A stretch of DNA of 64,000 nt. Source: Rhizobium sp. Q54 (GTDB lineage: Bacteria > Pseudomonadota > Alphaproteobacteria > SHVZ01). The notes beneath the pieces were generated by a model, which saw only the letters and a program-made list of their open reading frames with translations, did no database searches and was not told the DNA's origin. The stretch is from assembly GCA_945871425.1 (NCBI GenBank), contig CAMBVS010000016.1:1-64000 (forward strand), given 5' to 3'. Shown piece after piece: positions 1 through 64,000 of the stretch. Position numbers and translations under genes: made by a program. Within the stretch, counting starts at the first letter, position 1. The number at the start of each line of letters is the position of its first letter.

Positions 1-2
1 GT

Positions 3-122
3 TGGCCGATCGCCTGCGTGGCTCTGGAGATCACGCAGAGGTGCAATCTCGACTGCACGGCCTGCTACCTGTCGGAGCACTCCGAGGCGGTCAAGGATCT
101 CCCCCTCGCTCTACAGCTATGA
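3..122 (+). pseudogene. Radical SAM protein, N-terminal fragment (relic)
   Basis: Frame 3 is open from the window edge to a TGA at 120-122. It encodes the cluster motif CNLDCTACY, i.e. the Cys-x3-Cys-x2-Cys that holds the [4Fe-4S] cluster of radical SAM enzymes, preceded by a typical ALEITQR strand. Only about 39 residues remain, and the roughly 300 residues of TIM barrel expected downstream are missing. Where the barrel should continue, the sequence changes to a DUF547 reading in another frame. I read this as the 5' part of a radical SAM gene cut by a deletion. The true start lies left of the window. The motif is clear; the original substrate cannot be named. Confidence 0.7.
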
Positions 123-330
123 GAACGACGTCATCAGGCCGCTCGGCGACCCGCGCATCTACTTAGCGCTCAACTGCTTGGTGGTCGGGTGCCCGCGGCT
201 GCCGCGAGCCGCCTTCACGGTCGATAAGCTCGACGAGCAGCTCGACGCGGCCGCCCGGACTTTCGTCAATGAGAGCCGTAATCCGCGGATCGACCGGGGC
301 AAGCGGAAAGTCCGGCTCGGACCGGACTAG
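112..330 (+). pseudogene. DUF547 protein, C-terminal fragment (relic)
   Basis: From about position 112, frame 1 reads a DUF547-like segment. Recognisable blocks are YENDVIRPLGDPRI, then LALNC..VGCP..PR, then a helix with LDEQLDAAARTFVNE, ending in TAG at 328-330. These are the conserved core and following helix of DUF547 proteins, but the N-terminal half (more than 100 residues) and the usual C-terminus are absent. The fragment begins inside the radical SAM relic, so the two were probably neighbouring genes fused by one deletion. No start codon or ribosome site serves it. Function of the intact family is unknown. Confidence 0.65.
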
Positions 331-346
331 TCATCCCGGGCCGTGA

Positions 347-577
347 TCATCCGTCACGACCACCGCGCTGCCTGTGCGACGCCGGCGCTCGGACAGTTGC
401 TGCTCCAGAGGCGTCGACGGCGGGCGTCTGTTGCGACTTCTCCGCCGCCGTCTGCCTCTGCTGTGGGTTGGCGGTATCGGGCTGATCCATGGCAGCGGCC
501 CCGGATGCAGCCGCAAGCGACCCGATCAACAGCATGGAAGCGACGGTACGTGAGAAGCGGAAGCTCGAGAACGACAT
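347..577 (-). CDS. Small secreted protein of unknown function
   Basis: A 76-residue product. The first 29 residues form a Sec signal peptide: SFRFSR basic start, hydrophobic core ASMLLIGSLAAA, and small residues GAAA before the likely cut. The mature part is short, hydrophilic and low in complexity (Gln, Ala, Thr, Pro rich, Arg/Gly tail) with no Cys or recognisable domain. I chose the ATG at 577 because an AAAGGAG site lies just upstream; the in-frame ATG at 592 overlaps that site. I do not recognise a family. The gene stands alone between the relic region and the cyclase gene. Confidence 0.5.
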   Translation of the reverse strand: MSFSSFRFSRTVASMLLIGSLAAASGAAAMDQPDTANPQQRQTAAEKSQQTPAVDASGAATVRAPASHRQRGGRDG

Positions 578-727
578 GGGCACTCCTTTCATTTCAAACC
601 TATGTCGTTCAGTCCAACTCGGGACGGAAGCGTTACGTGGCGGGACTCGGAGGACTCCACTAGGCGATCGGGCGACGCGCCTCGGTGCCCCAAGTCCTTG
701 TGACGTGCCGTCGGAGTCGGAGAGTGG

Positions 728-2098
728 TCACTTTGCCGCGAGCACCACCAGATCGAGCGGCTGGTCGACGCCTGTAACCTCTCTCGCCGGACGAATCTCG
801 TCGTATTCGCTCGGGCTGTAGCCCTGTTGGACGGCCAAGGCGAAGGAGCTCGCGGACGTAAGTGCGCGGACCCGCTCGACCTTGGTGTGCTTCTCGAGCT
901 TTGCGGCGAGGTTGACCGGCTCACCGATGACCGTGTACTCGAGCCGGCTTCCGTCGCCGATCGCTCCAACCAGTATGTCTCCGGTGGCGACCCCAATCCC
1001 GATTGCAGGCGTCGCCTGGCCGAGGGAGTGGCGCAGTCTCGTCCAATCGTCGATCGCCAGGCAAAGCTCGCCTACGCAGGTGAGAGCGTCGGCTGCGTAG
1101 GTGTCGGATGGCGAAGTCGCTCCGAAGCTGGCGAGTATGCCGTCGCCGAGATACTTGTCGACCGTGCCGCGACACCTCTGGATGACGGGAACGAGCCGTG
1201 CCTGGTACTCGCCGAGAAGCTGCATCAGGCTCGACGGCTCCATTGCCTGGGCGAGCGACGTGAACCCTCGCATGTCGATGAACATCGCGGCGGCGGATCT
1301 CAGCGCGCCTTCTCCCGGCCGCATCGATCGTTCGGATTGGACGATCTGCGCTGCGACCGCCGGGTCGAAGAAACGGGATAGATCCCGGGCGGCGGCTCGT
1401 TCCGAGACGGCATTGATCAGAAGGCGGCGGGCTCTCACCAGCGCCAAGGCGAGAATAAGCGAGACGATGATTATTGAGACGATCTTGTCGACCTCGGCGC
1501 CGATCAGGATCGAGGACGAGGTCATGTAGTGGACGTAGTCTCGAGTAATCGGCATCCCGCCGGGGTCATACCTCGCCGCGTATGCCACCAGCGCGAGCCA
1601 GAACAGGCTTGCTGCCGCGCCGGCCAAGAGGACGAGCCCCGGATCGAACCGGAGCGTCCGGAGCGCGATCCAGATGAACACATACAGCAGTGTCGAGGCC
1701 TTTAGATAGAACGCAGGCGGCTGCTCGTATTGCAGGTGGAAGCTCCAGATCAGGGACATGAGCATCGCCATGTCGATGATCACGGAGGCGCCGAGAACGA
1801 TGCGGCCCAGTCGGCGACGATGGGCAAGCCAGAGCCGGATGACGGTGAATACGCCGTAGATGCCGAGGGTGATCGGGACCGGCTCGAAGGGGGCGTCCGA
1901 TGGGGATGTCTTTGGCGCTATGACGTAGAAGACGAAGAAGAATAGGACCAGCGCCGCCTGGACCCAGCCGACCAAGATCTCCGAACTCTGCTCTTGCCGG
2001 GCGATCGCACCACGCACTCGCTCCGGTAGATGATGATCGTCCAGTCCGCCGAGAACGAGCTCCTTGAGCCGGTGCCAGTTCGGCGTACTCCGGGTCAC
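728..2098 (-). CDS. Membrane-anchored adenylate/guanylate cyclase (class III)
   Basis: A 456-residue protein that should make cAMP or cGMP at the inner membrane. The N-terminal half carries about six hydrophobic segments (for example WVQAALVLFFFVFYVIAP and LYVFIWIALRTL). The C-terminal half, from about residue 250, is a class III catalytic domain. It has AAMFIDMRGFTSLAQ with the metal-binding Asp, KYLGDGILASFG with the second Asp, and YTVIGEPVNLAAKLE with the transition-state Asn region. The start is GTG at 2098 with only a weak ribosome site, so the exact N-terminus is uncertain. It lies 93 bp downstream of the bufABC-doxX operon on the same strand and could be read through from it. Confidence 0.85.
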   Translation of the reverse strand: MTRSTPNWHRLKELVLGGLDDHHLPERVRGAIARQEQSSEILVGWVQAALVLFFFVFYVIAPKTSPSDAPFEPVPITLGIYGVFTVIRLWLAHRRRLGRIVLGASVIIDMAMLMSLIWSFHLQYEQPPAFYLKASTLLYVFIWIALRTLRFDPGLVLLAGAAASLFWLALVAYAARYDPGGMPITRDYVHYMTSSSILIGAEVDKIVSIIIVSLILALALVRARRLLINAVSERAAARDLSRFFDPAVAAQIVQSERSMRPGEGALRSAAAMFIDMRGFTSLAQAMEPSSLMQLLGEYQARLVPVIQRCRGTVDKYLGDGILASFGATSPSDTYAADALTCVGELCLAIDDWTRLRHSLGQATPAIGIGVATGDILVGAIGDGSRLEYTVIGEPVNLAAKLEKHTKVERVRALTSASSFALAVQQGYSPSEYDEIRPAREVTGVDQPLDLVVLAAK

Positions 2099-2191
2099 GC
2101 TACGGTCGCTCGCGTTGGACTTGGATCCACAGGCGGAAGGCGCGCCGTGCTCACTGCGCGACCAAATCGCCGTGTACGCATCTCGGTGCGA

Positions 2192-2698
2192 TCAGCGTCC
2201 GTAGATACGGGCAACGATGTGGTCCGCGGAGAGGCGGCCGGCGCCATACGTCATGAGGGCGAGCGCCATTGCTGCCCAAGGAAGATGGTAGCTCAGCCAT
2301 CCGTCGGGGATCGTCAGCTGGATGATAGCGGTCATCGCGAGAATGCCGAGCGCCGCGAACCGTGTGGCCAGGCCAACGACCAGCAGAATCGGCAGGATGA
2401 TCTCGGCCGATCCCGAAAGAAAGGCCATCAGCTTCGGCAGGGGATACGCGACCGTGGCGCCGAAGAGATGAAGCTTGAACTCCTCCGCGAACAGGAAGAC
2501 CGCCGAGTCGGACAAGTCGAGAAAGCCGTTCCACTTCGTCAGTCCGGACCTCCAGAACGGGATCGCCACCGTGACGCGCAGGACCAGCAGCGTGACCGAT
2601 GCTGGAAACCGGCCGAGAAGCTGGTCGAGCTGCTCGACGATGCCCTGAAGGTTGAGACCAGAGCGTGCCGGATCGCGCGTCTGCATTGCTTCGCTCAT
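2192..2698 (-). CDS. bufD: DoxX-family membrane protein of the bufferin operon
   Basis: A 168-residue protein with four predicted membrane segments, of the DoxX family. Family marks include the N-terminal LLVLRVTVAIPFWRSGLTKW and the GSAEIILPILLVVGLATRFAALG helix. It is the last gene of the buf operon; its ATG overlaps the bufC stop (ATGA), with AAGGGTG upstream. In Caulobacter-type buf operons a DoxX protein occupies the same place and is called BufD. Its role there is not settled; a membrane redox or metal-related function is inferred from context only. Confidence 0.8.
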   Translation of the reverse strand: MSEAMQTRDPARSGLNLQGIVEQLDQLLGRFPASVTLLVLRVTVAIPFWRSGLTKWNGFLDLSDSAVFLFAEEFKLHLFGATVAYPLPKLMAFLSGSAEIILPILLVVGLATRFAALGILAMTAIIQLTIPDGWLSYHLPWAAMALALMTYGAGRLSADHIVARIYGR

Positions 2699-3486
2699 GT
2701 CGCACCCTTGTTTTCGTTGCCAGGCTCAATTCGCGTCACGCCGCCGACGCGGAACAAGTCGATCAGGCTGTGGCCGAGGTCGAAGCGCCCGTCTTCCTCG
2801 ATCGCGGCGTCGGCGGCGGCGGCAATGGATTCGCCGCCCGCAAGAGCCCCGACGAAGGCGTGTCCGCCTGGAGGGAGTATGTGGACCGTCACTTCGGCGT
2901 GAGGGCGGAGTACGAGAAGATCCTCACCCACCCAGTCTTCCAATGCCTCCACGTCCGTCTCGTCCTGGTGCATGCGCCAGATGGACCCGATCGGATAGGG
3001 TGAACGTAGCCGGTGCAAGGAGGGGTGCGTCGTCAGCGTCGACCGGATCAAGGCCGCGGGTAAGACGCTGCGTATCGTATCCGTGCCCAGCGGAACTGCT
3101 TCGGGAGCATGGTAGGCGCGGCTCCAGGCGAGTTCGAGCGCCGCGACGTCGGCGAGGTAGGGGACCGATCGCGCGGGAGCGAATACCGCGACGAACGCCG
3201 GTATCTCGTCCCCGTAGTGCATCATGAGCGGGGAGCGCGGCATGTTCACAGCAGCATAGGCGCGGGCCATCGCGCGGAAGAACTCCTCGCCGACGAGGCG
3301 CCGGGTGACGGGAAACCGCTGTTCGAGCGCCTCGACGAGACCGATCATTATCGTGTTGCGGTGAATGGCGAACCGCCGCGCATCGGCCATCCCGCCGGGC
3401 CCGACGACTCCCGCGGGGACCGGCCTCTCCGGATCCAGCAGGGCGAACTGGAACTCCGCCTGTATCTTAGCCAGCGACGACGGCAT
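2695..3486 (-). CDS. bufC: Bufferin maturation partner BufC (DUF2063, HvfC family)
   Basis: A 263-residue DUF2063 protein. Recognisable features are the N-terminal AEFQFALLDP segment, RFAIHRNTIMIGLVEALEQRFP, FFRAMARAYAAVNMPRSPLMMHYGDEI and LADVAALELAW. In the bufferin/oxazolin pathways this family partners the MNIO enzyme and binds the precursor peptide. I start it at ATG 3486 because GAGG lies six bases upstream; the ATG at 3501 has no visible site. It overlaps the end of bufB by 20 bp and the start of the doxX gene by 4 bp, so the three are translationally coupled. Confidence 0.85.
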   Translation of the reverse strand: MPSSLAKIQAEFQFALLDPERPVPAGVVGPGGMADARRFAIHRNTIMIGLVEALEQRFPVTRRLVGEEFFRAMARAYAAVNMPRSPLMMHYGDEIPAFVAVFAPARSVPYLADVAALELAWSRAYHAPEAVPLGTDTIRSVLPAALIRSTLTTHPSLHRLRSPYPIGSIWRMHQDETDVEALEDWVGEDLLVLRPHAEVTVHILPPGGHAFVGALAGGESIAAAADAAIEEDGRFDLGHSLIDLFRVGGVTRIEPGNENKGAT

Positions 3487-4381
3487 CGCCGACCTCAGCA
3501 CCGTGACGCGGTCTCGCCTGCCGAAGGTACGTCTCGGCCCGTTCGGCTTCGGCGCTCAGATCCTCCCAAGGTGGAACGTCGTTGTCCCATTCGATCAGGG
3601 TTGGCACGGGCCCGAGCCGGCGCAAGGCGTAGGCGTAGAGGCTCCAGACATTGTCCGAGACGGCGCTACCGTGGGTATCGATGAGGAGTGTGCGCCCGGC
3701 GGTGTCGTGGCTTGGCGAGTGACCGGCGAGATGAACCTCGCCGACGTGCTCGACGGGAATGGCGTCGATATACGCGAATTCGTCGTATCCATGGTTGATC
3801 GCCGAGACGTAGACATTGTTGACGTCGAGAAGAAGGCCGCATCCGGTATGCCGCACGAGCGCGGCAAGGAAGTCGGGCTCCGGAATGGGGCTTCGCGCAA
3901 AGGTGACGTAGGTGGACGGGTTCTCCAGCAGCACCCTGCAGCGAAGCGCCGACTGCACTTCGTCGACGTGACGGGCGACGTGCAGCAGCGTCTCCTCGGT
4001 ATAGGGTAGCGGCAGCAGGTCGTTCATGTGGACCGGAGAGTGGCTCGACCAGGCGAGGTGCTCGGAGAAGAGGCCAGGCTGATAGCGATCGACGAGATCC
4101 TTGAGGCGCATGAGGTGATCGCGGTCGAGCGGGGCCGCCGATCCGATCGAAAGCCCGACGCCGTGAAGCGAGATAGGGTATTCGGACCGGATGGCTTCGA
4201 GGTAGCGATGGGGAGGGCCGCCTGCGCCCATGTAGTTCTCGGCGTGGATCTCGAAGAAGCCGACATCCGGCCCCTCATCGAGGATGGTGCGGTAGTGGAC
4301 AGGTTTCAGGCCGACCCCGGCTCGCGGTGGCATCGCTGCGTCGTCTCGGCGACCCGGTCCTCGCGGTCCATGCGCAGTCAT
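3467..4381 (-). CDS. bufB: Multinuclear non-heme iron oxidative enzyme BufB (DUF692)
   Basis: A 304-residue TIM-barrel enzyme of the MNIO (DUF692) family. It is expected to convert Cys residues of the BufA precursor into copper-binding heterocycles (thiooxazoles in Caulobacter bufferins). Metal-site motifs are present in the usual order: EIHAENYMG, SLHGVGLSIGS, FSEHLAW, LLENPSTY, LLLDVNNVYVS, VGEVHLAGHS and DTHGSAVSD. The ATG at 4381 has CGGAG about 8 bases upstream, while the internal ATG at 4333 lacks a site. It is encoded between the precursor gene (110 bp upstream) and bufC (overlapping). Confidence 0.92.
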   Translation of the reverse strand: MTAHGPRGPGRRDDAAMPPRAGVGLKPVHYRTILDEGPDVGFFEIHAENYMGAGGPPHRYLEAIRSEYPISLHGVGLSIGSAAPLDRDHLMRLKDLVDRYQPGLFSEHLAWSSHSPVHMNDLLPLPYTEETLLHVARHVDEVQSALRCRVLLENPSTYVTFARSPIPEPDFLAALVRHTGCGLLLDVNNVYVSAINHGYDEFAYIDAIPVEHVGEVHLAGHSPSHDTAGRTLLIDTHGSAVSDNVWSLYAYALRRLGPVPTLIEWDNDVPPWEDLSAEAERAETYLRQARPRHGAEVGDAVVAG

Positions 4382-4412
4382 TTCCGGCTCCGACGATCCC
4401 GGCCACGGCGCT

Positions 4413-4450
4413 GCCGCCGCTCATGCCTAGGGGCTGGCACAAGCGGCGGC
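4413..4450 (-). terminator. Hairpin between bufA and bufB
   Basis: A perfect 9-bp stem (4413-4421 pairing with 4442-4450) with a 20-base loop sits in the 110-bp gap after bufA. It has no U-run, so it is not a classical terminator. It more likely protects the bufA mRNA 3' end or partly attenuates transcription, giving more precursor peptide than modifying enzyme. That role is inferred. Confidence 0.4.
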
Positions 4451-4491
4451 TGCGGTGCCTGGAGATCGACCTCTGGATCAGGTACCAGACG

Positions 4492-4791
4492 TCAAGTCTT
4501 CGGCAAGTCCCGCGTCATCGCCTCGAGCGATCCCTTCCTTCCGCCTGGGACCGGCATCGACACGCAGGTTCCCTTCGGAACGAGAGTCCAGGCGTTACCC
4601 TGGTAGTCGACCTTGGAGGTTCCCGCGCATGTCGTTCCCGGGCCGGCGGCGCAATCGTTCTTTCCGGCCAGGCTGACGCCGAAACACTTCTCCTTGCTGG
4701 TGTCTTGCGCGGGTGCGGGCGTGGCGGTCAGGGCCAGCGCCGCGGTGAGAGAACCGATGGCAAGCGCATAGTTGACTGTACGACGATCCAT
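4492..4791 (-). CDS. bufA: Bufferin precursor peptide BufA (DUF2282)
   Basis: A 99-residue DUF2282 precursor. Residues 1-29 are a Sec signal peptide ending TPAPAQ. The mature part has the family core [20 protein letters not shown] and [14 protein letters not shown], then KGTC and the conserved PGGRKGSL tail. The four Cys are at 36, 47, 55 and 76. In characterised bufferins the middle Cys are modified by the MNIO enzyme and the product binds copper in the periplasm. The ATG at 4791 has GGAG 11 bases upstream and lies 62 bp downstream of a sigma-F-type promoter. First gene of the buf operon. Confidence 0.92.
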
Positions 4792-4852
4792 GATGTGGGC
4801 TCCATTTCTGGTCAGGGCCGTTCTGGCCATCAGAGGAAGTTGCGGACAAGCA

Positions 4853-4878
4853 ATCGTCCCAGAACGTGGTTTGGTTAC
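4853..4878 (-). promoter_or_regulatory. Sigma-F-type ECF promoter of bufABC-doxX
   Basis: On the minus strand the -35 element GTAACC (4873-4878) is followed after exactly 16 bases by CGAT (4853-4856). This agrees with my recollection of the Caulobacter sigma-F consensus GTAACC-N16-CGAA. It lies about 60 bp before the bufA ATG. The same element occurs upstream of the sigma gene and, with 15-base spacing, upstream of the YHS gene. Confidence 0.75.
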
Positions 4879-4897
4879 GGTCTTCACGAAACCGTGT

Positions 4898-5431
4898 TCA
4901 GTTGACGTCCTTCGGTGCCTTGTTCCGGATCGACGGCCAGGTCGTGTTCGCCTGCTTGACGTTGCCGGGAACGTCATCGAGCCAGCGCTTCCGAACGTCG
5001 GCATTGACGTTGAGGTAGAGCTTGCCATCGGCGACGTGGAAGACGTCCGGATCACCGTCCAGCTTCTTGCCAAGCGCAGCACCCATCGCACAGAAGCCGC
5101 CGAACTGCGGGGCATAGCGATCCGGGTTCGCCGCGAACGCGTCGCGATTCCCGGCCGAGCTGAAGTGATACGTTGCGCCGTCGTGCTTCGCCGAGTACTG
5201 GGCCGACCCCTTGGCGGGCTTGCCATCGGCGACGTAGCTGACGGGATCGTAACCCCGCAGCATGACGCCGGCCTTGTCGACGTTGATGGCGGAGGTCGAG
5301 GCGGCATCGAACGCCAAGGCCGGCGCGGGCCCGAGGAGAGCGATGAAGGACACCGCGGCCGGTGCGCCCGAGAGGGACAGAGTGGTTGCAATCGAGCCGG
5401 CAACGGACAGGATGGCTAGGCGCCGATTCAT
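4898..5431 (-). CDS. Secreted YHS-domain protein
   Basis: A 177-residue periplasmic protein. It has a signal peptide over the first 40 or so residues (MNRRLAIL start, cut near PALAFD) and a YHS-type domain beginning at [20 protein letters not shown]. The domain includes the conserved block [21 protein letters not shown], given here in two parts ([21 protein letters not shown]), and GGFCAMG with the only mature Cys. YHS domains are linked to metal sensing or transport proteins. The ATG at 5431 has TATGGAG upstream; the ATG at 5500 falls inside the promoter and is rejected. It lies upstream of bufA on the same strand but with its own sigma-F-like promoter. Confidence 0.8.
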
Positions 5432-5482
5432 TTGGTGAGCTCCATATCGTTTCGAAGGCTTGAATTGGCCTACGCAGGTCCT

Positions 5483-5507
5483 GTCGTCGAAGTGGCGCAT
5501 GCGTTAC
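5483..5507 (-). promoter_or_regulatory. Sigma-F-type promoter of the YHS gene
   Basis: Minus-strand GTAACG (5502-5507) is followed after 15 bases by CGAC (5483-5486), one base shorter than in the two other copies. It lies about 50 bp before the chosen ATG at 5431 and back-to-back with the sigma gene promoter 64 bp away. The spacing difference lowers confidence. Confidence 0.55.
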
Positions 5508-5570
5508 ATGGCTCACGGCCCCGTGTTCGGAGGCCGGTCGGATCAAAGCGGTGATTTTGCGAGGGTCCCT

Positions 5571-5596
5571 GTAACAATCAGAGGGCGGCGCGCGAT
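5571..5596 (+). promoter_or_regulatory. Sigma-F-type autoregulatory promoter
   Basis: GTAACA (5571-5576), 16 bases, then CGAT (5593-5596), just 17 bp before the sigma gene start. Same architecture as the bufA promoter on the other strand. It suggests that the sigma factor drives its own gene together with the anti-sigma gene. Confidence 0.7.
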
Positions 5597-5613
5597 AAGG
5601 AACAGGCGAACGA

Positions 5614-6171
5614 GTGGTCCCCACGGAGCGAGAACAGGAATGGACTGCGTTGCTGCAGGCCGCGATCAAAGGGGATGAAGAGGCCTATCGCCGTTTCCTG
5701 CAATCGGTAACGACAGTTGTGCGATCAGCGGTACGTCGTCGCGCCCCGGGTCATGGTGTCGGGGCAGGCGATGTCGAGGACGTGGTCCAGGAGACCCTTC
5801 TGGCGATCCACCTCAAGCGGCATACATGGGCGGACGTCAGTTCGGTCGGATCGTGGATCGCGGCAATCACGCGCAACAAGCTGGTCGACGCGTTGCGGCG
5901 ACGCGGCCGGCGCGCCGAGGTTTCGCTCGACGATCTGGGGGATACCTTGTCATTCGCGGATCCGGATCCTGATTTCAGCCGGAGCGAACTGGATCGGATG
6001 ATGACCCATCTCAAGGCGCGCCAGCAGGAAATCGTTCGCTCGGTCTCCATCGACGGACATTCCGTTCGTGAGACGGCCGAGCGTTTGGAGATGACGGAAG
6101 TGGCCGTTCGAGTTGCATTGCATCGCGCCCTGAAGTCGCTTTCGGCCATCTATCGGAGGCAATGTCCGTGA
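5614..6171 (+). CDS. sigF: ECF RNA polymerase sigma factor, SigF-like
   Basis: A 185-residue ECF sigma factor. Region 2 is at about residues 25-95 (DVEDVVQETLLAIHLKRHTW, SWIAAITRNKLVDALRRRGRR). Region 4 is near residues 130-180 (ARQQEIVRSVSIDGHSVRET followed by AERLEMTEVAVRVALHRAL). Pairing with an NrsF-type anti-sigma gene and a bufferin operon points to the sigma-F group, which in Caulobacter answers heavy-metal stress. The GTG at 5614 is the start used here; its ribosome site is weak. It overlaps nrsF by 10 bp. Confidence 0.88.
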   Translation: MVPTEREQEWTALLQAAIKGDEEAYRRFLQSVTTVVRSAVRRRAPGHGVGAGDVEDVVQETLLAIHLKRHTWADVSSVGSWIAAITRNKLVDALRRRGRRAEVSLDDLGDTLSFADPDPDFSRSELDRMMTHLKARQQEIVRSVSIDGHSVRETAERLEMTEVAVRVALHRALKSLSAIYRRQCP

Positions 6172-6806
6172 GAACCGACGATCTGATCAAAGCTTTGGTA
6201 GCCGATCGGGCGATCGACGGGGCATCCCTACGACGCGTATTCCTGCTGTTCCTGGTCGGAGGGACAGCGGTGTCGGTGGCATTGTTCATCCTTGGCGTCG
6301 GCCTCCGTAACGATATTGCCGTGGCGGCAGGCTCGGTCCGTTTTCAGTTCAAGTTCGTGCTGATGATCGTGGTCGCGGTTGCCGGCGCGGGGCTTGCGCT
6401 GCGTCTGTCTCGGCCGGGCACGGGACCGGGGATCTGGCGGTGGACCCCTGTCGCGATCATGGGCCTGTTCGCCGTCGGCGTCGGAGGCGAGCTGCTCGAG
6501 GTTCCTGCCGCAATGTGGCCGGCCAAGCTGATGGGCAGCAACTCTTGGGCATGCGTGACCACTATTCCGGTCCTGGCGCTGGCACCGATGGCATGTGTGC
6601 TTGCGGCTATGAAGAACGGCGCGCCGACGCGGCCGCGTCTGGCCGGATTGGCGGCCGGTCTCCTTTCGGCCGGTCTCGCGGCGACGCTGTACGCGTTGAA
6701 CTGTGCCGACGACAGTCCGTTGTTCGTTGCCGTTTGGTATCCGGTGGGTATCGGCATAGTGGTAGCGGCGGGCGCAGTCGTGGGTCCGCGAGTTCTGCGC
6801 TGGTAG
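6162..6806 (+). CDS. nrsF: NrsF-type membrane anti-sigma factor (DUF1109)
   Basis: A 214-residue inner-membrane protein with six hydrophobic segments and a short cytoplasmic N-terminus (TDDLIKALVADRA) that should bind the sigma factor. The family's two metal-sensing cysteines are present: Cys131 in the SWACVTT loop and Cys181 in ALNCADD. These are the same numbers I recall for Caulobacter NrsF, where both are needed to sense Cr and Cd. An additional Cys lies at 145. GGAGG precedes the ATG, which overlaps the sigma gene. Under metal stress it should release SigF to switch on buf and YHS genes; that link is inferred. Confidence 0.88.
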   Translation: MSVRTDDLIKALVADRAIDGASLRRVFLLFLVGGTAVSVALFILGVGLRNDIAVAAGSVRFQFKFVLMIVVAVAGAGLALRLSRPGTGPGIWRWTPVAIMGLFAVGVGGELLEVPAAMWPAKLMGSNSWACVTTIPVLALAPMACVLAAMKNGAPTRPRLAGLAAGLLSAGLAATLYALNCADDSPLFVAVWYPVGIGIVVAAGAVVGPRVLRW

Positions 6807-6904
6807 CGCCAAGGGCGCGGTCTGCGGGGAGCGCGGGTTAGGTGCCATCCACGGCGGCCCTTGCCAAACTCGGCGATCGGGGCGCAACGGCCGGAAGGCC
6901 ATGG

Positions 6905-7879
6905 CTATTGGGCGCGCTCGAGCTGTCCATGATGAACCGGGTCGCGCAGCGGATCTAGGAGGGCACCCCCGAGATATCGGAGCACGTCCGGCAGCGCGGC
7001 CGCCCATAGTTGCCAGTCGTGACCGCCGTCCTTCATTTCGTACCGGGTCGCAAGTCCCGCCCGGTTGAGCCGGGCCGAGAGCTCTTCGGTGTCGCTTCGG
7101 AGGCTGGGGAAGTCCCGACTGCCTACGACCAGGAGGACCGATGGTTTCGACGATTCCTTCGCCATGCCGTCGATCATCGCAAGCGGGCTCTGGCCGACGA
7201 AACGACCGGCGTGAAAAGGCGTGCCGAAGGAACCGCGGAACACGCGTTGCAGGCGCTCGTCCGACGGGGTGTCCGGCTGGATGCGAGCCCAGAGAGCGGG
7301 ACTGAGCCCGGCCGCCGCCGCATAGCGTCGAGGCAACCGCAGGGCAAACCGCAAGGCGCCGTAAGCGCCCATCGACAACCCGCCGACTGCACGTCCTTGC
7401 GCATCCGACCGAACGGCGTATCGACGTTCGATTCCCACCACCAGATCGCGATCGACGGCGGTGTCGTAGTTCCCAGGCCCGGCGACGTCACCTGAATCGA
7501 CCCACCAACTTACGGCTCCATCGGGCATCACGATCAGAACCGGAGGGATCGTCCTGTCGGCGATCAGCCGGTCAGCCGTCTCGCGCAGGCGGCCGTAGTT
7601 GAGCCAATCATGGCGATCCCCGCCGACGCCGTGCAGAAGGTAGATGACCGGGTAAGGCCCGTTGGCAGGTGCGTAGCCAGGCGGCAGATAGAGCGAATAG
7701 CTCAGCGACCCGCCGAGGGCCGGGCTATCGACGGATTCGTCCTCGCCAATGATCGAAAAGTCGGATCGCGTCGATGCCTGCAGACCGGCGGCGCAGACCT
7801 GCGCCCCTCGCAGCGTCGCGAAGGTGAAAACCAATGCGGCAAGAGCCAAGCCCGTTGCGGGGATGCTCCTAGTCGCCAT
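6905..7879 (-). CDS. Secreted esterase (alpha/beta hydrolase, esterase D/Ag85 type)
   Basis: A 324-residue hydrolase with a signal peptide (first ~31 residues, ending QVCAAG). The fold is marked by the SYSLYLPPGY strand, the oxyanion segment PVIYLLHGVGGDRHDW, the nucleophile elbow GGLSMGAYGALRFAL (Ser in GLSMG), and a C-terminal GGHDW with the catalytic His. The acid is probably the Asp of VGSRDFPS. It belongs to the putative esterase (DUF/Pfam esterase) family acting on acyl esters in the periplasm. Convergent with nrsF, 98 bp away; no co-transcribed partner. Substrate unknown. Confidence 0.85.
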   Translation of the reverse strand: MATRSIPATGLALAALVFTFATLRGAQVCAAGLQASTRSDFSIIGEDESVDSPALGGSLSYSLYLPPGYAPANGPYPVIYLLHGVGGDRHDWLNYGRLRETADRLIADRTIPPVLIVMPDGAVSWWVDSGDVAGPGNYDTAVDRDLVVGIERRYAVRSDAQGRAVGGLSMGAYGALRFALRLPRRYAAAAGLSPALWARIQPDTPSDERLQRVFRGSFGTPFHAGRFVGQSPLAMIDGMAKESSKPSVLLVVGSRDFPSLRSDTEELSARLNRAGLATRYEMKDGGHDWQLWAAALPDVLRYLGGALLDPLRDPVHHGQLERAQ

Positions 7880-8001
7880 GTGACCTCGTCGCGCGGATCA
7901 AGGGAATGTGAGTGCCATACCGGCTCAGACTCTGCGGTGTCGACGCTATCGCAAGCCTATAGTGCTGTCATCAGCAACGGCGGCGAGTTAGGACAACCAC
8001 C

Positions 8002-8469
8002 ATGCGCATCGAGGTCAAACGGCGTCTCCTGATCGCATTCGTTCTCTGGTTCATGCCGCTGGCGCTTCATGCGGAGGCCCCCGCTGTGCGGACCATCGTG
8101 ACGCAGCTCGGCTTCGGTCAGGCGGTGACGAAGCTGGAGGAGTCGGTTGCCGCCAATCAGATGCTGCTCTTGGCCAAGGCGAGCGCGAGTGCCGGAGCGG
8201 CGACGCGAGGAATCGCGATTCCCGGAAATGCCATCCTCGAGGTGTTCCGCAATGACTACGCCGTAAGGATGCTTCGCGCGAGCATCGCCGCCGGAATCGA
8301 GGCACCGCTCCGTCTGTACGTTACCGAGGGAGCCGATGGCCGCGCCGTGGTCTGCTACCGCCTGCCGAGCCAGGTGTTCGCTCCTTACGGCGGAGGGGAT
8401 CTCGCGGAGATGGCAAGAGAGCTCGATTTGGTCTTTGCGAAGATCGTCAAGGACGCGACCGGCCAATAG
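8002..8469 (+). CDS. Secreted DUF302-family protein
   Basis: A 155-residue protein with a signal peptide (about 24 residues, ending ALHA) and a DUF302 domain. The domain shows a split beta-alpha-beta pattern with AVTKLEESVAANQMLLLAK, then a GNAILEVFRND strand and PLRLYVTEGADGRAVVCYR. A single Cys lies in VVCYR. DUF302 proteins have no settled function. The stop is three bases before the next start, so it is co-transcribed with the sulfur-transporter gene, which suggests a sulfur- or thiol-related role (inferred). Confidence 0.7.
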   Translation: MRIEVKRRLLIAFVLWFMPLALHAEAPAVRTIVTQLGFGQAVTKLEESVAANQMLLLAKASASAGAATRGIAIPGNAILEVFRNDYAVRMLRASIAAGIEAPLRLYVTEGADGRAVVCYRLPSQVFAPYGGGDLAEMARELDLVFAKIVKDATGQ

Positions 8470-8472
8470 CCG

Positions 8473-9615
8473 ATGGCGGCGATGTCCAAGGCCGGTGGCG
8501 CGGGGGTGTCGGCGCTGTTTGCGGGCGGTACGATTGCGCTCCTCACGCTATACGTAGGTTGGAGACAGGGAGCTTTGTTCCTCGTCGCCTGTTGCCTCGG
8601 CATCACCCTCTACCAATCGGGATTCGGCTTCAGCGGTGCCTATCGGGCATTGTTGGTGCGTGGCCGAGTCGATGGCCTTCGGGCCCAGGCGCTGATGATC
8701 GGGATCGCGACGCTGATGTTCGCGCCGCTGCTCTGGAGTGGGGAGGCGCTCGGTTGGGACTTCCACGGAGCCGTCGCTCCCCTGGGACTTCAGCTCGTCA
8801 TCGGCGCCTTTCTCTTCGGCATCGGCATGCAACTTGGCGGCGGGTGCGGTTCCGGAACGCTCTTCACCCTCGGCGGCGGCAGTGCCCGAATGGCCATCAC
8901 GCTCGTCGCTTTCTGCGTGGGCGGATTCTGGGCCAGCCTAGACTGGCCGATCTGGACATCGCTGCCGTCGTTCGGCCCGCTCGTCCTCGGCGAGCGGATG
9001 GGCTGGCTCCCGGCGGCCGGTCTTCAGGCTCTCGCGCTCGGATCGGTCTGGTGGGGGCTGCGCACTCTGGATCACGCACCGACGCGGACCCTGGAGACGA
9101 AGCAGGGCTGGCTCGGCTTTCCCTGGACCCTGACCACCGGCGCTATTCTATTGGCCGTGCTGAATCTCGCCACCCTCGTCCTGTCGGGCGGTCCCTGGTC
9201 GATCACCTGGGGCTTCACGCTGGTCGCGGCCAAGCTTGCGCTCACGCTCGGCTGGGACCCCGGCGCGCACGTCTTTTGGCAGGACAGCTTTCAATCGTCG
9301 GCGCTGTCGATGCCGCTGGCGAGCGATCCGGTGGTCGTCATGGATGCCGGCATCGTGCTCGGGGCGATGACGGCTGCCATCGTCGCCGGCCGCATGAAGA
9401 TCACGGGACCGCTGCGACGCGGCGTCGTCGCCGCGTCCATCGTTGGCGGGCTCATGCTCGGTTACGGTGCCCGGATCTCCTTCGGCTGCAATGTCGGGGC
9501 ATTCTTTTCGGGCGCCGCCTCGACCAGCCTGCACGGTTGGGTCTGGTTCGGCGCCGCGCTGGCGGGAAACTGGGTGGGTATCCGCCTGCGGCCGCAATTC
9601 GGCCTCGACACCTGA
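8473..9615 (+). CDS. YeeE/YedE (TsuA-like) sulfur transporter
   Basis: A 380-residue inner-membrane protein with about 11 hydrophobic segments, of the YeeE/YedE family that includes the thiosulfate transporter TsuA. The two halves carry the conserved Cys loops of the family: LGGGCGSGTLFTLGGG in the first half and ARISFGCNVGAFFSG in the second, which relay thiosulfate in TsuA. It is probably an importer of thiosulfate or a related sulfur compound. The start is ATG 8473 or 8482. Operon partner is the DUF302 gene; convergent with opgC. Confidence 0.82.
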   Translation: MAAMSKAGGAGVSALFAGGTIALLTLYVGWRQGALFLVACCLGITLYQSGFGFSGAYRALLVRGRVDGLRAQALMIGIATLMFAPLLWSGEALGWDFHGAVAPLGLQLVIGAFLFGIGMQLGGGCGSGTLFTLGGGSARMAITLVAFCVGGFWASLDWPIWTSLPSFGPLVLGERMGWLPAAGLQALALGSVWWGLRTLDHAPTRTLETKQGWLGFPWTLTTGAILLAVLNLATLVLSGGPWSITWGFTLVAAKLALTLGWDPGAHVFWQDSFQSSALSMPLASDPVVVMDAGIVLGAMTAAIVAGRMKITGPLRRGVVAASIVGGLMLGYGARISFGCNVGAFFSGAASTSLHGWVWFGAALAGNWVGIRLRPQFGLDT

Positions 9616-9643
9616 ACCCTCGCCGGTGTGGCTACGGTGCGGC

Positions 9644-10828
9644 CTATTGCTTCGCGAGGGCCAAGACGGAGTTGCGACCCATTGCCGAGCCGTCTGTGGC
9701 GGCGGGTCTCGCCGCGGCAACAGGGTGCTTCCATGGCGTCGACTTGAACCAGCCGGCGACATAGGCCCCACCGATAAGCAGTCCCAGCGCGCCGGCATTG
9801 ATCAGGATCTGCATGGACCAGCCGGCGCCCATCTGGTCGAAGGCGATCCCGCCGAGGTTGGAAAGTACGAGGCTGAATAGGAAGCTCGGCAGGGCCTGTT
9901 GGCCGATCTTGCGAAGCGGCCTAAGCAACGGATGCTCGAGCCAGTGAATGCGCTTCTCGAGGAGACAATGGACGACATAGGCCGACGCCAGGAAATGCCC
10001 AAACCTCATTGGATCCAGGAAGGTCTTGTCGCTGTGATCGAGGATGAGGCTGCCGAGCGCGCCAACCGGCCAAAGCCATTCGGAAAGTCCAGGCAGCTTG
10101 ATGACCAGGGCAAGCAGAAGGATCAGCGAGGCAATCGAGAATAGGCGGCGGGTGACCGGTGGCGGCGCGATCCAGCCCATGGAGAGGCTGAAGCCGGTGA
10201 AGAAGACGAGCTGCCAGGCGAACGGGTTCAGAAACCATCCGCGACCGTCGGTGGGATCGGCGAGGAAATTCCACCCCGTGATGTTCGCCGCGAGGTAGAG
10301 GGCGATCGATGCGGCCGGGGCGAGAAGCACGTGGATGCGGGAGAGCGCGATCATCGCCGGCACCATGGCCAGAACCACGATGTAGACGGGCATGATGTCC
10401 AGAAAGGCCGGCACATAGCTGAGGCTGAAGAGACGGATCAGGGCCGCAGCTGGCTCGGCGAAGAACCAGGTCATGTAGGTCGTTTCGAAATAGTCGGGCG
10501 ACGCGAACAAGGTGTTCGCGCCGGCGGCCAGCACGGCGATCACGAAAAACACCACCAGGTGACTGAGATAGAGCTGCCAGCAGCGGTGAGCGATGCGGGC
10601 CGTTCCGACCAGGAAGCCGGAACGGCGAAAGGCCCCGCCGAACGCGATTGCCGAGGCGAAACCCGAGAGAAAGACGAACATCTCCGCGGCGTCGCTGAGG
10701 CCGAACCGTGCAGGGATGTAGTCGGCCAGAACCGTCCAGCGCATATGGGCGACCAGGATGATGCACATGGCAAGGCCGCGAAGAATGTCGAGCCTGGGGT
10801 CGCGAACGCGCGTCGAAGTGCCCGACAT
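9644..10828 (-). CDS. opgC: OpgC-family acyltransferase-like membrane protein
   Basis: A 394-residue membrane protein with about ten transmembrane segments, of the OpgC family (acyltransferase-3 related). In other bacteria OpgC succinylates periplasmic glucans. Recognisable are RDPRLDILRGLAMCIILVAH at the N-terminus, the AEMFVFLSGF motif after the second helix and the histidine-containing first helix. I chose the ATG at 10828 because AGGGAAG precedes it; the in-frame ATGs at 10855 and 10963 lack sites. No opgG/H neighbours are present, so the acceptor molecule is uncertain. Confidence 0.82.
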   Translation of the reverse strand: MSGTSTRVRDPRLDILRGLAMCIILVAHMRWTVLADYIPARFGLSDAAEMFVFLSGFASAIAFGGAFRRSGFLVGTARIAHRCWQLYLSHLVVFFVIAVLAAGANTLFASPDYFETTYMTWFFAEPAAALIRLFSLSYVPAFLDIMPVYIVVLAMVPAMIALSRIHVLLAPAASIALYLAANITGWNFLADPTDGRGWFLNPFAWQLVFFTGFSLSMGWIAPPPVTRRLFSIASLILLLALVIKLPGLSEWLWPVGALGSLILDHSDKTFLDPMRFGHFLASAYVVHCLLEKRIHWLEHPLLRPLRKIGQQALPSFLFSLVLSNLGGIAFDQMGAGWSMQILINAGALGLLIGGAYVAGWFKSTPWKHPVAAARPAATDGSAMGRNSVLALAKQ

Positions 10829-11225
10829 GGCTTCGTCTTCCCTGGAAAGCGACATTGCGCGATTTCGCGGATCGGTCGCGACGTACACCTGGGCCGAGAG
10901 GTCGTCCGCATTCTCGGATCGTCGGCTCGGCCCCGTAGCATAGTTCGCCTTACGCGGCAGCACGTTTCACTTCAACGCGATGCATCACGTCGATGTGATT
11001 GCGAGGTCGGCTGATCGCTTCGGGGCCGCCATCATGGCCGACTGGACCTCAGCCGGATCTGTCGAGGAGGCCGCCTACGGACTGAGCTGCGGGTAGGGGA
11101 CACCGAAGTGGCGATGATCTAGCATGATTGCTCGACCCCCGACGGCACCGGGCGAGCGGCCGGCGAAGTCCGGTTCGCGTGAAGGCGAGCGGTCGAATGC
11201 GTACGGAGTATCGTTGGTGGAAGCC
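10829..11225. other. Intergenic region, opgC / selenoprotein gene
   Basis: A 397-bp divergent gap. A short frame at about 10966-11095 reads somewhat protein-like (TFHFNAMHHVDVIA... to a TAG) but has no start signal and no recognised family. I see no RNA gene or strong hairpin. Promoters for the two flanking genes must lie here, but I cannot point to them. Confidence 0.4.
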
Positions 11226-12320
11226 ATGTCGACATCCGCAGGCGTTCACATTCGCGAGGATTTGGCGGCGGCGCACGCACGTGCTTGGCAGCGAGTGGCT
11301 GCGCCAGGGACATGGTGGACGGGTGTCGAACGCGTGGCGATTGCCGGCGAAGCCCGCCGGGCCGCGAGCTGCAGGCTTTGCCGCGAGCGCAAAGCGGCGT
11401 TGTCGCCGGAGGCCGTTTCCGGATCTCACGACAATCTGGGGGCTTTGCCTGATCCGGCAATCGACGCCATTCACCGCATCCGGTCGGATCCGGGCCGCCT
11501 CACGCGGACATGGCTGACGAGGGTCCTGGCGGCGGGGCTGACGGTCGAGCAATACGTCGAGATCGTCGACGTCGTCGCCGAAGTGGTGGCCATCGATACC
11601 TTTGCGCACGGTATGGGGATTGCCTTGACCGACCTGCCAGGCCCTGTTGCCGGGCCGCCCACGCGCAGGCGGCCGAAGGGTGCCAGGCTGGGAGGTGCCT
11701 GGGTTCCATGGCTCGAGCTCGAGGACGCGTCCCCGGAGGAGGCGACGATGTATCCGGCGGGTCGGCCGCCGGCGAACATCTACAAGGCGATGAGTCTCGT
11801 CCCGGCCGCCGTCCATGGATTTTTCGATCTCACCGTTCACCAATACCTGCCGGGTGCGGCGATGCGCGACTTCTCCCGGGAGTATCGGGCCATCTCGCAC
11901 GCTCAGATCGAGCTCCTCGCCGGCCGTGTATCTGCCATCAACCGATGTCTGTATTGAACGACGAGCCATGCGAACTTGCTCCGTGCGAGCAGCCAGGATA
12001 GCGAAAAAACCTACGATCTGAGACTGCTGCTGGGCGCTGGCGAGGGTGACGGCGGCGTCGCGAATGGCCGGCTGCTCGTGGAGTTCGCCGAAGCGGTACT
12101 TGGTGAAGACCGTGAACGCCTGCATGCCGTGCGCGGCCGTCTTCTCGCGACGCTCGGCGCGGAAGCGCTCGTAGACGCTTCCGGTGTCGTCGGATTGTTC
12201 AATGCGATCGACCGCGTTGCCGATGCGACTGGAATTCCGCTGGAAGAAGAGAAGGCTCGGATCTCGGCGGCGTATCGTTCGGAGCTCGGGCTCGATGAGT
12301 TTTCAGCCGGAAGGCAATAG
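11226..12320 (+). CDS. Probable selenoprotein: two-domain AhpD/CMD peroxidase-like protein with CxxU
   Basis: A 364-residue reading frame interrupted only by TGA at codon 244, which I read as selenocysteine. The N-terminal carboxymuconolactone-decarboxylase-like half has ASCRLCRERKAALSP (Cys49, Cys52). The C-terminal half has AQIELLAGRVSAINRCLY, then the TGA, then TTSHANLLRA. In AhpD-like proteins this is the Cys-x2-Cys-x3-His active site, so the TGA stands exactly where the second Cys is expected (C241-x2-U244-x3-H248). After the TGA the frame stays coding for 120 residues, with a helical tail, to TAG at 12318. The start is ATG 11226 with GGTGGAAG upstream. Known family members reduce peroxides through this motif. 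If the cell lacks Sec machinery it would instead be a truncated 243-residue protein. Confidence 0.75.
11955..11992 (+). promoter_or_regulatory. Sec-encoding TGA with candidate bacterial SECIS hairpin
   Basis: TGA is at 11955-11957. A 6-bp stem (11976-11981 with 11987-11992, one U-G pair) closes a five-base loop CGUGC at 11982-11986. The loop starts 24 bases after the TGA, inside the 16-37 base range known for bacterial SECIS elements, and has G at its second position, as the consensus requires. It lies within the coding sequence, as bacterial SECIS elements must. Confidence 0.6.
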
Positions 12321-12627
12321 AGAACTTCCGGAGCAAACGCCCGGTCGGTCGATCCGCAGGGAACCCCAATGCCCTTCGAAGTGGGGATTGAGAACGTCAG
12401 GCTCACGGCCCGGCGCGATGCGTGGCCCCGCTCCGAGCGCGAGCACCGACTTGTGACGAGCCGAGACGTGTCCCGACATGGCTCTCCATCTGATGCAGGC
12501 GTACAAATGCATCAACCGAGTTCACCCAGTCTTTCGAGCTTATCGCTTCGACCCCGTGCCGCAGCTGGACGCGCATTGAATCACCCGCATCGCGATTCAA
12601 TTCAATTGCCACCAGACGGAGGCTTCC
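12321..12627. other. Intergenic region without a convincing gene
   Basis: 307 bp between the selenoprotein gene and the DUF3179 gene. Short frames exist on both strands (for example minus 12403-12612) but none has a ribosome site or a recognised domain. No terminator-like hairpin with a U-run was found. Confidence 0.4.
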
Positions 12628-13632
12628 GTGACCACGCTCGCCCGGCTCCTAGCGATCGCCATCTGGATAGTCGCCGTCGATTCGACGCTTGCGCTTGCGG
12701 ACCCCGCATATTGGCTTCGGGAGTGGCCCAAGACCGACTTTACCAAGAGTTCCATTCCCTTCGGCGAAATCCTCTCCGGGGGGCCGCCGAAGGACGGCAT
12801 CCCAGCCATTCTCGAGCCGCGGTTCCTGCCCGTTCAGGCGATATCCGATCTCTCTGACCAGGACCCGGTCATCTCTTTGGATGTCGACGGGCACGCGCGT
12901 GCATATCCTCTGCGCGTCCTGACCTGGCATGAGATCGTCAACGACCGAGTTGGAGAACGCGCGGTCGCGGTCACCTACTGTCCCCTCTGCAACGCCGCCA
13001 TCGCCGTCGATCGCGTCTTGCACGGCCGAGAGCTGCGCTTTGGAGTCAGCGGGAAGCTGAGGCACTCGGACATGATCATGTATGATCACGAGACGGAGAG
13101 CTGGTGGCAGCAGTACTCGGGTGAGGCGATCGTCGGAGCTTTGGCAGGAAGCAGATTGACGAGCATTCCAATACGCATGGAATCGTTCGCGCGTTTCCGG
13201 GAGCGTCACGCGAACGGCGTCGTTCTTGTCCCTGCCGATCCCGGCTTCAGGCCGTACGGATCAAACCCATATGTCGGCTACGAAGACTCGGGATGGCCCT
13301 TTCTCTATCGGGGCGAAGTTCCCGAGCATGTCATGCCGCTCGAGCGGGTGATCGTCGTCGAGGCCGAGGCGTGGCCTCTGAGGCTCCTGCAAGAGAGGAG
13401 ACAGCTCGAGACCCGTGACCTGACGATCGAGTGGCAACCAGGCCAAGCTTCGGCCCTCGACACCCGCATGATCGCCGACGGTCGTGACGTCGGCAATGTC
13501 GTCGTTCGTCGCCGCGGGGCGTCGGGTATGGTCGAGGTAGAGCACAAGTCGACATTCGCCTTCGTCTTTTTCGCGTTTCGGCCGGACGGCACCCTCCACT
13601 CCGAGACAGGTCCGAGACGGTGGAAGAATTGA
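12628..13632 (+). CDS. Secreted DUF3179-domain protein
   Basis: A 334-residue protein with a signal peptide (cut near LALA) and a DUF3179 domain filling the rest. Family marks are DPVISLDVDGHARAYPLRVL, TWHEIVNDRVG, the cysteine motif VTYCPLCNAAIAVDR, LRHSDMIMYDHETESWWQQ and the PYVGYEDSGWPFLY segment. The family is widespread in bacteria and archaea, usually exported, and has no assigned reaction; the CPLC motif suggests a redox or metal role. The start is GTG 12628 with GGAGG six bases upstream. It stands alone. Confidence 0.82.
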   Translation: MTTLARLLAIAIWIVAVDSTLALADPAYWLREWPKTDFTKSSIPFGEILSGGPPKDGIPAILEPRFLPVQAISDLSDQDPVISLDVDGHARAYPLRVLTWHEIVNDRVGERAVAVTYCPLCNAAIAVDRVLHGRELRFGVSGKLRHSDMIMYDHETESWWQQYSGEAIVGALAGSRLTSIPIRMESFARFRERHANGVVLVPADPGFRPYGSNPYVGYEDSGWPFLYRGEVPEHVMPLERVIVVEAEAWPLRLLQERRQLETRDLTIEWQPGQASALDTRMIADGRDVGNVVVRRRGASGMVEVEHKSTFAFVFFAFRPDGTLHSETGPRRWKN

Positions 13633-13725
13633 GTTCACGGCCAACCGACCGAGAGCTCCGCCGAGGAGTACCCGCGGGCGGCCGATGGTGGTTGTAGGAT
13701 CGCACCAGACAATTCACGCGTCGCC

Positions 13726-14151
13726 GTGTCGAAGCTCCGTATCCTGTTCGTCGTCGCGCTTTCTGCAGCCGTCATCGCCTGCGCCCGGATGGGAGCGCAG
13801 CAGCCGCGGATGGTGCAGGCGAACTGGTCGGTCGCCTATGGCTGTCTCAGCGGCCCGGTCCAGGCGGCTCGTCTCCACGAACCGGCGACGCCCGGCCTTA
13901 ATGCCGGCGTCGCCTTGCCGATGCCCGTCACCTTCAGCCCCATGGTCGGATCGGCGACCCTGATCGATGCGATGGCGGCCGGTCTCCTGGGCGGGCGCCT
14001 GTACGTCGACCTGCACACGCCGACGTTTCCGAACGGCGAAATCAGCGGCCGGGTCCTCGGCGCCCGGCCGATTTGGCGAGGCCTCCCTCGCGATGCCGGC
14101 CGTTTCGCCGCGCACGGTGACCGGCTCCCCCCCTTGGCGGCTGCGTGGTAG
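13726..14151 (+). pseudogene. Truncated CHRD-domain lipoprotein
   Basis: The frame opens at GTG 13726 with a lipoprotein-like signal (ALSAAVIAC, Cys19). After about 14 residues it enters the middle of a CHRD domain: WSVAYGCLSGPVQAARLHEP, ATPGLNAGVALPM, LLGGRLYVDLHTPTFPNGEI and SGRV. The first half of the ~118-residue CHRD domain, including its opening strands, is missing, and the frame runs on into unrelated sequence after the domain. The usual HxHGPA motif is degraded to RLHEPA. I read it as an internal deletion product, probably non-functional. Confidence 0.5.
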
Positions 14152-14188
14152 CGTTTGGCGGTTTCAATGCAATTGAGGGGAGGTTGCC

Positions 14189-15784
14189 ATGCAACGCAGG
14201 GAATTCCTGACACGGGCCGCGGCGCTGCCGGTGGCGGCGAGCATCGCGGCGGCGCCGTTCTCGGCCTTCGGCCAGGCGACGCCGAAGCGGGGAGGCGTGC
14301 TGAACATCGTGCTGCAGCCGGAACCGCCGATGCTGATGCTGCCGATCAACCAGGGGACCACCACCCAGGTCGCCGGCGGCAAGATCTTCCAGAGCCTGCT
14401 GACCTTCGACTTCCAGCTCAAGCCGTTGCCGTCGCTCGCCAAGTCGTGGACGATCTCGCCCGACGGCCTCACCTACACCTTCAAGCTCCAGGAGAATGTG
14501 AAGTGGCATGACGGCAAGCCCTTCACCTCGGCCGACGTCGCCTTCTCCACCCAGGTCTTCCTGACCGAAGTCCATGGCCGCGCCCGCGCCAATTTCGGCC
14601 GCGTCGCCACGGTCGAGACGCCCGACGCCTATACCATCGTCTACAAGCTGAAGGAGCCCTTCGGCCCCTTCCTCCATGCCTTCGAGGTGTCGAGCTGCCC
14701 GCTGGTGCCCAAGCACATCTATGAGGGCACGGACTTCCGCAAGAATCCGGCCAACGACGCGCCGATCGGCACCGGCCCGTTCAAATTCAAGGAATGGAAG
14801 CGCGGCTCGAACATCGAGCTGGTGCGGAACGAGAACTATTGGAAGCCGGGTCTGCCCTATCTCGACGGTATCAGCTTCCGCATCATCCCGGACGCGGCCT
14901 TGCGGGCGGTGGCGCTGGAGACCGGCCAGGCGCATGCGTCCCAGTTCGACGCGGTCGAGCCGCTCGACGTGCAGCGGCTGGCCGCCCTGCCGCATCTGAC
15001 GATGACGACCAAGGGCTACGAATTCGTCTCGCCGATCATGTGGATCGACATCAACAACCGTCGCGGACCTCTCGCCGACAAGCGTGTGCGACAGGCGATC
15101 CTTCACGCCATCGACCGCGACTTCATCCTGAAGAACCTGTTCTTCGGCATGGGCAAGATCGCGACCGGGCCGATCGCGTCCACCACCCGGTTCTACGATC
15201 CGAACGTGCCGAAATATCCTTTCGACCCGGCCAAGGCCGAAGCCCTGCTGGAGGCCGCGGGCCACAAGAAGGGCTCGGATGGCGTGCGCGTGAAGATGCG
15301 CTGCATGGTGCTCCCCTATGGCGAGGTGTGGCAGCGCCTGGCCGAATACACCCGCCAGGCCTTCTCCAAGGTCGGCATCCAGCTGACCCTCGAAAGCACC
15401 GACGTCGCCGGGTTCTGGAAGAAGTCGACCGAGGACGACTACGAGCTCACCTTCAACTTCCTCTCGCAGTTCGCCGATCCGGCGCTCGGCGTCGCCCGTG
15501 CCTATATCTCGACCAATATCCGCAGGGGCGTGCCCTCGACCAACATCGGCGGCTACGTCAATCCCAAGGTCGACGAGCTGTTCGAGGCGGGCGCCAAGGG
15601 CGTCAAGGACGAGGACCGGCAGAAAGCCTATTCGGAGGTTCAGAAGATCCTGGTCGAGGACGTGCCGGTCGCCTGGATTCTCGAGATGGCGTGGCCCAAC
15701 TTCGTCAACAAAAAGGTCCACGACGTCATCACGTCCGGCATCGGCCCGGTCGAGAGCTACGATCGCGTGTGGATGGAGAGCTGA
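14189..15784 (+). CDS. Peptide/nickel-type ABC solute-binding protein (family 5), orphan
   Basis: A 531-residue SBP_bac_5 (DppA/OppA type) protein. The N-terminus MQRREFLTRAAALPVAASIA has a twin-arginine-like RREFL motif, so it may be exported folded by Tat. The family body is clear: GGVLNIVLQPEPPMLMLP, LAKSWTISPDGLTYTFKLQ, VKWHDGKPFTSADVAFS, GTGPFKFKEW, NENYWKPGLPYLDG and VRQAILHAIDRDFI. GGGGAGG precedes the ATG. No permease or ATPase genes are adjacent, so the cognate transporter must be elsewhere. Ligand unknown. Confidence 0.9.
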   Translation: MQRREFLTRAAALPVAASIAAAPFSAFGQATPKRGGVLNIVLQPEPPMLMLPINQGTTTQVAGGKIFQSLLTFDFQLKPLPSLAKSWTISPDGLTYTFKLQENVKWHDGKPFTSADVAFSTQVFLTEVHGRARANFGRVATVETPDAYTIVYKLKEPFGPFLHAFEVSSCPLVPKHIYEGTDFRKNPANDAPIGTGPFKFKEWKRGSNIELVRNENYWKPGLPYLDGISFRIIPDAALRAVALETGQAHASQFDAVEPLDVQRLAALPHLTMTTKGYEFVSPIMWIDINNRRGPLADKRVRQAILHAIDRDFILKNLFFGMGKIATGPIASTTRFYDPNVPKYPFDPAKAEALLEAAGHKKGSDGVRVKMRCMVLPYGEVWQRLAEYTRQAFSKVGIQLTLESTDVAGFWKKSTEDDYELTFNFLSQFADPALGVARAYISTNIRRGVPSTNIGGYVNPKVDELFEAGAKGVKDEDRQKAYSEVQKILVEDVPVAWILEMAWPNFVNKKVHDVITSGIGPVESYDRVWMES

Positions 15785-15822
15785 GCCAGTCGACTTATCT
15801 GTGGCATCTTCTCTCGCCACGA

Positions 15823-16013
15823 CCACGGACGCGCGCCTTGGTGCGTCCCTCGCGTTCGTTGTTTAGCCTTCGGCCAAGCCAACCTCGCTCGGGCCGCGGC
15901 GCGCGAAGTCTTAAGACTCCGCGCCGGGCACCCCGAGCGGGGTTGGGACCGCAGCCGCGCTAGCGGCGAGGACCCAACGAAAGCGAGGGGCGCACCGACC
16001 GGCGCGTCCGTGG
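15823..16013. repeat. 191-bp nested palindromic element
   Basis: An imperfect inverted repeat fills most of the gap before zwf. Outer arms of about 39 bp are at 15823-15861 and 15975-16013. Inner arms are at about 15879-15905 and 15920-15946. The centre is a perfect 12-bp palindrome AGTCTTAAGACT (15907-15918). No open reading frame with a transposase signature lies inside. The structure is that of a MITE- or REPIN-like repeat, able to fold into a long cruciform or RNA hairpin. Confidence 0.7.
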
Positions 16014-16029
16014 CCTTAGTCGAGAGAGG

Positions 16030-17502
16030 ATGCCGCCGATGCCGCCGCAGGCCATTCCCGTCGATCCCTTCGACTGCGTCATCTTCGGCGGTACCGGCGA
16101 CCTGGCGCTCAGGAAGCTGCTGCCGGCCCTCTATCACCGCGACCATGACGGCCAGGTCCCGCCGCGGGCGCGCATCTTCTCGGTGTCGCGCAAGCCCATG
16201 GACGCGGCGAGCTACCGCCGCATGGTTGAGGAGCGGATCGGCAAGCACGCCATCGACCCGCAGTCCTGGGCGCGCTTCCTCGACCGGCTCGACCACCTGG
16301 CGCTCGACGCCGCGGGCCATGCCGGCTGGAGCGACCTGAAGGCGCGTCTCGACACCATCCCCGGCCAGGTCCGGGTCTTCTACCTGGCGACTGCGCCGTC
16401 GCTCTACGGCCCGGTCTGCGCCCGCCTCGGCGAGGCGGGGCTGGCGACGCCCGAGGCCCGGGTGGTGGTCGAGAAGCCGATCGGCACCGACCTCGCATCT
16501 GCCAATCGCATCAACGACGAGATCGGCCGGGTCTTCGCCGAGAGCCAGACCTACCGGATCGACCACTACCTGGGGAAGGAGACGGTCCAGAACCTGATCG
16601 CGCTCCGCTTCGCCAACTCGCTGTTCGAGCCGCTCTGGAGCGCCACCTGGATCGATCATGTGCAGATCACCGTGGCCGAGACCGTCGGCCTCGAAGGCCG
16701 CGCCGACTACTACGATACCGCCGGCGCGCTCCGCGACATGGTGCAGAACCACCTGCTGCAGCTTCTCTGCCTGGTGGCGCTGGAGCCGCCGCAGACCTTC
16801 GATGCCGACGCCGTCCGCGACGAGAAGATCAAGGTGCTGCGGGCGCTCGCCCCGATCGGCAGCGACGAGACCGTGCTGATCCGCGGCCAGTACCGGCGGG
16901 GGGCCGCCGACGGTGCCGCAGTGCCGGGATACCAGGAAGAGCTGAGCGGCGGGCGCGCCAGCCGGACCGAGACCTTCGTCGCGCTTCGCGTCGCTATCGG
17001 CAACTGGCGCTGGGCGGGCGTGCCCTTCTATCTCCGCACCGGCAAGCGGCTGGCCGCCCGCACGTCGGAGATCGTCATCCAGTTCAAGTCGGTGCCGCAC
17101 AGCATCTTCCCGAAGTCGGCGGGGGCCTTGAGCCCGAACCGGCTGGTGATCCGGCTCCAGCCCGACGAAGGCATCACGCTCCATCTGATGACCAAGGAGC
17201 CGGGGCCGGGCGGCCTCCGCCTCAAGTCGGTGCCGCTGGATCTCAGCTTCGCCGAGACCTTCTCCGGGCGCTTCCCCGAGGCCTATGAGCGCCTGCTGCT
17301 CGACGTCGTCCGCGGCAACCCGACTCTGTTCATGCGGCGCGACGAGGTCGAGGCCGCCTGGTCCTGGCTCGACGGCACCATCCGCGCCTGGGAGGAGGGC
17401 AGCGAGACGCCCAAGCCCTACATGGCCGGGAGCTGGGGCCCGACCGCGGCGACCGCGCTGATCGAGCGCGACGGCCGCACCTGGCACGAGGATGCCGGGT
17501 GA
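16030..17502 (+). CDS. zwf: Glucose-6-phosphate 1-dehydrogenase
   Basis: A 490-residue enzyme that oxidises glucose 6-phosphate to 6-phosphogluconolactone with NAD(P)+, entering the pentose phosphate or Entner-Doudoroff pathway. The nucleotide-binding motif is FGGTGDLALRKLLPALY near the N-terminus. The active-site segment is RIDHYLGKETVQNL with the catalytic His region, followed by SLFEPLWSATWIDHVQIT. Length is standard. ATG 16030 abuts GAGAGAGG; the in-frame ATG at 16039 gives better spacing and may be the real start. No pgl or edd follows; the next gene overlaps its stop by GTGA. Confidence 0.95.
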   Translation: MPPMPPQAIPVDPFDCVIFGGTGDLALRKLLPALYHRDHDGQVPPRARIFSVSRKPMDAASYRRMVEERIGKHAIDPQSWARFLDRLDHLALDAAGHAGWSDLKARLDTIPGQVRVFYLATAPSLYGPVCARLGEAGLATPEARVVVEKPIGTDLASANRINDEIGRVFAESQTYRIDHYLGKETVQNLIALRFANSLFEPLWSATWIDHVQITVAETVGLEGRADYYDTAGALRDMVQNHLLQLLCLVALEPPQTFDADAVRDEKIKVLRALAPIGSDETVLIRGQYRRGAADGAAVPGYQEELSGGRASRTETFVALRVAIGNWRWAGVPFYLRTGKRLAARTSEIVIQFKSVPHSIFPKSAGALSPNRLVIRLQPDEGITLHLMTKEPGPGGLRLKSVPLDLSFAETFSGRFPEAYERLLLDVVRGNPTLFMRRDEVEAAWSWLDGTIRAWEEGSETPKPYMAGSWGPTAATALIERDGRTWHEDAG

Positions 17503-17909
17503 GGCGGCCGCCCGCTTTCGCCGACGCCGAGGTCGAAGCCGTCTTCGACGCCTACCCGCCCGGCCTCCGCGCCGATCTTCTGGCGCTTCGCCGGCTCATC
17601 TTCGAGGCGGCGGCCGAGACCGCGGCCGTCGGCCCGCTGGTCGAGAGCCTGAAATGGCGGCAGCCGGCCTACCGATCGACGAAGCCGAATGTCGGTACGA
17701 CGGTCAGGATCGATGCGGTGAAGGGGGAGCTGCAATACGCGATGTTCGTCCATTGCCGGACGACGTTGGTTTCCCGCTTCCGCGAGACCTATCCCGCCCT
17801 CTTCACGTTCGCCGGTAACCGGGCCGTTCTGTTCACCCGCGGCGAGGCGCTGCCGCGTGATGAGCTGAAGCATTGCATCGCCATGGCGCTGACCTATCGT
17901 TCCCGCTGA
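17499..17909 (+). CDS. DUF1801-domain protein
   Basis: A 136-residue protein of the DUF1801 (YdhG-like) fold. It has the N-terminal helix PPGLRADLLALRRLIFEAA, ESLKWRQPAYRS and the later CRTTLVSRFRETYP. The family has no defined biochemical role. The GTG start overlaps the zwf stop, and its own stop overlaps the next start (TGATG), so the three genes are translationally coupled. Confidence 0.75.
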   Translation: MRRPPAFADAEVEAVFDAYPPGLRADLLALRRLIFEAAAETAAVGPLVESLKWRQPAYRSTKPNVGTTVRIDAVKGELQYAMFVHCRTTLVSRFRETYPALFTFAGNRAVLFTRGEALPRDELKHCIAMALTYRSR

Positions 17910-18994
17910 TGCCTCTAATCCTGGCAATGCTTGGTCTCCTGCTGACTGGCCACTCCGCGGCGGCGGCCGACACGACCTATGCCGAGAAAGCAGCGGCCCT
18001 GGTCCAAAGCTATGTCGACGCGGATCGCTTCAGCGGCGCCGTCCTCGTCGCCCTCGACGGCAAGCCGATCTTCCGCCAGGGCTTCGGCCTCGCCAACCGC
18101 GAGTGGGGCGTCGCCAATACGCCGGAGACGAAGTTCCGAACCGGGTCGATCGGCAAGCAGTTTGCCGCGGCTTCCGTCCTGCGGCTCGCGGAACGGGGCA
18201 AACTCGGCCTCGACGATCCGATCTCGAAGCACTATGACGCGGCGCCGCTGGCCTGGAGCAAGATCACCCTGCGGCATCTCCTTTCCATGCGGTCGGGGAT
18301 TCCGAACTTCACCAAGATCCCGGACTTTTTCGTCAATCCGTCGAAGGCCGAGCACACACCCGAGCAGGTGATTGCGCTCACGCGCGACCAGCCGCTGCGT
18401 TTCGAGCCTGGCACCCGCTACGAATACAGCAACTCCGGATACATCCTGATTGGTTCGGTGATCGAGAAGGTGACCGGCGGCAGCTATGGCAGGTATCTCC
18501 GGGAGAGCATCTTCAGTCCCCTGGGCATGACCGGCTCCGGCTATGAGGATAACGAGACGGTGATCCCCAACCGGGCATCGGGATATCGCATCGACCGCGG
18601 CCAGTGGAAGATTGCGATGTACATATCAATGAGTGTCGTCTTCTCGGCTGGTGCCACCTTCACCACCGTCGATGACCTATTGCGGTGGGAGCAGGCCCTG
18701 GGTCGGGACGGCTTTCTCGGCGCCGACTCCCGGCGGGCAATGTTTACCAACTATGGCGGCGGCTACAGGCTCGCCTGGGGGATATCCAACTTATTCGGCA
18801 ACCCGGTGCAGATGCATTCCGGATCGATCCACGGCTTCCACACGACGCTCTGCCGCTACCCGGAAGACAAGCTCACCATCATCGTGCTGGCCAACCTGGA
18901 ATCTGCGCCGAGCCTTTGGATCGCCAACGAGCTCGCGTCCCTCCATTTCGGCATCCTGCGGACGGCGATGCGGCCCTGCCTCTACGAGTCGTGA
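17909..18994 (+). CDS. Secreted serine hydrolase (beta-lactamase/class C PBP family)
   Basis: A 361-residue periplasmic hydrolase. A signal peptide covers the first ~22 residues (PLILAMLGLLLTGHSAAAA). All three penicillin-recognising motifs are present: S-x-x-K in RTGSIGKQF, Y-x-N in YEYSNSGYILIG, and the third box H-S-G in MHSGSIHGF. Such proteins act as esterases, D-aminopeptidases or carboxypeptidases; true beta-lactamase activity cannot be claimed. ATG 17909 overlaps the DUF1801 stop. Convergent with recQ, 7 bp away. Confidence 0.85.
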   Translation: MPLILAMLGLLLTGHSAAAADTTYAEKAAALVQSYVDADRFSGAVLVALDGKPIFRQGFGLANREWGVANTPETKFRTGSIGKQFAAASVLRLAERGKLGLDDPISKHYDAAPLAWSKITLRHLLSMRSGIPNFTKIPDFFVNPSKAEHTPEQVIALTRDQPLRFEPGTRYEYSNSGYILIGSVIEKVTGGSYGRYLRESIFSPLGMTGSGYEDNETVIPNRASGYRIDRGQWKIAMYISMSVVFSAGATFTTVDDLLRWEQALGRDGFLGADSRRAMFTNYGGGYRLAWGISNLFGNPVQMHSGSIHGFHTTLCRYPEDKLTIIVLANLESAPSLWIANELASLHFGILRTAMRPCLYES

Positions 18995-19001
18995 TCGCCG
19001 G

Positions 19002-20849
<1,848 letters not shown>

Positions 20850-21085
20850 GGAGGCGAAGCGTCAAGTATGGGCCGACAGGGCCGGTATTGCCTCAAAACT
20901 AGCCCCTTTGATGACGGGTCTGCTCGGCAGCAGGTTAATATAGAGGATGTGTCTTTCGCCGGGCGGGGGAAGATTGGCCAAAGCCCGGCTGCGACCTCAA
21001 GGGCGATTGTGCCCGGCGTCCTCCGCTCCTATCATCGCCATCCGCCTCGATCCTCGAACCTCCCCAGCTCTGAAAGGCCACGTTC

Positions 21086-22672
21086 ATGCGCGTGCGCGAT
21101 TTTCATACCGGCCGCTCCGCCGTCTATGCCGATGGCGGTGTCGCTGCCACCGCCCACCCGCTGGCGACGCTGACCGCCATCGACATGCTGCGCTCCGGCG
21201 GCAACGCGATCGACGCGGCGCTGGCCGCCATCGCCATGCTGTGCGTGATCGAGCCGCATGCGACCGGGATCGGCGGCGACTGCTTCGTCCTCTATTCGCC
21301 CAAGGCCGGCATGCCGATCGGCCTCAACGGCTCCGGCCGCGCGCCCAAGGCCGCGACCTACGACTGGTACAAATCCCAGGGCATCGACTACATCAAGATG
21401 CAGTCGCCGCATGCGGTGACGATCCCCGGCGCCATCGACGCCTGGTGCCGGCTGCATGCCGACCACGGCTCGAAGGAGCTGGCCGAGATCTTCGCGCCGG
21501 CGATCGCGGCGGCGGAGAACGGCTACCGCGTCTCGCCGCGCACCGGCTCGGACTGGGGCAAGCTGACCAATAAGATGTCGGCCGACCCGGATGCGGCGAA
21601 GCGCTTCCTTCCCGGCGGCAAGCCGCCGGCGATCGGCGACCTGCACAAGCAGCCGGAGCTGGGCGCTACGCTCCGCAAGATCGCCAAGGGCGGCCGCGCC
21701 GCCTTCTACACGGGCGAGGTCGCCAAGGACATTGTCGACAAGCTCCGCAGCGTCGGCGGTCTTCACACCCTGGAGGACTTCGAGGAGGCGCACCCCGACT
21801 ACGTGACGCCGATCTCGACCAAGTACCGCGAATACGACGTGCATGAGATCCCGCCGAACGGGCAGGGCATCACCGCGCTGATCATGCTGAACGTGCTGGC
21901 CGGCTACGACTACGGCTCGACCAAGTTCAGCCAGGCCGACCGCATCCACCTGATGGCCGAGGCGGCGAAGTTCGCCTATCGGCTTCGCAACCAGCATGTC
22001 GCCGACCCGACCCAGGCCGACGTGCCGGTCGACCGGCTGCTCTCGACCCAGGAGGCGGAGTCGATCCGCTCCCAGATCAGCCTCAACAGCGTCTCGCCCT
22101 GGACCGAGCTCGACTATCTCGAGCACAAGGACACGACCTATCTCTCCGTCGTCGACAAGGACCGCAACGCGGTCTCCTTCATCAACTCGCTGTTCGCCGC
22201 CTTCGGCTCGGGCATCCTCGCGCCGAAGAGCGGCGTCATGCTGCAGAACCGCGGCCAGGGCTTCCGGGTGAAGGAAGGCCATCCCAACTGCATCGGCCCG
22301 AGGAAGCGGCCGATGCACACCATCATCCCGGGCATGCTGACCAGGAACGGGCGGACGGTGATGCCTTTTGGCGTCATGGGCGGCCATTTCCAGCCGACCG
22401 GGCATTCGACTTTGGTCAGCAACATGGTCGATCTCGACATGGACCCGCAGGACGCGCTGGCGGCGCCGCGCATGTGGGCCTACGAAGGTGAGCTCAAGCT
22501 TGAGCCGGCGATCCCCGAGGAGGTGGCGCAGGATCTCGCCCGCCGCGGCCACAAGGTGGCGCGGACCGAGACCCCGCCCGGCGGCGGCCAGGCGATCTGG
22601 ATCGACCATGACCGCGGCGTGCTGATCGGCGGCTCCGAGCCTCGCAAGGACGGCTGCGCCCTCGGCTACTAG
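21086..22672 (+). CDS. ggt: Gamma-glutamyltransferase-family protein
   Basis: A 528-residue Ntn-hydrolase of the GGT family, made as one chain and self-cleaved. The N-terminal strand has GGVAATAHPLAT and LRSGGNAIDAALAA. The maturation/nucleophile site is EHKDTTYLSVVDKDRNAVSF, with Thr350 as probable nucleophile. Later come the oxyanion and PMHTIIPGM segments. No signal peptide is visible, so it may be cytoplasmic, unlike E. coli Ggt; a role in gamma-glutamyl amide or cephalosporin-acylase-like hydrolysis is also possible. A 40-bp gap leads to the next gene on the same strand. Confidence 0.9.
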   Translation: MRVRDFHTGRSAVYADGGVAATAHPLATLTAIDMLRSGGNAIDAALAAIAMLCVIEPHATGIGGDCFVLYSPKAGMPIGLNGSGRAPKAATYDWYKSQGIDYIKMQSPHAVTIPGAIDAWCRLHADHGSKELAEIFAPAIAAAENGYRVSPRTGSDWGKLTNKMSADPDAAKRFLPGGKPPAIGDLHKQPELGATLRKIAKGGRAAFYTGEVAKDIVDKLRSVGGLHTLEDFEEAHPDYVTPISTKYREYDVHEIPPNGQGITALIMLNVLAGYDYGSTKFSQADRIHLMAEAAKFAYRLRNQHVADPTQADVPVDRLLSTQEAESIRSQISLNSVSPWTELDYLEHKDTTYLSVVDKDRNAVSFINSLFAAFGSGILAPKSGVMLQNRGQGFRVKEGHPNCIGPRKRPMHTIIPGMLTRNGRTVMPFGVMGGHFQPTGHSTLVSNMVDLDMDPQDALAAPRMWAYEGELKLEPAIPEEVAQDLARRGHKVARTETPPGGGQAIWIDHDRGVLIGGSEPRKDGCALGY

Positions 22673-22712
22673 AGCCCCCCGATACGTCTGATCGAAGAGT
22701 AAGGAACGACCT

Positions 22713-25061
22713 ATGGACGACTCCACCCAGTGGGGCCTCACCAAGTTCGGCGTCGGCCAGCCGGTGCCGCGGAACGAGGACCCGACGCTACTCAGAGGCG
22801 AAGGCCGCTACACCGACGACATCAGCCTCAAGGGCCAGGCGTGGTGCGTGATGGTCCGCAGCCGCCAGGCCCATGGGGTGATCAAGCGCATCGATCTCTC
22901 CGCCGCCAAGGCGATGCCGGGCGTGCTCGGCGCCTGGACCGGCGATGACCTGAACGCCGCCGGCTACGGCACGCTGAAATGCAACGTGGCCTATCCCAAC
23001 CGCGACGGCAGCCCGATGAAGAAGCCGGAGCGGCGGTCGCTGGCGACCGGCAAGGTGCGCTATGTCGGCGATCCGGTCGCCTTCGTCGTCGCCGAGACCC
23101 AGGCCCAGGCCAAGGACGCGGCCGAGGCGGTGGCGGTGGACATCGACGACCTGCCGTCGGTGACGGACGCCCGCGCCGCGGCCAAGCCCGGGGCGCCGCA
23201 GCTCTTCGACGACGTCCCTGGCAACGTCGCCCTCGACTGGTACTACGGCGAGACCGCGAAGGTCGCCGATGCCTTCAAGGTGGCGGCGCATGTGACGAAG
23301 ATCCCGCTGATCAGCAACCGCGTCGTCGTCAACGCCATGGAGCCGCGCTCCGCCGTCGGCTTCTACGACAAGGCGAGCGGCCGCTGGACCTTCCATCTCG
23401 GGACCCAAGGCGTATTCGGCTTCAAGGCGACGCTGGCCGACCTGCTCGGCGAGAAGCCCGAGAACATCCGCATCCTCACCGACAATGTCGGCGGCTCCTT
23501 CGGCATGAAGGCCGGCATCTATCCCGAATACGCCTGCATCCTGCATGCGGCGAGGTTGCTCGACCGGCCGGTGAAGTGGACCGACGACCGCTCGGAAAGC
23601 TTCCTTTCCGATTGCCACGGGCGCGACCACGATTTCGAGGGCGAGCTCGCCCTCGACAAGGACGGCCGCTTCCTCGCCGTGCGCTTCACCGGCTATGCCA
23701 ACATGGGCGCCGTCCTCAACACGGCCGGCCCGCTGATGGCGACCACCAACATCGTCAAGAACTCGATCGGCGTCTATCGCACGCCCCTGATCGAGGTCTC
23801 GACCAAATGCGTCATGACCAACACCGTGCCGATCAACGCCTATCGCGGCGCCGGCCGGCCGGAGGGCAACTACTTCATGGAGCGGCTGGTCTCGGCCGCC
23901 GCTGCCGAGATGGGGATCGACCAGGCGGAGATCCGCCGGCGCAACCACATCCGTCCCGAGGAGATGCCCTACAGCGCCCCCTCGGGCATGGTCTACGACT
24001 CGGGCGATTTCACCACGCTGCTCGGCAAGGCGCTCGCCGCCGCCGACTGGGACGGGTTCGCCAAGCGCAAGGCCGAGAGCAAGGCGAGGGGCCTGCTGCG
24101 CGGCCGTGGCATCGGCGACTATCTCGAGGTCACCGCGCCGCAGGGCAAGGAGATGGGCGGGCTCCGCTTCGAGGCCGACGGCTCGGTCACCATCGTCACC
24201 GGCACCCTCGACTACGGCCAGGGCCACTGGACGCCGTTCGCCCAGGTGCTGGTCGACAAGCTCGGCATCCCCTTCGAGAAGATCAAGCTGCACCAGAACG
24301 ACTCCGACCAGCTGATCGCCGGCGGCGGCACCGGCGGCTCACGCTCGGCCATGGCCAGCGGCGGCGCCATCATCGAGGCCGGCGACAAGGTGATCGAGAA
24401 GGGCAAGCAGATCGCCGCCCACGTGCTGGAGGCGGCGGCGGCGGACATCGAGTTCTCACGCGGCAGCTTCGTCATCGCCGGTACCGACCGCTCGATCGGC
24501 ATCTTGGAGCTCGCCGGCAAACTCCGCTCCGGCATCAAGCTGCCCGACGGCCTGCCGCGGTCGCTCGACGTCAGCCTGGTCCATGACACCTCGCCCTCGG
24601 CCTTCCCCAACGGCTGCCATGTCTGCGAGGTCGAGATCGACCCGGAGACCGGCGTCACCTCGGTGGTGAAGTACTCGATGGTCAACGACTTCGGCACGCT
24701 CTTGAACCCGATGATGGTCGAGGGCCAGGCCCATGGCGGCGTCGTCCAGGGTATCGGCCAGGCACTGCTGGAGCGGACGGTGTTCGACGGTGACGGCCAG
24801 TTCCTGACCGGCTCCTACATGGACTATGCGATGCCGCGGGCGGCCGACACGCCCAACTTCTCCTTCGCCAGCCATCCGGTACCGGCGACGACCAACGCGC
24901 TCGGCGCCAAGGGCTGCGGCGAGGCCGGTTGTGCTGGGTCGCTGCCGGCGGTGATGAACGCGGTCGTCGACGCGCTTCGCGACGTCGGCATCACCCGGAT
25001 GGACATGCCGGCGACGCCCGAGCGGGTGTGGACGGCGATCCGGAAGGCGAAGCGCGCTTAA
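22713..25061 (+). CDS. Xanthine dehydrogenase-family molybdenum subunit (form II CoxL-like), orphan
   Basis: A 782-residue molybdenum hydroxylase large subunit. Marks are GVGQPVPRNEDPTLLRGEGR at the N-terminus, GGSFGMKAG, the active-site loop AYRGAGRPEG (from residue 376), and GCGEAGCAG with the catalytic Glu737. AYRGAGR rather than AYxCSFR means form II, so it is not a true CO dehydrogenase. It binds molybdopterin cytosine dinucleotide and would hydroxylate an aldehyde or heterocycle. The FAD (medium) and 2Fe-2S (small) subunit genes are missing on both sides, which is unusual. Its stop overlaps the M81 gene stop on the other strand. Confidence 0.9.
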   Translation: MDDSTQWGLTKFGVGQPVPRNEDPTLLRGEGRYTDDISLKGQAWCVMVRSRQAHGVIKRIDLSAAKAMPGVLGAWTGDDLNAAGYGTLKCNVAYPNRDGSPMKKPERRSLATGKVRYVGDPVAFVVAETQAQAKDAAEAVAVDIDDLPSVTDARAAAKPGAPQLFDDVPGNVALDWYYGETAKVADAFKVAAHVTKIPLISNRVVVNAMEPRSAVGFYDKASGRWTFHLGTQGVFGFKATLADLLGEKPENIRILTDNVGGSFGMKAGIYPEYACILHAARLLDRPVKWTDDRSESFLSDCHGRDHDFEGELALDKDGRFLAVRFTGYANMGAVLNTAGPLMATTNIVKNSIGVYRTPLIEVSTKCVMTNTVPINAYRGAGRPEGNYFMERLVSAAAAEMGIDQAEIRRRNHIRPEEMPYSAPSGMVYDSGDFTTLLGKALAAADWDGFAKRKAESKARGLLRGRGIGDYLEVTAPQGKEMGGLRFEADGSVTIVTGTLDYGQGHWTPFAQVLVDKLGIPFEKIKLHQNDSDQLIAGGGTGGSRSAMASGGAIIEAGDKVIEKGKQIAAHVLEAAAADIEFSRGSFVIAGTDRSIGILELAGKLRSGIKLPDGLPRSLDVSLVHDTSPSAFPNGCHVCEVEIDPETGVTSVVKYSMVNDFGTLLNPMMVEGQAHGGVVQGIGQALLERTVFDGDGQFLTGSYMDYAMPRAADTPNFSFASHPVPATTNALGAKGCGEAGCAGSLPAVMNAVVDALRDVGITRMDMPATPERVWTAIRKAKRA

Positions 25062-26548
25062 GCGAACGCCGCTTCGTCCTGCGGGTAGAGCGGCCGCGTC
25101 GCCTTCCTGAAGACGAGCTTCCGCATGTTGGCGCAGGTCGGGCCGGGCGTGTCGGCCATCAGGATGCGCTTGGCGATCGGCGCGTAGGAGTGGCGGAAGT
25201 GAGACGGCGACTTGGCGAAGACCAGCGCCGCCGCCGTCGGCTCGAGCCCGACCGAGCGGTACATCTCGGTGTCCCATTCGCGCGACGGATGTGAGCGCAA
25301 GATGAGACGGATGCTGCCGATGGCGATGACGGCGGTCAGGCCGTTGCGGACCACGACTCCCCTGGCACCGGCGTCGCGCTGGACGTAGACGCCGTCGGAA
25401 AGCGTGACGACCCGGCCGGTGATCGCGAGCGGCTCGCCGTCCGCCGGCGACAGCGAGTGCCCGACCTTCAGAGTGACTTCGGCATCGATGCCGGCGGAGG
25501 CGGCCTGCCTCGCCGCCGGGGCGTCGCAGAGCCCGAGATAGCTCGGCCGCGATGCCTCGTGCGCGCCCAGCTTGAGCAACGTCCGGAGAACCGTCGGGTT
25601 GTCGGCAGGCGCGCCGCCGGAGGGCGCATCGCCGAGATCGCCGACGACGGTGAGGCCTTCGGGATCGGCGAGGCCGGTGCGGATCGCGTCCTCGATCGAC
25701 ACCAGGTCCGGCTCGAACTTGGCGCGGTCGCGCCAGACCATCTCGGCCAGCTCCTCGGCAGCGGCCTCGGCGACGCCGACGTCGCCGTCGGCGCAGACCA
25801 GGGCGGCGAAGCCTAGGTCCGGCACGTCCAGCCAGGGCTGCACCGGGAACAGCGACGCGTGGAGCACGCGGCCCGAACGCTCCATAGTGCGGGCGGCCTC
25901 GACCGCCGGCTTCAGCGGCCCGTCGGTGGTCCTGGCGATCGACGCGCTCAGGACCATCGGCCGCTTGGCCAGCGCCATCACCGGCTTCCGCCGGCCCGCC
26001 AGCGTGTCCAGGAGAAGACGGGCGGTCCGCTCGCCGGTCTCGTAGATGTCGATGTGCGGGTATTCCTGGAATCCCACCAGGAAGGTGTTCGGCTGCAGCA
26101 TCCGGGGCGTGATGTGACCGTGCAGGTCGAGGCTGACCCCGATCGGGACATGGGCCGGCGCCAGCTTCCGGACCGCCTCGATGATGACGCCGTCGCCGTC
26201 CGGCTCGCCCTCGGCGGCGAGCGCGCCGTGCAGCGGCAGCAGAACGCCGTCAAGCGGCCCGGCCTTGGCGAGGCGGTCCAGCAACTCGTTCAGCAACGCC
26301 TCGAAGGTCTCGCGTGTCAGCTCTCCGGAGGCGCCGGCCTGAGCCGCCATCAGCGGCACCGCCTCCACCCCTGCCGCGCCAAGGACGTCCAGGATGGCGG
26401 GGATCTCGATCCGGGCCTTGCCGAAGGCGGTGAACATCTCCTGTCCCCGCACCAGCCGGTTCCGCTCGAAGTTCGCCATCGTCGTCTTCAACGGCGTGAA
26501 TGTATTGGTTTCCTGCTTGATCGAGCCGATGGCGACGCGAAGCGGCAT
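25058..26548 (-). CDS. M81-family metallopeptidase (MlrC-like)
   Basis: A 496-residue protein of the MlrC family, named after the enzyme that degrades linear microcystin. The N-terminus RVAIGSIKQETNTFTPLKTT is the family signature. The metal site includes GVSLDLHGHITPRML and EYPHIDIYETGERTA. The C-terminal domain has SHFRHSYAPIAKRILMADTP. Expected to be a cytoplasmic Zn hydrolase of a peptide or amide; the substrate is unknown. It is the first of three M81 members in this window and lies convergent to the molybdenum subunit gene. Confidence 0.88.
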   Translation of the reverse strand: MPLRVAIGSIKQETNTFTPLKTTMANFERNRLVRGQEMFTAFGKARIEIPAILDVLGAAGVEAVPLMAAQAGASGELTRETFEALLNELLDRLAKAGPLDGVLLPLHGALAAEGEPDGDGVIIEAVRKLAPAHVPIGVSLDLHGHITPRMLQPNTFLVGFQEYPHIDIYETGERTARLLLDTLAGRRKPVMALAKRPMVLSASIARTTDGPLKPAVEAARTMERSGRVLHASLFPVQPWLDVPDLGFAALVCADGDVGVAEAAAEELAEMVWRDRAKFEPDLVSIEDAIRTGLADPEGLTVVGDLGDAPSGGAPADNPTVLRTLLKLGAHEASRPSYLGLCDAPAARQAASAGIDAEVTLKVGHSLSPADGEPLAITGRVVTLSDGVYVQRDAGARGVVVRNGLTAVIAIGSIRLILRSHPSREWDTEMYRSVGLEPTAAALVFAKSPSHFRHSYAPIAKRILMADTPGPTCANMRKLVFRKATRPLYPQDEAAFA

Positions 26549-26699
26549 ATGCCTGGTCCCGGGAGGCTGGAGGATGCAAACTTAGACTTGGCGCCTGGGG
26601 CCTGTCTTCGGGGAACGTCGGCGTTTCGTGGGACGGCGAGCCGATTTCGTCATCCGGGTGGGTGAACTCGGCGTCGAAGCGCGCTATACTTCGATAATC
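26549..26699. other. Upstream gap of the M81 gene
   Basis: 151 bp between the M81 start and a hypothetical small gene on the plus strand. It must hold the M81 promoter; no clear box, hairpin or RNA was recognised. Confidence 0.3.
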
Positions 26700-27050
26700 A
26701 TGGAGCGGACAGGCCGATTGCAGCAGCTTGCCGACACCCTTCGTCGTTGGGGGAAGCTCCCGACGCTGAGGGCCGTGCTGCCGTTGCTCCTCGTCTGTAT
26801 GCTCGGTCCCCTCGGCGAGATCGCCGACGTGGCGCTGCTCTCCGAGCTGGAAGTCGAGCTGCTGGCGAGCGACCTCGGTGCCGAAATGGTGGCGACCCTG
26901 TTCCTCTCCGGCTACCAGCTCCTGATGCTCCTGATGGCCGGTGCCTGGCTTCTGAGGGGCCTCGGCACCGTCAGCGGCGAAGGGCCGCTGCCGTTGCGCG
27001 TGCTCGTCTCGTGCCAGCCGCGGCCCTTGGCCAAGATCCCGATAGGCTGA
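26700..27050 (+). CDS. Hypothetical small membrane protein
   Basis: A 116-residue frame beginning MERTGRLQQLADTLRRWGKL. It has two hydrophobic stretches (LRAVLPLLLVCMLGPLG and MVATLFLSGYQLLMLLMAGAWLL) separated by an acidic helix. No family is recognised and the ribosome site is poor. It is 79 bp upstream of the TerC-family gene on the same strand, so it could be a leader gene or a chance frame. Confidence 0.35.
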   Translation: MERTGRLQQLADTLRRWGKLPTLRAVLPLLLVCMLGPLGEIADVALLSELEVELLASDLGAEMVATLFLSGYQLLMLLMAGAWLLRGLGTVSGEGPLPLRVLVSCQPRPLAKIPIG

Positions 27051-27129
27051 CTCCGATCGTCGTCTGAACCGCCGCCGCCACGGCTTCGCCGCGGCGCGGC
27101 CTGTTGTTCTCCGATCTGGAGTTACGTCC

Positions 27130-28038
27130 ATGGAATTCATGTCTGCGGGCTTTCTGTCCGCACTCCTCGTCATCATCGTCATCGATCTCGTGCTGGCCGG
27201 CGACAATGCCCTGGTCATCGGTCTCGCCGCGCGCAATGTGCCGAAGGAACGGCAGAAGGCCGTCATTCTCTGGGGCACCGTCGGCGCCATCGTCGTCCGC
27301 GCCGTCATGACGCTCGGCGTCTTCTGGCTGCTGAAGATTCCCGGTCTTTCCCTGGCCGGCGGCCTCGCCTTGATCTGGATCGCACGCAAGCTGCTGGTTC
27401 CAGGCGAGGGCCAGCCCGGCGGGCACGGTAGGACGGTCGCCACCTCCGTCAGCGGTGCGATCCGTACCGTCATCATCGCCGACGCCGTCATGGGCGTCGA
27501 CAATGCGCTGGCGATTGGTGCGGCCGCCCAGGAGAGCGTGGCGCTGATCGTGATCGGTCTCGCCATCACCGTCCCGATCATCGTCTGGGGCAGTCGTGTC
27601 GTGCTGGCGATGGTCGGGCGCTTCCCCTCGATCATCCTCATCGGCGGCGGCGTTCTCGGCTGGACGGCGGCCAAGATGATCCTCGGCGAGCCGCTGCTGC
27701 AGGTGATTCTCATCCGTGGTCACGCGGTCGAGGGGGCGCTGACGCTGGCGGTGCTCACCGTCTCCGTCCTGCCCTGGTTCCAGGACCGGACCAAGCCCGA
27801 GGCTCGGCTGCTGCTGATGGCGCTTCCCTTCCCGCTGTTCTGGCTGGTGGGTTTCGAGATCGCGGCTGAGCAGTGGGGGTGGCGGGTCAGCTACCTCGAT
27901 GTGCAGACGGTCGGTGAAGCGTTCATCCAGCTGGTACGCCTGACCGGTTGGCTGCCTTTGACGGTGCTCGGCCTCTGGATCGTCGAGCGGCGTACCCGGC
28001 GGGCGAGGGGGGGAGCGACCGTCCGACTTGCCGGCTGA
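27130..28038 (+). CDS. TerC-family membrane protein (YjbE type)
   Basis: A 302-residue inner-membrane protein with about seven transmembrane segments. The TerC signature is clear: IDLVLAGDNALVIGLAARNV in helix 1 (with conserved Asp, Asn) and ADAVMGVDNALAIGAAAQ in the second repeat. TerC/YjbE/Alx proteins are linked to tellurite resistance and to manganese export. GGAG precedes the ATG. The C-terminal third (after QVILIRGHAVEGAL) is longer than the shortest YjbE proteins and adds two helices. No tellurite genes are near. Confidence 0.85.
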   Translation: MEFMSAGFLSALLVIIVIDLVLAGDNALVIGLAARNVPKERQKAVILWGTVGAIVVRAVMTLGVFWLLKIPGLSLAGGLALIWIARKLLVPGEGQPGGHGRTVATSVSGAIRTVIIADAVMGVDNALAIGAAAQESVALIVIGLAITVPIIVWGSRVVLAMVGRFPSIILIGGGVLGWTAAKMILGEPLLQVILIRGHAVEGALTLAVLTVSVLPWFQDRTKPEARLLLMALPFPLFWLVGFEIAAEQWGWRVSYLDVQTVGEAFIQLVRLTGWLPLTVLGLWIVERRTRRARGGATVRLAG

Positions 28039-28101
28039 GGAACCTTGGCGGAGCGTTGCGGCTGTGCTTTCCTCGTTTTCCAGTTTGAAACGAGGAAGAC
28101 C

Positions 28102-29700
28102 ATGCTCGCACGCTCCGCCGCCCGGCTGGCCGCTGCCGCGGCGCTCGCCGTGGCGCCGCTTTCCGCATTCGCCAAGACGCCGGCCGACACCCTGGTGATG
28201 ATGTGGACCCTGGACCCGATCATCAGCATGGATCCGGCCCAGGTCGCCGAGTTCGTCACTGACGAGATCCTGAGCAACGTCTGCGATCCCCTGGTTTTCC
28301 AGGACTACACCGATCCTTCCAAGCTGGTGCCGGGGATCGCCGAGAGCTGGTCGGCATCGGCCGACGGCTCGGCGCTCACCTTCAAGATCCGTGCCGGTCT
28401 CAAGCATCCCTCGGGCAATCCGGTGACCGCCAAGGACGCCGAATGGTCGATCCGCCGCATCATGGCGGTCAACATGGTCAATGCCGGCACGCTCCGCCAA
28501 TGGGGCTATGTCGCCGACGGCTTCGACAAGATGGTCGAGGCCACAGACGACCGCACGCTGATGATCAAGCTGCCGAAGCCCTATCCGGCCGATCTGGCGA
28601 TCGCCGCCCTCTTCAGCGGCCGCATGGGCTTCGTGCTGGACAGCGTCGAGGCCAAGAAGAACGCCAAGGGCGACGATCACGCCAACGGCTGGCTCAAGAC
28701 CAACACCGCCTGCGTCGGCGCTTACCGGCTCCGCAGCTGGGCCGCCAACGACACGGTGATCCTGGAGCGGAACGACGGCTACTGGCGGGGCGAGCCCAAG
28801 CTCCGCCGCGTCATCATCCGCCACGTGCCGGAATCGGGCGCCCAGCGGCTGACGTTGCAGCAGGGCGACGCCGACATCGCCCGCGTGCTGAACGCCCAGG
28901 ATCTCGAAGGCGCGGTCAAGCATCCGGACGTGCGGCGGTTCCAGGTGCCGCTGCATCACTTCTGGTATGTCGCCTTCAACACCTCCGATCCGATCCTCGG
29001 CAATCCCAAGGTGCGTCAGGCATTCCGGCATCTGATCAACAACGACGAGCTGGAAAAGACGCTGATGAAGGACCGCGGGACCGCTCGCCAGAGCCTGGTG
29101 CCGCTGGGCGCCTTCGGCGCGCTGCCGCGGGACGAGGCGCTGCCCTTCAAGCCCGACGTCGAGGCGGCGAAGAAGCTTCTGGCGGAGGCGGGCTATCCCA
29201 ACGGCTTCAAGAAGAAGCTGATCCATACCGCCAACTCCCCGCAGCTCGAGCTCGGCCAGTACATCCAGGGCCAGGCCGCCAAGGCCGGTATCCAGATCGA
29301 GATCGAATCGCTCGCCGGGGCCCAGACGCTGGGGCGCAGCCGGGCGCGGGAATACGAGCTGGTGCTGACCGGCTGGGGCGCCGGATACCCGGATGCCGAC
29401 GCGATGGTCTCGCTCTTCGCGGTCAATCCCGACAACCGGAAAGAAGCGAACCTGACCGGGTATCCGTCATGGATCGCCGCCTGGTCCGACCCCAAGCTCA
29501 ACGACCTCGCCGGCAGGGCGCGGATGGAGCGCGATCCGGCCAAGCGTGCCACCCTCTACAAGGAGATCCAGATTGCGCACATGGCCGAAGGCCCCTTCGC
29601 CTTCATCACCCAGTCGGTCAGCAATCTCGCGGTCAACCGTCAGCTGAAGGACATCAAGCAGAACGGCTTCCGCGTCTGGTACTCGACCGCGGCGAAGTAG
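28102..29700 (+). CDS. Peptide/nickel-type ABC solute-binding protein (family 5), orphan
   Basis: A 532-residue periplasmic binding protein. Signal peptide at residues 1-25 (SAARLAAAAALAVAPLSAFA). Family body: DPIISMDPAQVAEFVTDEIL, GIAESWSASADGSALTFKIR, AKDAEWSIRRI, RNDGYWRGEPKLRRVIIRHV and VRQAFRHLINNDEL. GAGGAAG precedes the ATG at 28102; an upstream TTG/ATG at 28045 has none. No permease or ATPase genes adjoin, so it depends on a transporter elsewhere or works as a receptor. A strong hairpin follows. Confidence 0.9.
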   Translation: MLARSAARLAAAAALAVAPLSAFAKTPADTLVMMWTLDPIISMDPAQVAEFVTDEILSNVCDPLVFQDYTDPSKLVPGIAESWSASADGSALTFKIRAGLKHPSGNPVTAKDAEWSIRRIMAVNMVNAGTLRQWGYVADGFDKMVEATDDRTLMIKLPKPYPADLAIAALFSGRMGFVLDSVEAKKNAKGDDHANGWLKTNTACVGAYRLRSWAANDTVILERNDGYWRGEPKLRRVIIRHVPESGAQRLTLQQGDADIARVLNAQDLEGAVKHPDVRRFQVPLHHFWYVAFNTSDPILGNPKVRQAFRHLINNDELEKTLMKDRGTARQSLVPLGAFGALPRDEALPFKPDVEAAKKLLAEAGYPNGFKKKLIHTANSPQLELGQYIQGQAAKAGIQIEIESLAGAQTLGRSRAREYELVLTGWGAGYPDADAMVSLFAVNPDNRKEANLTGYPSWIAAWSDPKLNDLAGRARMERDPAKRATLYKEIQIAHMAEGPFAFITQSVSNLAVNRQLKDIKQNGFRVWYSTAAK

Positions 29701-29731
29701 CGGACGATCACCAAACCGCCCATACGTACGT

Positions 29732-29767
29732 AGCCCCTCCTTCGTGCTGCCGCACGGGGGAGGGGCT
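29732..29767 (+). terminator. Hairpin downstream of the binding-protein gene
   Basis: Sixteen-bp stem (29732-29747 with 29752-29767, including two G-U pairs on the plus-strand RNA) and a four-base loop, 31 bp after the stop. There is no U-run, so it may stabilise the mRNA or act as a weak terminator rather than a full stop. Confidence 0.5.
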
Positions 29768-29801
29768 TGATCTCGACGCCCCTCCTGCTCGCTCACCGGT
29801 C

Positions 29802-30593
29802 ATGAAGAAAACAGATATCGAAGCCGCGCTCGCGTTGGCGATCCGGGCGGCGGAAACGCCATCGCGAAATCTCGCGGGAGCGTTCCGCGCGGGTGCGGTG
29901 CGAGCCCGCCTGAAGCCGGACCGTTCATTCGTCACCAAGCACGATCTCGCCGCCGAGACGGTGATCCGCGGCGTACTGCGTGCCGACCGCCGCTTCGGCG
30001 GTTTCGACATCGAAGGCGAGGAGACGGGACGCGACGGCCGGGCCAGCGACTATCGCTGGCTCGTCGATCCGATCGACGGCACCACCAGCTTCCTTCGCGG
30101 CATTCCTACCTTCGGCACGATTCTCGCGCTCGAGGAAGCGGAGACGCGCCGCGCCGTCCTCGGCGTGATCCATCTGCCCATGCAGAGCGAGACCTATGCC
30201 GCCGGCCGCGGTCTCGGCACGTGGAACGGCACGAAGCGTATCCGGGTCTCCCGATGCCGCTCCCTTGCCGAGGCGATGGTGTCGACGCCAGATGCACAGT
30301 GGTTTCGTATCACGCGGATGGAAGCGGGATATCGCCGGTTGCGCGACCGTTGTCCGCAGCTTCGCGGCTATGCCGACTGCTGGGCGCATACGCTGGCGGT
30401 GAGGGGGGCGATCGACGCGGTGGTCGAGCCCTACAACAACGCCTGGGACATACGGGCGACGGAGGTGCTGATCGCCGAGGCCGGCGGCGCCTGCCGGCTC
30501 CGCGCGGTCGTCAGCGGCAAGTTCACGGCCGCACTCTTCGGTTGCAGAACTGTCGTCGAGCAGATCGCGGACGTCACCGGATTCCATTCCTAG
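29802..30593 (+). CDS. Inositol monophosphatase-family phosphatase
   Basis: A 263-residue Mg-dependent phosphatase of the IMPase/HisN superfamily. Metal-site motifs in order: the Glu of DIEGEETG, DPIDGTTSFLRGIPTFG, and the C-terminal AWDIRATEVLIAEAGG. The sequence context (RGIPTFGTILAL) resembles inositol-1-monophosphatase and histidinol-phosphatase (HisN) about equally, so the substrate is open. The start is ATG 29802 after a poor ribosome site. It follows the orphan binding protein but across a strong hairpin. Confidence 0.82.
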   Translation: MKKTDIEAALALAIRAAETPSRNLAGAFRAGAVRARLKPDRSFVTKHDLAAETVIRGVLRADRRFGGFDIEGEETGRDGRASDYRWLVDPIDGTTSFLRGIPTFGTILALEEAETRRAVLGVIHLPMQSETYAAGRGLGTWNGTKRIRVSRCRSLAEAMVSTPDAQWFRITRMEAGYRRLRDRCPQLRGYADCWAHTLAVRGAIDAVVEPYNNAWDIRATEVLIAEAGGACRLRAVVSGKFTAALFGCRTVVEQIADVTGFHS

Positions 30594-30742
30594 TTCGTCC
30601 GCCCGCGTCGTGGGCGATTGGACAATTTTCACGGTTCCGCGGCGCAAAGGTGAATAGCGCCGGATCGATATTGCCAGCCGGACAGCTTCGACAGATAGTC
30701 GCAACCCCGCCGTGCAGGCATCTCCTCCAAGCGAGTCCGTCC

Positions 30743-31915
30743 ATGACCGTGATGCGTGGCCGCCAGTTCTTCCAGAACCCCGGTCCGACCAACATTCCCG
30801 ACCGCATCCTGCGGGCGATGGACCGCGCCTCGATGGACTTCATGGGCAAGGAGTTCGCGGGCATCGCCGAGTTCTGCTTCGCCGGCCTCAAGCGCGTCTT
30901 CAAGACCGGGCAGACGATGTTCGTCTACGCCTCCAACGGCCACGGCGCCTGGGAGGCGGCGGTGGTCAACCTGTTCTCGCCCGGCGACAAGGTGCTGGTG
31001 CTGGAGACCGGGCGCTTTTCGGCATCCTGGGGCGAGATGGCGACCGCCTACGGCGTCGAGGTCGAGACGCTGCCCTTCGACTGGCGCGTCGGCGTCGATC
31101 CCGCCAAGGTCGAGGAACGGCTCAAGGCCGACACCGCCCGCGACATTCGCGGCATCCTCCTGGTGCATAACGAGACGGCGACCGGCGTCGCCCATCCCGT
31201 CGCCGAGGTCAGGAAGGCGATCGACCGCGCCGGCCACCCGGGCCTTTTCCTGTCCGACACCATCTCCTCGCTCGCTTCCATCGATTTCCGCATGGACGAG
31301 TGGAAGGTCGACGTCGCCGTCGGCGGCTCGCAGAAGGGACTGATGCTGCCGATCGGCATGGGCTTCACCGGCGTCAGCAAGAAGGCGCTGGATGCGACCC
31401 AGTCGGCACGCCTGCCGCGGGCCTATTTCGACTGGCGCCTGATGCTCGGCCGCCAGCCGCAGAAATTCCCGGGTACCGCCCCGGTGCATCACTTCTATGG
31501 TCTCGCCGAGGCGATCCGGATGCTGGACGAGGAAGGCCTCGATCAGGTCTTCGCCCGCCACGCGCGGCTGGCCGAGGCCACGCGCCAGGCGGTCCGGGTC
31601 TGGGGCGACGGCGGCCACATGCAGCTCTTCGGCACCGACCCGAAGCTGTTGTCCAACTCGGTCACGGCGGTGCTGATGCCGCCCGGTATCGACGCCGAGC
31701 GGGTCCGGCAGACCGCGCTCGACCGCTACAACGTCTCGCTCGGCGGCGGCCTCGACAATCTCAAGGGCAAGGTCTTCCGCATCGGGCACATGGGCGACCT
31801 CAACGAGCCGATGCTGCTTGGCGCGCTCGCTGCGGTCGAGATGTCGTTCAAGACCGCCGGCATCCCCTACACCAAGGGCGGTGTCGATGCGGCGATGGCG
31901 TATCTGTCAAATTGA
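30743..31915 (+). CDS. Class V aminotransferase (serine/alanine-glyoxylate aminotransferase type)
   Basis: A 390-residue PLP enzyme. NPGPTNIPDRILRAMDRASM at the N-terminus is typical of alanine/serine-glyoxylate and related transaminases. The PLP lysine lies in VGGSQKGLMLPIGMGF (GSQKG), and the phosphate-binding NGHGAWEAA and the Asp of FLSDTISSLASIDF complete the site. It would transfer an amino group from serine or alanine to glyoxylate or a similar acceptor. The start is ATG 30743 or 30752. A 20-bp inverted repeat separates it from the HAD gene. Confidence 0.88.
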   Translation: MTVMRGRQFFQNPGPTNIPDRILRAMDRASMDFMGKEFAGIAEFCFAGLKRVFKTGQTMFVYASNGHGAWEAAVVNLFSPGDKVLVLETGRFSASWGEMATAYGVEVETLPFDWRVGVDPAKVEERLKADTARDIRGILLVHNETATGVAHPVAEVRKAIDRAGHPGLFLSDTISSLASIDFRMDEWKVDVAVGGSQKGLMLPIGMGFTGVSKKALDATQSARLPRAYFDWRLMLGRQPQKFPGTAPVHHFYGLAEAIRMLDEEGLDQVFARHARLAEATRQAVRVWGDGGHMQLFGTDPKLLSNSVTAVLMPPGIDAERVRQTALDRYNVSLGGGLDNLKGKVFRIGHMGDLNEPMLLGALAAVEMSFKTAGIPYTKGGVDAAMAYLSN

Positions 31916-31930
31916 TGAACCTCGTCTTGT

Positions 31931-31981
31931 CCCCCACCCCAACCCTCCCCCACGCTCCGCCGGGGAGGGTTGGAGTGGGGG
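31931..31981. repeat. REP-like hairpin
   Basis: A 20-bp inverted repeat with one mismatch (31931-31950 and 31962-31981) around an 11-base loop. It is made of C-runs on the left and G-runs on the right (CCCCACCCCAACCCTCCCC type). It lies between two plus-strand genes. This kind of GC-rich palindrome is commonly dispersed in alphaproteobacterial genomes. Confidence 0.65.
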
Positions 31982-31997
31982 GCGGGACTCGCTACCG

Positions 31998-32678
31998 ATG
32001 AAACACGCACCCGATCTCGTCATCTTCGACTGCGACGGCGTGCTGATCGACAGCGAGATCCTCTATTGCCGGATCGACTCCGAAGAGTTCACGCGGGCGG
32101 GATATCCGATCACGCCGGCCGAGGTCGCCCGCAGGTTCGTCGGCACCAGCTACGACACGATGCTGAAGATCATCGCCGAGGAGCGCGGTCAGCCGTTGCC
32201 GGACGAGGTGACGGTCCGGGTCAATGAACGGGTGGCCGAGGTGATCCCGGCGGAGCTGAAGGCGGTGAGGGGGATCGCCGGGCTGCTCGACCGGATCGGC
32301 GTTCCGGTCTGCGTCGCCTCCAACACGGCGACCGAGCGGCTCCGCTGGAATCTGGAGGTCGCCGGGCTGCTGGCTCGCTTCGATCCGCATGTCTACAGCG
32401 CGCGCATGGTTGCCCGGGGGAAGCCCGCCCCGGACCTCTTCTGGCATGCGGCCCGGCAATTCGAGGTTCCACCCGAGCGGTGCCTGGTGATCGAGGATTC
32501 GACGGTCGGCGTCGGCGCCGCCGTCGCCGCCGGCATGCCGGTGCTGGGCTTCGTCGCCGGCGAGCATTGCTGGCCCGAGCTCGAGGATCAGCTGCGCGCC
32601 GCCGGTGCCTTCGACGTCGCCTCCACCTCGGAGCACATCGACGAGATCCTGGCGAAGGCCGCGATCAGCCTGACGTAA
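31998..32678 (+). CDS. HAD-family hydrolase (beta-phosphoglucomutase-like)
   Basis: A 226-residue HAD phosphatase. Motif I is FDCDGVLIDSE with the nucleophile Asp and acid Asp; motif II is CVASNTATERL; motif III Lys is in ARGKPAPDLF; motif IV is VIEDSTVGVGAAVAAGM. The helical cap between motifs I and II matches the phosphoglucomutase/phosphoglycolate phosphatase subgroup. Substrate is not defined by sequence. ATG 31998 directly follows the repeat. Confidence 0.88.
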   Translation: MKHAPDLVIFDCDGVLIDSEILYCRIDSEEFTRAGYPITPAEVARRFVGTSYDTMLKIIAEERGQPLPDEVTVRVNERVAEVIPAELKAVRGIAGLLDRIGVPVCVASNTATERLRWNLEVAGLLARFDPHVYSARMVARGKPAPDLFWHAARQFEVPPERCLVIEDSTVGVGAAVAAGMPVLGFVAGEHCWPELEDQLRAAGAFDVASTSEHIDEILAKAAISLT

Positions 32679-32714
32679 TGCCGTTTGCACCCGGCGGGCG
32701 GCGGTCCTAGCCTG

Positions 32715-33902
32715 ATGCCCATGATCGAGCCGTCCGGCCAGACCCAGCGCATCGACGACGAGGAGGTTCGGAAGCTCATCTCCGGGCTCCGCATCGGCGC
32801 CATACGGCAACTCCCCGATCTCACGGGGGTCAATCTTTCCGGCCTCGACCTCGAGGGCCTGGCGCTCAGGAAGGCGTGCCTTCGCGATGCCAACCTGCGC
32901 GCCACGCGCTTCGTCCGCGCCAACCTCAGCGATGCAGATCTCTCCGGCGCCGATCTCACCGATGCCGATCTCACCGGCGCCGATCTGACGAAATCGGTGC
33001 TTCGGGGGACGCTCCTGAGGAAAGCCAATCTCAACCGCTGCCTCCTGACCGGCGCCGACCTTCGGGCCGGTAGTGCCGCGGGCAAGGCCAAGGGTGGCGT
33101 GGCCGGCGCCATGACCGACCTCTCCGGCTGCTTCCTCGAGAACGCCGACGCGTCGATGGCGGTTATGGCGGGAGTCGACCTCACAGGCGCCAGCCTGGTC
33201 GGGGCCGACCTCACTGGCGTCGACCTCTCCGGTGCCAGCCTGACCGGCGCCAACCTGTCGCACACCGACCTTCGTGGCGCCAACCTGGCCGACGCCAAGC
33301 TCGGCGCGGCGGTCTTCGTCGGATCGGACCTGCGTGGGGCCAAGCTCAGCAACGCCAAGGGCAAAGGCGCAACCTTCGTCGGCGCCAATATGGATGGGAT
33401 CGAGCTTGGAGGGTCCGACCGCGAGAGCTGGAGGATCGAGGAGCGAATCCCGATCGTCGGCCCCGGACGGTTCCCGAACGCGATCCTGGCGGCGCTGGAT
33501 CAGCACCAGATCTGGCTCTCCTCGGAGGGGGCGAGGGGCACTCGGGCGGTGCTGCACGGGGCCGATCTCGGCTACTTCGATCTTTCCGGCCGCGACCTCA
33601 CCGGGGTCGATCTCTCCGGGTCGCGGCTCCTCGGCGCGCAGTTGCGGAGAACCAAGTTCGTGCTGGCGACGCTCACCCGCTGCAATCTCACTGCGGCCGA
33701 CCTTGCCGGTGCCGACCTGACCGGCGCCTTGCTCGCCGGTGCCGTTCTCCGTCGCGCCAGCCTCGCGCATGCCCGCGTCGGCTCCGTCCGTATCCCGGAT
33801 GCCTCCGGCGGCGGCCGCGACCAGGCGACGGTGCTGATCGGCGCCGACATCAAGAGCGCCGACCTCCGCGGCATCGATCTCGCCAAGTGCGTGCTCGAAT
33901 AG
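32715..33902 (+). CDS. Pentapeptide-repeat protein
   Basis: A 395-residue protein made of two pentapeptide-repeat blocks (A[D/N]LxG pattern). Block 1 covers about residues 35-230 with runs such as ADLSGADLTDADLTGADL. Block 2 covers about residues 280-395 (ADLGYFDLSGRDLTGVDLSG). A non-repeat linker of ~50 residues (IVGPGRFPNAILAALDQHQI) lies between. Such repeats fold as a right-handed four-sided helix; some members mimic DNA and guard gyrase, but this one has no fused domain and its role is unknown. Start ATG 32715 or 32721. A short N-terminal arm without signal peptide suggests a cytoplasmic protein. Confidence 0.88.
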   Translation: MPMIEPSGQTQRIDDEEVRKLISGLRIGAIRQLPDLTGVNLSGLDLEGLALRKACLRDANLRATRFVRANLSDADLSGADLTDADLTGADLTKSVLRGTLLRKANLNRCLLTGADLRAGSAAGKAKGGVAGAMTDLSGCFLENADASMAVMAGVDLTGASLVGADLTGVDLSGASLTGANLSHTDLRGANLADAKLGAAVFVGSDLRGAKLSNAKGKGATFVGANMDGIELGGSDRESWRIEERIPIVGPGRFPNAILAALDQHQIWLSSEGARGTRAVLHGADLGYFDLSGRDLTGVDLSGSRLLGAQLRRTKFVLATLTRCNLTAADLAGADLTGALLAGAVLRRASLAHARVGSVRIPDASGGGRDQATVLIGADIKSADLRGIDLAKCVLE

Positions 33903-33946
33903 CGACGGTCCGGCTGTCCATCGTTCAGCGATAGAGTCGCGGCGCC

Positions 33947-35185
33947 ATGACTCCGCCTTCCTCCGCCGCGATCCGGCTGATCCTGCTGCTCGTCGCCGTC
34001 ACCGCAATCAGCCAGTTCTACCGGGCCTCGGCCGGCGTGATCGCACCCGAGCTGATGCAGGATCTCGGGCTGGGCCCGGAGACATTGGGGCTCGCCAGCA
34101 GCGCCTTCTTCGTCGCGCTCGGCGTGGCACAGATTCCCGTCGGCATGCTGTTCGACCGGGTCGGTCCGCGGCTGACCGTCGGCGTCCTGACGCTTGTCGC
34201 GGTCTTCGGTGCGATCCTGCATGCGATGGCCGAGTCCGGCGCTGCGCTGGTGGCGGCGCGCGCCATACTCGGCCTCGGATCGGCGGCCAGCTTCATGAGC
34301 GTGGTCGTCTTCTGTTCGCGCTGGTTTCCCCGCGATCGCCTCAGCCTGACGCTCAGCTGGGTGTTCTCGGCGAGCCAGGTCGGCATCTTCTTCGCCACCA
34401 CGCCGCTGGCGCTGGCGAGCGAAGCCATCGGCTGGCGCTGGGCCTTCGTCGTGGCGGCGGCCGCGACCGCCTTGATCGGCGCCCTGTTTCTCTGGCTGGT
34501 TGCCGACGACCCGCCGGGGCAGGCGCCGCCGCCGCGCCCGCACGAGACGCTGGGCCAGGTCGTTCTCGGCTTGGTCGAGGTCTGGCGCACGCCCGGTCTG
34601 GGCAAGGTGCTCGCCGTCCACACCTTCATCTATGCCAGCATGGTGACCGTGCTCGGCCTCTGGGCCGGACCTTATCTCCTGGACGTGCACGGCCTCGATG
34701 CCGTTGCCCGCGGCAATGTGCTCTTCGCCATGGCGGCGGCCCAGGTGGTCGGCATCCTCTGCTATGGCCCGCTCGACCGCGTCTTCAACACGCGGAAGTG
34801 GATCGTCGTCGCCGGCGGCACCGGCACGCTGGCCGCGCTGGCGACGCTCGCTCTCGTGCCCGGGCTGGGATTGGCGCCGGCGGTCGCGCTCCTGGTCGGG
34901 CTCTGTGCCATCACCTCCTACAGCCTGGTGGTGGTGGCGTATGGCCGGAGCCTGTTTCCCGACCGGCTGGCCGGCCGCGGCGTCACCACCGTCAACATCG
35001 CCCAGGTGAGCGGCAGTGCCTTCCTGCCGATCCTGACCGGCTTCATCGTCGCTGCCGTGCCGGAGGAAGGCGGTGCGAGGCCCGAGATCGCCTACCGCAT
35101 CGCGTTCGGCGCCATCGCGCTCTGTCTCGCTGCCGGGCTCGCCGTTTATCTCGCCGCCAAGGACGTGAGGCCCCGTGCTTCGTGA
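33947..35185 (+). CDS. Major facilitator superfamily transporter
   Basis: A 412-residue permease with 12 predicted membrane segments. The first half has the MFS loop 2-3 signature GMLFDRVGPRLTVG, preceded by the ISQFYRASAGVIAPEL helix typical of the nitrate/nitrite and oxalate/formate-like antiporter branch. An R-G-A-like motif (RAILGLGSAASFM) lies in helix 4. Ligand cannot be named. Single gene, 45 bp after the pentapeptide gene. Confidence 0.87.
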   Translation: MTPPSSAAIRLILLLVAVTAISQFYRASAGVIAPELMQDLGLGPETLGLASSAFFVALGVAQIPVGMLFDRVGPRLTVGVLTLVAVFGAILHAMAESGAALVAARAILGLGSAASFMSVVVFCSRWFPRDRLSLTLSWVFSASQVGIFFATTPLALASEAIGWRWAFVVAAAATALIGALFLWLVADDPPGQAPPPRPHETLGQVVLGLVEVWRTPGLGKVLAVHTFIYASMVTVLGLWAGPYLLDVHGLDAVARGNVLFAMAAAQVVGILCYGPLDRVFNTRKWIVVAGGTGTLAALATLALVPGLGLAPAVALLVGLCAITSYSLVVVAYGRSLFPDRLAGRGVTTVNIAQVSGSAFLPILTGFIVAAVPEEGGARPEIAYRIAFGAIALCLAAGLAVYLAAKDVRPRAS

Positions 35186-35295
35186 ACGGCCGGCAGCCGG
35201 AATGCGGTTGTCATGCAACTGTCTTTTTGCTCGTATCAAAGTTGCAAAATTGATGTTTAGACTGGTCATCCATTCCAGTCCTGGGGAGGTTGAAC

Positions 35296-36399
35296 ATGAA
35301 GATCCAGTTCCTGCGCGTGTTGTCGGTTTCCGTTCTGACGGCGATTGCCATGACCGGCGGCGCGTCCGCCCAGAACATGGACAAGCTCATCGCCGACGCG
35401 AAGGCAGAGGGCATGCTCACCACCATCGCGCTGCCGCGCGACTGGTGCGGCTATGGCGAGCTGATCGACAGCTTCAAGGCCAAGTACGGCCTTAGGGTGA
35501 ACGAGCTCAACCCCGACGCCGGCTCCGCCGACGAGATCGAGGCGATCAAGGCGAACAAGGGCAACAAGGGCCCGCAGGCACCGGACGTCATCGATGTCGG
35601 CCTCTCCTTCGGTCCCTCGGCCAAGAAGGACGGCCTGCTGCAGCCCTACAAGGTCGCGACCTGGGACTCGATCCCCAACGATGCCAAGGACCCGGAAGGC
35701 TACTGGTACGGCGACTACTACGGCGTGTTGTCGTTCCAGGTGAACGCCGACATCGTGAAGACGATGCCGACGGACTGGGCGGACCTGCTGAAGCCGGCCT
35801 ACAAGAATTCGGTGGCGATGGCCGGCGACCCGCGCGCTTCCAACCAAGCGATCCAGGCAGTCTATGCCGCCGGTCTCTCGGTCGCCGGCGGCGATGCGGC
35901 GAAGGCAGCCGAAGCCGGCCTCAAGTATTTCGCCGAGATGAATAAGAACGGCAACTTCGTACCGGTGATCGGCAAGGCGGCGTCGCTCGCCCAGGGCGCC
36001 ACGCCGATCGTCATCCGCTGGGACTACAACGGTCTCGCCGACCGCGACACGCTGAAGGGCAACCCCAAGGTCGAGGTCATCGTGCCGAAGACCGGCGTCG
36101 TCGCCGGCGTCTACGTCCAGGCCATCAGCGCCTTCGCCCCGCATCCGAACGCGGCCAAGCTGTGGATGGAGCATCTCTACTCCGACGCCGGCCAGATCGC
36201 CTGGCTCAAGGGCTACTGCCATCCCATCCGCTTCAACGATCTGGCGAAGAACAAGAAGATCCCGGCCGATCTCCTCGCCAAGCTGCCGCCGGCGGAAGCC
36301 TATGAGAAGGCCGTGTTCCCGACACTCGATCAACAGAACGCCGCCAAGGAAGTCATCACCAAGCAGTGGGACGCCGTCGTCGGCGCCAACGTGAAGTAA
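35296..36399 (+). CDS. ABC transporter solute-binding protein (Fe3+/polyamine type)
   Basis: A 367-residue periplasmic protein of the family 1/8 (AfuA/PotD-like) group, with a signal peptide ending ASAQN at about residue 26. Core segments: DKLIADAKAEGMLTTIALPR, APDVIDVGLSFG, GYWYGDYYGVLSFQVNADIV and AKLWMEHLYSDAGQIAWLKG. GGGGAGG precedes ATG 35296. It is the first gene of a complete four-gene importer (binding protein, two permeases, ATPase). The ligand may be an organic acid, polyamine or iron; not determinable here. Confidence 0.9.
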   Translation: MKIQFLRVLSVSVLTAIAMTGGASAQNMDKLIADAKAEGMLTTIALPRDWCGYGELIDSFKAKYGLRVNELNPDAGSADEIEAIKANKGNKGPQAPDVIDVGLSFGPSAKKDGLLQPYKVATWDSIPNDAKDPEGYWYGDYYGVLSFQVNADIVKTMPTDWADLLKPAYKNSVAMAGDPRASNQAIQAVYAAGLSVAGGDAAKAAEAGLKYFAEMNKNGNFVPVIGKAASLAQGATPIVIRWDYNGLADRDTLKGNPKVEVIVPKTGVVAGVYVQAISAFAPHPNAAKLWMEHLYSDAGQIAWLKGYCHPIRFNDLAKNKKIPADLLAKLPPAEAYEKAVFPTLDQQNAAKEVITKQWDAVVGANVK

Positions 36400-36422
36400 C
36401 GGCCCGGTCCGCATGATCGGGT

Positions 36423-36463
36423 CGAGCCCCCGCGCGTCGCAACGTGCGGGGGCTCGTCCTTCT
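36423..36463 (+). terminator. Terminator-like hairpin after the binding-protein gene
   Basis: A 14-bp stem (36423-36436 with 36443-36456, one G-U) with a six-base loop, followed by the pyrimidine-rich TCCTTCT. It sits in the 72-bp gap between binding protein and permease genes, so it probably lets only part of transcription through and keeps the binding protein in excess. Confidence 0.6.
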
Positions 36464-36471
36464 ACCTCTCG

Positions 36472-37374
36472 ATGACCGAGACCGCCGCCTCCCAGGTCGT
36501 CCCCCCCCGTACGCGCCTCGCGTTGCCGGATGGCTTCTCGTGGGCGTGGCTCGGCGTCATGCCGTTCTTCCTGTTCGCGGTGATGTTCCTGATCCTGCCC
36601 ACGGGCTTCCTGGTGGTGGGTGCGTTCCAGGACAACGAGGGCCACTTCACCCTCCGCAACATCGTCAACCTGTTCCAGCCTTCGATCCTTAACGCCTACT
36701 GGATCAGCATCAAGGTCAGCGCGGTTTCCGCCGTCGTCGGCGCGATCTTCGGCTTCTTCCTCGCCTATGCCGCGATCGCCGGCGGGGTGGCGTCCTGGAT
36801 CCGGCCGACGCTGATGACCTTTTCCGGCGTCGCCTCCAATTTCGCAGGCGTGCCGCTCGCCTTCTCCTTCCTCGCCACGCTCGGGCGCACCGGCCTGGTG
36901 ACGGCGCTGCTGATCAAGTATCTCGACTTCAACATCTACTCGACCGGCTTCAACCTGCTCAGCTTCTCCGGCCTGGTGATCACCTATCTCTACTTTCAGA
37001 TCCCGCTGATGGTGCTGATCATGGCGCCCGCGATCGATGGGCTCAAACGCGAGTGGCGGGAAGCTTCGACCATCCTCGGCGCCAGCACGTGGCAGTACTG
37101 GCGCTACATCGCGCTGCCGGTTCTGTGGCCGAGCCTGTTCGGCACCACTCTGCTTCTCTTCGCCAACGCCTTCGGCGCCATCGCCACCGCCTATGCGCTG
37201 ACCGGAAGCTCGCTCAACATCGTCACCATCCTGCTCTTCGCCCAGATCCGTGGCGACGTGCTGCACGATCAGAACCTGGGATATGCGCTGGCGCTGGGCA
37301 TGATCCTGATCACCGGCCTTTCCAACGGCGCCTACATCTGGCTCCGGTCCCGTAGCGAGCGGTGGCAGCGATGA
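36472..37374 (+). CDS. ABC transporter permease 1
   Basis: A 300-residue inner-membrane permease with six to seven membrane segments. The family EAA loop is EWREASTILGASTWQYWRYI followed by ALPVLWPS, the contact site for the ATPase. Sequence resembles PotB/FbpB-type permeases. ATG 36472 has no clear ribosome site, so the N-terminus may be a little different. Its stop overlaps the next start by ATGA. Confidence 0.9.
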   Translation: MTETAASQVVPPRTRLALPDGFSWAWLGVMPFFLFAVMFLILPTGFLVVGAFQDNEGHFTLRNIVNLFQPSILNAYWISIKVSAVSAVVGAIFGFFLAYAAIAGGVASWIRPTLMTFSGVASNFAGVPLAFSFLATLGRTGLVTALLIKYLDFNIYSTGFNLLSFSGLVITYLYFQIPLMVLIMAPAIDGLKREWREASTILGASTWQYWRYIALPVLWPSLFGTTLLLFANAFGAIATAYALTGSSLNIVTILLFAQIRGDVLHDQNLGYALALGMILITGLSNGAYIWLRSRSERWQR

Positions 37375-38162
37375 AGCGTTCCAGCCTCGGCCATTGGATC
37401 GCGCTCGGGATCGGCGCTCTCTACTTCCTGGTGCCGCTGATCGCGACCTTCGAATTCTCGCTGCGCATGCGCCGCGGCGAGTACAGCTTCGATGCCTACC
37501 GCGTCGTGCTCGCCGATGCCCGCTTCCAGGCGACTTTCGGCTACTCGACGATGCTGGCGCTGGCGACCATCGTCGTCGGCGTGCTCCTGGTGGTGCCGAC
37601 CGCCTACTGGATCCAGCTCCGGCTGCCGAAGCTCCGGCCGGTGGTCGAGTTCATCACGCTTCTGCCGCTGGTGATTCCGGCGATCGTGCTCGTCTTCGGC
37701 TATCTCCGCATCTACAACAGCTCCTCGCTGCTGCCGATGACCTCGAACGAGCGGGCGACTGACCTGCTGCTCACCTTCGGCTACGTGACGCTCGCGCTGC
37801 CCTACATGTACCGGGCGGTCGACAACGGGCTCCGCGCCATCGACGTCCGAACACTGACCGAGGCGGCGGAGAGCCTGGGCGCGAGCTGGCCGACAATTTT
37901 GTTCCGCATCATCTTTCCGAACGTGCGCGTCGCCGTGCTCAGCGGCGCCTTCCTCACCTTCGCCATCGTCATCGGCGAGTTCACCTTCGCGGCCCTCCTT
38001 GACCGGCCGGCCTTCGGCCCCTACCTCCAGCTCATCGGCGCCAACCGTGCCTACGAGCCCTCGGCGCTGGCGATCATCGCCTTCGCCGTCACCTGGGCCT
38101 GCATGGGACTGATCAACGTCGTCGGGCGCGCCTCCCGTGGCGCAACGCCCACGGTACCCTAA
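37371..38162 (+). CDS. ABC transporter permease 2
   Basis: A 263-residue permease with six membrane segments, PotC-like. EAA loop: LTEAAESLGASWPTILFRII then FPNVRVAVL. The start ATG 37371 overlaps the stop of permease 1, so both are made in step. The ATPase gene follows after nine bases. Confidence 0.9.
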   Translation: MKRSSLGHWIALGIGALYFLVPLIATFEFSLRMRRGEYSFDAYRVVLADARFQATFGYSTMLALATIVVGVLLVVPTAYWIQLRLPKLRPVVEFITLLPLVIPAIVLVFGYLRIYNSSSLLPMTSNERATDLLLTFGYVTLALPYMYRAVDNGLRAIDVRTLTEAAESLGASWPTILFRIIFPNVRVAVLSGAFLTFAIVIGEFTFAALLDRPAFGPYLQLIGANRAYEPSALAIIAFAVTWACMGLINVVGRASRGATPTVP

Positions 38163-38171
38163 GGAGCGGCG

Positions 38172-39245
38172 ATGGCCTTCCTCGAGATCGAGCACCTGCG
38201 GAAATCCTTCGGGCCGCTCACCGTGGTCGAGGACTTCAACCTGGCGATCGAACGAGGGGAGTTCGTCTCCTTCCTCGGGCCGTCCGGCTGCGGCAAGACT
38301 ACGACGCTCCGCATGGTCGCAGGCTTCGAGACCCCCAGCTCCGGCGCCATCCGCATCGACGGCAAGGACGTGACCCGGGCCCGGCCGAACCAGCGCAACG
38401 TCGGCATGGTCTTCCAGGCCTACGCGCTCTTCCCCAACATGACGATCGCCGAGAATGTCGGCTTCGGCCTCAAGGTCGCGAACCGGCCGGCCGCCGAGAT
38501 CAAGAGCCGTGTCGAGGAGATGCTGGCGCTGATCAAGCTCCCGCAGCTGGGCGGGCGCTATCCCTACCAGCTCTCCGGCGGCCAGCAGCAGCGGGTGGCG
38601 CTCGCCCGTGCGCTTGCGGTCAAGCCGAAGGTGCTGCTGCTGGACGAGCCGCTGTCCGCGCTGGACGCCAAGATCCGAGTCTCGCTGCGCCAGGAGATCC
38701 GCGCCATCCAGCGCGAGCTCGGCATCACCGCCATCTACGTGACCCACGACCAGGAGGAGGCGCTTTCGATCTCCGACCGCATCGTGGTGATGAGTCAGGG
38801 GCGGATGGAGCAGGTCGGCACCCCCTTCGAGATCTACAACTACCCGCGCACCCGCTTCGTCGCCTCCTTCGTCGGCACGCTGAACGTGCTGAAGAGCCGG
38901 ATCGTCGATGCGGCGAGCGGCCGGATTACCGTCGACGATCAGCCGATCGTGGCATCCGCTGGGCTCGACGGCGTCCAGGCCGGCGAATTCCGCTCGATTG
39001 CGCTCAGGCCCGAGGCGGTGTCGCTGTCGGCGCCGGCTGCCGACGGCAACGTCCTCGACGGTACGGTCGAGGAGGTGAGCTTCCTTGGCTCGGTGGTGCG
39101 CATTCGCGTCCGCTTCGGCGAAAACACGATCTCGTTCGACACCTTCAACAAGCCGAGCGCGCCGCCGCCGGAGCGTGGGCAGAAGGTCACCGTCGCCTTC
39201 GCCCGCGACGCGCTCCTCGTCCTCGACGGCTCCGAAGCGGCTTAG
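38172..39245 (+). CDS. ABC transporter ATP-binding protein (PotA/FbpC type)
   Basis: A 357-residue ATPase: Walker A GPSGCGKTT (about residue 36), Q-loop, signature LSGGQQQRVALARAL, Walker B VLLLDEPLSALD and the switch His in VTHDQEEAL. A C-terminal TOBE-like domain follows from about residue 240 (FRSIALRPEAVSL), as in PotA/MalK-type ATPases. AAGGAG precedes the ATG. It closes the operon; its stop overlaps the stop of the convergent M81 gene. Confidence 0.95.
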   Translation: MAFLEIEHLRKSFGPLTVVEDFNLAIERGEFVSFLGPSGCGKTTTLRMVAGFETPSSGAIRIDGKDVTRARPNQRNVGMVFQAYALFPNMTIAENVGFGLKVANRPAAEIKSRVEEMLALIKLPQLGGRYPYQLSGGQQQRVALARALAVKPKVLLLDEPLSALDAKIRVSLRQEIRAIQRELGITAIYVTHDQEEALSISDRIVVMSQGRMEQVGTPFEIYNYPRTRFVASFVGTLNVLKSRIVDAASGRITVDDQPIVASAGLDGVQAGEFRSIALRPEAVSLSAPAADGNVLDGTVEEVSFLGSVVRIRVRFGENTISFDTFNKPSAPPPERGQKVTVAFARDALLVLDGSEAA

Positions 39246-40729
39246 CGGTCGCCTCGGGTACTCGCTCCGTCGATCGCGTGCGGATCGTTGTCGATCGGCC
39301 AGATCGGCCGCGGAATGCGCCTGTATGGCACCTTCCGCAGATCACTCGGATAGGGGCCACCGGCGTCGATGTAAAGTATGTCCTTGGCGATGGGCGCGAA
39401 GCCCGCACGAAAGTGGCCGTAGGATTTAACCACGACGATCTTGCGGTCCGCCGGCTCGATCCCGAGGTTTCGAAATAGGCTCGGGTCGAAGGTCTGGACC
39501 CGTGTGCTCTCCAGGATCACGTCGATTCCGGCGACGCGGATCGCCGCTGCATCGCCGATCGCAACCACGCTGGAGGCGCGGTTCTGCGTCGCGTCCCTGA
39601 CCACCTTTGTCACCTCGACCTCGGCGTCGACCGGAACCCCGGAGGTTGGCGCGGCCTTTCCGCCGAAGCGCAGCCGGAGCTGGGCGCCCTCGCCGGCGCC
39701 GTGACAGAAGCGCACAGCCATCGGATCCCACAGGGCGCCGACCGCCGCATCGGCGATGCCGCGCGCCAGCATCCGGTGAAGGATCGTGGTCGAGTCGCCG
39801 GCAAGGCCACCACCCGGATTGTCCAGGCAGTCCGCCAGCACCACCGGCCCCCCATGCGTCGCCAGCGCCCGGTCGAGACCCTGGTCGGGCGTCAGAAGCT
39901 CAGCGAAGCACCGGCCCCTGAGGCCATAGAGCTCGCGCCCGAGCCTCTCGGCCAGCGCGTCGCCGTCGGCCTTCCGGTTGTCGGTGATAACCAACATCTT
40001 GGTCCCGAGATGCGGCACGTCTGAGCCGGAGAAACCGTGCACGACCGAGATCGAAAGTACCCCTTCCCTGCCCTCGAGGGCGCTGATCCGGTCGACGAAG
40101 CCCCGCATCGGCTGGCTGCTGGTCATGAAGATGTCGATCATGCGGCAATCCCACACCGAGCTTACCGGTCGGATCTCGCCGCGCGCCGTCCGCAGCAACA
40201 GCGTGACCAGTTCGCCTGCGCGTTCGACGAAGTCGATATGCGGATTTTCCTTGTAGCAGATCAGCGCGTTGGCTGCCGCCAGCATCGTCGGGGTCATGTG
40301 ACAGTGCGGATCCAGCGTCGCTCCGATCGGCACGCGCGACCCGACGATCTCACGCGCACGTGCCAGAAGGTCGCCCTCGCAGTCGTCGTAGCCGTGAGCC
40401 ACCATGGCACCGTGGAGTCCGAGCGCGACGGCGTCCACCGGGAGCGCGTCGCGGAGCTGTCCGAGGATCTCGTCGCGTAAGGTCTCGTAGGCATGGCGGC
40501 TGGTGGTTCCGGCGGGATGTGCGCCGGTGACGGTGCCCTCGATCAGCGTGAAGCCATCAGCGCGACTCCGCCCGCGGGCGACAATGAGCAGTGCCGATGC
40601 AGTCGTCGTCGGGTGATCAGGATGTGCGCCGGGCTGGAAGTAGCAGTTGCCGGTAAAGCTTTGGAGATCGGTCGGAATCGGCGCGAATGTGTTGGACTCG
40701 GTATGCAGGGAAGCAATGAAAAGACGCAT
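39242..40729 (-). CDS. M81-family metallopeptidase (MlrC-like), second copy
   Basis: A 495-residue MlrC-family protein beginning RLFIASLHTESNTFAPIPTD. The metal region reads GATLDPHCHMTPTML and KENPHIDFVERAGE, and the C-terminus has YGHFRAGFAPIAKDILYIDA. GGAGAGG precedes ATG 40729. It is head-to-head with a close paralogue 171 bp away, probably sharing a regulatory gap, and its 3' end overlaps the ABC ATPase stop by four bases. Together with the ABC operon it may process an imported amide or peptide (inferred). Confidence 0.88.
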   Translation of the reverse strand: MRLFIASLHTESNTFAPIPTDLQSFTGNCYFQPGAHPDHPTTTASALLIVARGRSRADGFTLIEGTVTGAHPAGTTSRHAYETLRDEILGQLRDALPVDAVALGLHGAMVAHGYDDCEGDLLARAREIVGSRVPIGATLDPHCHMTPTMLAAANALICYKENPHIDFVERAGELVTLLLRTARGEIRPVSSVWDCRMIDIFMTSSQPMRGFVDRISALEGREGVLSISVVHGFSGSDVPHLGTKMLVITDNRKADGDALAERLGRELYGLRGRCFAELLTPDQGLDRALATHGGPVVLADCLDNPGGGLAGDSTTILHRMLARGIADAAVGALWDPMAVRFCHGAGEGAQLRLRFGGKAAPTSGVPVDAEVEVTKVVRDATQNRASSVVAIGDAAAIRVAGIDVILESTRVQTFDPSLFRNLGIEPADRKIVVVKSYGHFRAGFAPIAKDILYIDAGGPYPSDLRKVPYRRIPRPIWPIDNDPHAIDGASTRGDR

Positions 40730-40900
40730 GCGACCTCTCCGCAGGGCCATGACCTGAGCTATGTCGCAGCTTGCCTTCCGCACTTACCTTCAATCAAGTG
40801 AGAGCGCCCGAATGCGGCGGCGTTTCGTCAGTACGACGACCTGCCTGCAAGACGATGGCGATTGTGACAGGCTCGAAACATCTTGGAGGGAGATGTGAGC

Positions 40901-42364
40901 ATGAAGGCGTTCACGGCGTGCCTTGGCAGCGAGACCAATACCTTCTCGCCGATCCTCTGCGGCCGCGATGCCTTCGAGGGTAACTTCTACGCCGCGCCCG
41001 GCAAGCATCCCGAGCACCCGACGCTCTATTCAGGCCCGATGATGGCGCTCCGTCGCCGCGCCAGGGAGAGCAAATGGGAGGTTGTCGAGGGCCTCTCGAC
41101 CTTCGCTACCACCGGCGGGATCGTGACGCGGCCGGTCTACGAAGAGTTTCGCGACGCTATCCTGGCCCAACTCCAGGCGGCGCTTCCCGTCGACGTCGTG
41201 GCCCTCGGCCTCCACGGCGCCATGGTTGCCGACGGCTACGAGGATTGCGAGGGCGACCTGCTAGGGCGGGTCCGCGCCATCGTCGGACCGAAGGTGAAGG
41301 TGGGGGCCGAGCTCGACCTGCACTGCAACCTGACGCAGGCGATGGTCGACTACGCCGACGTGCTGGTGCCCTACAAGGAGTCGCCGCATATCGACGTACT
41401 CGAACGCGGCGAGGAGCTGGTGCAGATCCTGGGCGACGCGGCGCTCGGCAAGACCAAGCCGGTGATGAGCGTCTTCGATTGCCGGATGGTGACTTCCTCG
41501 CCAACGACGCGCGAGCCGATGAAGAGCTTCGTTGCTCGCATGAAGGTGCTCGAAGGCAAGGACGGCGTGCTCTCGGTCTCGCTCGTCCACTGCTTCGGTT
41601 TCAACGACGTGCCTGAGATGGGATACAAGGTCCTCGTCGTCACCGATGGCCGCAAGGCCGAAGGCGATACGCTCGCCAGGAAACTCGGCCACGAGATCTA
41701 CCGGATGCGCCGCGAGATCGGCATGACCTTCCTCACGATCGACGAGGCGATCGACCGCGCACTGGCGGCGCCGAAAGGGCCGGTGGTGCTGGCCGACGGG
41801 GCCGACAATGCGGGCGGCGGCGCGGCGAGCGACTCCACCTGGTTCATCCGGGCGCTGCAGAAGCGCGGGGTGCGCGATGCCTGCGTCGGGCCGCTATGGG
41901 ACCCGATCGCCGTCCGGATGTGCTTCGCGGCAGGCGAAGGCGGGGTCTTCCAGCTCCGCTTCGGCGCCAAGATGAGCGCAAACTCCGGAGAGCCGATCGA
42001 CGCCCTGGTCAAGGTTACGCGCCTGGTGAAGGATGCTTGGCAGACCTTCGGTGATGCGCGCGACCCGATCGGCGACGCAGCAGCGATCGAGGTCGACGGA
42101 ATCGCGATCGTATTGAACTCGGCCCGCGATCAAGCCTTCGGCCTCGATCTCTTCACCAATCTCGGCATCGATCCGACGAAGAGGAAGATCGTGGTGGTGA
42201 AGTCGCACAACCACTTCTTCGCGGCATTCTCGAAGATCGCGACTGAGGTGCACCGGACCACGGCGCCGGGGCCGCTGTCGCTGGAGTACTCGAAGGTGCC
42301 CTACAAGCGGCTCAGGCGACCGATCTGGCCGCTCGACCCCGACCCGTTGGGATTGGACTCCTAG
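40901..42364 (+). CDS. M81-family metallopeptidase (MlrC-like), third copy
   Basis: A 487-residue MlrC-family protein beginning KAFTACLGSETNTFSPILCG. It shares long blocks with the preceding gene (ALPVDVVALGLHGAMVADGY, EDCEGDLL, KRKIVVVKSHNHF), so the two arose by duplication and inversion. The metal segment is AELDLHCNLTQAMVDYAD then KESPHIDVLERGEE. TTGGAGGGA precedes ATG 40901. Substrate unknown. Confidence 0.88.
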   Translation: MKAFTACLGSETNTFSPILCGRDAFEGNFYAAPGKHPEHPTLYSGPMMALRRRARESKWEVVEGLSTFATTGGIVTRPVYEEFRDAILAQLQAALPVDVVALGLHGAMVADGYEDCEGDLLGRVRAIVGPKVKVGAELDLHCNLTQAMVDYADVLVPYKESPHIDVLERGEELVQILGDAALGKTKPVMSVFDCRMVTSSPTTREPMKSFVARMKVLEGKDGVLSVSLVHCFGFNDVPEMGYKVLVVTDGRKAEGDTLARKLGHEIYRMRREIGMTFLTIDEAIDRALAAPKGPVVLADGADNAGGGAASDSTWFIRALQKRGVRDACVGPLWDPIAVRMCFAAGEGGVFQLRFGAKMSANSGEPIDALVKVTRLVKDAWQTFGDARDPIGDAAAIEVDGIAIVLNSARDQAFGLDLFTNLGIDPTKRKIVVVKSHNHFFAAFSKIATEVHRTTAPGPLSLEYSKVPYKRLRRPIWPLDPDPLGLDS

Positions 42365-42386
42365 ACCTTCTCCCGGTGGGGGAGGT
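42365..42386. terminator. Short hairpin between convergent genes
   Basis: A 9-bp stem with two G-U pairs on the plus-strand RNA (42365-42373 with 42378-42386) and a four-base loop, starting one base after the M81 stop. It lies between that gene and the convergent acetamidase gene and may act as a weak two-way terminator. Confidence 0.4.
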
Positions 42387-42392
42387 TTCGTA

Positions 42393-43316
42393 TCAGGCTC
42401 TCGTGATTCCGGCGCCCAGCTTCGGGAACTCGCAGCGGATCGAAGTGCCGAGCTTGGGCGCCTTGCAATACTGGTTGATGCGGAGGTCGGCGGCGATCGA
42501 CATCAGGCCGAAGGCATCTGCCGGCGAGACGCCGAGACGATCGCCAAGCAGCTTGATCATCGAGCGCGTGCAAAATTCGGCCGCGTCCTCGAAGGTCGGC
42601 GCCGAGGCGGTGGTGATCCAGCGGTCTTGGGTCTCCAGCCACGGCCAATCCGTGGCCCCGCCCTTCACCAGCTTGAAGCGGAGATGAACGCGGGCGCCGA
42701 TCTCGGCGCCGGACCCGCACATCTCGGCATCGCCCATGGTCGCGTGCACGTCGCCGACGTAGAAGAGGCCGAGCGGCGCGTAGATCGGCAGATGCACCGT
42801 GGTGCCGACGGCGAGACGGTTGTTGTCCATGTTGCCACCGTGCCTGCCGATCAGGCCGACCGAGATCGGCTCCAGAGGGGCACACGCCATGGCGCCGATC
42901 ATCGGCTTCAGCGGCAGGCGCAGGTCCTTGAAGTGCACCTGGCCGTCCTTGATCGGCAGCATGGTGACGGTGCGCTCGTTGACCACGTCCCGGACGATGC
43001 CGACCTCCGGGAAAACGCCGACATAGCCTTGGCTGTCGACTTCGATCGATACGATTTCGACCGCGAGAGAATCGCCGGGCTCGGCGCCGGCGATGCCGAC
43101 CGGACCGGTCATCGGGTTCGAGCGCGGATACTTGTCGTTCGGGTTCGGCCGGGTGGTGACCTCGTCCTCGGGCTTGTTGAGCTTCCCTCCGCGCGAGTTG
43201 TGGGTCTCGATCATGATCTCGCACGGTGCTTCGACGGTGATCCGCGGCTTATGCGTGGCGTCGAAGGCGTATTCGACCTGGGTGCGGTCGAGATAGTGCA
43301 GCTCGCGGGACGGCAT
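42393..43316 (-). CDS. Acetamidase/formamidase-family protein
   Basis: A 307-residue FmdA/AmdA-family amidase. Recognisable: ITVEAPCEIMIETHNSRGG, PMTGPVGIAGAEPGDSLAVE, the metal-site stretch GRHGGNMDNNRLAVG, and GLFYVGDVHATMGDAEMCGS. It would hydrolyse a short amide to acid and ammonia in the cytoplasm. ATG 43316 lies 4 bases after the stop of the aspartoacylase-like gene, so both form one unit that starts at 44328. The pairing suggests stepwise breakdown of an acylated amide; this is inferred. Confidence 0.88.
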   Translation of the reverse strand: MPSRELHYLDRTQVEYAFDATHKPRITVEAPCEIMIETHNSRGGKLNKPEDEVTTRPNPNDKYPRSNPMTGPVGIAGAEPGDSLAVEIVSIEVDSQGYVGVFPEVGIVRDVVNERTVTMLPIKDGQVHFKDLRLPLKPMIGAMACAPLEPISVGLIGRHGGNMDNNRLAVGTTVHLPIYAPLGLFYVGDVHATMGDAEMCGSGAEIGARVHLRFKLVKGGATDWPWLETQDRWITTASAPTFEDAAEFCTRSMIKLLGDRLGVSPADAFGLMSIAADLRINQYCKAPKLGTSIRCEFPKLGAGITRA

Positions 43317-43320
43317 CGGC

Positions 43321-44328
43321 TCAGCCCTCGAAGTCGGTGGCGAGATGGGCGAGGCAGTCACCGCGCTCGGCACGGCCTTGCGCACGCTTGCAGACGACCA
43401 GACCGGCGCGCTGGAAGCGCGGCTCGAGCGGCGGGCGCATCGGGTCCTCGACGAAGTGGAGGCGCCCGGCGAGCTGACCCTTCTCGACCCAGTCGCCGAG
43501 CTCGACTGCCGACTGGAACAGCCCGTCGGCGGGGGCGTAGACGAAGTAGTCGCGGCCGCCGAGCTGCATGAAGCGGGTCGGCGTCTCCGGCGGCTGGATG
43601 GTCCAGGTCTTGAGGATGCCGAGATGGGCGAGTGTGTTGCGGATGCCGCGCTCGACCAGCGCGACGCCTGTCTTGGAGACCGCCGCCCGGCCACCGAACT
43701 CACCGCCCATTGCCGGGATGCCGCGGACATGGGCACCGCGCTGGGCCAGGCGGTCGTCGGAGCTGCGCCCGACAATGCTGAAGGGCGGGCCGAAGGCTTT
43801 GACCAGCGCGAACTGCTTCTTGTTCACCTCTTCGTTCTGGGTCAGGTGCATGCCGCAATATGTGAGGTAGTCGAGCGAGCGGCCGCCGGCGTGGAGGTCG
43901 TGATAGGCGCTGGCCAGAGGCACCAGGTGGTTGGCGACGTAATAGGCGATCTGTGCCGTCGGCCCGCCGTCGGGATCGCCGGGGAAGGCGCGGTTGAGGT
44001 TGCCGCCATCGAGCGGCGAGAGCCGCTGGGCGGCCATCGCGGCCGGGAAGTTGGCGGCGGCCAAGATGATGACCCGGCCCTGGATGTGCTCAGGCTCCAG
44101 CTCGCGGATCAGGTTGAGGAGGCCGATCTGGCCCTCGTACTCGTCGCCATGGGTGCCGGCGGTGAACAGCATGGTCGGTCCCGGCCCGTTCTTGATGCAG
44201 GCGATCGGGATGTGGATGACCTTGTAGGCGGAGTCGTTCATCGACCACGGCATGAACAGGTTGGAGACCTGCTTTCCGTCCTTATCGAAGTCGATGTCGG
44301 TCGAGATGCGGGTTGGGCGCGAGGTCAT
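43321..44328 (-). CDS. Succinylglutamate desuccinylase/aspartoacylase-family deacylase
   Basis: A 335-residue zinc carboxypeptidase-like deacylase. The zinc motif H-x2-E is in TAGTHGDEYEGQIGLLNLI; the third ligand His is in SAYHDLHAGG; NLNRAFPGDPDGG is the substrate Arg/Asn region. The C-terminal domain resembles a lipoyl-like barrel (YFVYAPADGLFQSAVELGDW). The family removes acyl groups from amino acids or diamines. Start ATG 44328. It lies 65 bp downstream of an orphan binding-protein gene on the same strand. Confidence 0.87.
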   Translation of the reverse strand: MTSRPTRISTDIDFDKDGKQVSNLFMPWSMNDSAYKVIHIPIACIKNGPGPTMLFTAGTHGDEYEGQIGLLNLIRELEPEHIQGRVIILAAANFPAAMAAQRLSPLDGGNLNRAFPGDPDGGPTAQIAYYVANHLVPLASAYHDLHAGGRSLDYLTYCGMHLTQNEEVNKKQFALVKAFGPPFSIVGRSSDDRLAQRGAHVRGIPAMGGEFGGRAAVSKTGVALVERGIRNTLAHLGILKTWTIQPPETPTRFMQLGGRDYFVYAPADGLFQSAVELGDWVEKGQLAGRLHFVEDPMRPPLEPRFQRAGLVVCKRAQGRAERGDCLAHLATDFEG

Positions 44329-44393
44329 ACGGACTCCGTGGACTTGATCCTGGAAAGGAGGCGGGTCCGACTCAGCGAGGGCCCGCGACGCTT

Positions 44394-45983
44394 CTACTTT
44401 TTCTCGACCGCCCAGAGCACATGGGTGCCGATGTCGATGATGCCGGAGATGTTGCTGCGATAGGCTGCCGGCGAGGTGTACTGGCCAAGATTGATGTAGG
44501 GCACGGTCTCGTAGAACCGCTTGTTCAGACGCCCGGCGATCTCGAGGCGCTGGTCCTGGGTCGAGGCCGTGTTGAACTCGGCGCGGATCTTTTCGAGTTC
44601 CAGATCGCAAGCCCACCCGAACCAGTTCTTGCCGTCGCAGGTCGAGTTGAGCGCGTTGTTGGCTATTGGGTCGCCCTGAAAAATTGCAGTCGAGGTGGTG
44701 ATGAAGAGATGCCAGCCGGCCCGGTTGGCCGAGGGCGCATCCTTGACCGAGCGCCTGGAGACCAGTGTCGACCAGTCCATGCTCTGCATTTCGACATTAA
44801 AGCCGGCCTGGCGGAGCTGCTGGTTGGCCAGCTGGGCGAAGATGGTGATCTGCGGATGGTCGGTCGGGTTCATCAGCACCAACGGCTCGTTCTTGTATCC
44901 CGACTCCTTTAGAAGCTGCTTCGCCTTTTCGATGTTCGCATTCGGCCGGGCGAAATCGCCGAGTCCAGCCTTCGTTTCGAGCGACGTCCGGCACGAGAGC
45001 GCCGACCAGCAGACGATTTCCTGCTCCGGCACGCCGACGACCGCATTCAGGTACTGCGCCTGGTCGACGGCATAGAGCATCGCCTGGCGGATCTTCGGAT
45101 TGTCCATGGGCGCGACCAGATGGTTGGGCCGGAGGATGGCGAGGCGCCCCAACTTGTTGGTGATCTCCACCTTCACGTTGGGCGCCTTGCGCAACATCGG
45201 GATCAAGTCGTTCGGCGGCGACTGGATGATGTCGACCTCGCCGCGGATCAGCGCCTGAATCGCCACTGCCGAGTCGGGCAGGTAGGTGAACTCTATGCGG
45301 TCGGTCCTGCCGGTCTTGTTGCCGGTGTGGCCGGCCGGCGGCTCGCTGCGACCGACATAGTCGCGGTTCTTCCGGTACGACCACTTGGCGCCGGGCTTCC
45401 ATTCATCCTTGTTGAAGACGAAGGGGCCGGAGCCGATCGATTCCGTCACCTGCTGGAACGGATCGACGCTCGCCTCCTTCTCTCTCATGATCAAGAGCGG
45501 CGTCCCGGAATTGGCCAGCACCTCGGTCACTGGACCGAACTTCTCCTTGAACAGGATCTGCCAAGTGTCGGCGTCGAGCGCCTTCATTTCGGCGACGCGG
45601 CTCATCATGGTCGAGCCGACCGACATGCGCGCGGCCCAGCGCCTGATCGAGGGCACGACGTCCTTGGCGGTGACCGGCGTGCCGTCGTGCCATTTGAGAC
45701 CGGAGCGAAGCTTGAATGTCCAGGTCAGTCCGTCCGGACTGACCGTATGGCTGCCGACCATCTGTGGACGGACGGCGCCGTTTCCGTCCTCGCCGTACAG
45801 CATGTCGTAGATCAGCGAGCCATGCGCCAGAGCGACGCCGGCGGTCGTCCAGATCGGATCGAGGGCGCGCAGCTCGGTCTCGGAGGCGATGTTGAGCGTC
45901 ACCTCGCCACGGATAGGACCGGCGACGGTGAGGGCGACGGTCAGGGCGGCTGTCGCGGCAAGGACCTTGGAGGTGCGGCGCAT
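44394..45983 (-). CDS. Peptide-type ABC solute-binding protein (family 5), tandem copy
   Basis: A 529-residue periplasmic binding protein with signal peptide (VLAATAALTVALTVAGPIRG). Family segments: ETELRALDPIWTTAGVALAH, SPDGLTWTFKLRSGLKWHDG, GSGPFVFNKDEWKPGAKWSY and the C-terminal SAAYRSNISGI. It is about half identical by eye to the next gene upstream (same ALDPIWTT/VLDPIFTT start, same YINLGQY/YLPLGQF end), so the pair is a tandem duplication. AAAGGAAG precedes the ATG. No permease is adjacent. Confidence 0.9.
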   Translation of the reverse strand: MRRTSKVLAATAALTVALTVAGPIRGEVTLNIASETELRALDPIWTTAGVALAHGSLIYDMLYGEDGNGAVRPQMVGSHTVSPDGLTWTFKLRSGLKWHDGTPVTAKDVVPSIRRWAARMSVGSTMMSRVAEMKALDADTWQILFKEKFGPVTEVLANSGTPLLIMREKEASVDPFQQVTESIGSGPFVFNKDEWKPGAKWSYRKNRDYVGRSEPPAGHTGNKTGRTDRIEFTYLPDSAVAIQALIRGEVDIIQSPPNDLIPMLRKAPNVKVEITNKLGRLAILRPNHLVAPMDNPKIRQAMLYAVDQAQYLNAVVGVPEQEIVCWSALSCRTSLETKAGLGDFARPNANIEKAKQLLKESGYKNEPLVLMNPTDHPQITIFAQLANQQLRQAGFNVEMQSMDWSTLVSRRSVKDAPSANRAGWHLFITTSTAIFQGDPIANNALNSTCDGKNWFGWACDLELEKIRAEFNTASTQDQRLEIAGRLNKRFYETVPYINLGQYTSPAAYRSNISGIIDIGTHVLWAVEKK

Positions 45984-46052
45984 GTCTTGCTTCCTTTGCT
46001 CTCGTCGCGGGTTGGAGGCGGCGGGTAGGTTTTGGATGACGACCGAAAAGAA

Positions 46053-46077
46053 GGGGCCCGGCGCTTTGCCGGGCCCC
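46053..46077 (-). terminator. Rho-independent terminator of the upstream binding-protein gene
   Basis: Perfect 10-bp GC stem (46053-46062 with 46068-46077), five-base loop, followed on the minus strand by the U-rich TTCTTTTC. It starts 15 bp after the stop at 46092 and separates the two tandem binding-protein genes. Confidence 0.85.
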
Positions 46078-46091
46078 GATGACGAGACGCC

Positions 46092-47681
46092 TTACTTCTC
46101 GACGTTCCAGAAGGAGAGGCGAAGGTCCTGAATCACGCCCTTCAGCTCCTTGCGGTAGGCGACGGGGCCGACGAACTGGCCCAGCGGCAGATAGGGCACG
46201 TACTCGTAGAAGCGCCTTTGGTAGCGCTCGACCATGTCCGTGCGCTTGGCCGGAGTGTCGGCGTCCAGGTATTCGAGCCGGATCTTCTCCAACCCTTCGT
46301 CGCAGGGCCAGCCAAACCAGTTCTTGCCATCGCAGGGTGTCTGGGCGCCGGAGTTCATCAGCGGGCTCGACATGAATGGGCCACTGCCCCAGGTGTGGAA
46401 GACGTGCCAGCCGCCTTTGTTGACCGACGGCGCCTCCTTGACAGGACGACGGGAGACCAGCGTCGCCCAGTCCATCGTCTGGACATCGACATTGAAGCCG
46501 GCCTGCTTCATCAGCTGGGCCGAGATCTGCGTCAGGGCCGAGATGACCGGCTGGTCGGTCGGGTCCATCAGGACGATCGGCTCGTTCTTGTATCCCGCCT
46601 CCTGCAGGAGCTTCTTCGCCACCTCCGGTTTCGCTCCGGGCTTGGCCCAGGCGTCGTTGACGCCGGCCTTGGACTCGAGCGGCGTCCCGCACATGAAGAC
46701 CGACCAGCACAGCGTCCGCATATTCGGGTCGTTCTGCATCACCTGTAGATATTGGTCCTGGTCGACCGCGTAGAGCAGCGCCTGGCGGACCTTCGGGTTG
46801 TTGAAGGGCGGCACCAGGCTGTTCGGCCGGAGCATGGTCTGGTTGCCGATCTTGTCCATCACCCGGACCTCGATGTTCGGGCTGGCTTTCAGTAGCGGCA
46901 GCAGGTCGGGCGGGATCACCTCGATGGTGTCGGCCTCGCCCTTGAGCACGGCCTGAACCCGGGTGTTGGCGTCCGGGATGTAGATCCACTCGACCGCATC
47001 GACCTTGACCACCTTGCCGCCGGCGACGCCGTCGGCCGGCTCGGTACGCGGCTTGTAGTCCTTGAACTTGCGGTAGGTGATGCTGTGTCCCGGATTCCAG
47101 TCCTTGACGTCGAAGGTGAAGGGACCCGAGCCGATCATGGTGGTGACGGCGACTTCTGGGTCGGTCCTCGCCTCTTGCTCGCGCATGATGAACAGCGGGT
47201 TCGACGAGGTGCCGATCGCTTCCAGCATCGGGCCGAAGGGCTGCTTCATCACGATCTGGAAGCCGTCTGCGCCTGTCGCCTTCACCTCGGCGATTCGTGT
47301 CGCCATGGTGCGCCCGAGCGTGTTCTTGGCCATCCAACGCTTGATCGACTGGGCGACGTCCTTGCCCTCGACCGGGCTGCCGTCATGGAACTTAAGGCCC
47401 GGGCGGAGCTTGAAGGTCCAGGTGAGCCCGTCGCCGCTCACGGTGTGGCTTTCTGCCATCTGCGGCTGATAGACCCACTTGCCGTCCGGCGCGTACAGCA
47501 TGTCGTAGACCATGTAGCCATGCGAGATCGTCGTGCCGATCGTCGTGAAGATCGGATCCAGCACCTTGAGATCGGCGTCCGGGATGTGGCGGATGGTCTT
47601 CTGGGCGGCGGCAGGGCCGGCGAGCGCCAGCGCCGCGATCGCGGCCGCAGCAAGCGGGATCAGTCCTTGGGTCGTCTTCAT
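46092..47681 (-). CDS. Peptide-type ABC solute-binding protein (family 5)
   Basis: A 529-residue periplasmic binding protein. Signal peptide ALALAGPAAAQ; body starts KTIRHIPDADLKVLDPIFTT and contains SGDGLTWTFKLRPGLKFHDG, GSGPFTFDVKDWNPGHSITY and FNNPKVRQALLYAVDQDQYL. AGGAGG lies 10 bases before ATG 47681; the GTG at 47690 is too close to it. It is divergent from the dipeptidase gene, with a 189-bp regulatory gap. Ligand unknown, but the neighbours are peptidases and amidases. Confidence 0.9.
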   Translation of the reverse strand: MKTTQGLIPLAAAAIAALALAGPAAAQKTIRHIPDADLKVLDPIFTTIGTTISHGYMVYDMLYAPDGKWVYQPQMAESHTVSGDGLTWTFKLRPGLKFHDGSPVEGKDVAQSIKRWMAKNTLGRTMATRIAEVKATGADGFQIVMKQPFGPMLEAIGTSSNPLFIMREQEARTDPEVAVTTMIGSGPFTFDVKDWNPGHSITYRKFKDYKPRTEPADGVAGGKVVKVDAVEWIYIPDANTRVQAVLKGEADTIEVIPPDLLPLLKASPNIEVRVMDKIGNQTMLRPNSLVPPFNNPKVRQALLYAVDQDQYLQVMQNDPNMRTLCWSVFMCGTPLESKAGVNDAWAKPGAKPEVAKKLLQEAGYKNEPIVLMDPTDQPVISALTQISAQLMKQAGFNVDVQTMDWATLVSRRPVKEAPSVNKGGWHVFHTWGSGPFMSSPLMNSGAQTPCDGKNWFGWPCDEGLEKIRLEYLDADTPAKRTDMVERYQRRFYEYVPYLPLGQFVGPVAYRKELKGVIQDLRLSFWNVEK

Positions 47682-47870
47682 GTCGTTCACGCCTCCTCTT
47701 TCGACGTTTGGGAGGAGTCCCTCCCGTTTCGCACCGTAAATGACTGCAGCGACACTTGCTGCGGCGCCGACGCGAGCCTAGCCTTGGGCCGGGCGCAGGG
47801 ACTCATTTTCCGATCATCAAACACCGGCCGGCGGCGGTGATCAACCGTCTTGGCGAAAAAGGGAGAAACG

Positions 47871-48890
47871 ATGGCGATTGATGCAGCCAAGTTGCACCGG
47901 GAAGCGATCGTCATCGATGCGGTCTGCCCGCTGCTCCGGGGGCAGAAATACACCGACTGGTACGCCGAAGGCGGGGTCACCATCGCCGCGCCGACGGTCG
48001 GCGCCATGGAGGGGATCGACGTCACCATGCGCAGCGTTGCCGCATGGAAGGCCTTCATCGCCCGGAACTCCGGGAATGCCGGCCGGATGACCCAGGTCTC
48101 CAGCGTCGCCGAGATGCGGTCGGCCAAGCGAAACGACAAGCTCGGTCTTCTCTTCCACTTCCAGGGCACCGACCCGATGGAAGACGACCTCGACATGGTC
48201 CATGCCTACAAGGCCCTCGGCGTCGGCATCATGCAGCTCTGCTACAACATCCGTAACCGGGTCGGCGACGGTGCCGACGAGCGCCAGGACTCCGGCCTCT
48301 CCTATTTCGGCGTCGAAATGGTCAAGGTGATGAACCAGGCCAGGGTCATCGTCGACGTGGCCCATACCGGCCTCAAGACCAGCTTCGACGCGCTCGAGAT
48401 CTCCGAGCGGCCGGTGATCTGCTCTCACGGCAATCCGCGAAAGGTGAAGGACTCCTACCGCAACCTGCCGGACGACCTGATGAAGGCGATCGCGGCCCAG
48501 GGCGGCGTCATCGGCATGGTAGGATTCCCGGCCTTCGTCGCCGACGGTCCGGCGCCGACCCTCGACCAGTTCATCGACCATATCGCCTATACCGCCGACC
48601 TGGTCGGCATCGACCATGTCGGGCTCGGCATCGACTACTACAACGGCCAGTACCTGGTGATGCCGGACGACCAGGCGAAGGCCTACTACGACTCCCTGAT
48701 CGCCAGCGGCAAGTGGCGGCCCGGCACCTATCCGCCGCCGCCGCACCGCTATCCGGCAGGAATCGAGACGCCCCGCACGCTGCCGAATCTGACCAAGCGC
48801 ATGGTCGAGCGCGGCTTCTCGGCCGAGGATACGAAGAAGGTGCTGGGCGAGAACTGGCTCAGGGTCTACGAGGCGGTGTGGGGCGCCTGA
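47871..48890 (+). CDS. M19 (membrane dipeptidase)-family protein, atypical metal site
   Basis: A 339-residue TIM-barrel protein of the M19 renal-dipeptidase family. Conserved late motifs are present: VIVDVAHTGLKTSFDAL with a metal His, VICSHGNPRKVKDSYRNLPD with another, and GIDHVGLGIDYYNGQYLV with the Asp. But the first H-x-D of the family is replaced by IDAVCPLLRG, and the bridging-Glu strand reads FHFQGTDPMED. It may therefore hold one metal or act on a different bond. AAGGGAG precedes ATG 47871. Its stop overlaps the next start (TGATG). Confidence 0.85.
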   Translation: MAIDAAKLHREAIVIDAVCPLLRGQKYTDWYAEGGVTIAAPTVGAMEGIDVTMRSVAAWKAFIARNSGNAGRMTQVSSVAEMRSAKRNDKLGLLFHFQGTDPMEDDLDMVHAYKALGVGIMQLCYNIRNRVGDGADERQDSGLSYFGVEMVKVMNQARVIVDVAHTGLKTSFDALEISERPVICSHGNPRKVKDSYRNLPDDLMKAIAAQGGVIGMVGFPAFVADGPAPTLDQFIDHIAYTADLVGIDHVGLGIDYYNGQYLVMPDDQAKAYYDSLIASGKWRPGTYPPPPHRYPAGIETPRTLPNLTKRMVERGFSAEDTKKVLGENWLRVYEAVWGA

Positions 48891-50344
48891 TGACCCAGCA
48901 GCTTTCTGATGCCGCCCGCAGGATCGTCGAGGCCTACAAGGCGCCGGGCGTCGCCGTCTCGATCCTCAAGGAGGGGAAGCCGGTCTATCGTGAGTGCTTC
49001 GGCGTCATGTCGACCGCCTCCAAGCGGCCGCTGACCGACAGCGCCACCTTCGACATCGGCTCGATCTCCAAGACCTTCAACGCCGCCACAGTGGCGCTGC
49101 TGGTCGAGAGGGGGCTGGTCGGCTGGGACACGCCGGTGGTCGAGGCGCTGCCGGGCTTCCGCCTGTCCGATCCCACCATCACCCCCCATGTCGTCGTCCG
49201 CGACCTCGTCGGCCAGTCCATCGGCTTCGGCGAGGACAACATCATGAACTACAACTCGCGCTTCAGCCGGCCGGAGATCATCAAGCTGATCCCGACCCTC
49301 CCGCTCAGGGTGCCGTTCCGAAGCGAATGCGCCTACCAGCAATTCGGCCCGATCGTCGCGACCGCGATGGTCGAGCATCTGACCGGCGAGGCGTGGGAGG
49401 ATTTCGTCGAGCGCGAGGTTGCGGCCAGGCTCGGCTTGAAGGAGACCTTCGCCAGCTACTTCCGCATGCCCGACCGCTCGATCGCCTGCGACCCGCATCT
49501 CGATCTCGGCGACGGGGGGATGAGCGTCATCCCGCACCGGAATTTCGACGCGTTGTCGGCGACCGGCGGCATGACCGCGAGCCTCCGCGACATGGAAGCC
49601 TGGTTCTCTGCTTTTGCTTGCGGGGGAGCCGTCAATGGCCGGCGCCTGCTGAAGGAGGAGACCGTCGAGGAGATGCTGACTCCGCGTATCGCTGTGCGGC
49701 GGAACGGGCTCCACCCGCAGCGCTGGACCAGCCGCTACGAGGCGAATTTCGTCAGCTACGGGCTCGGCTGGTATGCGCATGACTTCGCCGGGCGACGCAT
49801 CAACGAGCATACGGGCGCACTCGAAGGGTTCCTGGTGATGGGCTGCTCGGTTCCTTCCGAGCGGGTGGCCGTCGTCGTCCTCACCAACCAGCACCAGTCG
49901 GCAGCGATCAACCCGCTGCGCTACCTGCTGCTGGCCCATGCCTTCGGCATCGAGCAGAAAGACTGGGACGCCCGCTTCCGGACGCTGGCCAAGGACTCCA
50001 AGCGAGCGCCCAGGCTGATCAACGGCGAGCCCTATTTCTGGCGGCCGCTCGGCCGGGTCGAGGGAACCAAGCCGAGCCAGGCCCTCACGGACTATGCCGG
50101 TGACTACGTGCATCCGGGCTATGGCACCGTGCCGATCCGGGTCGAGAAGGATCGGCTCGCCATCGACGTCATCGGCAACCCCTGCGACGCCGACCATTGG
50201 CACCGCGAGGTCTTCCGGGCGGTGCCGCGCGATCCGGCGATCCGCTCTTATCATCAGGAGATCTTCTTCCGTTTCGAGCCCGATCCAGCCGGCCGGCTGA
50301 CCCGGCTCGTCATCCCCACCATCGGCTGCTTCACGCGGGTCTGA
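48890..50344 (+). CDS. Serine hydrolase (beta-lactamase/class C PBP family)
   Basis: A 484-residue protein: penicillin-binding-like domain (residues 1-370) plus a C-terminal beta domain (about 385-484, DUF3471-like, ALTDYAGDYVHPGYGTVPIR). S-x-x-K is in IGSISKTF and the third box is EHTGALEGF (H-T-G). The Y-x-N box is altered to ECAYQQFG. No signal peptide is visible, so it appears cytoplasmic, unlike most relatives. It is translationally coupled to the M19 gene. Both may break down a D-amino-acid-containing or lactam-like compound (inferred). Confidence 0.87.
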   Translation: MTQQLSDAARRIVEAYKAPGVAVSILKEGKPVYRECFGVMSTASKRPLTDSATFDIGSISKTFNAATVALLVERGLVGWDTPVVEALPGFRLSDPTITPHVVVRDLVGQSIGFGEDNIMNYNSRFSRPEIIKLIPTLPLRVPFRSECAYQQFGPIVATAMVEHLTGEAWEDFVEREVAARLGLKETFASYFRMPDRSIACDPHLDLGDGGMSVIPHRNFDALSATGGMTASLRDMEAWFSAFACGGAVNGRRLLKEETVEEMLTPRIAVRRNGLHPQRWTSRYEANFVSYGLGWYAHDFAGRRINEHTGALEGFLVMGCSVPSERVAVVVLTNQHQSAAINPLRYLLLAHAFGIEQKDWDARFRTLAKDSKRAPRLINGEPYFWRPLGRVEGTKPSQALTDYAGDYVHPGYGTVPIRVEKDRLAIDVIGNPCDADHWHREVFRAVPRDPAIRSYHQEIFFRFEPDPAGRLTRLVIPTIGCFTRV

Positions 50345-50708
50345 GCCAAGAGATCTGACGAACGCCGACTTCGAGGCGTTCGTCAGCGACCTGCTGGTCG
50401 GAGCCCGCCACGTGCGGAATCTCGGCTTCTCGCGCGGCGCCGCGATCGCCGGCGTCTTTCCGCGTGCCGGTAACGAGCCGGCGATCAGCGTCGACGATCG
50501 GTCATTGCCGGAGCAATAGCCCGCATTCGGGCGGGCGATCGCCGCCCGGTTCCGCGTGCTGACGGGGCCAACACGGCTGGCGCGGGGCGGCATGGCGCTG
50601 CTCGCCCTGGTCAACGACCTCCTGGATGTCGGCCGCATCGAGGCCGGGAACCGGCCTCGCGGGTCCGGCGGGCGCGCGCGCGCCGGGTCGCCGGCTGATC
50701 CTGTTCCG
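50345..50708. other. Decayed region between serine hydrolase and M20 peptidase
   Basis: 364 bp with no intact gene. One frame (about 50356-50520, to a TAG) reads protein-like (LTNADFEAFVSDLLVGARHV) without start signal or family. The part at 50556-50650 holds a histidine-kinase relic, listed separately. A GC-rich run ends the region. Confidence 0.45.
50556..50650 (+). pseudogene. Sensor histidine kinase fragment (relic)
   Basis: A short stretch reads MALLALVNDLLDVGRIEAGN, which is the well-known end of the HisKA dimerisation helix pair of sensor kinases (LxNDLLDxSRIEAG). The His box upstream and the ATPase domain downstream are absent. It is a remnant of a deleted gene. Confidence 0.5.
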
Positions 50709-52103
50709 TCAGGCTTCGCGCGGCGGCGGTGCCTCGCCCATGTCCCAGAACAGCCCGGTCATGATCGCCAGACCCTCGCGCAGGAGCGGTTCCAGCACAT
50801 GCTCGTTGGGCGCGTGCTGGGAACAGGCCGCATAGGAATGCGGCACCCAGATCGTCGGCATGCCGAGGGTGTCGGCGAAGCAGTCGTTGGGAAGCGAGCC
50901 GCCGAGATTGGGCAGAACGGCCGGCTTGACCCCGGTTGTCGCTTCCAGCGAGGCCGCAGCCCATTGCGCCGCCGGATGATCCGGATCGACCCGCGTCGCA
51001 TGCATGATCACTTCCTTCGACGCCTTGACCTCGACCATGGGGAAGCCACGGGCGTCGAGATGGCGGCGGATCGCTGGCAGGAAGGTCTTCGGGTCACGAT
51101 CGACGGTGAAGCGGATCTGGCAATGGGCGCTGGCAGTCGGCGGCACGGCATTGACCGGCTTCAGCGGATTGCCGGTCGAGAAGGCCAGCACCTCGAAGGT
51201 ATTCCAGGCGAAGACCTTTTCGGCCGCGGTCAGGCCGGGCTCGCCCCACCAGGGATCGATCGCCGGCGCGTCGTCGCCGCCGGAAACCTCGCAATCGGCG
51301 AGCGCGTTCCGGATCGAGTTCGGGATCGAATGCGGAACGATATCCCTGAGAAGGACCCGTCCCTTGGCGTCGATCAGCGAGGCGATCGCGTGCGCCAGGA
51401 TGACGCCGGGATTGGCGAGCAGCCCGCCCCAGTTGCCGGAGTGATGGCCGCCCTTTCGAAGATTGACCGTGAGGTCGAAGTTGAGGGCGCCGCGCGTGCC
51501 CATGAAGATCGTCGGGCGCTCGGGCGAGAGGCGAGGGCCGTCCGAACCGATGAGGATGTCGGCGGTTAGCTCGTCCCTCGCCTGCGCGCAGAACTCGGCG
51601 AGGCCGGGCGACCCGATCTCTTCGCTGGTCTCGATCAGGATGCGGGAATTGAAGCCGAGTCGGCCGCGCTCCGCCAGCACGAAGCCGAGCGCAGCGAGGT
51701 TGATGCTGTGCTGGCTCTTGTTGTCGGCTGTGCCACGGCCGTACCAGCGCTCGCCCACCTTCTGCAGCATCCAGGGATCGCGATTTTCCGCCCAGCTTCC
51801 CTCCTGGCCGCGGACGACGTCGCCATGGCCGTAGGTGAGCACGGTCGGCAGGCCTTCGCCCTCCCACCGCTCGGCCGTCAGGAACGGCCCTCCAGGGACG
51901 ACCGGGTTCTCGTGAACCTTCGTCCTGTAGCCGAGCGCGGACAGCTTGGGGCCGATCTCCTCCCTGAGGTAGCCGTAGAGATGCGGCCGGCTCTCCGGCA
52001 CCTGGCTTTCGGTATGGAAGGCGATGCGCCGCTTCAAGTCGGCGAAGAAGGTGCCGTCGTCGAAATGGCGATGGGCGCGGGCGATGGCGGCGGCGCGGGA
52101 CAT
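50709..52103 (-). CDS. M20-family metallopeptidase
   Basis: A 464-residue M20 (ArgE/DapE/CPG2) hydrolase. Metal motifs: TYGHGDVVRGQE (His-x-Asp), GRGTADNKSQH (bridging Asp), ETSEEIGSPG (catalytic Glu-Glu) and the C-terminal IWVPHSYAACSQHAPNEH. A dimerisation domain lies between about residues 200 and 330 (GGHHSGNWGGLLANP). Length and layout fit dipeptidases or acylated amino acid hydrolases. GGAGAG precedes ATG 52103. It lies 17 bp downstream of the LysR gene on the same strand. Confidence 0.9.
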   Translation of the reverse strand: MSRAAAIARAHRHFDDGTFFADLKRRIAFHTESQVPESRPHLYGYLREEIGPKLSALGYRTKVHENPVVPGGPFLTAERWEGEGLPTVLTYGHGDVVRGQEGSWAENRDPWMLQKVGERWYGRGTADNKSQHSINLAALGFVLAERGRLGFNSRILIETSEEIGSPGLAEFCAQARDELTADILIGSDGPRLSPERPTIFMGTRGALNFDLTVNLRKGGHHSGNWGGLLANPGVILAHAIASLIDAKGRVLLRDIVPHSIPNSIRNALADCEVSGGDDAPAIDPWWGEPGLTAAEKVFAWNTFEVLAFSTGNPLKPVNAVPPTASAHCQIRFTVDRDPKTFLPAIRRHLDARGFPMVEVKASKEVIMHATRVDPDHPAAQWAAASLEATTGVKPAVLPNLGGSLPNDCFADTLGMPTIWVPHSYAACSQHAPNEHVLEPLLREGLAIMTGLFWDMGEAPPPREA

Positions 52104-52120
52104 GGGACTCTCCGGGCAGG

Positions 52121-53014
52121 TTATTTTCGGGCCAGCAGCCAGCCGGCGACGAGGGCGACCTCGCGCGACGGATCGGCGACCTCCGGAACAACAAGATGGT
52201 GGGCGAGACGGGCGGGCCAGCGGCGGCCGAACAGGTCGACAAAGGTGCCGGAGGCGATCAGGGCGTCGGCGACCGGCGATGTCGCCAGTGCGACTCCGGC
52301 CCCCGCCGCCGCGGCGTTCAGCGCCACCACCAGGCTGTCGCATTGGATGCCGCCGGCGGTGTCCATCCCGGCGACGCCGGCCAGACCGAGATAGGTTCCC
52401 CAGCCTTCGCGCTCGCCGATCGCATGAACCAGCCGATGGCCGGGCAGGTCGGTCGGGCTCTTGAGCGACGGTGCGCCGGCAAGATAGACGGGGCTCGCCA
52501 CTGGAAAGAAAGCCTCGTCGAACAGCCGGTGCGCCTTGACCCCGGGCCAGGCGCCGGCGCCGTAGCGGATCTCGATGTCGACGCCATCCTGGCCGAAGTC
52601 GACCGGGGCGTAGAGCGTGGTGACGCGGACGGCGACCTCCGGATGCTCGGCGCGGAACCGTGCCAGCATCGGCGCCAGCCAGAGGGCGGCCAGCGTGGCG
52701 GTGGCTCGCAGCGTCACCGGGCGCCCCTCGGGACGGCCGAAGATCTCGGTGGTGCCGAGGTCGATGCGCTCGATCCCGTCTTGCACGATCGGCAGGTAGG
52801 CGATGCCGGCATCGGTGAGAGCCAACGCCCGCGGCAAGCGCTTGAACAGCTGGGCGCCGAGCCAATCCTCGAGCTGGCGCACCTGCTGGCTGACCGCCGC
52901 CTGGGTCACGCCCAGCTCCTCGCCGGCCTCGGTGAACGAGAGATGGCGGGCGGCGGCCTCGAAGGCGCGAAGCCAGTTCAGCGGCGGAAGGCGTCGGCGG
53001 CGTGGGCTCTGCAT
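52121..53014 (-). CDS. LysR-family transcriptional regulator
   Basis: A 297-residue regulator. N-terminal helix-turn-helix: LNWLRAFEAAARHLSFTEAG and ELGVTQAAVSQQVRQLEDWL, the GcvA-like subgroup (LPPLNWLRAFEAAARHLSF). The C-terminal domain binds an effector. It is divergent from the Rieske oxygenase gene, with 112 bp between starts, and co-directional with the M20 gene. It probably controls the Rieske/flavoprotein pair, the M20 gene, or both. Confidence 0.9.
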   Translation of the reverse strand: MQSPRRRRLPPLNWLRAFEAAARHLSFTEAGEELGVTQAAVSQQVRQLEDWLGAQLFKRLPRALALTDAGIAYLPIVQDGIERIDLGTTEIFGRPEGRPVTLRATATLAALWLAPMLARFRAEHPEVAVRVTTLYAPVDFGQDGVDIEIRYGAGAWPGVKAHRLFDEAFFPVASPVYLAGAPSLKSPTDLPGHRLVHAIGEREGWGTYLGLAGVAGMDTAGGIQCDSLVVALNAAAAGAGVALATSPVADALIASGTFVDLFGRRWPARLAHHLVVPEVADPSREVALVAGWLLARK

Positions 53015-53126
53015 AAGCTAAGGGCGGGTCTCAGACCCAGGATTGCTTTCGTGTCGGAGGCGGGGCCGGGGGATAGATTCTCAGCCGCGGCGGCCGAGGA
53101 CAAGGGCCGGCGTGAAGGAGGAGGTC

Positions 53127-54371
53127 ATGGACACGCTGCTTGCCCCGACCGAGATGGCCCGGCGCGACTACGTTCGGGCGATGGCGGCCCAGCACCGGGC
53201 CGGCGGCCCGCTGCAGCGCGAGTTCTACACCTCGCCCGATGTCTTCCAGGAGGACATGCGGCGGATCTGGGGCCGCTACTGGCTCTATGCCGGCCATGCC
53301 TGCCAGATCCCGCGCACCGGAGACTGGCTGACCTACGACGTCGGCTCGGACTCGGTCATCGTCGTCCGCGACGAGAAGGGCGAGATCCGCGCCTTCCACA
53401 ACACCTGCCGCCATCGCGGCAGCCGGGTCTGTCCGGCCGAGACCGGCAACAGCCGCCGGCTGGTCTGCCCCTACCACGCCTGGACCTACGGCCTCGACGG
53501 CCAGCTGATGATGGACACCAAGAGCGACTTCGGCGTCGATCGCAGCGAGCTGTCTCTGCATCCGGTCAAGGTGCGCGCCGTCGCCGGCCTCATCTTCATC
53601 TCGCTCTCCGACAACCCGGTCGACTTCGAGGACGGCCTTGCCACCATTGCCCGCAAGCTGACGCCGCACGGCCTCGAACGCGCGAAGGTCGCCCATCAGA
53701 TCGACTACGTGGTGAAGGCCAACTGGAAGCTGGTCTTCGAGAACAATCGCGAATGCTATCACTGCCCGCCGAACCATCGGGAGTACAACCTCGCCACCTA
53801 CGACGTTCACCGAGACAACGGCTGTTTCGATCCGAAGCTCAAGGCGGAGATGGAGCAGATCGTCGCCGAAGCCAATGCGCGCTTCCGTTCGCTCGGCCTC
53901 GACGAGGGCGACGCCCAGTCGACCATGACCGGCAGCCACTGGCGCTGCCACCGGACTCCGCTGATGAAGGGGTTCACGACCCAAAGCATGGACGGTAGGC
54001 CGGTCGCGCCGCTGATGGGCGGCTTCAAGGAGCGTGATGCCGGCACGCTCCGCACGACGATCTTCCCGAACTTCTGGCAGCACGCCAACGACGACTATGC
54101 CTGCGCCAGCCGGTTGACCGCGATCGGACCGGCCGAAACCCATGTGCGTGTCCTCTGGTTCGTCGACCGCGAGGCGGTCGAAGGCCGTGACTACACGCTC
54201 GACCGCCTGCTGCCGATCTGGAAGCTGACCTCGGAGCAGGACTGGGACATCTGCCAGTGGAACCAGCAGGGGGTGTCGTCGTCACATTACGTCCCCGGCC
54301 GCTACTCGTTGACTCGCGAGCAGAACGTCGCCCACTTCGTCGACTGGTATCTCCGCGAGGTGACGACGTGA
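53127..54371 (+). CDS. Rieske non-heme iron oxygenase alpha subunit (betaine monooxygenase-like)
   Basis: A 414-residue ring-hydroxylating-type oxygenase. The Rieske cluster is in NTCRHRGSRVC (C-x-H), followed 17 residues later by VCPYHAWTYG (C-x2-H). The mononuclear iron site is in FENNRECYHCPPNH. NRECYHC is typical of the glycine betaine/stachydrine demethylating branch (GbcA-like). It would use O2 to demethylate a quaternary amine. GGAGGAGG precedes ATG 53127. The stop overlaps the flavoprotein start (GTGA). The reductase gene is not in the window. Confidence 0.88.
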   Translation: MDTLLAPTEMARRDYVRAMAAQHRAGGPLQREFYTSPDVFQEDMRRIWGRYWLYAGHACQIPRTGDWLTYDVGSDSVIVVRDEKGEIRAFHNTCRHRGSRVCPAETGNSRRLVCPYHAWTYGLDGQLMMDTKSDFGVDRSELSLHPVKVRAVAGLIFISLSDNPVDFEDGLATIARKLTPHGLERAKVAHQIDYVVKANWKLVFENNRECYHCPPNHREYNLATYDVHRDNGCFDPKLKAEMEQIVAEANARFRSLGLDEGDAQSTMTGSHWRCHRTPLMKGFTTQSMDGRPVAPLMGGFKERDAGTLRTTIFPNFWQHANDDYACASRLTAIGPAETHVRVLWFVDREAVEGRDYTLDRLLPIWKLTSEQDWDICQWNQQGVSSSHYVPGRYSLTREQNVAHFVDWYLREVTT

Positions 54372-56797
54372 CGTCAGTGAAGCTGCCGAGCCGGGCCCGC
54401 ATCGTCATCATCGGCGGCGGCGCCGTCGGCTGCTCGATCGCCTATCATCTTGTGAAGGAGGGCGAGACGGACGTCCTCCTCCTGGAGAAGAGCGGCCTCA
54501 CCCACGGCGCCACCTGGCATGCGGCCGGACTGGTCGGCCAGCTTCGCTCCAAGCGCAACCTGACCCGACTGATGCAGGACTCGGTTGCCCTCTACGGCCG
54601 TCTCGCCGCCGAGACCGGACAGGAGACCGAGTGGAAGCCGGCGGGCAGCCTGCGGCTGGCCTCTTCCGAGGCACGCTGGAGCGAGCTCAAGCGCTCGGTC
54701 TCGACCGCCCGCAGCTTCGGCTTCGACATCCACACGGTCGGCCCGGCCGAGGCGCAGAAGATGTTCCCGCTGATCACGCTCGATGGCGTCGTCGGTGCGG
54801 TCTTCGTGCCGACCGACGGCTATGTCGACCCGACCGGCCTCACCATGGCGATGGCCAAGGGGGCGCGGGCAGGCGGCGCGAAGCTGGTCGAGGGCGTGCT
54901 GGTCACGGGCATCGAGACCAGGGGGCGGCGGGCGACCCGCGTGCTCACCGATCACGGCGCGGTCGAGTGCGAGATTCTGGTGAACGCCGCCGGCATGTGG
55001 GCCGACCGCATCGGCGCCATGGCCGGGGTCAAGGTGCCGGCGGTCGCGGTCGAGCACCAGTACATGGTGACGGAGAAGTCAGACCAGATCCCGAAGGGCC
55101 TGCCGACGCTGCGCGACCCCGACAAGGCCTTCTACCTGAAGCCCGACGTGGCGGCGCTGGTGGTCGGCGGCTGGGAGCCGAACACGGTTCCCTTCGGCCG
55201 CGGCGGCGCCTCCTTCGACTTCGGCCGCGAGCTGCTGCCGCCGAACTTCGAGCGCTTCGAGCAGATCGCGCTGCCGGCAGCCGAGCGCCTGCCGATCCTG
55301 AATACGCTGGGCATCCGCACCCTGATCAACGGGGCAATTCCGATCTCTCCGGACGGCGAGCCGATCCTCGGTCTCGCGCCCGAGCTCGACAACATGTTCG
55401 TCGCCTGCGGCTTCACCTCGGGCATCGCCGCCTCCGGCGGCGCCGGCCGCGCCATCGCCCAGTGGATCGTCCATGGCGAGCCCGAGCGCGACCTCTGGGC
55501 CTTCGACATCCGCCGCTTCGGCCTCCATCACATGAGCGGCCGCTACCGCTACGAGCGTGCAGTCGAGAGCTATCACCGCTACTACCTGATCCACTGGCCG
55601 GTCGAGGAGCTGTCGACCGGGCGGAGCGGGCGGCGGAGCCCGCTCTACCCGCTGCTGAAGGCCAAAGGCGCGGTGTTCGGCTCGCGCTTCGGCTGGGAAC
55701 GGCCCAACTGGTTCGCGCCCGTTGGCACCAAGCCGGTCGACGTGCCGTCCTTCGAGGGCCGTCCCTCATGGTTCGATGCGGTGGCGGCCGAGCACAAGGC
55801 CACGCGCGAGCGCGTCACACTGTTCGACCAGTCCTCCTTCTCCAAGTTCGAGATCGACGGCCCCGGCGCCTTCCAGGCGCTCCAGCGGATCGCCGCCAAC
55901 GACCTGGACAAGCCGGCGGGAAGCGCGATCTACACCCAGCTCTGCAACATCCGCGGCGGCATCGAGGCCGATCTCACCTTCATGCGGCTTGACGAGAACC
56001 GCTTCTACGTCGTGACTGGCTCGGGCTTCGGCGTCCGTGACGGCAGCTGGATCCAGCGGCACCTGCCGACGGACGGCTCGGTCGCCTTCCGCGACGTGAC
56101 CTCGGCCCGCGCCGTCATCAACATCTGCGGCCCGCGGTCTCGCGACGTTCTGGCGAAGGTGGTCGAGGGTGACGTCTCGAACGCCGCCTTCCCCTATCTC
56201 GGTGCCCACGAGCTCCGCATCGGCTATGCGCCGGCGCTGGCCGTCCGCATCACCTATGTCGGCGAGCTCGGCTGGGAACTGCATATGCCGGTCGAGTACG
56301 CGGCCCATGTCTACGAGGCGCTCAGCGAGGCTGGGGCCGAGTTAGGTATCGCCGATGCCGGCTACCGCACCATCGAGACGCTCCGGCTGGAGAAACGCTA
56401 TCTCTACTGGGGCGCCGACATCACGCCCGACTACACGCCCTACGAGGCCGGGCTCGGTTTCGCCGTGGCCCTGAACAAGGGCGACTTCATCGGCCGCGAT
56501 GCGCTGATGCGTGCCAAAGCCGAGGGACCGAAGCGGCGGCTGGTTACGCTGCTCCTGGACGAGCCGGTGCCGGTCTATGGCGGCGAGGCGATCTTCTCGA
56601 GCGATGGCCGCGTGCTCGGCGTCACGTCCAGCGGCGGCTACGGTCACACCATCGGCAAGAGCATTGTCTACGGCTACGTGGCGGCCGAGGATGCCAAGGC
56701 CGGGAGCTATGAGGTCGAGGCCTTCATGCGGCGCATCGGTGCCACCCGGACCGACAAGGCGCCCTACGACCCCGAGCGGAAGAAGCTGCTGGCCTAA
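54368..56797 (+). CDS. Dimethylglycine/sarcosine dehydrogenase-like flavoprotein with GcvT domain
   Basis: An 809-residue two-part enzyme. Residues 1-420 are a D-amino-acid-oxidase-type FAD domain: IVIIGGGAVGCSIAYHLVKE (Rossmann) and LTHGATWHAAGLVGQLR with the His that binds FAD covalently in dimethylglycine dehydrogenase. Residues ~430-809 are an aminomethyltransferase (GcvT) domain that hands the methyl carbon to tetrahydrofolate (RVTLFDQSSFSKFEIDGPGA, YVGELGWELHMPVEYA). Start GTG 54368 overlaps the oxygenase stop. With the oxygenase it would strip methyl groups stepwise from a betaine-like substrate. Confidence 0.9.
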   Translation: MTSVKLPSRARIVIIGGGAVGCSIAYHLVKEGETDVLLLEKSGLTHGATWHAAGLVGQLRSKRNLTRLMQDSVALYGRLAAETGQETEWKPAGSLRLASSEARWSELKRSVSTARSFGFDIHTVGPAEAQKMFPLITLDGVVGAVFVPTDGYVDPTGLTMAMAKGARAGGAKLVEGVLVTGIETRGRRATRVLTDHGAVECEILVNAAGMWADRIGAMAGVKVPAVAVEHQYMVTEKSDQIPKGLPTLRDPDKAFYLKPDVAALVVGGWEPNTVPFGRGGASFDFGRELLPPNFERFEQIALPAAERLPILNTLGIRTLINGAIPISPDGEPILGLAPELDNMFVACGFTSGIAASGGAGRAIAQWIVHGEPERDLWAFDIRRFGLHHMSGRYRYERAVESYHRYYLIHWPVEELSTGRSGRRSPLYPLLKAKGAVFGSRFGWERPNWFAPVGTKPVDVPSFEGRPSWFDAVAAEHKATRERVTLFDQSSFSKFEIDGPGAFQALQRIAANDLDKPAGSAIYTQLCNIRGGIEADLTFMRLDENRFYVVTGSGFGVRDGSWIQRHLPTDGSVAFRDVTSARAVINICGPRSRDVLAKVVEGDVSNAAFPYLGAHELRIGYAPALAVRITYVGELGWELHMPVEYAAHVYEALSEAGAELGIADAGYRTIETLRLEKRYLYWGADITPDYTPYEAGLGFAVALNKGDFIGRDALMRAKAEGPKRRLVTLLLDEPVPVYGGEAIFSSDGRVLGVTSSGGYGHTIGKSIVYGYVAAEDAKAGSYEVEAFMRRIGATRTDKAPYDPERKKLLA

Positions 56798-56801
56798 GCT
56801 C

Positions 56802-56909
56802 TCACGCGTCGACGCCGGCGGCACCGGTGATGGCACGCGTGGCCATCGCCAGGCCGACGACGACGGTGGTGATGAGCGGCGTGTAGTGAACCATGCGCCG
56901 GATCTCCAT
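56802..56909 (-). pseudogene. CPA2 cation/proton antiporter N-terminal fragment (relic)
   Basis: A 35-residue minus-strand frame: MEIRRMVHYTPLITTVVVGL then AMATRAI and stop. MxHxTPLITTIVxGL is the usual start of YbaL/KefB-type monovalent cation:proton antiporters. The rest of the ~550-residue transporter is gone. No ribosome site. Tentative. Confidence 0.35.
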
Positions 56910-56992
56910 CGCTGACGGCCGGGAACGACGAGGTGACGTATTGCGGCCTGAATCGGGTGGTTGCAAGCGGAAGACCCCGCCGAACCGTGAAA

Positions 56993-57850
56993 CTAGCGCC
57001 CGGCCAGCTTGTAGATCCGCGCGGCGTTGCCGCCGAGGACCCCGGCCTGGGCCGACGGATCGAGCCGGCGGTCGAGCCAGGCCAGCAGGGCCTCCGTCCA
57101 GCGCGCATAGCCGCCGGCTAGATTGACGACCGGCCAGTCGCTGCCGAACAGCAGGCGGTCGGGCCCGAAGGCGTCCAGCAGGACGTCGAGATAGGGGGTG
57201 AGGTCGTCCGCCTTCCAGTCCTGCGCGGCCTCGGTCACCAGGCCGGATGTCTTGCAGGCGACCGCCATTTTGCGACCGAGACGCCGCATCTTCTGCGCCC
57301 AGTCGGCGAAATCGTCATCGCTCCGCGACCAGCGGGCGATCGCGGGCTTGGCGCCGTGGTCGATCACGATGGAGAGATCGGGGTGACGGCCGACCAAGGT
57401 CAGGAGCGGCCGCAGATGCACTGGCCGGACCAGTGCGTCGAACACCAGCCCGACCCGTTTGATGGCGGCGAAAGCGGGAGCCAAGTGCGGGGACAGCATC
57501 CAGCGAGGATCAGCGATGTCGTGGATCATCGGCCGGAGGCCGACCAGCTTCCGCTCCGCGGTGAGACGCTCGATGCTTGCGGGTGCCTCCGCCGCCTCCA
57601 TGTCGATCCAGCCGACGACGCCGGCGATCGATTCCGTCGTCGCCGCGAGGTCGAGCAGGAATCGGGTCTCGGCTTCGGTCGGCGCTGCCTGTACCAGCAC
57701 CGTGCGTTCGATGCCATAGGCCTGGAGGTGAGGGGCGAGATCGGCCGGCCCGAAGTCGCTGTAAATGGCGGTAAGCGCCGGCGTCAGCCAGTGATAGTCG
57801 CCGCGATCGAGCCGCCAGTAGTGCTGATGGGCATCGATCCGCTCCGTCAC
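56993..57850 (-). CDS. Amidohydrolase, L-fuconolactonase-like
   Basis: A 285-residue amidohydrolase-2 (TIM-barrel) enzyme. The first metal motif is RIDAHQHYWRLDRGDYHWLT (H-x-H); later ones are VIDHGAKP and the catalytic Asp in FGSDWPV. This subgroup hydrolyses sugar lactones, especially L-fucono-1,5-lactone to L-fuconate. The GTG start overlaps the stop of the reductase gene (GTGA). It is the third gene of the fucU operon, which fits that reaction. Confidence 0.87.
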   Translation of the reverse strand: MTERIDAHQHYWRLDRGDYHWLTPALTAIYSDFGPADLAPHLQAYGIERTVLVQAAPTEAETRFLLDLAATTESIAGVVGWIDMEAAEAPASIERLTAERKLVGLRPMIHDIADPRWMLSPHLAPAFAAIKRVGLVFDALVRPVHLRPLLTLVGRHPDLSIVIDHGAKPAIARWSRSDDDFADWAQKMRRLGRKMAVACKTSGLVTEAAQDWKADDLTPYLDVLLDAFGPDRLLFGSDWPVVNLAGGYARWTEALLAWLDRRLDPSAQAGVLGGNAARIYKLAGR

Positions 57851-58863
57851 GGTGTCGGCGCGCCCGCGGCGATCAGCCGCTCGGATTTGAGATCGGCCCA
57901 GAGGGCCGGCGGGAGCGGATCGGCGAGGAGGCTTTGGCTGGCATTCACCTCTCTGGCGGTGCGGGCCCCGACGACCGCGCCGGCGATCGCCGGATGAGCG
58001 AGCGGGAAGCGGAGGGCTGCGGCCGCGAGCGGTACGTTATGCGCCTGGCAGATGCGCTCGATCGCAGCGACGCGGCCGAGGATCTCCGGCGGTGCCGGAG
58101 CATAGTTGTAGTAGGCGCCGGACGTCGGCCCGGTCGCGAGGATTCCGGAGTTGAAGACGCCGCCGGCGATGACGGAGATGCCTTTCTCGCCGCAGAGCGG
58201 CAGGAAGCTCGCGAGCGGCTTCTGCTCCAGCAAGGTGTAGCGGCCCGCCAGCAGCACGCAGTCGATGTCGGCGACGCGGGCGACGGCCTCGCAGACCTGC
58301 CAGTCGTTGACGCCGAGGCCGATGGCGCCGACGACGCCCTGGGCACGGAGGTCGGCCAGGGCGGGGTAGGCACCGTCCATCGCTTCCTTGAAGCGGCGCG
58401 GCTGCTCCGCGCCATGGGTGAAGCGGTCGATGTCGTGGATCAGCAGGATGTCGATGCGGCCGACCCCGAGACGCTCCAGGCTCGCCTCGACCGAGCGGAG
58501 CGTCCCGTCCCGGCTGTAGTCGTAGACGGGAGCGGCGTTCGGCACGTCGACATAGGCGCCGCCGTCGACCTTGGCGTCCTGCGCCACCAGGAGCCGCCCG
58601 ACCTTGGTCGACAGGCGGTAGGCGTCACGCGGCTTGGTTCTGAGGTAGCGGCCGACTCGCCGTTCCCCGAGACCGTGGCCATAGAGGGGAGCAGTGTCGA
58701 AGTAGCGCCACCCGGCATTCCACGCGGCATCGAGCGCCTCCTCGGCCGAACGCTCGGCCACCACCGAGAACAGGTTGCCGAGAGGAGCACCCCCGAAGCC
58801 GAGGCGGGTGATCTCGACGCCCGAGCGGCCGAGGCGCCGCGTGGCCAGCAGCGCGCCGGTCAT
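57847..58863 (-). CDS. Aldo/keto reductase, probable L-fucose dehydrogenase
   Basis: A 338-residue AKR. Family tetrad: Asp in GWRYFDTAPLYGHGLGERRV, the Tyr of APLYG, Lys in LSTKVGRLL and the His in LLIHDIDRF. The sequence resembles D-threo-aldose/L-fucose and pyridoxal 4-dehydrogenases. It would oxidise L-fucose (or a related 6-deoxy sugar) to the lactone. ATG 58863 overlaps the fucU stop (ATGA). Placement between mutarotase and lactonase supports the role. Confidence 0.87.
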   Translation of the reverse strand: MTGALLATRRLGRSGVEITRLGFGGAPLGNLFSVVAERSAEEALDAAWNAGWRYFDTAPLYGHGLGERRVGRYLRTKPRDAYRLSTKVGRLLVAQDAKVDGGAYVDVPNAAPVYDYSRDGTLRSVEASLERLGVGRIDILLIHDIDRFTHGAEQPRRFKEAMDGAYPALADLRAQGVVGAIGLGVNDWQVCEAVARVADIDCVLLAGRYTLLEQKPLASFLPLCGEKGISVIAGGVFNSGILATGPTSGAYYNYAPAPPEILGRVAAIERICQAHNVPLAAAALRFPLAHPAIAGAVVGARTAREVNASQSLLADPLPPALWADLKSERLIAAGAPTP

Positions 58864-59294
58864 GGATGCCCGACCAAGCCCTTCTTCAAGATCAGGTTGG
58901 CATAGGTGCGCAGCTCTCCCGTCTGCACGATGGCGTAGGCGGCGCGGCTGCGGTCATAGAAGGCGTGGCGTTCGATCATCGCGATCCCGACCTTGCGGCC
59001 TTCGGCGGCATCGAGCACGCGGCCGAAATCGATGACCGCGTCCGGGACCTTCTTTGGATCGTCGACCACCTGCATCCCCGCCGCCGGCGCCTCGACGAAG
59101 GTATCGAGCGGCATCACCGAGGCGATGGCGTGGATGACGCGGGTGGCGTCGACGCCGTCCATGCGGATCAGCCGCCGGGCGATGGCGGCGCCGGGGAAAT
59201 GCGCGTCGACGACGACGATCTCGTCACCGTGGCCCATGGCGGCGAGCGCGTGCAGCAGGTCGGGCGAGAGGAGGGGATCGACGCCTTTGAGCAT
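58860..59294 (-). CDS. fucU: L-fucose mutarotase (RbsD/FucU family)
   Basis: A 144-residue FucU-family protein: LKGVDPLLSPDLLHALAAMG, HGDEIVVVDAHFPG (active-site His) and the C-terminal TGELRTYANLILKKG. It interconverts alpha and beta anomers of L-fucose (RbsD homologues act on ribose). I start it at ATG 59294, the normal family start (MLKG), although no good ribosome site is visible. First gene of the minus-strand catabolic operon, divergent from the GntR regulator. Confidence 0.9.
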   Translation of the reverse strand: MLKGVDPLLSPDLLHALAAMGHGDEIVVVDAHFPGAAIARRLIRMDGVDATRVIHAIASVMPLDTFVEAPAAGMQVVDDPKKVPDAVIDFGRVLDAAEGRKVGIAMIERHAFYDRSRAAYAIVQTGELRTYANLILKKGLVGHP

Positions 59295-59348
59295 GGCGGA
59301 GCGACGATAGCGCATGCCCCCCGGTCGCTGGCAAACGGACCTTGCCGG

Positions 59349-59362
59349 ACTGACATGTCAGT
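59349..59362. promoter_or_regulatory. Perfect palindrome, probable operator
   Basis: ACTGACATGTCAGT is a perfect 14-bp palindrome in the 85-bp gap between fucU and the GntR gene, centred 24 bp before the GntR start. Operators of GntR/FCD-type regulators are short palindromes in just this position. Binding here could silence both transcription units. Confidence 0.6.
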
Positions 59363-59379
59363 GCGTACACTCGGCCTCG

Positions 59380-60087
59380 ATGAAGCTTCGCGAAAAGGCC
59401 TATGAGAGCTTCCAGCAACGGCTGATGGCGCTCGACCTGCGCCCCGGCCAGTTCGTCTCCCAGCGCGAGCTGGTGGCGCTGACGGGCATGCCGCTCGGCG
59501 CCATCCGCGAGCTGATCCCGAGGCTCGAGGCCGACGGCCTGATCGTCACCATTCCCCAGCGCGGCATGCAGATCGCCGCGGTCGACCTGAAGCTGGTCCG
59601 CAATGCCTTCCAGCTCCGTATCATCCTGGAGAAGGAGGCGATCGCCAGTTTTGCCGTGAAGGCCAGGACCGAGGAGATCGAGGCGCTGGCGGATGCCTAC
59701 GACCGCATCGTCGCCAAGTCGCGAAAGGGCATCAGCCGCGAGCTCCTTGAAGAGGCGCAGACGACCGACTGGGCCTTCCACGACACGCTGATCGATTCTC
59801 TCGGCAACGACATCCTGTCGGCGATCTACCGGGTCAACTCCATCAAGATCCGTCTGATCCGTCTTGATCGCGTGCTGCTGTCGCCGGACAGCCTGATGCC
59901 GGCTTTGAAGGAGCATGGCGACATCATCGCGGCTCTTCGTGCCCGCGATTCCGCCCGCGCCGTCGTTGCGCTCGAGCGTCACCTGACCAGCGCCCGCAAC
60001 CGGGCCATGGGCGTCCAGACCGTCGACGCCTCGGTTCCGCCCGCCGCTCCCCGTTCCCGCCCTCGTTCCGCAAAGGTTGCCCGATGA
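59380..60087 (+). CDS. GntR-family (FCD type) transcriptional regulator
   Basis: A 235-residue regulator. N-terminal winged helix: LREKAYESFQQRLMALDLRP, then GQFVSQRELVALTGMPLGAI. The C-terminal all-helical FCD domain (about residues 85-215) contains metal/ligand-type His in DWAFHDTLIDSLGN and EHGDIIAAL. Likely sensor of the sugar or a pathway acid, controlling both directions of the locus. The start is ATG 59380. Its stop overlaps the DapA-like gene (ATGA). A basic tail (APRSRPRSAKVAR) is unusual. Confidence 0.88.
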   Translation: MKLREKAYESFQQRLMALDLRPGQFVSQRELVALTGMPLGAIRELIPRLEADGLIVTIPQRGMQIAAVDLKLVRNAFQLRIILEKEAIASFAVKARTEEIEALADAYDRIVAKSRKGISRELLEEAQTTDWAFHDTLIDSLGNDILSAIYRVNSIKIRLIRLDRVLLSPDSLMPALKEHGDIIAALRARDSARAVVALERHLTSARNRAMGVQTVDASVPPAAPRSRPRSAKVAR

Positions 60088-61010
60088 CGACTTCTTCTGC
60101 CCGGCCGCCGCTCCGCGGCGTCTGGACTGCGCTGATGACGCCGCTCGAATCCGACGGCCGCATCGCCTACGACCTTCTGGTCGCCCATTGCCGCAACCTG
60201 TTCGACAAGGGCGTCGACGGCGTCACCCTGTTCGGCACCTCCGGCGAAGGCCAGTCCTTCTCGATCGACGAGCGCCGGGAGGCGCTGGAGCGGCTTCTGG
60301 CCTCGGGCATCCCGGCGGCGCGCGTTACCGTCGGCACGGCGACTTCGGCCCTGCCGGAGACGGCGGCGCTCACCCGCCACGCAGCCGCCCTCGGCGTTGC
60401 CGGCGTGCTGGTCCTGCCGCCGTTCTTCTTCAAGGGGTTGAGCGACGACGGCGTCTACGCCTCGTTCGCCAGGCTCTGCGACATGCTGAAGGGCATCGAC
60501 ACGCGGATCATCCTCTATCACATCCCCCAGGTGTCCGCGGTCGGGGTCAGCCCGGCGGTGGTGGCGAGGCTGGCGAAGGCCTATCCCGGCCTTATCGCCG
60601 GCGTGAAGGATTCCTCCGGCGATTGGCAGAACACGGCGGAGATGCTGAGGCTCACGCCCGGCCTCGCCATCATGGTCGGCCACGAGCCCTTCATTCCCCG
60701 CCTGCTCAAGGCCGGCGGCGTCGGCACCATCTGCGGCGTCGCCAATATCCGCCCCGCCTTGATCCGTCAGCTCTACGACGCGACCGGCAAGCCCGAGGAG
60801 GCCGGCCTCGTCGAGGCCGTCGACAAGCTCTGCACGCTGGTGACGGACGTGCCTTTCGTGCCTGCGATCAAGGCGATGCTGGCCGACCAGACGGGCGACC
60901 GACGCTGGCTCAACGTCCGCCCGCCGCTGGTCACGGCCAGCGAGGCCGAGCAGCGGCGACTGGTCGCGGCGGCGAAGGCGCTCGGGCCGGCGGCGCTGGC
61001 GGCCGACTGA
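60084..61010 (+). CDS. DapA-family aldolase, probable 2-keto-3-deoxy-sugar-acid aldolase
   Basis: A 308-residue class I aldolase. GVTLFGTSGEGQSFSIDERR is the T-x-G pyruvate-binding loop region, YHIPQVSAVG holds the catalytic Tyr, and AGVKDSSGDW has the Schiff-base Lys. In a fuc-type locus it would split 2-keto-3-deoxy-L-fuconate into pyruvate and lactaldehyde rather than make dihydrodipicolinate. The dehydratase needed before it is not in the window and may lie beyond the right edge. Coupled to the GntR gene. Confidence 0.87.
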   Translation: MTTSSARPPLRGVWTALMTPLESDGRIAYDLLVAHCRNLFDKGVDGVTLFGTSGEGQSFSIDERREALERLLASGIPAARVTVGTATSALPETAALTRHAAALGVAGVLVLPPFFFKGLSDDGVYASFARLCDMLKGIDTRIILYHIPQVSAVGVSPAVVARLAKAYPGLIAGVKDSSGDWQNTAEMLRLTPGLAIMVGHEPFIPRLLKAGGVGTICGVANIRPALIRQLYDATGKPEEAGLVEAVDKLCTLVTDVPFVPAIKAMLADQTGDRRWLNVRPPLVTASEAEQRRLVAAAKALGPAALAAD

Positions 61011-61074
61011 TCTCGACAGGTTGCAGGCATCGTCGCAGACTTACCAACACAATTGCCAACGGGAGGAAAAGAGA

Positions 61075-62427
61075 ATGGACGACAGGAAGACGAGGGTTAC
61101 CCGGCGCACGGCGCTCAAGATCGGCGCCGGCGCGGCCGGCGTGTTCGCGGCGCCCGCGATCATGAAGACGGCGACGGCGCAGACCGGAGGCTTCAACTGG
61201 AAGAAGTTCGCCGGCCAGAGCATCGAGGTGTCGCTGACGCTCGGGCCGCGCGCGGAAAACCTCCGCCGGCACGAAAAGGAATTCACCGAGCTCACCGGCA
61301 TCAAGGTCGGGTCCGAGGCGGTGCCCGAGCAGCAGCACCGCCAGCAGGCCGTCATCCAGTTCAACTCCGGCAGTCCGCAGTTCGACGTGATCACGGAGTC
61401 ATGGCACGTCCAGAAGCGTCTGTTCGGCAAGTCCAAGTGGCTGGTCGACATGAAGCCGCTGCTGGCCGATGCCTCGCTCACGGCGCCGGACTACGACTTC
61501 GCGGACTTCACCGCCGGCGGGCTCCGTTGGGCGACCCAGGGCGACGGTCGTATGGACACCCTGCCGCTGAACATCGATCCCTGGATGATCTACTGGAACA
61601 AGGAGCTGTTCGCCGCCAAGGGCCTCGCCTTCCCGAAGACCTTCGAGGAAATCCTGATGGCGGCGGAGAAGCTGACGGACAAGGCGGCCGGGCAATATGG
61701 CTGGGTCTCTCGCGGCCTCAAGAACGCCAACGTCCCGGTGTGGACCAGCTTCATGCTCGGCCATGACATGGACCCGGTGAATCCGAAGACCGTCACCCTC
61801 CAGACCACGACTCCGGAAGCGATCGCCGCGGCCGAGTACTACAAGAAGCTCAACAAGGACTTCGCCCCGCCGGGCACCGTCGGCTTCAACTGGAACGAGT
61901 CCCAGACCTCGTTCAGCCAGGGCAAGATCGGCATGTGGCTCGACGGCATCGGTTTCGCTCCGCCGCTCGAGGATCCGGCCAAGTCCCGGGTCGTCGGCAA
62001 GGTCGGCTACGGCATCATGCCCGCCGGCCCGAAGGCGCGGCACTCCGCGACCTTCGGTGACGGCATCGGCATCGCCGCTGCCAGCAAGAAAAAGGAAGCG
62101 GCTTATCTCTACTGCCAATGGGCGACCAGCAAGCTGATGTGCGCGCGGCTGCTGCAGTCGGGCGGCGGCTCGCCATGCCGTGGTTCCTCTTACACCGACA
62201 AGGACGTCATCGCCGGCCTCAAGCTGCCGCGCGAGTGGCTCACCTGTCTGCAGGAATCGACTGCGATCGGGCGTCCCGGCCTGCCGGAGATCGTGCCGGT
62301 GACCGAGTTCCGCGACGTCTTCGGCGTCGGCCTCACCAACACCATCGGCGGTGCCGACGCCAAGGCGGAGCTGGTGAAGGCGACCGAAGCCTTCGCTCCG
62401 GTGCTGCAGAAGTCCGAGGCGAGCTGA
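61075..62427 (+). CDS. Sugar ABC transporter solute-binding protein (family 1), Tat-exported
   Basis: A 450-residue binding protein. N-terminus RVTRRTALKIGAGAAGVFAA is a twin-arginine signal. Body segments: QSIEVSLTLGPRAENLRRHE, FTELTGIKVGSEAVPEQQHR, LPLNIDPWMIYWNKELF and FSQGKIGMWLDGIGF. It belongs to the UgpB/MalE group. GGGAGG precedes ATG 61075. Probable ligand is the 6-deoxyhexose degraded by the neighbouring enzymes. Confidence 0.9.
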   Translation: MDDRKTRVTRRTALKIGAGAAGVFAAPAIMKTATAQTGGFNWKKFAGQSIEVSLTLGPRAENLRRHEKEFTELTGIKVGSEAVPEQQHRQQAVIQFNSGSPQFDVITESWHVQKRLFGKSKWLVDMKPLLADASLTAPDYDFADFTAGGLRWATQGDGRMDTLPLNIDPWMIYWNKELFAAKGLAFPKTFEEILMAAEKLTDKAAGQYGWVSRGLKNANVPVWTSFMLGHDMDPVNPKTVTLQTTTPEAIAAAEYYKKLNKDFAPPGTVGFNWNESQTSFSQGKIGMWLDGIGFAPPLEDPAKSRVVGKVGYGIMPAGPKARHSATFGDGIGIAAASKKKEAAYLYCQWATSKLMCARLLQSGGGSPCRGSSYTDKDVIAGLKLPREWLTCLQESTAIGRPGLPEIVPVTEFRDVFGVGLTNTIGGADAKAELVKATEAFAPVLQKSEAS

Positions 62428-62444
62428 CCAGTCCGTTAGGCACA

Positions 62445-62474
62445 CCCTCCCGTCGCGGGACCGCGGCGGGAGGG
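62445..62474 (+). terminator. Hairpin between binding protein and permease
   Basis: A 14-bp stem with one G-U (62445-62458 with 62461-62474) and a nominal two-base loop, 18 bp after the binding-protein stop. No U-run. Like the hairpin at 36423 it probably attenuates transcription into the permease genes. Confidence 0.5.
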
Positions 62475-62492
62475 GGTCCTTGAGACTTGGCC

Positions 62493-63416
62493 ATGACTCA
62501 GACGAGCACAGTCGAGACGAAGGCCGTGTCCGCCGAAGCGGCGCCGGCGCGCGGCCCCGGCTTCGATCGGAACTATCTGCCATTCGCCTATCCGGCGCTG
62601 GTGATCACGGCGGCGGTGATCGTGTTCCCATGGATCTTCACGATCTACATGAGCTTCTACGACTGGAAGATCGGCCAGGCGCGGGAGTTCGTGGGATTCG
62701 CCAACTTCACCAAGCTGGCCAATGATCCGCGCTTCATCGAGTCGATCGGCCATACGCTCTACTTCACCGCGCTTGCCGTGATCCTGCCGGTCGTCTTCGG
62801 CACCATCGCCGCGCTCATCTTCAACGAGCGCTTTCCGCTGCGCGGGCTGTTCCGCGCCATCTTCATCCTGCCGATGATGGCGACGCCGGTCGCCGTCGCG
62901 CTGGTGTGGACGATGATGTTCCACCCGCAGCTCGGCGTGTTGAACTATCTGCTCAGCCTCGTCGGCATCCCGCCGCAGCTCTGGGTCTATTCGCCGGACA
63001 CGGTGATCCCGAGCCTAGTCGCGGTCGAGGTCTGGCACTGGACGCCGCTGGTTATGCTGATCGTGCTCGGCGGTCTCGCCTCGGTGCCGGTCGAGCCTTA
63101 TGAGTCGGCCAAGATCGACGGCGCCAGCGCCTGGCAGATGTTCCGTCACATCACGCTGCCGCTGATCATGCCATTCATCCTGGTCGCGGTCGTCATCCGC
63201 ATGATCGACGCGCTGAAGGCCTTCGACACGATCTACGTCATCACTTCCGGCGGGCCTGGCACGGCATCCGAAACGATCAACATCTACCTCTATCTACAGG
63301 CGTTTTCCTTCTACAACATCGGCTATGCCTCGGCCGTCACCATCGTCTTCTTCGTTCTGATCATCCTGCTGACGCTGGTGCTGCTGTTCCTCCGGCAGAA
63401 GGCGAAGTGGACATGA
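62493..63416 (+). CDS. Sugar ABC transporter permease (MalF/UgpA type)
   Basis: A 307-residue permease with six membrane segments. The EAA loop is EPYESAKIDGASAWQMFRHI followed by TLPLIMP. N-terminal ~35 residues are cytoplasmic and low in complexity. I start at ATG 62493; the in-frame TTG at 62487 is less likely. Its stop overlaps the next start (ATGA). Confidence 0.9.
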   Translation: MTQTSTVETKAVSAEAAPARGPGFDRNYLPFAYPALVITAAVIVFPWIFTIYMSFYDWKIGQAREFVGFANFTKLANDPRFIESIGHTLYFTALAVILPVVFGTIAALIFNERFPLRGLFRAIFILPMMATPVAVALVWTMMFHPQLGVLNYLLSLVGIPPQLWVYSPDTVIPSLVAVEVWHWTPLVMLIVLGGLASVPVEPYESAKIDGASAWQMFRHITLPLIMPFILVAVVIRMIDALKAFDTIYVITSGGPGTASETINIYLYLQAFSFYNIGYASAVTIVFFVLIILLTLVLLFLRQKAKWT

Positions 63417-64000
63417 GGTCCCGCCGGTCCCTCGGCGTGAGGGTGAAGCACGCGATCTCGAATCTCGGCTTCGCGTTCGCGGTCTTCGTGATCGTCTCGC
63501 CGGCGATCCTGGTGATGTTGTGGATGCTGTCGCTCTCGCTGAAGACCGAGGTCGACAACATGGCCTTTCCGCCGGTGTTCATCCCGAGTCCGCCGACGCT
63601 GGCGAACTTCCTGGACGTGTTCGAGAAGAACAGCTTCGATCTCTACTTCGTCAACAGCCTGATCGTATCGGGCATCTCGACGCTGATCGCCATCCTGGTC
63701 GGCGTCCCGGCCGGCTACGGCATCGCCAAGGCGCAGGCCCACAAGATCGCCGTGCTGACCCTGATCGCCCGCATCACGCCGGGCTTGAGCTACCTGATTC
63801 CGCTCTACATCCTGTTCCAATGGATCGGGCTGACCGGCACGGTGTGGCCGATCGTCATCACCCATCTGGTGCTGACGGTGCCGATCTTCATCTATGTCAT
63901 GATCGGCTTCTTCGAAAGCCAGCCGCCGGATCTCGAGGAGGCGGCGCTGATCGACGGGTGCACTCTCTGGCAGGCCTTCCGCTACGTGGCGCTGCCGCTG
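63413..64000 (+). CDS. Sugar ABC transporter permease (MalG/UgpE type), cut by window end
   Basis: 196 codons of a second permease, open to the right edge. It begins MRSRRSLGVRVKHAISNLGF and has four to five membrane segments. The EAA loop is just reached (LEEAALIDGCTLWQAFRYVA). It is coupled to the first permease by ATGA. About 80 residues and probably the ATPase gene lie beyond the window. Confidence 0.88.
   Translation, partial: MRSRRSLGVRVKHAISNLGFAFAVFVIVSPAILVMLWMLSLSLKTEVDNMAFPPVFIPSPPTLANFLDVFEKNSFDLYFVNSLIVSGISTLIAILVGVPAGYGIAKAQAHKIAVLTLIARITPGLSYLIPLYILFQWIGLTGTVWPIVITHLVLTVPIFIYVMIGFFESQPPDLEEAALIDGCTLWQAFRYVALPL

Follow-up and report, generated by a model that had tools for sequence, protein, structure and literature searches.

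The window analysed here, a stretch of 64,000 nucleotides from a draft genome of Rhizobium sp. Q54, holds a reading frame that is cut by an in-frame TGA, and the question raised by this locus is whether the codon ends a protein or encodes selenocysteine (Sec). With TGA translated as U, positions 11226-12320 of the forward strand form a single frame of 364 residues that closes at a TAG (12318-12320). The TGA itself (11955-11957) is codon 244, in the context C241-L-Y-U244-T-T-S-H248. A first-pass annotation, made from the letters alone, had reported an interruption exactly at the second cysteine of the motif, followed by 120 open codons; both observations are confirmed. Taken as a whole, the locus is very probably a selenoprotein gene of the NF041238 family, in which Sec would be inserted at UGA 11955-11957 through a downstream stem-loop and whose product would be a fused pair of AhpD-like domains.

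Homology, rather than the hairpin argument put forward at first reading, provides the decisive evidence for a selenoprotein. NF041238 is a curated NCBI family (AhpD_rel_CFYUT, 'alkylhydroperoxidase-related (seleno)protein', cut-off 175 bits), and the read-through product matches it over its full length, with 478.3 bits and residues 9-360 of 364 placed on model positions 1-356 of 357. This match supports the proposal of an AhpD/CMD-type selenoprotein with CxxU in its second active site. The segments on either side of the TGA each match the model separately and in order, the upstream one with 319 bits on positions 1-238 and the downstream one with 134 bits on positions 240-356, while the Pfam CMD and AhpD-core profile matches extend across the TGA. 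The Sec-then-T feature of the family is present (U244 followed by T245) with CxxU in the same place, the only difference found being CLYUT here for CFYUT in the family name. Downstream of the TGA, divergence from the nearest relative (L020) is 0.22, 0.12 and 0.52 at codon positions 1, 2 and 3, against 0.72, 0.85 and 0.72 past the final TAG. Because of this codon-position pattern and the separate family matches, we conclude that protein-coding constraint acts on both sides of the TGA.

A true selenoprotein can thus be spotted by a reader of raw sequence, as confirmed here, but since NF041238 is already curated as a selenoprotein family, the gene is a member of a known group and its novelty is low. 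The family was named 'hypothetical protein 1' in the Sargasso Sea study of Zhang in 2005 (PMC1088965), and a 2026 review, which equates the two, lists it as 'AhpD-related protein (hypothetical protein 1, Sargasso Sea metagenome)' with motif CxxU (PMC13188914). The expectation that standard annotation would split the gene into two hypothetical fragments therefore needs correcting, as the family is known and PGAP can name the product. A CxxU in the AhpD core is common to this protein and to other AhpD-like/CMD selenoproteins (TIGR01926, PF02627 and NF041047 types; PMC13188914). The product matches TIGR01926 with only 40 bits, over residues 222-340, against a cut-off of 82, and a search of its own genome for NF041047, another AhpD-like selenoprotein family, gave no match above cut-off.

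How general is the TGA? Among 116 genomes of relatives, eight carry NF041238 genes above cut-off (11 genes, one TGA each), and in a wider survey of 385 genomes of the class, 27 carry the family, with a single in-frame TGA in all 48 genes. The aligned codon at the U244 position is TGA in 45 of 45 loci, which answers the question, raised at first reading, of whether homologues have Cys or TGA there. Of the 48 class members above cut-off, none stops at the TGA and has unconserved sequence behind it, and identity to homologues is similar upstream and downstream of the codon. The loci from named genomes come from Rhodospirillaceae, other Alphaproteobacteria, a Deltaproteobacterium, a Myxococcota and two Acidimicrobiia-type metagenome-assembled genomes. 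These counts bear directly on the idea that a Cys codon (TGC or TGT) was turned into TGA by a mistake in sequencing or assembly. Nothing specific speaks for such an error, apart from the fact that AhpD-fold relatives carry Cys at this position, and the recurrence of TGA in every aligned locus, from many separately assembled genomes, refutes it through independent sequences; we give it practically no weight. Two distant AhpD-core relatives that lie below cut-off can be aligned and have Cys in place of Sec. The 2005 Sargasso Sea table also appears to include Cys homologues (PMC1088965), whereas the genomes searched here yielded none above the NF041238 cut-off. That all members found in one bacterial class use Sec and none Cys is a first addition to what is known of the family. 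Several genomes of the class (G070, G189, G282, G284 and G359) carry three or four NF041238 copies, all with TGA, and such multiple copies suggest paralogue expansion.

Insertion of Sec at the codon would be directed by an mRNA structure of the bacterial SECIS (bSECIS) type. A candidate apical stem-loop lies at 11976-11992 of the forward strand, with a stem of 6 bp (five Watson-Crick pairs and one U-G) and a 5-nt loop, CGUGC (11982-11986), that has G at its second position. It begins 18 nt after the UGA, and its loop lies 24 nt after it. The bSECIS rules (PMC13188914) call for a loop of 3-9 nt with G in the first two positions, a stem of 4-16 bp, a spacing of 16-37 nt and an MFE of at most -7.5; with a loop of 5 nt, a stem of 5-6 bp, a spacing of 24 nt and an MFE of -9.8, the hairpin agrees with them. 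To this extent the first-pass claim of a SECIS-like hairpin stands, including its spacing and loop G, but in a single sequence the fit is weak evidence: the rule is permissive, a hairpin that fits it as well or better accompanies 23% of all TGAs in the window, and shuffled sequences fold just as well (z -0.11). The hairpin was accordingly rejected as stand-alone evidence. Neither the window nor the hairpin gave a match in Rfam scans.

What makes the stem-loop convincing is comparative evidence only, namely its pairing and its codon bias. In an alignment of 21 sequences, 96% of the cells of the six-pair stem are paired, a share that falls to 33-60% when the stem is slid along, and the pairing includes two compensatory changes, although these sequences are related and the counts are not independent. 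RNAalifold recovers the same stem. At the tip, 19 of 20 Arg codons are CGT, compared with 12.9% elsewhere in the same genes, and 20 of 21 Leu codons are CTC, compared with 25% elsewhere, again among related sequences. This synonymous freezing of the tip codons points to a constraint on the RNA, as expected of a bacterial SECIS. On such comparative grounds, SelB and tRNA-Sec would insert selenocysteine at UGA 11955-11957 under the direction of the stem-loop.

Does the organism possess the machinery? Its assembly is a draft, 82.8% complete and in 100 contigs. It contains selD (302 bits), here encoding SelD fused to an NADH-dehydrogenase-like domain (Ndh-SelD; L016 1375-3564, reverse strand, contig C63), a fusion type already known from marine metagenomes (PMC2398784). 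Profile searches for selA, selB and tRNA-Sec found none of the three in this 82.8%-complete assembly, nor did it contain the formate dehydrogenase-selABC block when 10 kb from congener G001 served as query. The candidates that did appear were rejected: a tRNA-Sec match just above cut-off (C79) is tRNA-Ser according to ARAGORN, the weak selB matches belong to other translational-type GTPases such as CysN/C, and the weak selA match is a SelA-fold PLP enzyme rather than selA (L001 1021-2925, reverse strand, contig C83), whose 61 bits fall well short of the cut-off for selA.

In congener G002, fdhE, selA, selB, tRNA-Sec, other genes and Ndh-selD lie on one 15-kb contig. C63 is colinear with it (81% identity over 5.6 kb), and its end lies immediately upstream of the small gene that precedes Ndh-selD, between selD and the selC-selB-selA block of G002. 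Because the selD contig stops where the congener carries selC, selB and selA, the missing genes are best read as an assembly gap. In another congener, G004, the contig stops inside selA. Both selA and selB are present in congeners G001, G002 and G005, and they exceed their cut-offs in all seven gene-bearing relatives, with tRNA-Sec beside them in those read. The proposed check for Sec genes thus came out in part, with selD in the genome and selA and selB in its relatives, whereas the draft itself lacks selA, selB and tRNA-Sec; the gap at this block is a caution against inferring from a draft genome that the Sec machinery is missing. A second addition to the knowledge of the family is that its gene often lies beside Sec-insertion genes: in L052, L054 and L055 only a few kb separate it from Ndh-selD, tRNA-Sec, selB and selA, and in L081 and L082 it is close to selA, selB and tRNA-Sec.

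The same data weigh on the alternative of a relic in a lineage without Sec decoding, in which the TGA would now be a stop and the downstream part either dead or separately translated. The absence of selA, selB and tRNA-Sec from the assembly speaks for it, as does that of the family gene from all five congener genomes searched. A decayed gene is nevertheless hard to reconcile with downstream identity to relatives that equals the upstream identity, with codon-position constraint and with an intact SECIS core; the selABC gap, moreover, lies exactly where a colinear contig breaks off, and three congeners retain selA and selB. We therefore hold a relic to be very improbable, and a functional selenoprotein remains the preferred reading.

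What might this selenoprotein do? NF041238 has been known since 2005, yet it is functionally uncharacterised in the papers found. An AlphaFold2 model of the product (pLDDT 89, pTM 0.90) has AhpD-fold proteins as its best structural matches, and the C-terminal half aligns across the TGA to AhpD-fold structures 6k40, 2oyo and 2pfx, which have Cys at the Sec position. This half shares its fold with Mycobacterium tuberculosis AhpD and Pseudomonas aeruginosa PA0269, and also their relay, Glu-x11-Cys-x-(His/Tyr)-Cys-x3-His (AhpD relay residues from PMC3141380): E229, C241, Y243, U244 and H248 are spaced 0-12-14-15-19, as in both reference proteins. Glu229 (11910-11912) corresponds to the proton-relay Glu118 of M. 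tuberculosis AhpD, Cys241 (11946-11948) to Cys130, the resolving position, His248 (11967-11969) to the relay His137, and Sec244 to Cys133; all four codons lie on the forward strand, and E229, C241 and H248 are invariant in the 45 aligned loci. Unlike the two reference proteins, the product has Sec for the second Cys and apparently two fused domains per chain.

With the full relay in the C-terminal domain, the Sec selenolate, activated via His248 and Glu229, would most likely attack a hydroperoxide or a similar electrophile; Cys241 could then resolve the selenenic acid to a selenenylsulfide, and a dithiol reductant would regenerate the active site. A different chemistry for the same selenoprotein is less likely, though not remote: CxxU might act not as a peroxide reductase but as a thiol/selenol oxidoreductase, or as an enzyme on organic substrates like the AhpD-fold debrominase Bmp8. 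The AhpD fold serves several chemistries, the structural matches include Bmp8 (6ohi, 6ohj), and no AhpC occurs among the neighbouring genes scanned. Against this, the proton relay retains the spacing of AhpD exactly and without variation, and the nearest structural neighbours are AhpD proteins related to peroxidases; attack on a hydroperoxide or a similar electrophile is the chemistry we prefer.

The N-terminal half (about residues 9-132; 11250-11621, forward strand) also appears to be AhpD-like, as judged by AlphaFold2, Foldseek and a profile match. Modelled alone it reaches a pLDDT of 93.5, and its Foldseek matches are mostly AhpD-fold, but weak (E > 0.05). Aligned to each other by hhalign, the two halves give a probability of 73.5 (E 3e-5), with C49 and C52 placed on C241 and U244, and their helix registers match with a shift of 192 at the motif. 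The CRLC motif noticed in the first pass (C49-R-L-C52; 11370-11381, forward strand) is indeed present, and 40 of the 45 aligned members have the N-terminal CxxC; it is missing in the other five, however, and the half that bears it lacks the relay Glu and His. From sequence and model, we infer that the product is two fused AhpD domains, the C-terminal one carrying the Sec active site, and that the pair would serve as an oxidoreductase of hydroperoxides or thiols. The N-terminal CxxC, where present, may relay electrons or be structural.

A chain of about 360 residues with two apparently AhpD-like halves recalls the sestrins and the fused AhpD dimers of bacteria (PMC4674687, PMC11429811), and Sestrin2 is a long, weak structural match to the model (E 0.17, rmsd 16). 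The active site, however, is C-terminal and Sec-based here, whereas sestrins have it in their N-terminal half, built on one Cys, and carry a DDYDY hinge in the C-terminal half; the product departs from the sestrin active-site and hinge layout, and we claim no sestrin membership. Nor is the fused layout new, since sestrin-like fused bacterial AhpDs have already been described (PMC11429811). Our limited literature search found no paper applying this layout to the NF041238 selenoprotein family, and the resemblance of the chain to two fused AhpD domains is the third addition which, with the two above, makes NF041238 function a tractable question. As a tentative and rather speculative proposal, NF041238 proteins may be obligate-Sec enzymes built like sestrins, as fused AhpD dimers whose N-terminal CxxC feeds electrons to CxxU in the other half, giving a self-contained, selenium-dependent peroxidase or oxidoreductase whose upkeep could help explain Sec retention in some Alphaproteobacteria.

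Contamination of the contig was considered and rejected: from about 14.2 kb on it is 87-91% identical to congeners and hence belongs to the genus, even though the family gene is absent from the five congeners. The dipeptide-type solute-binding protein gene, from 14189 on, is 86-91% identical to theirs. The stretch 9647-13632, in which the selenoprotein gene sits between a gene for an OpgC-type membrane protein (reverse strand) and a DUF3179 gene (forward strand), is not colinear with congeners. Upstream, at 8002-9615 of the forward strand, a DUF302 gene is followed by one for a YeeE/YedE-type sulphur transport protein (PF04143). A role in selenium for the latter is unsupported, the selenium-linked YedE/FdhT model giving 90 bits against a cut-off of 350. 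Another YeeE/YedE-type gene occurs on contig C83, where the gene for the SelA-fold PLP protein lies upstream of it on the same strand.
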